Source of the DNA: a virus
DNA length: 25,049 nt
Strand: one strand, 5' to 3'
IMG/VR virus record: IMGVR_UViG_3300021347_000032
Location: 1-25,049 of that record
The notes beneath the pieces were generated by a model. The model was not told the DNA's origin, made no database searches, and saw only the letters and a list, made by a program, of their open reading frames with translations. The translations under genes were made by a program, and so were the position numbers. Shown here piece by piece: positions 1-25,049 of the stretch (positions within the stretch are counted from its first letter, which is position 1; each line of letters starts with the position of its first letter).

Positions 1-2647
1 TCCTCACGGCTTCATTAGAAGCTGTTCTCTTTGCATCTGCTTTCTGAAGTTTATTTGTAAATCCAAATGTTTTCTTAAACTGACTGGATGCTAACCCTTT
101 CTCTTCAAAATCAAAAGGTATTTGATCGTCTGCGTTTGATTTAAAATCGTTTATACCCGCTACTCCTTTAGTAGCAAGATTCATAGCTGATTCAAGAATA
201 CCCCCCTCTACAGAAGCAGAAAACAATTTTGCTCCACCAGTTCCTCCGGGTTGGCCCAACCTTTTAATTTCTTTATTTATATTGGCTAACTCATCATTAC
301 CAAAAGTTTTACCTATTATTCCTTGAGCATACTGAACCAGTGGACTCGCGAATATCTTAGCAAGTTGAGTTCTATTACTTTTTTCTGTAATTTCGGAATT
401 ACGTTTAAAATCATCAAGTGATTTGATTTGAATTCCCTTAAATTTTATATTGCTTACACCAGCAGCTGCTAATTGCCCAGCTAACTTGCTACTTAATTGA
501 CTGGGGGCAGTGCTAGAGTCCGCAGTCTTTTTACCTTTAAATAGCGAGGCTACACCAAAAATTCTAGCAGGAATATCTAAAGTTGTGCGTTTATTTTTTG
601 CATTGCGATCAAAAACATTTTTAGCTTGGGCTTCAGTAACTTTCACGCCATCTATGATCCTTGTTTTTCCTGCTCCACTAAGCGCTCTAAATTGAGTCAT
701 ACTAGTTATACCCGATCCACTTAAAGCTCCAGCAGGCCCAATAGCATAGTTGGGAATATAACCACTAGCAGCTCTCACCTTCCTAGCGTTAGAAGGAAGA
801 CCCATTGAAGAAACCATGTTTTGATTGAATATGGCGTCTCCACCATTAGCATAATTAGGAACAATATATTCACTACTATTAGCAACCATTGTCCCCCGCT
901 TACCACCACCAAATGCAAAGTTAGGGATTACAACAGGTTTTGCAGAAGCAGGTGCGCCGCCCACACCTCTGGTGATGTCAGAGCTTTCAGCTCCGATTGG
1001 TAAGAAACCTCCGGCAGCTCTTCTGCCACGTCTAGAGGCGGTTCCAGCCATGACACCGGGAGCAACAGTTGCAGCAATACCTTGCATTTTCTGCATAAGC
1101 ATTAATTGCTCGTTCAAAGCTTTCGTGAAAAACTGGGTCTGTAACTTCTTCTTTTCCCCTTCTGATATGTTCTGTTTTTCAATCGACAAGATAGCACTTC
1201 TGATACCTTTATCATTTAAAAGCGATGCAGCTATCTGACCCTGCAAAGCTGCTTGAGCTTCGGCGGCTCTATTCAAACCAAAGAAAGTTTTTAATGCGCC
1301 CGCTCCAAACTTAGCAAAATCTAAAAGAAGTTTTCCAATCGCAACCAAAGCTAAAGCTAACCCCGGTCCAGCAATTATAGTACTAATACCTTTTATCAAT
1401 CCCTTAGCAAATGTAGATCCTATGCCATCACCATCTAAAACATTTTGAATGGTACTCACTACACTATTAAAGACTCCAATAATTTTAGATAAATTCTCAG
1501 TAACACCTATCTCACCCAAAGTGTTTGCTAATTCTTTTAGGTTTACAGTTGCAGTATTAACTGAGGCAGCTAAAGTTTTAGCTAAAACCGCATTACGGTC
1601 GTAAGCTTCAGAAGTAGCGTTTAAGGATGTGTTGGCTACTTCACCGCTTCTTGAGATTTTTTGATTAAAGTCTTCAAGCAAAGCTAGGAAAGGTGCGATC
1701 TGAAACTTGCCAACGAGATTATCTGCTAGATTAACTCTTGAAGCCTGATCTAATTTCGCAAATGTTGGAGCTAGATTCTCAATAATTTTATTAGAGGATA
1801 GAACCCTGCCTTCTAAGTCTGTAACTTCGACGCCTAACCTTTGGATAGACTGGAGCCTGTCTAAATCTTGAATTCTAACGAAAATTGTTTTGAGAGAGTT
1901 TCCTATAACAGCTCCACCACGCGCAGTTTTTTCTTGAAGTGCGGAAATTATACCAATCAATTCATCAAACTGCACACCAGAAGCGACAGCAACAGCTCCA
2001 GAACGTTTTAAACCCTCAATCAAATCCCTATCAGAAACCGCAGCACTTGCGGCGGCAGCAGAGATCTTATTAAGAACGTCAGAAGTTGTTAGGCCAGCGC
2101 TTGAAAAAGAGTTTACCGCAGCAGTTAGTCCAGCTACAGAATCTGCAGCACTTAAACCGGAAAGACGAGAAAGAACAAGGGCGTCATTAAGTCTTTTGGT
2201 AACTTCTTCAGCTTTAAGACCTTGACGAGACAGCTCCAAAGCTGCTTCTGCTACAGTATCAAACGTCTGCCCTGTATTTCGGGCTATATCGAATATCTGA
2301 TTTTTAAAACTATTGAGTTGAGATTCTGACTGCTTTAGAATTGAGTTTATATTAGCTAAGCTTTTTTCAACCTGAATAGTCGTAGTAACCAATTGTTTTA
2401 ATCCGTTTGATACGGCAGCAATAACCCCAACAGAAGCTCCAAATGCCAAAACACGGGCGTTAGCCGCCTCCATAGATTTTGTAAACTCATCTGCCTTACC
2501 AGTTAAGCGTCCTAAAGGTCTAGAAAGAGACTCAATACTCTTAGCTCCCGGACCCATATTGATCCTCATATTCTTACCAACTTTTGTGGCCGCTTGTTGA
2601 ATACTTTTCTCTAAACCTGTTTGGACGACTGGTACTTGAATGGGCAT
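1..2647 (-). CDS. Tail tape measure protein, TP901 family (partial, C-terminus beyond the window)
   Basis: Sets tail length and lies inside the tail tube; in related phages it is ejected into the cell with the DNA. The frame is open from an ATG at 2647 to the window edge (882 codons). AAGGAA lies 7 bases upstream. Residues about 145-260 look like the TP901/PhageMin_Tail core: an alternating helical stretch with SGLSAADSVAGL and ARGGAVIGNSLKTIF. A hydrophobic, glycine-rich stretch at about 410-450 could be the membrane-active segment usual in tape measures. Residues 571-635 carry three [IV]PN[FY]A motifs (IPNFAFGGG, IVPNYANGG, YIPNYAIG). The part after about 800 (ILESAMN, FDFEEKG, ADAKRT) resembles the spacing of a PD-(D/E)XK nuclease; this is inference. 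It follows two chaperone-like genes, the normal tape-measure context. Confidence 0.9.
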   Translation of the reverse strand, partial: MPIQVPVVQTGLEKSIQQAATKVGKNMRINMGPGAKSIESLSRPLGRLTGKADEFTKSMEAANARVLAFGASVGVIAAVSNGLKQLVTTTIQVEKSLANINSILKQSESQLNSFKNQIFDIARNTGQTFDTVAEAALELSRQGLKAEEVTKRLNDALVLSRLSGLSAADSVAGLTAAVNSFSSAGLTTSDVLNKISAAAASAAVSDRDLIEGLKRSGAVAVASGVQFDELIGIISALQEKTARGGAVIGNSLKTIFVRIQDLDRLQSIQRLGVEVTDLEGRVLSSNKIIENLAPTFAKLDQASRVNLADNLVGKFQIAPFLALLEDFNQKISRSGEVANTSLNATSEAYDRNAVLAKTLAASVNTATVNLKELANTLGEIGVTENLSKIIGVFNSVVSTIQNVLDGDGIGSTFAKGLIKGISTIIAGPGLALALVAIGKLLLDFAKFGAGALKTFFGLNRAAEAQAALQGQIAASLLNDKGIRSAILSIEKQNISEGEKKKLQTQFFTKALNEQLMLMQKMQGIAATVAPGVMAGTASRRGRRAAGGFLPIGAESSDITRGVGGAPASAKPVVIPNFAFGGGKRGTMVANSSEYIVPNYANGGDAIFNQNMVSSMGLPSNARKVRAASGYIPNYAIGPAGALSGSGITSMTQFRALSGAGKTRIIDGVKVTEAQAKNVFDRNAKNKRTTLDIPARIFGVASLFKGKKTADSSTAPSQLSSKLAGQLAAAGVSNIKFKGIQIKSLDDFKRNSEITEKSNRTQLAKIFASPLVQYAQGIIGKTFGNDELANINKEIKRLGQPGGTGGAKLFSASVEGGILESAMNLATKGVAGINDFKSNADDQIPFDFEEKGLASSQFKKTFGFTNKLQKADAKRTASNEAVR

Positions 2648-2680
2648 AATCTTGTTCCTTTATGTGTATATACACTAATA

Positions 2681-3670
2681 TTACACATCATGACCCGCTA
2701 ATCTCATCATTTGTTTCATGTCTAGCTTACCACCAGACTCTTTCATAGCTTCAGACAAAGACACTGAATTACCATCTCCCACCACCTCTTTCATATCTTC
2801 TTTGGTCGCGCCAAACACAGCTGAAGCATCTGCATCATCCCTCAAGCCACCATTATTAGAATTTTTATTCCTTTGATTTTCGGAATAAGCCATCAGTTTA
2901 TCTGGGTCTTGTTTAATATTATCTGGAATATCTTCTGTGTATTGAAATATGCTATGAAACACTCTTGCATACATAGCTAACTTCAGTTGGTAAGCAGAAA
3001 GTTCAATTACAGGCTTTCCATAAAAATCTTTAGGATTTTCACAATTAGACAAATACATGCTGAAAAACGGTCTCAGAACAGCGTGTTTAATACTATCTTC
3101 AGATATTTTCTCAGAAACATTTGTCATTATTCCATTTAATAAAATAACTTCACGGACATCTAATTCAGCAAATTCATCTTCGTCGTGTAGATTTTCACTA
3201 AAGTCAGCATCTTTAAAAATGCAGAATCTAAGCATTTCATCATTAGATCTTTTTGAGGCGTAACCTTCAGCTGTTAAACCAATAATCTCAGCTTTTTTGC
3301 TGCTTAAATCATACAACTCGATAGTTTTACTCTCTATGGTTTTTTGAAAAGAATCCCTCTGAGAAGGTAGGAATACAGAATCCTTTGTTTTTTTGAGGTT
3401 TTTTATCTCGTCAGTCAGGGATACTATCTTTAAGTCATCAGCCTCCTCCCAAAGCTCCTCTTTCTTAAGATAAGCTTCTCTTTCTTCTTGAGACTCAATA
3501 CCTTTAGATAAAGCAATATTCTTATACTTTTCGTAATAAGAGTGAATATACTTTTGATCTCTTATGTTTATGTGTTTAACAAACACGTCCCGACCTTCAA
3601 AGATCGAGACGCTGTATCCGTCAAATATCTCCCCTACAAGGGAAGTATAAAATTCATCACTATAACTCAC
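2681..3670 (-). CDS. Unknown tail-module protein, candidate tail assembly chaperone component
   Basis: 329 residues, soluble, rich in charged helices (coiled-coil-like at about 75-125) with a low-complexity Asn/Gly/Asp stretch near 270-285. I do not recognise a family domain. It lies directly upstream of the tape measure gene, where tailed phages usually encode the tail assembly chaperones (G/GT pair), so a chaperone role is inferred from position only. The start is a GTG that overlaps the last 11 bases of the preceding gene. No Shine-Dalgarno sequence is properly spaced, so translational coupling or a frameshift fusion with the upstream frame is possible. The stop codon TAA is embedded in a GTGTAATATT box upstream of the tape measure gene. 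Confidence 0.8.
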   Translation of the reverse strand: MSYSDEFYTSLVGEIFDGYSVSIFEGRDVFVKHINIRDQKYIHSYYEKYKNIALSKGIESQEEREAYLKKEELWEEADDLKIVSLTDEIKNLKKTKDSVFLPSQRDSFQKTIESKTIELYDLSSKKAEIIGLTAEGYASKRSNDEMLRFCIFKDADFSENLHDEDEFAELDVREVILLNGIMTNVSEKISEDSIKHAVLRPFFSMYLSNCENPKDFYGKPVIELSAYQLKLAMYARVFHSIFQYTEDIPDNIKQDPDKLMAYSENQRNKNSNNGGLRDDADASAVFGATKEDMKEVVGDGNSVSLSEAMKESGGKLDMKQMMRLAGHDV

Positions 3671-4415
3671 CTTTTTCTACTTTATCCATAATACCTTCAA
3701 ACTCTTCTTGAGTTGAAGCTTGGTTATAGAACCAAAAAGCTAAAGTTGTAGATACTTGTTTGATGATTTGTTGGTAAAGATCAGTACTCTCTTCTTCCTT
3801 ATTATAATAATCCTCAATTTTTTCATCATAATCGAGACCTTTGAAATACTGGATAGGCTCTTCATCCTCCTCTCTTTGAATGAAAGTTAAATGAAGAGCG
3901 TACCACAGCAAGAGTTTGTTTTGCGCTTTAACGTCAGCAGTATGCTCAAATAACCCTTGTAGATTAGATTCTACCTCAACCAATTCCCTTTTTACTCTGG
4001 CAATCTCTTCCTTGAGGAATTCGAGCCTTTTCTTTTGTTTAGTTTCTAGTTTAGTGGCTGAGTCAAGTTTGATATATTCATTCTGAAATTCTAAAATCTG
4101 CTTGTATAGCTTACCATACTCTTTTTGCCCTTCCTCAGTAAAAGCTCCCCCAGTATCGCCGTATTTTTTTGCAAGCATTGCTTTGGTGAGAATACCCTGC
4201 TTAATACACTTACTCATTTCGATAGTGTACTGAAGCTCGGCATCTTCTAACTCGCGGCGAGAAGGTTTCTTAATTTTTACCTCGATAGGTACTTTTTCTT
4301 TTACCTTTTTCTTAGTAATCGTAACTTCACCAGTCTTTCTATTTTTTCTAGAGGATTCTTTTTCCACCTCTTTTTCTTCATCGACCGTGAACTGATATAA
4401 TAATTTTAATTCCAT
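3660..4415 (-). CDS. Unknown tail-module protein, candidate tail assembly chaperone component
   Basis: 251 residues from an ATG at 4415. An in-frame TTG at 4439 would add eight residues. I prefer the ATG because it follows the upstream stop within a TAGGAGTATG string, suggesting coupled reinitiation, although the AGGAG is unusually close. The N-terminal third is very rich in Lys and Glu (a basic run around residues 20-50), the middle is a long helical coiled-coil-like region, and the C-terminus is aromatic and acidic (LAFWFYNQ). No enzyme motif was seen. As the second gene upstream of the tape measure it is a positional candidate for the shorter chaperone partner. Its 3' end overlaps the next gene by 11 bases. 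Confidence 0.75.
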   Translation of the reverse strand: MELKLLYQFTVDEEKEVEKESSRKNRKTGEVTITKKKVKEKVPIEVKIKKPSRRELEDAELQYTIEMSKCIKQGILTKAMLAKKYGDTGGAFTEEGQKEYGKLYKQILEFQNEYIKLDSATKLETKQKKRLEFLKEEIARVKRELVEVESNLQGLFEHTADVKAQNKLLLWYALHLTFIQREEDEEPIQYFKGLDYDEKIEDYYNKEEESTDLYQQIIKQVSTTLAFWFYNQASTQEEFEGIMDKVEKGEL

Positions 4416-4419
4416 ACTC

Positions 4420-4707
4420 CTATTTAAATATAAATTCAACTCTGTAATTTTCTATTTCATTTTGTACGTTACGCAAACTCTCGTTGCCAAAGTCCAAAAT
4501 TCTCTTTCTAATCCAAGATATTTTATCTGGGGTGAAATGATCTGCAGCTTTTATTACTGGATGATATTCTTTTGGTATCCCCTCGTACAGTTTATTATAA
4601 TGAAAATCATGGTCTTTCTTCATATCCTCTACCATAATCAACATCATTTTAAACAATGAAGACACTTCGTCTCCAGACCTCTTGTTTAAATTTTTTTTAG
4701 CATTCAT
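4420..4707 (-). CDS. Small hypothetical phage protein
   Basis: 95 residues with no recognised family. The N-terminus is basic (KKNLNKRSG), followed by a Met-rich helix and a His/Asp-rich segment (KKDHDFHYNKL). It is the first gene of the leftward tail operon. AAAGGATGA immediately precedes the ATG, and a TATAAT-like hexamer lies on the minus strand at 4722-4727, giving a short leader. It diverges from the rightward gene at 4751 across a 43-base gap. The stop codon is 4 bases before the ATG of the next gene, so the two are likely co-translated. Confidence 0.75.
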   Translation of the reverse strand: MNAKKNLNKRSGDEVSSLFKMMLIMVEDMKKDHDFHYNKLYEGIPKEYHPVIKAADHFTPDKISWIRKRILDFGNESLRNVQNEIENYRVEFIFK

Positions 4708-4721
4708 CCTTTATCCTAGTT

Positions 4722-4727
4722 ATTATA
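4722..4727 (-). promoter_or_regulatory. Candidate -10 hexamer of the leftward tail operon
   Basis: On the minus strand this reads TATAAT, preceded by a T-rich tract and followed by a short leader containing AAAGGATGA before the ATG at 4707. The gap is shared with an oppositely oriented box at 4737-4745, making a compact divergent promoter pair. Confidence 0.45.
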
Positions 4728-4736
4728 GGAAAAAAT

Positions 4737-4745
4737 GTGTAATTA
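4737..4745 (+). promoter_or_regulatory. Late box GTGTAATTA before the rightward virion island
   Basis: This is a variant of the GTGTAATAT box found before several leftward late genes. The ten-base box GTGTAATTAT ends 4 bases before the ATG at 4751, the same spacing as at 8306, 8697 and 20892. There is no Shine-Dalgarno sequence, so the transcript would start at or within a few bases of the ATG. Confidence 0.5.
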
Positions 4746-4750
4746 TCTAC

Positions 4751-5215
4751 ATGGCTGGTTTTTTATCTTCTGACATGGAGTCTACAATCAATACAATGTA
4801 TGATACATTGCATGAGACTTTCGCGCAAACTATCACCGTTTTCAAAAACTCTAAAAGAACCGTAATATCTACTACTCCTAGGTATAATAATATATATGGC
4901 AGGACTGATACTGGTTCTAGATCAAACGTAGAATATACTACAGAGTCTCAAACTTTTGAGGCTAGAGTCTACTATGTAAACATGGATGAAGAGTATCTAT
5001 CCAATAGTGAAAACCAGCAAGGAACTCAAAATAAAATTATTCTACCAGATGGTTCGGTAAAGATCGTTGTAAAAAGCGATGCGTATGAGTTTTTACAAGA
5101 AGCTAGACGGGTTGAATTAGATGGAATTAGATTCGCGATTAAAAGTGATGGATCTCCTCGCGGATTAACCACAAATAAATTCTACACTTTTTTACTTACC
5201 CCCACTGACGAATAA
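4751..5215 (+). CDS. Candidate head-tail connector (head closure / stopper-like) protein
   Basis: 154 residues starting MAGFLSSD. A longer frame from 4682 is rejected because its extra N-terminus overlaps the divergent gene and the promoter gap. The protein has a short N-terminal helix followed by alternating beta-type segments (EARVYYVNM, IKIVVKSDA pattern, VELDGIRFAIK, NKFYTFLL), the layout of small beta-barrel head-completion proteins. Family identity is an inference from fold impression and from its place at the head of a connector/tail-tube gene row. It overlaps the next gene by one base (TAATG). Confidence 0.65.
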   Translation: MAGFLSSDMESTINTMYDTLHETFAQTITVFKNSKRTVISTTPRYNNIYGRTDTGSRSNVEYTTESQTFEARVYYVNMDEEYLSNSENQQGTQNKIILPDGSVKIVVKSDAYEFLQEARRVELDGIRFAIKSDGSPRGLTTNKFYTFLLTPTDE

Positions 5216-5787
5216 TGGCCCGTTTACCTAGAGATGTTCAAATGGTTTTACAAAAGAAAGCTCCAAGAGCTTTAAAAAGACCGTTTGAAAAAGAATTTAA
5301 GAATCGTTTTCTTAAGGTTAAATCTGCTATGATCAAAGAGTTTCTTACTCATCCAGTAACTATTGAATTAATGGGAGGTCCAAGCAGCACTAACATTAGC
5401 GGGACTTTAGGTGGCATATCTAATCTTTTTGCATTTATAGGTTTTGATGCATCCGAAAAACCTATCGAGCCTATACTTCAAATCTTGGAGAATATGAATT
5501 ATAATTATTCAGGAGAGGCGCAAATTGGGGTAAAGTTCTATGTAAATATTCCAGAAGCTTCTGACATCTTCAAAGAAACTCCAATGCCTTGGGCTTCAGG
5601 TAGAAGTTGGGCTAAAGGAATAGAAACGGGTATATCTGGACTGGGCTACCTACTTAGAAAAGAAAACGGTCGCTCAGGCAAAGCTATACAATCAAAAACT
5701 AAAGTAAGATCTCAGAGATTCCAAAATACTCAATATATTTCGGCTTTGATAAAAAAATATAAAAAAGAATTTAATAACATCAAATGA
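5215..5787 (+). CDS. Candidate tail completion / neck protein
   Basis: 190 residues, strongly basic at both ends (ALKRPFEKEFKNR; KIQSKTK-type and IKKYKKEF stretches), with a Gly/Ser-rich middle (GGPSSTNISGTLGG) and a predicted beta-rich core (AQIGVKFYVNI). This resembles the minor tail or tail-completion proteins encoded between the connector and the tail tube in siphoviruses, but no definite motif supports it. It is coupled to its neighbours on both sides: TAATG overlap with the gene before and ATGA overlap with the gene after. Confidence 0.6.
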   Translation: MARLPRDVQMVLQKKAPRALKRPFEKEFKNRFLKVKSAMIKEFLTHPVTIELMGGPSSTNISGTLGGISNLFAFIGFDASEKPIEPILQILENMNYNYSGEAQIGVKFYVNIPEASDIFKETPMPWASGRSWAKGIETGISGLGYLLRKENGRSGKAIQSKTKVRSQRFQNTQYISALIKKYKKEFNNIK

Positions 5788-6614
5788 AAGAACAATTCGT
5801 ACATACGCTGACCAATTCATTTATGCTTTGGTTCGATCACTTTTTGTTGGAGAAGGGGGAAGCTTTTTCAAATCAAACAGGGACTTTTTATCACACTCCA
5901 GACAATTTTTTGAGTGATTCTTATGTCCCATTTTCTAGCCCTTACAAACAATTTGTGTCAGATTCGTCAATTGCTGGAGCAACTTTACCTACAGAAATAG
6001 CGGGAGATTCTCATTATATTGATTATGATAATGGGCGTATTGTAGAAACAGGCTCAAACTATACCTCAAGCTCTACAATCACAGGGACTTTCGCTGTTAA
6101 AGACTTCAATATCTATTTCACTAATGAAACAGAAGATGATCTAGTCGTAGAGAATAAGTATGAAGTAAATTCAAGAGTCCCCACATACAATCAGTCTGGA
6201 ATAGCCCCTTATGATCAAGTGGTGCCAGCGGTTTTCTTATCTACAGCTACAATGGAGAACCAAGGATTGGCCTTCGGAGGAGAAGAAGCAACAACAGTAA
6301 GGGCTAACGCTGTAGTCCTTTCAGATGACCCATATAAATTAGATGGAGTCTTATCAATTTTCGGAGATTCTCACAATGAGGTATTCTACCCAATACCCAT
6401 GAGTGGACATCCCACCAACGAATATGGAGACCTAAAAGGAGGGACATATTCATACGATACGCTGTCTAGCACGTATAGTAACAACAAACCTTTTTTAGTA
6501 GAAAATGTAACTACTTCAAAACTAACAGACAAAGCAAGGAAGTCCTTAGCTAATGATCTTTATGTCGGATTTATTGATTTTGACTTAAAAGTTCATAGAT
6601 TTAGATTTTCTTAA
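5784..6614 (+). CDS. Unknown structural protein of the connector/tail-tube row
   Basis: 276 residues with an aromatic N-terminus (NSFMLWFDHFLLEKG) and a Ser/Thr/Gly/Asn-rich, beta-type body typical of virion proteins. No enzyme motif, signal peptide or membrane segment is evident. The ATG overlaps the preceding stop as ATGA, indicating translational coupling. Its position just before the tail tube gene suggests a neck, tail terminator or baseplate-proximal role. I cannot assign it to a family. Confidence 0.65.
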   Translation: MKEQFVHTLTNSFMLWFDHFLLEKGEAFSNQTGTFYHTPDNFLSDSYVPFSSPYKQFVSDSSIAGATLPTEIAGDSHYIDYDNGRIVETGSNYTSSSTITGTFAVKDFNIYFTNETEDDLVVENKYEVNSRVPTYNQSGIAPYDQVVPAVFLSTATMENQGLAFGGEEATTVRANAVVLSDDPYKLDGVLSIFGDSHNEVFYPIPMSGHPTNEYGDLKGGTYSYDTLSSTYSNNKPFLVENVTTSKLTDKARKSLANDLYVGFIDFDLKVHRFRFS

Positions 6615-6661
6615 TTTCATAAAACATCAAAAATATTGTAAACATTAAAAAATAACTTATT

Positions 6662-7768
6662 ATGGCCAAAAATAGAGTAATTTATCAATCAGAAGCTCTT
6701 TACGTTAGTAAAGACGCTACCTCAACAGGCGCAAGCGATCACAAACAACTCAACCGTGTTCAGTCTGCAAACTACAGTTTTAACATATCCCGTCAGGATG
6801 TTAATCAATTCGGACAACTTTCTAAAGTTGGATCAATGGTTCTTGAAGCCCCTACTGTATCTATGGATACTTCTTATCTCGTCACTGACGGGTTCAACGA
6901 AAGAGCTTTAGGATTTTACGTTCAAACAGCAGGTGGAGATGCAAATGAAAAATCATTTATCTCAGGTTTCTTGGCTGATGGAGATGGAAAAAACTTTTAT
7001 GTTACCACTGTCCCAGAGGGAAAAGACGCTAATGGAATAGCTGTTTCTGGAGCCGCCAACGATGCTATTGGCATCGGTAACGCTTACCTAACCGATTATA
7101 CAGTGGATCTTTCTGTAGGATCTCTACCAACAGTTTCAGTCTCTTTCGAAGCTGCAAACATCAACTCTTCAGCTGGAAACGCTCTCGAAACTCCAGCAGT
7201 TAGCCAAGCCAGCGGAACAAAACTTCATGCTGGTCTTGCTAGCGTGATGCTACCAACTGCTACAACTGGAAATGTTAATGGAGAAATAGCTCTACGTCCG
7301 GGAGATGTCACTATTGATATCTCGACTTTTGATGGGCAAACTATTGTCGATATTGATCCTTTGGATACTGATGGCGCTCACATTCAGTCTGCGTCACTTT
7401 CCATCCCACTTTCTCGCTCACCTCTAGAGAGACTAGGTACTAAGTTTGCATACGCACGCTCTGTAGATTTCCCAGTCCAAGCCTCTCTGTCTGTTAACGC
7501 TATTGTTAATGAAGTGACATCAAGAAACCTTGCTGATGTCATCAACGATGAGTCCACTAAGACTGTGACGCTAACCCTCAAGAATGAGGCTGGAGCTACC
7601 GCAATGCTCTACACCATGAAAGGCGCTCAACTCGTAAGCGAGTCGTTCTCCTCATCAATTGGGTCCAATAAGAGCGTCGATCTAACCTTCACTACTTCTG
7701 TAGGAGGTCCAGACGATGTTACCAATGGAGTCTTTGCTAGTGGAATTAGCACAGTAGCAGCTTTCTAA
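6662..7768 (+). CDS. Major tail tube protein candidate
   Basis: 368 residues, beta-rich with high Ser/Thr/Ala/Val/Gly and few cysteines. Tail-tube features include an early strand pair (SANYSFNISRQDVNQFGQL), a central segment (YLTDYTVDLSVGSLPTVSV), and a later segment with SRSPLERLG followed by VDFPVQASLSVNAIV. The same pattern recurs in the protein at 20065-20892, so the two look like paralogues. A tail-tube call fits the plus-strand row of connector, completion and tube genes. Codon use is richer in C-ending codons than in its neighbours, as expected for an abundant virion protein. A 47-base AT-rich gap precedes the ATG without a clear Shine-Dalgarno sequence. The gene ends 28 bases before a strong terminator. 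Confidence 0.75.
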   Translation: MAKNRVIYQSEALYVSKDATSTGASDHKQLNRVQSANYSFNISRQDVNQFGQLSKVGSMVLEAPTVSMDTSYLVTDGFNERALGFYVQTAGGDANEKSFISGFLADGDGKNFYVTTVPEGKDANGIAVSGAANDAIGIGNAYLTDYTVDLSVGSLPTVSVSFEAANINSSAGNALETPAVSQASGTKLHAGLASVMLPTATTGNVNGEIALRPGDVTIDISTFDGQTIVDIDPLDTDGAHIQSASLSIPLSRSPLERLGTKFAYARSVDFPVQASLSVNAIVNEVTSRNLADVINDESTKTVTLTLKNEAGATAMLYTMKGAQLVSESFSSSIGSNKSVDLTFTTSVGGPDDVTNGVFASGISTVAAF

Positions 7769-7796
7769 TAGCACGAATTAAACCTTCAAACAAAAA

Positions 7797-7823
7797 GGGC
7801 GGTGTTTCTACCGCCCTTTTTTT
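7797..7823. terminator. Bidirectional rho-independent terminator
   Basis: A perfect 7-bp GC-rich stem (GGGCGGT / ACCGCCC) with a 6-base loop is followed by seven T on the plus strand and flanked by five A on the other side. It therefore works for both converging transcripts: the rightward tail-tube gene and the leftward adaptor gene. Confidence 0.92.
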
Positions 7824-7841
7824 ATGTATAGTTTGTGGATA

Positions 7842-8306
7842 TTAAAGGATCTGACCCGTGAAAAGCTCGCCGTCAATCCCACCAACTTGCTGCGGGGCAG
7901 CTTGGTATATATTATATCTAGCCGCTAAATCGTCTACCTTGGCCTTAGAATCGCTTGCAAGCCCTCTGTAGACCTTAGCCACCTCATTTCGGTTAACGAA
8001 CGTCACAGCGGATTCTCCGTCCTTTAAAGACAATATCTTATTATCGCTTGTTGCGGAACTTATGCCTCGCAAAGCATTTCGCGATTGTTTTGTATAATAA
8101 TTATATAAATAAAGCTCTTTATGAATAGATTGAGCTTCAGTATCGAGAGAAGCGTCAGCTCCACTAAAATCCTGATAAATCAAATTATTTAATTGGCCTA
8201 AGTTATTCTCTAGCCAAGCCTCAATAGAGCCTGATGCCACTACACCAGTATCACTATCAAATTCATCTGAAAATATTTCAGTCGCTAAATTACCAATTAC
8301 ACTCAT
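7842..8306 (-). CDS. Candidate head-tail adaptor (neck) protein
   Basis: 154 residues, almost entirely helical, with alternating short helices (IEAWLENNLGQLNNLIY, AQSIHKELYLYNYY, NEVAKVYRGLASDSKAKVDDLAARYN). This matches the general look of head-tail connector adaptors of the HK97 gp6 / SPP1 gp15 type. Family assignment rests on this pattern and on the position just downstream of the capsid operon. The start ATG lies 4 bases after a GTGTAATATA box, with no Shine-Dalgarno sequence. The box overlaps the stop codon of the preceding gene, so this gene may have its own promoter. Confidence 0.7.
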   Translation of the reverse strand: MSVIGNLATEIFSDEFDSDTGVVASGSIEAWLENNLGQLNNLIYQDFSGADASLDTEAQSIHKELYLYNYYTKQSRNALRGISSATSDNKILSLKDGESAVTFVNRNEVAKVYRGLASDSKAKVDDLAARYNIYQAAPQQVGGIDGELFTGQIL

Positions 8307-8310
8307 ACTT

Positions 8311-8320
8311 TATATTACAC
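8311..8320 (-). promoter_or_regulatory. Late box GTGTAATATA before the adaptor gene
   Basis: On the minus strand the ten bases read GTGTAATATA, followed by AAGT and then the ATG at 8306. It is the same box as before the portal and PhoH genes. No -35 or ribosome site was seen, consistent with a leaderless start. Confidence 0.55.
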
Positions 8321-8697
8321 TATTCAGAATCGTTTTCACTTGAGTTCTTCTTTTTAGACCATTTCTTTTTGTTGCTCCATTTTTTCTTAGCTTGCTCGTC
8401 AGCTTTAATCTTGCCGACAGACTCCAGCATATCTTTGATTTCTGAACTAGCTTCAGCAAACATAGGTTTTGGAGCCGGGATGGGAGAGTTCTTAGCTTTA
8501 TAGCTCTGAAACTCTTTAAGTATCATCTCACGTAGAATAGATTTATCGTAATTAGGGTTTATCCCCACTTTAGAAGCTAACCCTCTGAGTTCTGATTTCC
8601 CATAAGAAGCCAGCTTTTCCTTAAGCTCAGCTGAAGTTTCCGCACCAAAATAATTGTTTTGGCCGTTACCATATGACACGTTTTCAAAATTGTCCAT
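8320..8697 (-). CDS. Small head-module protein with SAP/Rho-N-like helix pair
   Basis: 125 residues. Residues about 20-60 (AELKEKLASYGKSELRGLA, then a DKSILREMILKEF helix) resemble the two-helix nucleic-acid-binding SAP or Rho-N-terminal fold; this is inference. The C-terminus is a lysine-rich tail with repeated KKWSKKK-type motifs, which could contact DNA. Its place between the capsid gene and the adaptor suggests a head-associated role. The ATG is 4 bases after a GTGTATAATA box, without a Shine-Dalgarno sequence, and it lies beyond the capsid terminator, so it should have its own transcript. Confidence 0.7.
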   Translation of the reverse strand: MDNFENVSYGNGQNNYFGAETSAELKEKLASYGKSELRGLASKVGINPNYDKSILREMILKEFQSYKAKNSPIPAPKPMFAEASSEIKDMLESVGKIKADEQAKKKWSNKKKWSKKKNSSENDSE

Positions 8698-8701
8698 ATA
8701 C

Positions 8702-8711
8702 TATTATACAC
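8702..8711 (-). promoter_or_regulatory. Late box GTGTATAATA before the SAP-like gene
   Basis: The minus strand reads GTGTATAATA, then GTAT and the ATG at 8697. It contains a perfect TATAAT with 5 bases to the ATG. It lies between the capsid terminator and the gene, where an independent promoter is required. Confidence 0.6.
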
Positions 8712-8737
8712 AATATCCAAAAAAATATACAAAAAAA

Positions 8738-8763
8738 AGAGCCGCCCCCGTAGGAGCGACTCT
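8738..8763 (-). terminator. Rho-independent terminator of the capsid operon
   Basis: On the minus strand an 11-bp stem (AGAGTCGCTCC pairing with GGGGCGGCTCT, including G-U pairs) with a 4-base loop is followed by a long run of T. It lies 18 bases after the stop of the major capsid gene and separates it from the downstream neck genes. Confidence 0.88.
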
Positions 8764-8781
8764 AAATTTAAGCACCAGCTA

Positions 8782-9888
8782 TTACGCTGCGTCAATGATA
8801 GTAGCGGTAAGAGCGCGGTTATCAAGAACCATACGACCTTCTTCGATAGAACCGAAGTAACCGATTTTCTGTTGGCGAATGCTATACTGATCATCAGCGA
8901 TCAGGCTAAACTCACCACCAGAGTCTTCATCAACAGCTACAGCACGGACGAGAGACTCGCGAGAGCGATCAAGTCCAATGACAAGGTCATCAGCAGCGCT
9001 ATTGAAAGTAACTCCACCGTGAGTTCCAGAGAACAGCTTAGTGAAGCGCTTTCCAGCTCCAAGCTCAAGGATCTCCATGATAGAGATGCCGTAGAACTCA
9101 GGAAGACCAGCGCTGTTGTAAACGCTCATACGAAGCTCATCAGGAGCAGCGATGCCGTTAGTACCAGTTCCACCTACAGGACCAGTGTTAGTGTTGATTG
9201 GGTTGTAAGCGATAGCGCGAAGCATCTCAATAGTTTCAGGAGAAACAATGAGGTCGGTAATTCCCCGTCCCTGTCCAGCAGCAGGAGTCCCGCCGAGGAA
9301 AGATGTGTTAATGCGCTTAGCAAGAGTCATCATCTTGTTAAGGTCATCAAGGACGAAGTTCTTACCAGCAGCGGTAGCGCGAACGTGATCTTGGCTATTA
9401 GTCTCAGCGTCCTGAAGAGATCCCATGATTAAAGAAGCAGAAGTAGTTTCCTGCTTAGCAAGGATTTCCTGAGCGGCGCGAGTGAATGTCTTAGATACGA
9501 CATCCATGCGAGACTTAGCGGCATAACGACGATCAAAGCTGACAGCAGTGTCCAAGCTGTAAGTAGCGACCTTCATCTCGGATGCAGTAGGAAGCACTTG
9601 GTTAGTTGGAAGACCGCCAGCATGAGACTGACTGTAAACTTTCACATAATCTTCGTCGTTGACATCATAGTAGAGATCAAGGGGAATCGAAGGATTGTCA
9701 TCAGCGTTAAACTGGAGAGCGGTGAAAAGATTCGAAAGAGTAGGAGCATTGTTAATAACCTCTGCAAGCACAGGTCCGATAAACTCTGCAAGAGCTACTT
9801 GAGCTTCGTAAGCGACAGTGCGATTACGAGAAGCCATAGCTTTAACCAACTCGATTTGTTCTGGAGTTCTTTTTAAAGTGATTTTCAT
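8782..9888 (-). CDS. Major capsid protein, HK97-fold
   Basis: 368 residues, the usual size for an HK97-fold shell protein without a long delta domain. The N-terminus (KRTPEQIELVKAMASRNRT) is a helical arm, followed by an acidic extended segment, and then by the mixed alpha/beta body. It sits after protease-scaffold and decoration genes and before a strong terminator, the standard capsid cassette order. Codon use is clearly more biased (GCA/GCG, CTC, AAG, CGC) than in nearby genes, consistent with very high expression. No strong Shine-Dalgarno sequence is visible, only a purine-rich AGAAAG. Recognition is by overall sequence impression and context. Confidence 0.9.
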   Translation of the reverse strand: MKITLKRTPEQIELVKAMASRNRTVAYEAQVALAEFIGPVLAEVINNAPTLSNLFTALQFNADDNPSIPLDLYYDVNDEDYVKVYSQSHAGGLPTNQVLPTASEMKVATYSLDTAVSFDRRYAAKSRMDVVSKTFTRAAQEILAKQETTSASLIMGSLQDAETNSQDHVRATAAGKNFVLDDLNKMMTLAKRINTSFLGGTPAAGQGRGITDLIVSPETIEMLRAIAYNPINTNTGPVGGTGTNGIAAPDELRMSVYNSAGLPEFYGISIMEILELGAGKRFTKLFSGTHGGVTFNSAADDLVIGLDRSRESLVRAVAVDEDSGGEFSLIADDQYSIRQQKIGYFGSIEEGRMVLDNRALTATIIDAA

Positions 9889-9905
9889 TTTCTAGATTCT
9901 TTCTA

Positions 9906-10526
9906 TTAGTTGAATTTGAAGACAAGATACTCACCAGCGAACTGATCAGCGACACCGTTTTGACTGGCGCGACTTCCTGTTCCGATAATAGTTCCGAAAC
10001 TTCCGGTATCACCGACAGCACAACCAGTAACGGTTCCAGCAGTAGAGGCTTTGATTCCGTTTCCGATAATCAGATCACCACCAAGGTCACCTTGGAAAGC
10101 AGCGCTAGCAATAGTAAAGATACCTTTGGTAGCAACAGGAATAGCTTGTCCGGGGATAGCAGCCTGAAGCTCAGCAGCTTTCTGAGGGTTATAGAGAAGC
10201 TTCTCTCCGTTTTCATCATTTTTTGCGGTTTGCATAAGAGTTATACCAAGAGGTATATCTCCAACTCCAGCTGGCTCAACCTCCAAGCTAACTTTAGGAT
10301 ACTGATTGCGTCCAACATGTGGATAATCAGTTTTTCCAAGATAGCTGTCGGCTCCGTAAGAAACGGGGTCAGCATTGAAGTTCCCAGCCTTCACCTTAAC
10401 AAAAGTTCCAGCATCGCCAGAACCAGCATCGGTGGTGTTATCGAGTACCATCCCATCGGATGCTCGAAAGAGATTGACGACATCGTGTTCGTCATATTGT
10501 CTGAATGGAAGAATTTTAAGTCCCAT
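9906..10526 (-). CDS. Capsid decoration / minor head protein candidate
   Basis: 206 residues, beta-type and rich in Gly, Ala, Thr and Asp. The C-terminal half (IPVATKGIFTIASAAFQG, GDLIIGNGI, AGEYLVFKFN) looks like the small barrel of decoration or capsid-stabilising proteins encoded directly before the shell gene. The role comes from position (protease-scaffold, this gene, major capsid) and codon bias similar to the capsid gene. It is separated from the capsid start by 17 bases and was probably co-transcribed and made in similar amounts. No known motif was found, so a vertex or head-fibre role is also possible. Confidence 0.7.
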   Translation of the reverse strand: MGLKILPFRQYDEHDVVNLFRASDGMVLDNTTDAGSGDAGTFVKVKAGNFNADPVSYGADSYLGKTDYPHVGRNQYPKVSLEVEPAGVGDIPLGITLMQTAKNDENGEKLLYNPQKAAELQAAIPGQAIPVATKGIFTIASAAFQGDLGGDLIIGNGIKASTAGTVTGCAVGDTGSFGTIIGTGSRASQNGVADQFAGEYLVFKFN

Positions 10527-10545
10527 AATATTATTTTAGTTTAAG

Positions 10546-11211
10546 TTAAGAAATTTCTATGTTCTCACGAGAGAACGCTTTTTTGAATTTATCTACGAGG
10601 CTCTCTTCCTGAGAAGCAACAGCTTCGTTATTGTTCGAAATGTCGGCGTCAACCTGTTGCGCGTTGTCGAGAGCTTGCTCGACATCAACCTCTTCCGAAG
10701 CATTAGCAACACGCTTAGCAACTTCCTCATCAATACGAGCCTGAATCTCAGCCTCGAAAGCTTCTTTATTAGCTTTGCTCTTATGCTTCCAAAGCACTTC
10801 AAGCTTATCAGAGTAAGAAGCGAACGCTTCTTCAGCCCCATCAAGAGACTTCACTTCTTCAGCAAGGAACTGACGATCTTCATCGGAAAGCTCAAACTTT
10901 GAATCAAGTTCGTCCATACGCACATTGAAACGAGCGACAGCTTCTTCAGCTTTTTTCTCATTTTCAAAAACGTTAATCCGATCATTTGCTTCGGTAAGCT
11001 TGGTTTCAAGCTCAGAAACAGAAGCTTTAAGATCTTCGTATTCCTTTTTGACGGCTTCCTTTTCGCTCTGAAGAGCCTCTTTCTCTTTCAAAAACTCTTC
11101 GTTCTTTTCACGAATCGCATCTGAAAAAGTCTGAGTCATGGAAGCGACAGTTTCCTCACCGATTTTTTTCTCGATAAGAATGTCTTTAAGTTCATTAACA
11201 ATATTGTCCAT
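10546..11211 (-). CDS. Possible nested scaffold protein from an internal start
   Basis: In-frame internal ATG of the protease-scaffold gene. The 221-residue product would begin MDNIVNELKDIL and contain only the coiled-coil scaffold half. Upstream there is only a weak purine run (AAAGAAAA), so use of this start is an inference from the domain boundary and from known phages with nested protease/scaffold genes. Confidence 0.35.
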   Translation of the reverse strand: MDNIVNELKDILIEKKIGEETVASMTQTFSDAIREKNEEFLKEKEALQSEKEAVKKEYEDLKASVSELETKLTEANDRINVFENEKKAEEAVARFNVRMDELDSKFELSDEDRQFLAEEVKSLDGAEEAFASYSDKLEVLWKHKSKANKEAFEAEIQARIDEEVAKRVANASEEVDVEQALDNAQQVDADISNNNEAVASQEESLVDKFKKAFSRENIEIS

Positions 11212-12006
11212 AGCTATGTTATTTTCTTTTGTTACAGTTTTTTTATCTTTTTGTGAAAATTTATCTTGATCACTATCTTCTTGATCTTTGTAGATTCCTT
11301 TTACATCTGCAGCTGGATTAGAAGTAAAACCTATACCCAATGGATATATTTTTCCAGTAATCAATCTATAAATAGGTTCGCCCTTATCAGTTTTACCAGA
11401 ACCGCCATAAGCTTTTAAGAAACCATTCATTTCTTTGATTTTATGAGGGTCCGATACTATTTCAGCTTCGTTCAGCTTATCGCTTCCCACCGCTAAAACA
11501 TAATTAGAGAAACCGACTTCCCAACTTGCAGATATTTTTTTATAATAAGATTCGTCTTCAGGGTTAGTTGATTTTTCTAAAAGTTCTGCAAACTGCTTGT
11601 TTGCGGATTTATAAACAACAGCACCCAATGCTATATTAAACGGATCTTTTTTATTTTCTAATTCTTCGTTAGATAAAATTTTATTAGAACCATATTCACT
11701 GAAACCAGCAGTAACAATATGGCCCACAATCTTATCTTTATTATGCTCAATATTAGTAGGCTTATGTATAAACTGATCGTTATACTTTAAAGCGGTGGAG
11801 GTATCAATACCATCACCATTCCTATTAAACACATTAACGACAGCAGCGTTAAACGATACACCTAATAGGTCTACATTCTTCTCAAAGTCAATATTTTTAG
11901 GGACTAGAGAAGATAGTTCGTTTAACGAAGCCTTAGATACAAACGCATCATCTATTTGATGAGCAAAAATTTCAGATTCAAAAGTAGTTGTATACTTATA
12001 AGGCAT
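10546..12006 (-). CDS. Prohead maturation protease fused to scaffolding protein
   Basis: 486 residues from the ATG at 12006. An in-frame extension to 12123 is rejected because it overlaps the upstream gene; AAGGAG lies 10 bases before the chosen ATG. Residues 1-250 look like a serine prohead protease of the gp21/S78 type: a conserved His region (NIEHNKDKIVGHI, His88) and a Ser motif (KISASWEVGF, Ser159 or Ser161). Residues 266-486 form a long acidic, coiled-coil scaffold (EKEALQSEKEAVKKEYEDL) similar in style to phage core proteins. An internal ATG at 11211 (MDNIVNELKD) begins exactly where the scaffold starts and could yield free scaffold, as lambda C/Nu3 does. The protease should cleave the scaffold during maturation. 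Confidence 0.85.
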   Translation of the reverse strand: MPYKYTTTFESEIFAHQIDDAFVSKASLNELSSLVPKNIDFEKNVDLLGVSFNAAVVNVFNRNGDGIDTSTALKYNDQFIHKPTNIEHNKDKIVGHIVTAGFSEYGSNKILSNEELENKKDPFNIALGAVVYKSANKQFAELLEKSTNPEDESYYKKISASWEVGFSNYVLAVGSDKLNEAEIVSDPHKIKEMNGFLKAYGGSGKTDKGEPIYRLITGKIYPLGIGFTSNPAADVKGIYKDQEDSDQDKFSQKDKKTVTKENNIAMDNIVNELKDILIEKKIGEETVASMTQTFSDAIREKNEEFLKEKEALQSEKEAVKKEYEDLKASVSELETKLTEANDRINVFENEKKAEEAVARFNVRMDELDSKFELSDEDRQFLAEEVKSLDGAEEAFASYSDKLEVLWKHKSKANKEAFEAEIQARIDEEVAKRVANASEEVDVEQALDNAQQVDADISNNNEAVASQEESLVDKFKKAFSRENIEIS

Positions 12007-12007
12007 C

Positions 12008-12448
12008 TTACTTTTTCTCCTTAACCTCCAGTTTTTCACCTTTTGGATCAAGCTCCTCTTCATCATCTTTTGATAAAAGTTTCTTTTCAGCAGCTTCAGA
12101 GTCTTCCTTACTAATTTTTCCATCCTTCTTCATTTTATCAAGGATAGCCTTCTGTAATGCAGGTGGAAGTTTCTTTTGTTTATCATTAAGTTCTCCTTTG
12201 GTATCGTCCATCATCATAGCCCGCATCTTGTCGTATTTAACGGCGCAAGCAGCATATGTAGCTTTTGAGTCCATACCTTCAGTATCAGTCAAAGCTTTAT
12301 CGTCTGATGCACACATGCTCATATAAGATTTATACAAACCCGCTTCTGATCCGCTATACTTACTAGCGATGGATACTTCCGCTTCCCCATCGTTAAAACT
12401 TACAGTTTTTTCAAGGGGTACTTTAATGTCTTCTGGATTAACTTTCAT
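12008..12448 (-). CDS. Small charged head-module protein
   Basis: 146 residues. The first half is mixed alpha/beta with a Cys/Met-rich stretch (SYMSMCASDDKAL, TYAACAVKYDKMRAMMM). The second half is very rich in Lys and Glu (LPPALQKAILDKMKKDGK, then alternating acidic and basic runs), probably helical and flexible. I do not recognise a family. It lies between portal and protease-scaffold, overlapping the portal end by 11 bases and ending one base before the protease ATG, so all three are translated from one message. A head-assembly or internal-core role is inferred only from this place. Confidence 0.75.
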   Translation of the reverse strand: MKVNPEDIKVPLEKTVSFNDGEAEVSIASKYSGSEAGLYKSYMSMCASDDKALTDTEGMDSKATYAACAVKYDKMRAMMMDDTKGELNDKQKKLPPALQKAILDKMKKDGKISKEDSEAAEKKLLSKDDEEELDPKGEKLEVKEKK

Positions 12449-14414
12449 GACTATGATATAAAATTGCTGACGGATAAACTTCTAAGTTATGCTTATTAGA
12501 TACACTTAAAACCTCGTTCATCACATTTAATTCTTCAATAAGTTCGAAATCATCTATACAAGCTTCAAGGGTTTGAGTCCAATTTCCACGCTCAGAAGCG
12601 CAAATAATTGACTCACACAGTTTAGTTACCATCTCTTCTTGTTGCTCATTTAACTCCCCGCCGAACTTCTCTTCCGCTCTTTCTCTAGCGATAGAATTAA
12701 AAGCTTCTACAGCATAAATAGTAGTTTGGATGTTTGTTCTAGAGTATTCTGCATTAGACAATTTTTGATCCTCAACTGTTGTGGTTCCATGAGGTCTGCC
12801 AGCAGATTCAGGGGTGCTAGACTTTTCAGGAGCTTCGTCTTCAATCATTGGTACACCACCAACAATAGGGTTATAAAATCCCTCTTTTCTCTGTTGTATA
12901 TATGCGGTTTGAGCAGGAGCAATATCTTCTGCATTTGGAAACTGACCATTGTGGAACATTTCCATTCCTTGTTGAGGGGTAAGGATACCAAGCTCCATAA
13001 GACGGGTAGAAACACGCATAAGCTGCGTTTCATCGCGCATGTCAATATCCTTCATTGTTGCGGTAGGATAAGACTTAAATCCAAGGCTATTTGCGATCCT
13101 TTTTATTTCTCTCTGTAGGAAATCATTTAAGAAACAACTTCTAGCTTCTTTAAGGCGGTCAATGAATATTTGGGCTTTGACTTGTGTTGAATTATATTTT
13201 TCATCTCCAACAACAATGTTTTGTAGACCTTGTTTGATATCATCATTGAGAATCTGATATTTTGCTGGTCCAAGAACTTTATTCAAGTCTGGGATAACAA
13301 AATCGGCTTTAGTTGTGTAGTCTGATACTAGAACCCGGCCAACGCTCTCATTTTTAAAGAGGTGCTGCATAGCATTAATATTATTAGCATTTACGCCACC
13401 TTTTTCAGGTTCGGAACCCATAGTGATAAGAAGTATAACATTCTCGACAGTACGAGTGATTGCCTGATCCATCTTCTTTAGTTCAAGCTTGGCGTTTATA
13501 TCTTCCAACACTGGATATCCAAATGGTACTGCAAATGGCTCATAATCCTGTTTCTTATAGAATGAAAAACAAAGACGCTTAGGGTCTAATTCAATTTTAA
13601 TTCCATCTGTGTAGTATGACCCATCTTTAACGAGTTTCTTCATCTCAGGGTCTAAAGAATCATAAATTAACTGATCTTCTTCCGTAGATGGGTTCTGCAA
13701 ACGGGAAAGCTCATACTCAGACAAGACTTTTTCATATGCCCCAACATTAAATGTCGTAGCCCTTTTAGATACAATATCGAAAGGATTTAAAAGCACATAC
13801 TTGACTGGGATTTTATTGGCTGAAGGGTTAATAGCTCCAACTTGATTCATAAGCCTAGCATAGTCTTCAACTTCGAATTCCCCGTCAAATCTATAGATAA
13901 AGATATTACCACTGCGATAATACTCACGGAAGTATTGATCTTTTAGATTTTGCAGGTTGATTCTCTTAAAAAACTGGTGGAAGAATTCTCGACTCTTTTT
14001 AGTCCCACCCTCTAAGTAAATTTCAGTGTTTGCGAACTCAGACATAACATCTACAGCATTTCTAAACACCGCTACGTTAGCGTAAGCTTTTTGGCATAAC
14101 TCAATACCTTCACGGACGTTCACGCCATCAGCCGCATACTCATAAGGAAGCATACCCTTACGTATGCTAGAGAATCTGTCGATAGTGTTTCTGACTGCCG
14201 AACGATTAATCCTTGCTGAATTACCAGAAGCTTTAGTGTTGTTACGCGCTACAGATACACTTCTATATGAAGCGTCTGACGTATAAAATGATTCACCCAA
14301 TAATTCTGGGGTATATGATTCTTCAGAAGCTTGGCTCATTGCTAAATCTTCCAAATTGTTATTCTTACTGAATTTCTTCCAGTAATCTGATCGTTTCGTA
14401 TACTTCCTTGCCAT
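12438..14414 (-). CDS. Portal protein
   Basis: 658 residues, within the range of large phage portals. It forms the dodecameric ring for DNA passage and docks the terminase. The N-terminal third has the portal-like helical wing, with REGIELCQKAYANVAVFRN and a later YYRSGNIFIYR segment. The middle has the beta/helix clip and stem region. The C-terminal part after about residue 520 is a Pro/Ser-rich linker followed by a helical domain. It lies directly downstream of the large terminase and upstream of the protease, the canonical order. The ATG is 8 bases after a GTGTAATATA box with no Shine-Dalgarno sequence, so it probably begins a new transcript. Confidence 0.9.
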   Translation of the reverse strand: MARKYTKRSDYWKKFSKNNNLEDLAMSQASEESYTPELLGESFYTSDASYRSVSVARNNTKASGNSARINRSAVRNTIDRFSSIRKGMLPYEYAADGVNVREGIELCQKAYANVAVFRNAVDVMSEFANTEIYLEGGTKKSREFFHQFFKRINLQNLKDQYFREYYRSGNIFIYRFDGEFEVEDYARLMNQVGAINPSANKIPVKYVLLNPFDIVSKRATTFNVGAYEKVLSEYELSRLQNPSTEEDQLIYDSLDPEMKKLVKDGSYYTDGIKIELDPKRLCFSFYKKQDYEPFAVPFGYPVLEDINAKLELKKMDQAITRTVENVILLITMGSEPEKGGVNANNINAMQHLFKNESVGRVLVSDYTTKADFVIPDLNKVLGPAKYQILNDDIKQGLQNIVVGDEKYNSTQVKAQIFIDRLKEARSCFLNDFLQREIKRIANSLGFKSYPTATMKDIDMRDETQLMRVSTRLMELGILTPQQGMEMFHNGQFPNAEDIAPAQTAYIQQRKEGFYNPIVGGVPMIEDEAPEKSSTPESAGRPHGTTTVEDQKLSNAEYSRTNIQTTIYAVEAFNSIARERAEEKFGGELNEQQEEMVTKLCESIICASERGNWTQTLEACIDDFELIEELNVMNEVLSVSNKHNLEVYPSAILYHSHES

Positions 14415-14420
14415 TGCACT

Positions 14421-14432
14421 ATTATATTACAC
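14421..14432 (-). promoter_or_regulatory. Late box GTGTAATATA before the portal gene
   Basis: The minus strand reads GTGTAATATAAT. A TATAAT within it ends 6 bases before the ATG at 14414. No ribosome site is present in the 45-base gap. A 16-bp perfect palindrome (TAACTTTTAAAAGTTA) lies just upstream at 14447-14462, over the terminase stop codon, and might act as a weak terminator or operator. Confidence 0.6.
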
Positions 14433-14446
14433 AAAAAGTTACTTTC

Positions 14447-14462
14447 TAACTTTTAAAAGTTA
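14447..14462. repeat. 16-bp perfect palindrome at the terminase stop
   Basis: TAACTTTTAAAAGTTA reads the same on both strands. It covers the terminase stop codon and lies 15 bases upstream of the portal late box. It is AT-rich, so it is unlikely to be a strong terminator; an operator is possible. Confidence 0.5.
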
Positions 14463-16325
14463 AGAAATAAACATTGGGGTGAATGTTTCTGTAACATCAG
14501 ACCCCTGATCGTCTAACATATCGAAGTATACATTCATGCCCCAGTTACCCAATATTAAAGCGGAATAAGAGTCTTTTCGGGCTTTGTCAGCCCCTCTCTG
14601 CTTACGAAGGTTGGGTGGTAAATCAAAACTTTGTGTCCCTTGTGGTGAAGTCGTAACTTGTACCAAAGCGCATTGGACTTTTATAAGATCCATCATATCT
14701 CTTTGGTGTTCTACAAAATCAATCATCTTGGCCCCTTTGTTTTTTTCTTCAACATCTTGGTTCCTCAAGAATTTAAGCTTTTCAATAGGAATATTAGCTT
14801 TTCTTTGCATGTTGTAGTTGTCATCCATAGCTGCCCCAGCAAAATAAATCCTCTTGTGATCAAATGCAGATTGCAGACTCTCATTAGCGAAACGAATCCA
14901 TGTAGAACTAGGCTTCCTTAAAAACACAAATTTTCTCTTTGACTTATCTAATGTTCTCTTGAGTTGTCTAATACCCTTAGCATAATCTTTCGGGTTATCT
15001 AAATCAGCCTCAACAGTATCTATTTTTAAATTTAATTTTTTAAATATACCACTTTCTTTACACGCACTCAGAAATTGGACGCCTCCATTGTAGTCACCCA
15101 CAACCATTTCAATATTAAAGTGAGTTAGTAGGTAAGCCATGTACCTAATGTGTGTTTGAAGGTTTGACCCAGAAACAGCGTAGCTATGCACTACAACGCC
15201 TTTCCTCGTCTCTGGGTGGATCTTTATCAAAAGTATAGCGAAATCGTCTGAGCTTTCACTCTCAGACCAAGAAGGGTCAAATGCGAGGATGTATTTAGAG
15301 TTTGGTTCACCAATAACTTCCACACACTGCCCTTCCCCGTCAGGAATAGTACATACAGCCATTTTACTAACTTTGAAGTATCCAGAGCTGTCATCCGTAA
15401 ACACAGCTCCAAACTCTCGATCAAACTGAGACTGACTCATTGTTGATTTAGATTGGTTAATTAAATTTTGGTCATATAGTTGTGGAGGCGCACAATCATA
15501 ACTAAAATGCATAATAACCCTATGAGCGCCATCTTGTTTATTCTCATTAATTATTAAGGATTCATATTGTTGATATAACTTATACAAATATTCGAATTTA
15601 TACGATGCTGATGATAAACCAATAATTTTGTTGTTTGGCCAACGGGTTCTTTCCTCTTCCGTCATTTCACCCTCTTCGATCATTTTAGTTTCAAGGTCGT
15701 AGACTTCTTGCCTTTCTGTAGGGTTTTCAACAACAGATAGGAATGGCATGATAACCTCATTATAAATCTTTTCGGGCATCAGGAGAAGCTCATCTATGAT
15801 CATTCTCTGGAATCGGAAGCCTCGCAACTTTTCTCCGTCTCCCAGAGGTAAAGCTCTAATACTGCTAGTGCCTATCTCCATAACCCACTCATCATTCATT
15901 TTTGATGTCCTTGTAATACATTGAGACAAAAATTCAGCCTTGGGGCTTTTTGCAATATCCTCAATTTTCTTAAAGATCATCTTGGACTGACGGAATGATT
16001 TCGATATAATCCCTATCTGTACACCTTGATTCATTATGGCGTCGAGAATAGCAAACACAGCAGTAGAGAATGACTTACTCATACCTCGACTCCATATCCC
16101 TAAAAAATAATCAGTTTCCATCATAGACTTAATAGCCATATGCTGGAACGGGAATAACTTTACACCTGTAAACAATTCAGATGTAAAAGATGGATTCTCT
16201 CTAAGAAACTTATATAAAAGAAGCTTAGCCTCGCTTTCTTCGATGTAACCTTCTTTGGAAAGTATCTCTTCGTTTACTTCTTTGAACTTCCTGTAAAGGT
16301 TCTGGTTGCCTTCTATCCAAGCCAT
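14460..16325 (-). CDS. terL: Terminase large subunit
   Basis: 621 residues. It is the ATP-driven motor and headful or site-specific nuclease that packages DNA through the portal. The ATPase domain has an adenine-binding region (FPFQHMAIKSM), a Walker A variant SRGMSKSF at 79-86, a hydrophobic Walker B MIIDE at 175-179, and the coupling motif GLSSAS at 236-241. The RNase H-like nuclease begins at ILAFDPSWS (Asp350), with a second acidic motif in VVGDYNGG. The Walker A carries Ser rather than Gly-Lys-Thr spacing typical of classic P-loops, as in many T4-like terminases. The start overlaps the upstream nuclease gene by 101 bases in a different frame; no later start keeps the N-terminal ATPase region intact. 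Confidence 0.95.
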   Translation of the reverse strand: MAWIEGNQNLYRKFKEVNEEILSKEGYIEESEAKLLLYKFLRENPSFTSELFTGVKLFPFQHMAIKSMMETDYFLGIWSRGMSKSFSTAVFAILDAIMNQGVQIGIISKSFRQSKMIFKKIEDIAKSPKAEFLSQCITRTSKMNDEWVMEIGTSSIRALPLGDGEKLRGFRFQRMIIDELLLMPEKIYNEVIMPFLSVVENPTERQEVYDLETKMIEEGEMTEEERTRWPNNKIIGLSSASYKFEYLYKLYQQYESLIINENKQDGAHRVIMHFSYDCAPPQLYDQNLINQSKSTMSQSQFDREFGAVFTDDSSGYFKVSKMAVCTIPDGEGQCVEVIGEPNSKYILAFDPSWSESESSDDFAILLIKIHPETRKGVVVHSYAVSGSNLQTHIRYMAYLLTHFNIEMVVGDYNGGVQFLSACKESGIFKKLNLKIDTVEADLDNPKDYAKGIRQLKRTLDKSKRKFVFLRKPSSTWIRFANESLQSAFDHKRIYFAGAAMDDNYNMQRKANIPIEKLKFLRNQDVEEKNKGAKMIDFVEHQRDMMDLIKVQCALVQVTTSPQGTQSFDLPPNLRKQRGADKARKDSYSALILGNWGMNVYFDMLDDQGSDVTETFTPMFIS

Positions 16326-17241
16326 TTTTTTCTAATTCTCTTTCCCAAAAATATTGCAAGTCAACATTCCACAGTTTCTTACCACAGCAGAGGATCTTGG
16401 GTATTAACTCCTCACTGCCTTCTCTAGATCCGCTAAACACAAATTGGCAACAATCACTAAATTGTGCTTCAATGGATCTCATTCTGCTAAATACAAATCC
16501 CATATTGAATTTCTTATAAGCAGCACTATTTGTTTTATAAATTTTATTATAATCAGCCTCAACAACAATAAATAAGAAACACCCCAAACTTTGACATCTT
16601 TCTATCTCACGAATAAACCTAGCATAACCATTTGTCACGGTAGCCGCAAAATCTTGAAATGATTTTCTCTCTGCATGAGTGTAAGTGTAGTTTTTTGGGG
16701 GCAGAGTGTAATCTCCAAAATCCAGCTTAAAAACAGTAGATTTTTTAAAATTTAAAGGTTTATTCTCTCTTGTGTCTATCCACACCTCTTCGTCGCTGTA
16801 ATCTTCAAAAAATTCTTTACATACATTCTTTCCATACGCAGGACTTACCCCTACTTGCTCACAGAATGCGTTGTAACCGCCGAACAGCTTTTTTATGACT
16901 TCTAGCGTAGGCCAGTCGCCCGTCTTCAAATACAGGCTCGATGGAGCGTGTTTGAGGTTCTTCTTTTCTATTCTTTTTTTGAACTTCTCCAAAATATATT
17001 TTTTCACTTCATCTTTAGGCGCTTTCTCAAACCAGAGGTTCATGTTTCTGGTTGAGTTAAAATCTGTAGAGAAGTACCTCTTTGCGTCTTTGAATTCGAT
17101 AGGTTTCTCAGTCAGCCTATCGAAACGTGGATAGTGTTTGACATAGTAGTCGCCAAGCAGCATATCGTGCTTCTTGATGTGCATATGCAGACCACGTTGC
17201 GTATCGAACGTCTTCCCGCACTCTTTACATTCAAATTGCAT
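16225..17241 (-). CDS. C2H2 zinc-finger plus ERCC4-type nuclease
   Basis: 338 residues. Residues 5-25 form a perfect C2H2 finger (C-X2-C-X12-H-X3-H, CKECGKTFDTQRGLHMHIKKH in outline). Residues 150-270 carry the XPF/ERCC4 nuclease signature: IDTRE (Asp156), FGDYTL (176-180), and AERKSFQDF with the Glu191-Arg192-Lys193 and Asp197 core. These enzymes cut branched or structured DNA. The gene is coupled to the upstream gene by an 11-base overlap and runs 101 bases into the large terminase, with an arginine-rich C-terminus in the overlap. Its position inside the packaging operon suggests trimming of branched replicative DNA before packaging, or a free-standing homing-type endonuclease. The catalytic signature is clear; the role is inference. 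Confidence 0.85.
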   Translation of the reverse strand: MQFECKECGKTFDTQRGLHMHIKKHDMLLGDYYVKHYPRFDRLTEKPIEFKDAKRYFSTDFNSTRNMNLWFEKAPKDEVKKYILEKFKKRIEKKNLKHAPSSLYLKTGDWPTLEVIKKLFGGYNAFCEQVGVSPAYGKNVCKEFFEDYSDEEVWIDTRENKPLNFKKSTVFKLDFGDYTLPPKNYTYTHAERKSFQDFAATVTNGYARFIREIERCQSLGCFLFIVVEADYNKIYKTNSAAYKKFNMGFVFSRMRSIEAQFSDCCQFVFSGSREGSEELIPKILCCGKKLWNVDLQYFWERELEKNGLDRRQPEPLQEVQRSKRRDTFQRRLHRRKRG

Positions 17242-18280
17242 CGTCTTGATTAATACCTAATATTCGCGCCTTCCACTCTGCCATGCCCTCCATCCGTTCA
17301 GCCTCTTCTTTAATTAGCTTTTTTTGCATTTCTGCCATGCGAACCATGTTCTTCCGCTCTTCCTCTTCTTGAAACATCTGAACGATGGCTAAAAACGATG
17401 CGTTGTCCTTATGGTTCTTCTTCATGCGCTCAGCCCGGTCCCCTTGAAGTTTTTTTGTTAAATTTTCAATTCGGGTCTCACATTGATGATATTCTTGTGA
17501 TTTTGCTTTGATGATCTCCGCGAGACGTACGGTCATTTCGGTCTGGTCATCAGCAACGTCAAACATCTCATTAAGCTTGTTCAAGTGGGCTGAGACGACT
17601 TCTAAGTTAATAACCTCTTTGCATACGTTAAGGTATAAGTTAAGCTCGTCTGCAGTTAGATCAGGCTTATCCCAACTCAAACGAATGAATTCCTGTTCGA
17701 ACAACTCCCTGTCTCCCTTATTAAGATAATTATTGATGATTTTTAAAAATCTACTATTGGATAGATTGATTTGGAGCTTTTCTATACAGATTTGCTTTTG
17801 CCTGTTTAGTTTTCCATCATCTAACCCTAATCCTGTAGCATCATTGATTTTCTTCACCACACGACTTGGGCTTTTGGGCGGGACGTAGTCACTCACAGCA
17901 GCAGAGTCTTGTGATGGCACGAAGTCTGGATTTATCTCGTTGATATGTGCAAGGACCGTTCTCTGCTCATTACTTAGTGGCTTTACTCTTTTTTCTGGGA
18001 ATATAAGCTTAGCAATCTCCAACGACGACATCCCCTCCTGAGCTTGCTGCATAATGAATTCTTTTTGAGAATCGTTTAATTCAATTTTGTCTTGGGGCTT
18101 TCGGCGTGTTGTTTTATAATCAATATTATTCTCTATTAGATATTTACGAACAGCCCTACCCTCTTTCGTCCGACCATCTAAATCATCATCCCTAAAACAT
18201 TTTTGGGTGAGTTCATTTAAATTTGTGACTTTGTTCACATTATTTTTTATATACTCTTTTTGATCATCTGTTAAATTCAT
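17231..18280 (-). CDS. DNA-binding protein with tandem HTH-like repeats, candidate small terminase
   Basis: 349 residues from the ATG at 18280, preferred over an in-frame TTG one codon earlier because the ATG overlaps the upstream stop as TGATG. The N-terminus has two similar units: LTDDQKEYIK with LNELTQKCF (about residues 3-54), and LNDSQKEFIM with SSLEIAKLIF (about 68-117), each looking like a helix-turn-helix module. The middle is helical (150-280), and the C-terminus is a long charged coiled coil (EEEERKNMVRMAEMQKKLIK). DNA-binding repeats plus an oligomerising coiled coil, two genes upstream of the large terminase, fit a small terminase, but I did not recognise the family. Confidence 0.75.
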   Translation of the reverse strand: MNLTDDQKEYIKNNVNKVTNLNELTQKCFRDDDLDGRTKEGRAVRKYLIENNIDYKTTRRKPQDKIELNDSQKEFIMQQAQEGMSSLEIAKLIFPEKRVKPLSNEQRTVLAHINEINPDFVPSQDSAAVSDYVPPKSPSRVVKKINDATGLGLDDGKLNRQKQICIEKLQINLSNSRFLKIINNYLNKGDRELFEQEFIRLSWDKPDLTADELNLYLNVCKEVINLEVVSAHLNKLNEMFDVADDQTEMTVRLAEIIKAKSQEYHQCETRIENLTKKLQGDRAERMKKNHKDNASFLAIVQMFQEEEERKNMVRMAEMQKKLIKEEAERMEGMAEWKARILGINQDDAI

Positions 18281-18957
18281 CAATCTTCCCTTTCTTCTTT
18301 TAAAATCTTCAGTGCAATTTTTTGAAATTTACATTTAAGGTTCTTTACCTGTCTGTAGCCAATCTTACGATTAGTATCAGACAATTTATACCCCATATAC
18401 TTAGCGACATCTTCTTCCGAACAATCCTCGAAATATAACATATAATATGCTCCATAATGCTTTTCACCAAGTTTTTTACGCATTTTTTCATTAAGCTTAC
18501 TTACATCAGCATCATAATTAAAGTAAGCGTCACACTTAATGTTTATAACATGATCAGCGTCATCTAAACTCGATGCAGTTTTTAACTCTAGCCCGAATCT
18601 CTTTTTCTTCGACCATTTCGCATACTCCTTACACGAAATATCCTGATTACCACTCATAGTCTTAGCGCATAACTCATCTCGCGCATGTATACATGTAGAA
18701 CAAGGCTTAATATAAGATCCATAATGATTTCTTATAAGATTCCACATCCTGTTAGTTATGACGCGACTAAGCCAAGGTTCCAATGGCCGCGACTGATCCC
18801 ACATATGCCACTTCTGGGCTATGTGTGATTTTACCACCTGTTCAACATCCTCAAAATCAAACCACTTGATAGCTTCTAAACGCCATCTTGATTTCTGCTT
18901 CTTAACTGCGCGATCTATGAGTTCTTGGAAGTCTTCATATTTCTTTTTTTTTGACAT
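18280..18957 (-). CDS. RNA polymerase sigma-factor-like protein with a cysteine-rich insert
   Basis: 225 residues. Residues 34-80 match the pattern of sigma-70 region 2 (FEDVEQVVKSHIAQKW, then PWLSRVITNRMWNLIRNHYG, like the PFRAWLYRIARNRLID type). Residues 165-215 resemble region 4, with a helix-turn-helix at EEDVAKYMGY and a basic NLKCKF helix. Between them lies an unusual insert with Cys86, Cys89, Cys97 and Cys109 that could bind zinc. Such two-domain proteins direct late transcription in other phages (T4 gp55 class). It is the best candidate to read the GTGTAATATA boxes of this genome; that link is inference. It is coupled to the zinc-ribbon gene by a one-base TAATG overlap and to the next gene by TGATG. 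Confidence 0.8.
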   Translation of the reverse strand: MSKKKKYEDFQELIDRAVKKQKSRWRLEAIKWFDFEDVEQVVKSHIAQKWHMWDQSRPLEPWLSRVITNRMWNLIRNHYGSYIKPCSTCIHARDELCAKTMSGNQDISCKEYAKWSKKKRFGLELKTASSLDDADHVINIKCDAYFNYDADVSKLNEKMRKKLGEKHYGAYYMLYFEDCSEEDVAKYMGYKLSDTNRKIGYRQVKNLKCKFQKIALKILKEERED

Positions 18958-19280
18958 TAAGGATTGGAAGTGAAATCGTCTAAGTCATAAGATCCCTTCC
19001 CCTTATAGTCAGGCGGTGTATTCTGCCCAGCTAAAGAACCAATAGTAAAAGTTTTAGGCTTTTCAATCTCTACATCCAGTTTCCTCAACTGCGGTACGTA
19101 TTCTGCGTCAGTTTCGTCTTCTGAAACTACTGACGCCTTACTTTGGCGGGGAGCTTCCTCCACAACCGCTTTAGATTGTTGCTCTCCCCCAAAACTAGCC
19201 CCGCATTTAGAACAAAAATTAGGTTTAGCAAAATTATATTCAATCTTAACTCCACAATTAAAACAAAAAATGTGATTCAT
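18957..19280 (-). CDS. Zinc-ribbon protein
   Basis: 107 residues. The N-terminus has a four-cysteine zinc ribbon of the CXXCG type (CFNCG at 5-9 and CSKCG at about 22-26). The rest is Ser/Glu/Asp-rich and looks disordered, ending in an acidic GSYDLDDF tail. The zinc ribbon is directly seen; its function is unknown. One-base overlap with the sigma-like gene suggests joint translation and perhaps a transcription co-factor role. TATAAT ends 6 bases before the ATG, preceded by TGA in extended -10 spacing. No Shine-Dalgarno sequence is present. Confidence 0.8.
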   Translation of the reverse strand: MNHIFCFNCGVKIEYNFAKPNFCSKCGASFGGEQQSKAVVEEAPRQSKASVVSEDETDAEYVPQLRKLDVEIEKPKTFTIGSLAGQNTPPDYKGKGSYDLDDFTSNP

Positions 19281-19286
19281 CTTACA

Positions 19287-19295
19287 ATTATATCA
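19287..19295 (-). promoter_or_regulatory. Extended -10 promoter TGATATAAT before the zinc-ribbon/sigma operon
   Basis: The minus strand reads TGATATAAT, a perfect extended -10 with TATAAT, followed by six bases and the ATG at 19280. It does not have the late GTG element at this position, so the host polymerase could read it and supply the sigma-like protein early. A GTGTAATTATT box occurs farther upstream at about 19305-19315. Confidence 0.6.
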
Positions 19296-19314
19296 AAATT
19301 AATAAATAATTACA

Positions 19315-20040
19315 CTAATTTCCACTTTCCAACTTTTTAATAATGAATTTTAGTATTTTACTACGCACAATATCGCTTTCATTGAAGCTGAATGTATGAA
19401 TTCCCATATCTTCTGACTCATTATCATCGAATTTGTTGAACATTGGATTGAAACCGCTCTTTCCGTTGATATCACTTTGGAAAAAGTCGCCACCTATAAT
19501 TATTTTACTGTCTTCTCCTATACGAGTGATCAAAGTAGTTAACTCTTTTAAGGTGAAGTTCTGCGCTTCATCAGCAAAAACCAACTTATTGTGCCAACTA
19601 GCTCCTCTCAGAAAGTTTATTGGTACTGCAGATATCTTTCCTTTTTGTTTTAAGAAGGTTGCATCACCGGGAGCGACGATTTCTTCCATTTTATCATAGA
19701 GAGGACCAAGGAATGGGTCGAACTTCTCTGTGATATCTCCGGGCAAACTCCCTAATCCCCTATCTGCACTCTCAGCGATGCTTCGGACATACAAAATATC
19801 CTTGCTAAAATCCTCCTCCATAAGTTTCAACATGCCATATAAGGACATGTAAGTCTTTGAGCTTCCCGCAGGGCCAGACACGAAGATTATTTTGGAATCT
19901 TCACTTAATATTAACTCTAAAAAACGTTTTTGTTTGGGGCTAAATCTAAATTTTCTTTTATTAAACTTAATTGATCTCTCAAAATCCGCTAACAATTGAA
20001 ACGGAACCTCTTTTTCCTTAGCAACCTTTTTTCGGGCCAT
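19315..20040 (-). CDS. phoH: PhoH-like P-loop ATPase
   Basis: 241 residues, close to the usual length of the phage PhoH family. Walker A is GPAGSSKT (56-63) and Walker B with the following acidic motif is LVFADEAQ (153-160). RGLGSLPGD (94-102) is a further family motif. PhoH proteins are widespread in marine phages and carry ATPase activity linked to RNA metabolism or phosphate stress; the exact phage role is unsettled. The gene is the first of the leftward packaging block. Its ATG lies 8 bases after a GTGTAATATA box without a ribosome site. Confidence 0.95.
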   Translation of the reverse strand: MARKKVAKEKEVPFQLLADFERSIKFNKRKFRFSPKQKRFLELILSEDSKIIFVSGPAGSSKTYMSLYGMLKLMEEDFSKDILYVRSIAESADRGLGSLPGDITEKFDPFLGPLYDKMEEIVAPGDATFLKQKGKISAVPINFLRGASWHNKLVFADEAQNFTLKELTTLITRIGEDSKIIIGGDFFQSDINGKSGFNPMFNKFDDNESEDMGIHTFSFNESDIVRSKILKFIIKKLESGN

Positions 20041-20048
20041 ATGTATAC

Positions 20049-20058
20049 TATATTACAC
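20049..20058 (-). promoter_or_regulatory. Late box GTGTAATATA before phoH
   Basis: Minus strand GTGTAATATA followed by GTATACAT and the ATG at 20040. The overlapping TATAGT ends 6 bases before the ATG. It is identical in its ten bases to the boxes at the portal and adaptor genes. Confidence 0.6.
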
Positions 20059-20064
20059 TGTTTT

Positions 20065-20892
20065 TTACAGAATTACTTCTTTTATTGTTGCTCTTGTGAC
20101 TAAAGTGCCACCGCCATCAACAGAATAACCTTCATCAATCACATGCGCCCCAGCACTGACAGTCAAATCAAAATCAGCAGAATCATAATGAACCCCACTA
20201 TTTTGGATATCATTTAACAATACCCCAAAACTACCCCCTAATTTACTACCGCTAAAATCAATCAAAGAATTTAGACCTGTAGACTCGACATTTACATCCA
20301 CTTCCACTCCATCTATCAGTTGGTTAGTCGCCCGTTGCGAACCTAGCGCATAAACGGGAGTTCTTGAATATGTTTTATTATAAGTCAGGCTATTAACAAG
20401 ATTAGCCGCGACCACATTACCCGCATTACTTAAAGAACAAGTATGCCCATATATAAAATCACTACTAACTAAAAGAGTATCAGTATTATTATCTATCGCC
20501 CCAGCTAAAGCAGCACTACTAGGATTGTAACTACTAAAAGTCACACTTGCGGTCACAGGTTCGAAAGGCCTCACTGTAACACTAAAATTATCTATATAAC
20601 ACTCATTATAAGCATTACCCCCAACATTCACTAACATTGTATTCTCCCCAGTCCCATTATACAAATCAGACATAAAATTCAATCCATCGTAACTCAGATC
20701 ACTACTCCTCACAAGAAAATCCACGCTGATCTTACAATCGACATCACCATTAAAGCGTAATTGGTCATTAGGGTCGATGTTCGCAGCTAGTTGTCTCTTT
20801 ACTTGGTTTTTAGTAGAGAAATCCACCCCAACTCTAGTCCCCATAATAGGATCACCTCCATCTACTTTCACCGCCATATTCCTGTATGTCAT
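20065..20892 (-). CDS. Second tail-tube-like structural protein
   Basis: 275 residues, beta-rich and high in Ser, Asn, Val and Gly. It follows the same segment order as the tail-tube candidate at 6662-7768: DCKISVDFLVRSSD near residue 50, YNECYIDNFSVTVRPFEPV then SVTFSSYNP in the middle, and SRTPVYALGSQRA followed by GVEVDVNVES later. The last block parallels SRSPLERLG and VDFPVQASLSVNAIV of the other protein. It is likely a paralogue that forms part of the tail tube or its tip, though it lies outside the tail module, next to phoH and an HNH gene. The ATG is 4 bases after GTGTAACATA. An in-frame ATG five codons later is possible. Confidence 0.7.
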   Translation of the reverse strand: MTYRNMAVKVDGGDPIMGTRVGVDFSTKNQVKRQLAANIDPNDQLRFNGDVDCKISVDFLVRSSDLSYDGLNFMSDLYNGTGENTMLVNVGGNAYNECYIDNFSVTVRPFEPVTASVTFSSYNPSSAALAGAIDNNTDTLLVSSDFIYGHTCSLSNAGNVVAANLVNSLTYNKTYSRTPVYALGSQRATNQLIDGVEVDVNVESTGLNSLIDFSGSKLGGSFGVLLNDIQNSGVHYDSADFDLTVSAGAHVIDEGYSVDGGGTLVTRATIKEVIL

Positions 20893-20896
20893 ACTT

Positions 20897-20906
20897 TATG
20901 TTACAC
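20897..20906 (-). promoter_or_regulatory. Late box GTGTAACATA before the second tail-tube-like gene
   Basis: Minus strand GTGTAACATA, then AAGT and the ATG at 20892, the same 4-base spacing as the adaptor gene. It overlaps the stop codon of the HNH gene. Confidence 0.55.
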
Positions 20907-22148
20907 TTTTTGTTGACCAAAATCCATGTCAGGAAATATTTCTGCTATTTTTTTGAAATGCTTTTCAATTTCTTTAGGGTCAACTTTATTACCTCTAGCG
21001 ATATTCTCAATACCCGATAACGGCCTCAAGTTCGTATAGTGATTCGGCCCCATCCCTTCAAAATAAGTAGGTAGTAAGTTCTTCTCTTCTTTCCACTTAG
21101 ATATAGGGATAAGATGATCCACATGCCAGCAATCCTGATGATCTAAGTTCTCACCAGCACCCTTATTATCCCAATTCATCCACTCACCATATATGACAAA
21201 CTGCTTCTCCAAATATCTTTTCACACCTTTTGTGTTCATCCCCACATCTTTAGTCTCCGCTTTGATATCTCCATCTACAACCTCACCGAGCCTTTTCCGT
21301 AAGTTTTTAAAAATTCTTCGTTCGGGGGCGGCTTCATATTTTTTTCTTGCCGCTTTACCAGCTGGACTTTTATTGTACTCTCTTCCCTTAGCTTTAAGAG
21401 CCTCACAGTTTTCTTCGTATCTTTTTTTGGTCCTTTTTTTTACGCAATCTAAACATTCGTTAGACCTGCGTCCCCTGTCTTTATATTCATAAAAATCCAA
21501 CCAACTTTTGATTTCCCCGCATTTGGTACACGGTTTATTTTTTTTTGTTTTATTATCCCCAAATTTAGGCTTACCATCAGATCCGAAGATAACATAACCT
21601 AAATCGAACAGTTCTGAAATTCTATCGTCAGATAATTCGTGTATTTTTCCTTTACCCATATACCCCATATAATCACCCGCACGATTTTTAATGTGATTCA
21701 AAAGACGTTCAAAATCAGGTTTGGTTATATACGGTCTAATTTCTAAATGTATACCTATGATACTAGGAGCTTTTATTGTTTTTAGGAAGTTTGGATTTTT
21801 ATTTTTAATTACATCTTTTGCTCGTTTGCTAAACTCTCCCCCATCCGATTCACTGCTTATAATACCTTTTTGCTTTAAAATCTGAGCGGCTTCATACAGA
21901 AACAAAATATCATCTCTCTTTATTTCTGAGCTGCCCCAAAACTCCGCATCAATAATTTCTTTATAAGGGGCTAATACCACCCTAATTTGATCACCCTGCC
22001 GCCCAGTCACACTATCCTCCCTGAAACATTCGGGGCAAATATTTTGATTAATTTTAACTTCCTTCTTATAAACCACATCATCTGTGATTTTTTGCTCAAT
22101 TATAAACGTCTTTCTCTCTTTCTCTTCTCCACAGATAATACAACACAT
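20901..22148 (-). CDS. HNH endonuclease with zinc-binding cysteine pairs
   Basis: 415 residues. The C-terminal 80 residues hold a clear HNH nuclease: CWHVDHLIPISKW (His342, Asp344, His345), then TNLRPLSGIEN and GNK. Residues 1-41 have CIICG and CPEC pairs, and about 205-235 has CTKCG and CLDC, two probable zinc ribbons that may aid DNA recognition. A Lys/Arg-rich linker precedes the nuclease. Free-standing HNH genes of this form are common mobile endonucleases in phages; a packaging-associated nicking role is also known for HNH proteins near terminases, but this one is distant. TATAAT lies 6 bases before the ATG, with AGGA between. Confidence 0.92.
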   Translation of the reverse strand: MCCIICGEEKERKTFIIEQKITDDVVYKKEVKINQNICPECFREDSVTGRQGDQIRVVLAPYKEIIDAEFWGSSEIKRDDILFLYEAAQILKQKGIISSESDGGEFSKRAKDVIKNKNPNFLKTIKAPSIIGIHLEIRPYITKPDFERLLNHIKNRAGDYMGYMGKGKIHELSDDRISELFDLGYVIFGSDGKPKFGDNKTKKNKPCTKCGEIKSWLDFYEYKDRGRRSNECLDCVKKRTKKRYEENCEALKAKGREYNKSPAGKAARKKYEAAPERRIFKNLRKRLGEVVDGDIKAETKDVGMNTKGVKRYLEKQFVIYGEWMNWDNKGAGENLDHQDCWHVDHLIPISKWKEEKNLLPTYFEGMGPNHYTNLRPLSGIENIARGNKVDPKEIEKHFKKIAEIFPDMDFGQQKV

Positions 22149-22154
22149 TCCTAT

Positions 22155-22160
22155 ATTATA
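22155..22160 (-). promoter_or_regulatory. -10 hexamer TATAAT before the HNH gene
   Basis: Minus strand TATAAT followed by ATAGGA and the ATG at 22148, repeating the six-base spacing of the early plus-strand genes. No convincing -35 was found. Confidence 0.45.
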
Positions 22161-22395
22161 TTCGCGGCCTATTAATTTTATATTTTTTATACTCGGTTTT
22201 TTCGGCGCATCACTTTTGCCAAAAATAGCCCCGCCATTTTCCCCTAGCCAACGCCCAACTATGATAATTTACTTGTTTAGTTTTTGAAAAAGTACTCCCC
22301 CCGCGACTTTGCGGCGTCAAGCATAAAGTTGTTTTTATTTTAATGGGGGGCGAGCCTATTAGGCTAAAATAATACAGAAAAATGCAAAAAAGATC

Positions 22396-22430
22396 TTGTG
22401 TTTAGTCGATCCATGCAGTAAAATCCTCAC
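22396..22430 (+). promoter_or_regulatory. Early promoter P22431 (leaderless)
   Basis: TTGTGT, a 17-base spacer, TAAAAT, then CCTCAC directly before the ATG. The spacer contains TTTAGTCGAT, which with the preceding G forms an 11-base element repeated before the gene at 23635. There is no Shine-Dalgarno sequence. Confidence 0.65.
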
Positions 22431-22685
22431 ATGATCACAAAAGACAACATCACTAGCCTGACAGGGAAACAGTTTGTTTACTATACTTCCAATAATGGAA
22501 ATGCTCGCATGTACATCCTCAAAAGCATTGACCGCATTGGTGACGAGTTCGCAGTGTGCAAGGTCGTTGACAAGAGTCACGATAGCAAGACTGGTAACAA
22601 GCAAGTTTTCAAGACTCTCCGCTTCGGGAGCATTGATCGCGTCGGGATGCGTCGTTTCCAACCCACCCCAGTCGTCGAAAAATAA
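22431..22685 (+). CDS. Small early protein of unknown function, possible paralogue A
   Basis: 84 residues, basic, with no known motif. It appears as a compact beta-type protein (QFVYYTSNNGNARMYILKS, DEFAVCKVVDKS, VFKTLRFGSIDRVG). The C-terminal pattern F-K/R-T-L followed by I-x-K/R-V is shared with the protein at 23055-23354, as is an earlier V-x-Y motif, suggesting paralogy. Codons are richer in G and C than in the late genes. It is the first gene of the rightward early block with its own promoter. Confidence 0.75.
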   Translation: MITKDNITSLTGKQFVYYTSNNGNARMYILKSIDRIGDEFAVCKVVDKSHDSKTGNKQVFKTLRFGSIDRVGMRRFQPTPVVEK

Positions 22686-22708
22686 ATTAAAAAAGATGCA
22701 ATTAGTGC

Positions 22709-22743
22709 TTGCACCCAACCCACAATTCAACTAAACTTCTCAC
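22709..22743 (+). promoter_or_regulatory. Early promoter P22744 (leaderless)
   Basis: TTGCAC, a 17-base spacer, TAAACT, then TCTCAC directly before the ATG at 22744. The CTCACATG ending is shared with the promoters of the genes at 22431 and 23890. Confidence 0.65.
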
Positions 22744-22908
22744 ATGACACAGCAACAAGAATACCAGAAAGAACTTAAGTCTCAAGCTCGCAAGCTCCTC
22801 TCTTACCGTTTCAATTCGGAATTCAAGGGGATTCCCGTGCAGCCAACTCGCAGGATGCTTTCTGTCAGTAACAAGATCGCCAAGCTCCTCATCAAATCCT
22901 CTAAGTAA
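22744..22908 (+). CDS. Small basic early protein
   Basis: 54 residues, very basic and probably helical: MTQQQEYQKELKSQARKLL at the start and a lysine-rich KIAKLLIKSSK end. No family was recognised. The basic helices would suit nucleic-acid or RNA-polymerase binding, but this is speculation. The start is fixed by the promoter at 22709-22743. Codons are C/G-ending (CTC, AAG, ATC) compared with the AT-rich late genes, supporting real coding. Confidence 0.65.
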   Translation: MTQQQEYQKELKSQARKLLSYRFNSEFKGIPVQPTRRMLSVSNKIAKLLIKSSK

Positions 22909-22909
22909 C

Positions 22910-23044
22910 ATGAACACTATCCTCACCATCGCAGGGGTCATCTTCACGCTTGTCATCGCTGGCAACTTGGAGATGATCGACCACTCCGAAGATCTCGAAA
23001 AAGATTTTCAAAAAAGCATTGACCTCAACTACCTATTCAACTAA
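22910..23044 (+). CDS. Small membrane protein
   Basis: 44 residues. The N-terminal 18 residues (MNTILTIAGVIFTLVIAG) form one hydrophobic segment, either a single-pass anchor or an uncleaved signal, followed by an acidic cytoplasmic or periplasmic tail (EMIDHSEDLEKDF). It starts one base after the stop of the preceding gene, so it is the only early gene that seems to be translated from its neighbour's message. Its stop codon lies inside the -10 box of the next promoter. A role at the host envelope is possible; nothing specific is known. Confidence 0.55.
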   Translation: MNTILTIAGVIFTLVIAGNLEMIDHSEDLEKDFQKSIDLNYLFN

Positions 23045-23054
23045 AATATCTCTG
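23019..23054 (+). promoter_or_regulatory. Early promoter P23055 (leaderless)
   Basis: TTGACC, a 17-base spacer, TAAAAT, then 7 bases and the ATG at 23055. The best -35 match of the set. It overlaps the end of the preceding membrane-protein gene. Confidence 0.65.
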
Positions 23055-23354
23055 ATGAAAAACCTATATACACTCAAGCCAACCGCCCTAGAATCCAAGC
23101 TTACAAAGCGTGTAGTCACCTACGCCAATGCAGGGCAAAGCACCGTCAAAGCTGACGGTATCAGAAACTTCCTTGTGGAAGAAATCAAGATGGACGGATT
23201 CGCCGAATCCAATGGGAAGCGTTATGTTGTCGCTGCTACTCGTGACCTCGATGACGCAGGTGAGCGCAAGTTTCGCACCCTCCATGTTGCAGGTATCACC
23301 AAGGTTCAGGGTCGCCTCGGCACCGCATTCAGGATGCTAAAAACAATTTTTTAA
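23055..23354 (+). CDS. Small early protein of unknown function, possible paralogue B
   Basis: 99 residues from the ATG at 23055; an in-frame TTG at 23019 is the -35 box of its promoter and is rejected. The protein is basic (TLKPTALESKLTKRVVTYA) with a beta-type centre and the segment KFRTLHVAGITKVQGRLG, which parallels VFKTLRFGSIDRVG in the protein at 22431. A short duplication within the early block is likely. No known domain was recognised. Confidence 0.7.
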   Translation: MKNLYTLKPTALESKLTKRVVTYANAGQSTVKADGIRNFLVEEIKMDGFAESNGKRYVVAATRDLDDAGERKFRTLHVAGITKVQGRLGTAFRMLKTIF

Positions 23355-23371
23355 GTGTGTGTTGTGTGTAT

Positions 23372-23400
23372 AGCCCGTCCCCTGTGGTGGGGGGCGGGTT
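23372..23400 (+). terminator. GC-rich hairpin after paralogue B, probable terminator
   Basis: Eleven-base arms (AGCCCGTCCCC and GGGGGCGGGTT) pair with two G-U pairs around a 7-base loop. There is no T-run after it, only TTCTCCC, so it may be a weak or factor-assisted terminator or a transcript-stabilising structure. It lies 17 bases after the stop codon at 23354. Confidence 0.6.
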
Positions 23401-23439
23401 CTCCCATGTCAAGAAATAAATCAATAAAATAAAAAGCGC

Positions 23440-23518
23440 TGTAACTCACTGAGTATCAACGAGTTACGGGCGAAGCCCCCGGCGCGAGCCGTAACTCACT
23501 GAGCGATAGCGAGTTACG
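23440..23518. repeat. Paired 29-bp imperfect palindromes (copies 1 and 2)
   Basis: Copy 1 at 23440-23468 and copy 2 at 23490-23518 each read nGTAACTC near the left end and GAGTTACG at the right end, with 13-base arms around a 3-base centre. Between them lie GGGC-GAA-GCCC (23468-23478) and GGC-GCGA-GCC (23481-23490) hairpins. The layout resembles REP/BIME-type elements or multi-site protein targets. Function is unknown. Confidence 0.75.
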
Positions 23519-23604
23519 AAGGTCTTTTCCATACCATAAAGCGGTAGTGTGTCAAGTCTTTTTTAATAAATAAAAAATGCATTTATATGTAAAAAAATCT
23601 TTTA

Positions 23605-23634
23605 GTTTAGTCGATACTGTGCTATACTATGCCC
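23605..23634 (+). promoter_or_regulatory. Early promoter P23635 (leaderless)
   Basis: GTTTAGTCGAT (23605-23615) is identical to the element at 22400-22410. After 7 bases comes TATACT preceded by TGC (extended -10), then ATGCCC and the ATG at 23635. The TTG-type -35 is poor, so the extended -10 and the shared element may compensate. Confidence 0.6.
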
Positions 23635-23841
23635 ATGACAAAGATCACCTATGGCGAAGTTAAGGACTCAATAGAGTTTGGAGAAGTAGTTGAGCAAGAT
23701 GGTTGCTGGGCTACTCACTTGGTAGCTTTCACCTATGAGGGTAAAGAATACACTGGTGGGATACATTCAGACCCATACTTGAACGGAACTATCTATGACG
23801 ACGAGGTCATCGACTACGTCGAAGAAAATAAATCAAAATAA
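23635..23841 (+). CDS. Small acidic early protein
   Basis: 68 residues, acidic, mixed alpha/beta: VKDSIEFGEVVEQDGCWATHLVAF, then YTGGIHSDPYLNG and an acidic C-terminus (YDDEVIDYVEEN). No family was recognised. The start is placed at the second of two close in-frame ATGs (23629 and 23635) because the promoter spacing of six bases fits only the second. With no leader the first ATG would lie upstream of the transcript start. Confidence 0.7.
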   Translation: MTKITYGEVKDSIEFGEVVEQDGCWATHLVAFTYEGKEYTGGIHSDPYLNGTIYDDEVIDYVEENKSK

Positions 23842-23877
23842 TAGCAGAAAAAGCTTTTTTAAAATCACTTTTTAATA

Positions 23878-23889
23878 TATACTACTCAC
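23878..23889 (+). promoter_or_regulatory. Early promoter -10 of the gene at 23890
   Basis: TATACT, six bases (ACTCAC), then ATG. No good -35 was found; the expected position is a run of T. Confidence 0.5.
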
Positions 23890-24039
23890 ATGAAAGCAAA
23901 GAACACAGGCCGCACCTACGAAGAGAAAGTCAAAGATGCTCGCGAGTCACTTGCCAAGTGGAATGCCAAGCGCGAAGCAGAGCGCAAGGCTAATCCCATC
24001 AACTGGAATGAGGTAGTCCCAGATTACTACAAAAAATAA
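23890..24039 (+). CDS. Small basic early protein
   Basis: 49 residues, lysine/arginine/glutamate-rich and helical (TYEEKVKDARESLAKW, then KREAERKANP), ending in a short aromatic segment (DYYKK). No family was recognised. The promoter at 23878 fixes the start. GC-rich codon use and lack of overlap with other frames support coding. Could be a host-takeover protein of the small basic type; no evidence beyond composition. Confidence 0.6.
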   Translation: MKAKNTGRTYEEKVKDARESLAKWNAKREAERKANPINWNEVVPDYYKK

Positions 24040-24042
24040 ATC

Positions 24043-24078
24043 TTTACACTAGCCCCAACTCTATACTAGAATACTCCC
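24043..24078 (+). promoter_or_regulatory. Early promoter of the gene at 24079
   Basis: TTTACA, an 18-base spacer, TAGAAT, then ACTCCC directly before the ATG. An overlapping TATACT at 24062-24067 is a second candidate -10 but does not keep the six-base spacing. Confidence 0.55.
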
Positions 24079-24291
24079 ATGACTGACACTAAAACAGCAT
24101 TTGAACTCTCCCAAGAGAGAGCCAACATAAACTTTGATAACTTTATGCAGGAGCGGAAAGCCGCCCTTGAATTAGACTATAAAGTTTCAGAGGCTATCTG
24201 GCTCCTTAGGGCAACTGACCCTCACATGGCCAAACACCTAAACGACGCACTCGGCGCATTCAGAGATAACAAAGTAAAAGCAGTACACTAA
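24079..24291 (+). CDS. Small helical early protein
   Basis: 70 residues, predicted almost wholly helical (FELSQERANINFDNFMQERKAAL, then SEAIWLLRATDPHMAKHL). No motif or membrane segment is seen. It is placed between two promoters and 4 bases before the next gene. Function unknown. Confidence 0.7.
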   Translation: MTDTKTAFELSQERANINFDNFMQERKAALELDYKVSEAIWLLRATDPHMAKHLNDALGAFRDNKVKAVH

Positions 24292-24295
24292 CACT
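24284..24295 (+). promoter_or_regulatory. Early promoter -10 of the gene at 24296
   Basis: TACACT, then AACACT and the ATG. It overlaps the last codons of the preceding gene. No -35 match was found. Confidence 0.45.
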
Positions 24296-24520
24296 ATGAA
24301 CTTACATAACTTCAAAGACCAAGACACCAAGGGCAAAGCCCTTCTCATTCTCACTTACCCTTTCGCCATTGGTGTGCATTGGATGGAATGGCGCAGGATG
24401 CGAAAGCTTCAGCGCATGATCAGAAAGTGGATCGGTGCAGCTTGCAGGAATCCGCAAGGGGCCGAGGCTGAGATGGTCAAGGAGTGGAGTGATGAGCTTC
24501 GCTGGATATACGGCAAGTAA
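24296..24520 (+). CDS. Small basic early protein, possibly membrane-associated
   Basis: 74 residues. After a polar start it has a moderately hydrophobic stretch (ALLILTYPFAIGVHWMEW) followed by a strongly basic, arginine-rich run (RRMRKLQRMIRKW), an arrangement of an anchor followed by positive charges. The C-terminal third is acidic and aromatic (WSDELRWIYGK). It starts 4 bases after the preceding stop. I do not recognise the family. Confidence 0.65.
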   Translation: MNLHNFKDQDTKGKALLILTYPFAIGVHWMEWRRMRKLQRMIRKWIGAACRNPQGAEAEMVKEWSDELRWIYGK

Positions 24521-24648
24521 AGAAAAGATTCGTCAAGTGAGTATAAACACGGTCAAGCGATCCGCAAGACGTTAAATAAGGAAGGGTCGTGGGTCTAGCA
24601 TAGCCCTCGCAGAAATATGCCACTTTTTACTTGACACGAATAAAACGT

Positions 24649-24727
24649 CGTAACTCATTGATTAGTAGGGAGTTACGAGGCACGGCCCCGCCCCGGCCCG
24701 TAACTCATTGATTAGTAGTGACTTACA
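24649..24727. repeat. Paired 29-bp imperfect palindromes (copies 3 and 4)
   Basis: Copy 3 (24649-24677) and copy 4 (24699-24727) share an identical left part CGTAACTCATTGATTAGTAG and diverge at the right arm. They are separated by 21 bases, as in the first pair, and the spacer contains the GC-rich GGCC...GGCC run. The same spacing in both pairs argues for a conserved element rather than chance. Confidence 0.75.
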
Positions 24728-24752
24728 GCTAAAAAAATAAAACAAAAAAGTA

Positions 24753-24787
24753 TTGCCAAAAACTGATTCTTCGGCTACTATCCCCAC
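24753..24787 (+). promoter_or_regulatory. Early promoter of the gene at 24788 (leaderless)
   Basis: TTGCCA, a 17-base spacer, TACTAT, then CCCCAC and the ATG at 24788. Same design as the promoters at 22396 and 22709. It follows palindrome copy 4 by 25 bases. Confidence 0.65.
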
Positions 24788-25021
24788 ATGGCTACAGCAA
24801 CACAAAACCAAGTATCAGACTTCGCTTATCAGGCAGGACTCCGAGGTCAGGAGAGCATGACTTGCCCAAGGTCTTACCGTGGGTGGGTGATCCCAGAAAT
24901 GTTTGAAGACGGGGTGATGGCCTTCGGGATCTGGAGACACTTCTATGCCGAGGGTCTGGAGCAAGCTGCCCAGACTGAGCATTCCCACTGGGAAGCCGCT
25001 CTAAATCGTTGGCAAGAATAA
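24788..25021 (+). CDS. Small early protein of unknown function
   Basis: 77 residues, rich in aromatic residues and acidic, with segments FAYQAGLRGQESM, YRGWVIPEMF and a C-terminal helix (EGLEQAAQTEHSHWEAALNRW). One cysteine; no metal site or membrane segment. It is flanked by palindrome copies 4 and 5. No family was recognised. Confidence 0.65.
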   Translation: MATATQNQVSDFAYQAGLRGQESMTCPRSYRGWVIPEMFEDGVMAFGIWRHFYAEGLEQAAQTEHSHWEAALNRWQE

Positions 25022-25027
25022 AACCCT

Positions 25028-25049
25028 CGTAACTCGTTGTGTATCAGCG
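25028..25049. repeat. Start of a fifth palindrome (copy 5, cut by the window edge)
   Basis: CGTAACTCGTTG followed by TGTATCAGCG matches the left arm and centre of the 29-bp palindrome family. The window ends before the right arm. It lies 7 bases after the stop of the preceding gene, like the other members in the gaps of the early block. Confidence 0.6.

Follow-up and report, generated by a model that had tools for sequence, protein, structure and literature searches.

In this uncultivated phage, the tape measure protein has a swappable cassette which we believe to be a metal-dependent PD-(D/E)XK-like nuclease, putatively injected with the tape measure. We would put the probability of this reading at about 0.6. 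The DNA analysed (the window) is an entire virus record of 25,049 bases, and the tape measure gene runs off one end of it. The gene is recognizable as a long open reading frame among tail genes with a TP901/PhageMin_Tail core. An earlier note on this DNA had placed that core in the same protein as the PN[FY]A repeats, which we confirm with a PF10145 match and three repeats at residues 572-637. The residues it picked out, E819, D846, D871 and K873, also sit as described (window 29-193, minus strand). Table 1 gives the coordinates.

Table 1. Features of the tape measure gene in the window, and profile-matched cassettes of related loci. Counts are of aligned domains among the matches listed.
Feature	Position	Strand	Basis or remark
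Tape measure protein gene	2..2647	-	882 aa visible, open at record end; open frame, PF10145 and 14 PHROG tape-measure families
PhageMin_Tail (TP901-type) core	1709..2284 (residues 122-313)	-	PF10145, E=8e-26
Repeat 1, VVIPNFAFG	908..934 (residues 572-580)	-	Sequence
Repeat 2, EYIVPNYANG	842..871 (residues 593-602)	-	Sequence
Repeat 3, GYIPNYAIG	737..763 (residues 629-637)	-	Divergence point of near-identical sister tape measures
Exchangeable cassette	2..736 (residues 638-882), end outside window	-	Boundary from comparison with relatives
Nuclease-like domain	2..592 (residues 686-882)	-	85% identity to L003, family alignments, models
G815	203..205	-	Invariant across family except one N
E819, predicted active-site Glu, in helix (GGILESAMN)	191..193	-	E/D 156/156 (E 151, D 5)
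D846, predicted active-site Asp (FDFEE)	110..112	-	D 156/157, E in one
D871-A-K873, (D/E)xK motif on predicted strand (ADAKRT)	29..37 (D871 35-37, K873 29-31)	-	D/E 157/157, K 157/157
SNase, PolyA_pol/tRNA-nucleotidyltransferase and GNAT cassettes	L101:8760-9341; L192:7578-8981; L219, L144, L012		Profile matches

Two other open reading frames of the window resemble nucleases. The one at 16225-17241 (minus strand), which adjoins a terminase-like gene, has an N-terminal zinc-finger-like motif and IDTRE...LDFGDY...ERKSF, and is an ERCC4-type nuclease look-alike. The one at 20901-22148 (minus strand) has paired Cys motifs and HVDHLIP...N and is an apparent HNH endonuclease.

The nearest relative of the window, locus L003, has a complete tape measure of 2316 residues. 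The window region corresponds to about residues 685-911 of it. After this region come GYIPNFA, a segment of about 50 residues, a second IPNFA and then about 1350 more residues, so the domain is internal, between PN[FY]A repeats, and not at the C-terminal side where it had been placed before. The window copy has about 25-30 C-terminal residues fewer than that of L003. Near its C-terminus the L003 tape measure also has VPAMLSGGEFVMN-type segments similar to the PNFA block (SEYIVPNYANGGDAIFN), a likeness which suggests that the linkers derive from one common tape measure motif.

This region is a module that is exchanged between tape measures. Sister tape measures are 81-89% identical up to about residue 640, and beyond it they have unrelated-looking versions of the cassette. 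Three of them (L023, L060 and L108) share 87-88% of the core residues with the window tape measure and are near-identical to it through the second linker, but after the third linker identity falls from about 96% to about 20%, and none has a BLAST match in the cassette. Among themselves, the sisters return to 70-96% identity at the downstream GYIPNFA...IPNFA island. The comparison with L003 goes the other way: the core is 68% identical with a dS of 1.22, whereas the cassette is 85% identical (over 153 aa of its core) with a dS of 0.38. Synonymous differences between the two fall twice along the gene, at residue 561 and from residue 681 on. These contrasts between core and cassette mean that the cassette moves independently of its carrier. 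It is under purifying selection, with a dN/dS of 0.27 against L003, and all of its versions keep the catalytic-type residue set despite the swapping.

The breakpoints are located at the PNFA repeats, so the linkers are likely the regions of crossover. Residues 561-600 of the linker block have 93-94% DNA identity to L003, L108 and L023. As a whole, the block (window 737-934) is conserved better than any other stretch when distant tape measures are compared, and recombination or processing may take place there. A survey of mosaicism in phage proteins could not confirm recent mosaicism in tape measures (PMC10684548). Judged from these alignments, the present family is a clear case of it.

It is important to realize that the motif means little in the window by itself. 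The pattern E-x(18-29)-D-x(20-32)-[DE]xK starts twice in residues 701-882, compared with 0.39 starts in shuffled sequences, and 9% of the shuffles reach 2. The earlier note had relied on the order and distances of these residues; the distances in a single sequence are no better than chance, so relatives are needed to weigh the motif. We scanned IMG/VR for the linkers GYIPNFA, GYVPNFA and GYIPNYA, which gave at least 245 ORFs, and ran iterated HMM searches seeded with the L003 domain after removing its linker tail. The rounds gave 78 and then 158 domain matches among those listed, 157 of them with the motif columns aligned. The family has at least 157 domains in at least 149 ORFs of uncultivated-phage tape measures, at least nine of which have two copies. 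Mean column identity across it is only about 12% in a MAFFT alignment of 100 members, and the nuclease-type residues nevertheless hardly vary, in contrast to the drift of the other columns (Table 1). The residue sets are GEDDK in 99, GEDEK in 50 and GDDDK in five of the matches listed. The same motif columns come out of plain MAFFT alignments of 65 and of 100 members in which the HMM had no part. The significance of the motif comes only from this conservation over 157 homologous domains (among the matches listed), and the alignments support Glu - Asp - (Asp/Glu)-x-Lys as the predicted active-site set of a large unnamed family. A chance resemblance in sequence under little constraint would fit the shuffles of the window alone, but the 157-fold invariance in the family alignment contradicts it, as do the ordered models presented below, and we give it almost no credence.

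The same alignments bear on whether the cassette is a structural or tail-length module without catalysis. The carrier is the length-determining protein and catalysis is only predicted, which would fit this idea. However, conservation is highest in the columns G, F/Y, E/D, D, D/E and K, and the sole invariant positions are catalytic-type charged residues, one glycine and one aromatic position. The length of the cassette also varies between closely related tape measures. We consider such a module very unlikely.

The family is unnamed in Pfam, PHROGs, NCBIfam and PADLOC, where, as with PDB sequences, there were only scattered weak matches to single members, such as PADLOC REase_II at 0.0068 in one of 100. 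With tblastn, cultured phages had no match to the cassette or to the downstream linker segment. A search for the linker in 84,980 genomes of bacteria and archaea turned up four PNFA tape measures on assembly contigs, and three of these have the domain. Among 8247 ORFs (80 aa or longer) of the loci fetched from the matches listed, we saw no copy of the domain outside PNFA tape measures; since the loci were fetched by linker motif, the linkage of domain to linker is by construction, but the presence of the domain is not.

We then ask what kind of enzyme this would be. AlphaFold2 models of the L003 domain (pLDDT 86.3, pTM 0.77) and of the L018 domain (pLDDT 85.3, pTM 0.75) both show an ordered alpha/beta domain, not the helical or disordered region that would have spoken against a nuclease. 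A strand meander at the N-terminus is followed by two helices and then by the helix with the G and the E, residues 128-152 in the first model and 91-110 in the second. After it come a very short D strand of two residues, a helix, the (D/E)xK strand and another helix. A helix with G-x-x-(F/Y)-E, then D, then a strand with (D/E)xK is the usual order in PD-(D/E)XK nucleases. The predicted domain has the acidic residue in its first core helix (E or D in 156 of 156 among the matches listed), an Asp on the short strand, and (D/E)xK on a strand further along.

The likeness to the PD-(D/E)XK superfamily (Mrr, NERD, UPF0102, RecB-like) is thus in the helix Glu, the strand Asp and the strand (D/E)xK followed by a helix. 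The differences are in the predicted arrangement. The superfamily has its motif strands adjacent in an alpha-beta-beta-beta-alpha-beta core. Both alpha/beta models put a helix between the D and the (D/E)xK strands, an order that differs from the usual D - (D/E)xK hairpin. The D-to-K spacing, mostly 22-30 residues, is longer than usual for PD-(D/E)XK, and the cassette has a three-stranded N-terminal meander before its helices and sits inside a tape measure. Despite two confident models, no PD-(D/E)XK chain appears in the Foldseek or VIA listings of either. For L003, Foldseek (pdb, viral) and VIA-align gave a best E of 0.3 and a best Z of 4.4, the latter on a helical stretch only; for L018 the best E was 1.2 and the best Z 3.3. 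In pairwise hhalign runs against Mrr, RecB-like, UPF0102 and NERD nothing scored above reversed controls, but this comparison is uninformative because these four known families did not find one another either. What stands of the earlier proposal of a PD-(D/E)XK domain is the active-site set. The motifs are placed as in PD-(D/E)XK, but with the inserted helix and no convincing neighbour in the PDB we say that the cassette works like such a nuclease, not that it is a member. The models support the active-site reading; membership in the classical fold is not established.

Cassettes with a shorter D-to-(E)xK spacing and more of the classical PD-(D/E)XK hairpin look are seen at L163:2970-3584, L115:5910-6545, L158:2165-2773 and L058:1102-1668. 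None of these four is known in PHROGs. They could be the link from the family to known nucleases.

The nuclease-like domain is one of several domains found between these linkers, and others among them are recognisable as enzymes. PNFA-bounded cassettes match SNase (PF00565, 1.9e-9), PolyA_pol/tRNA-nucleotidyltransferase (PF01743, 9.4e-15; phrog_2244, 8e-58) and GNAT (1.7e-4), and a P-loop cassette between linkers matches AAA_30 (3.3e-4). Some tape measures of the family hold at least two cassettes, including the SNase, PolyA_pol and GNAT types; the window protein, cut by the edge, shows one. By eye we also noticed motifs that are HAD-like (YDWDGTI; L070:853-1281, L040:2209-2718), P-loop (GPAGSGKST; L200:6388-6858), metallopeptidase-like (HEMGH; L168:2575-3222), possibly ADP-ribosyltransferase-like (LYRG; L140, L166, L184) and kinase-like (L055, L007), as well as further E-D-ExK cassettes between linkers.

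It could be argued that the cassette is no nuclease but some other metal-dependent enzyme, in which the same residues occur in a different fold or serve a different chemistry, as in another phosphodiesterase or an RNA-modifying enzyme. The searches gave no fold neighbour for either model, both have the helix between the motif strands, and other cassettes of these tape measures have non-nuclease chemistry, all of which this idea would accommodate. The order of helix G-x-x-(F/Y)-E, D and strand (D/E)xK is nevertheless typical of PD-(D/E)XK, and we judge another chemistry to be unlikely, though worth keeping in mind.

We infer the nuclease activity, the entry into the cell and the target, the second from tape measure biology, and think it likely that the cassette is a nuclease which enters the host cell upon infection. 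Its acidic residues would hold Mg2+ or Mn2+, and the lysine would activate water for phosphodiester cleavage. The cassette would travel in the tail tube and leave it with the tape measure before the DNA does, and the putative nuclease would act at or inside the membrane while the DNA enters. Tape measures are known to get as far as the inner membrane; crosslinks of one of them to SNIPE, a host defence nuclease, have been observed (PMC13190303). The target of the cassette would probably not be the same in all lineages; candidates are the DNA or RNA of the host, a plasmid or prophage resident in it, and a competing phage. Swapping of the cassette around a constant catalytic set would make sense with a target or an inhibitor that varies among hosts or competitors. 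One point against any nuclease is that it would have to stay silent in the cell that produces it.

The enzyme might instead act on the phage's own genome, either on its leading end or on DNA leaving the head. The tape measure lies in the tail tube beside the leading end of the phage genome. Essential nucleases are also known in phage virions, T4 gp4 being one as cited in PMC7824862. However, a housekeeping role would not need repeated swaps to versions without BLAST similarity. It also fits poorly with the detection of a copy in 80 of the 118 PNFA ORFs longer than 1800 aa (among the matches listed), which leaves about one third without a detected copy, although by eye some of these contain weaker versions. 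A role on the phage genome seems quite unlikely to us.

An injected PD-(D/E)XK-like nuclease would be one case of something broader. Slightly short of an even bet, in our opinion, is that in a large group of uncultivated phages the tape measures are polymorphic effector carriers, whose linker-swapped cassettes, mostly of this undescribed nuclease family, are delivered at DNA entry and perhaps released at the linkers. If this is true, many uncultivated phages have as their longest protein one that is a ruler, a channel and also a delivery vehicle for exchangeable enzymes, and the cassette enzymes are among the earliest phage proteins to arrive in the cell. There is then also an unnamed and testable family of putative nucleases with a known active site, and GYIPNFA is a marker for finding more cassettes. 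That enzyme cassettes are exchanged between PN[FY]A linkers in a family of tape measures appears to be new to the literature we searched. That literature, with preprints absent and few subscription papers, had no case of a phage tape measure with a nuclease or effector domain, only effectors of contractile injection systems.

Besides the PD-(D/E)XK superfamily, three known systems are close to what we describe. Polymorphic toxin systems (PMC3482391) also exchange toxin cassettes by recombination on a constant carrier, and such exchange is what the window tape measure and its relatives display. Here, in contrast, the cassette is internal and is carried by a tail protein of a phage; among the flanking genes of L003, read by eye, we saw no immunity gene. 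Polyvalent proteins, described for phages and conjugative elements (Iyer et al. 2017, PMC5512222), combine unrelated enzyme domains, several in a single virion protein that is proposed to be injected, and the cassettes of the present family are in that style. Tape measures are not mentioned in that paper, whereas here the tape measure is the carrier and the domains lie between PN[FY]A linkers. The third is Tme from the contractile injection system of Streptomyces davawensis (PMC11126660), an effector that is related to tape measures and has an active endonuclease domain at its C-terminus; we take it as a precedent. Both put a nuclease domain, predicted in our case, on a tape-measure-like protein. 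But Tme has a C-terminal EndA-type (DRGH) endonuclease and belongs to a contractile injection system, whereas the phage cassette is an internal E-D-(D/E)xK domain swapped between repeats.
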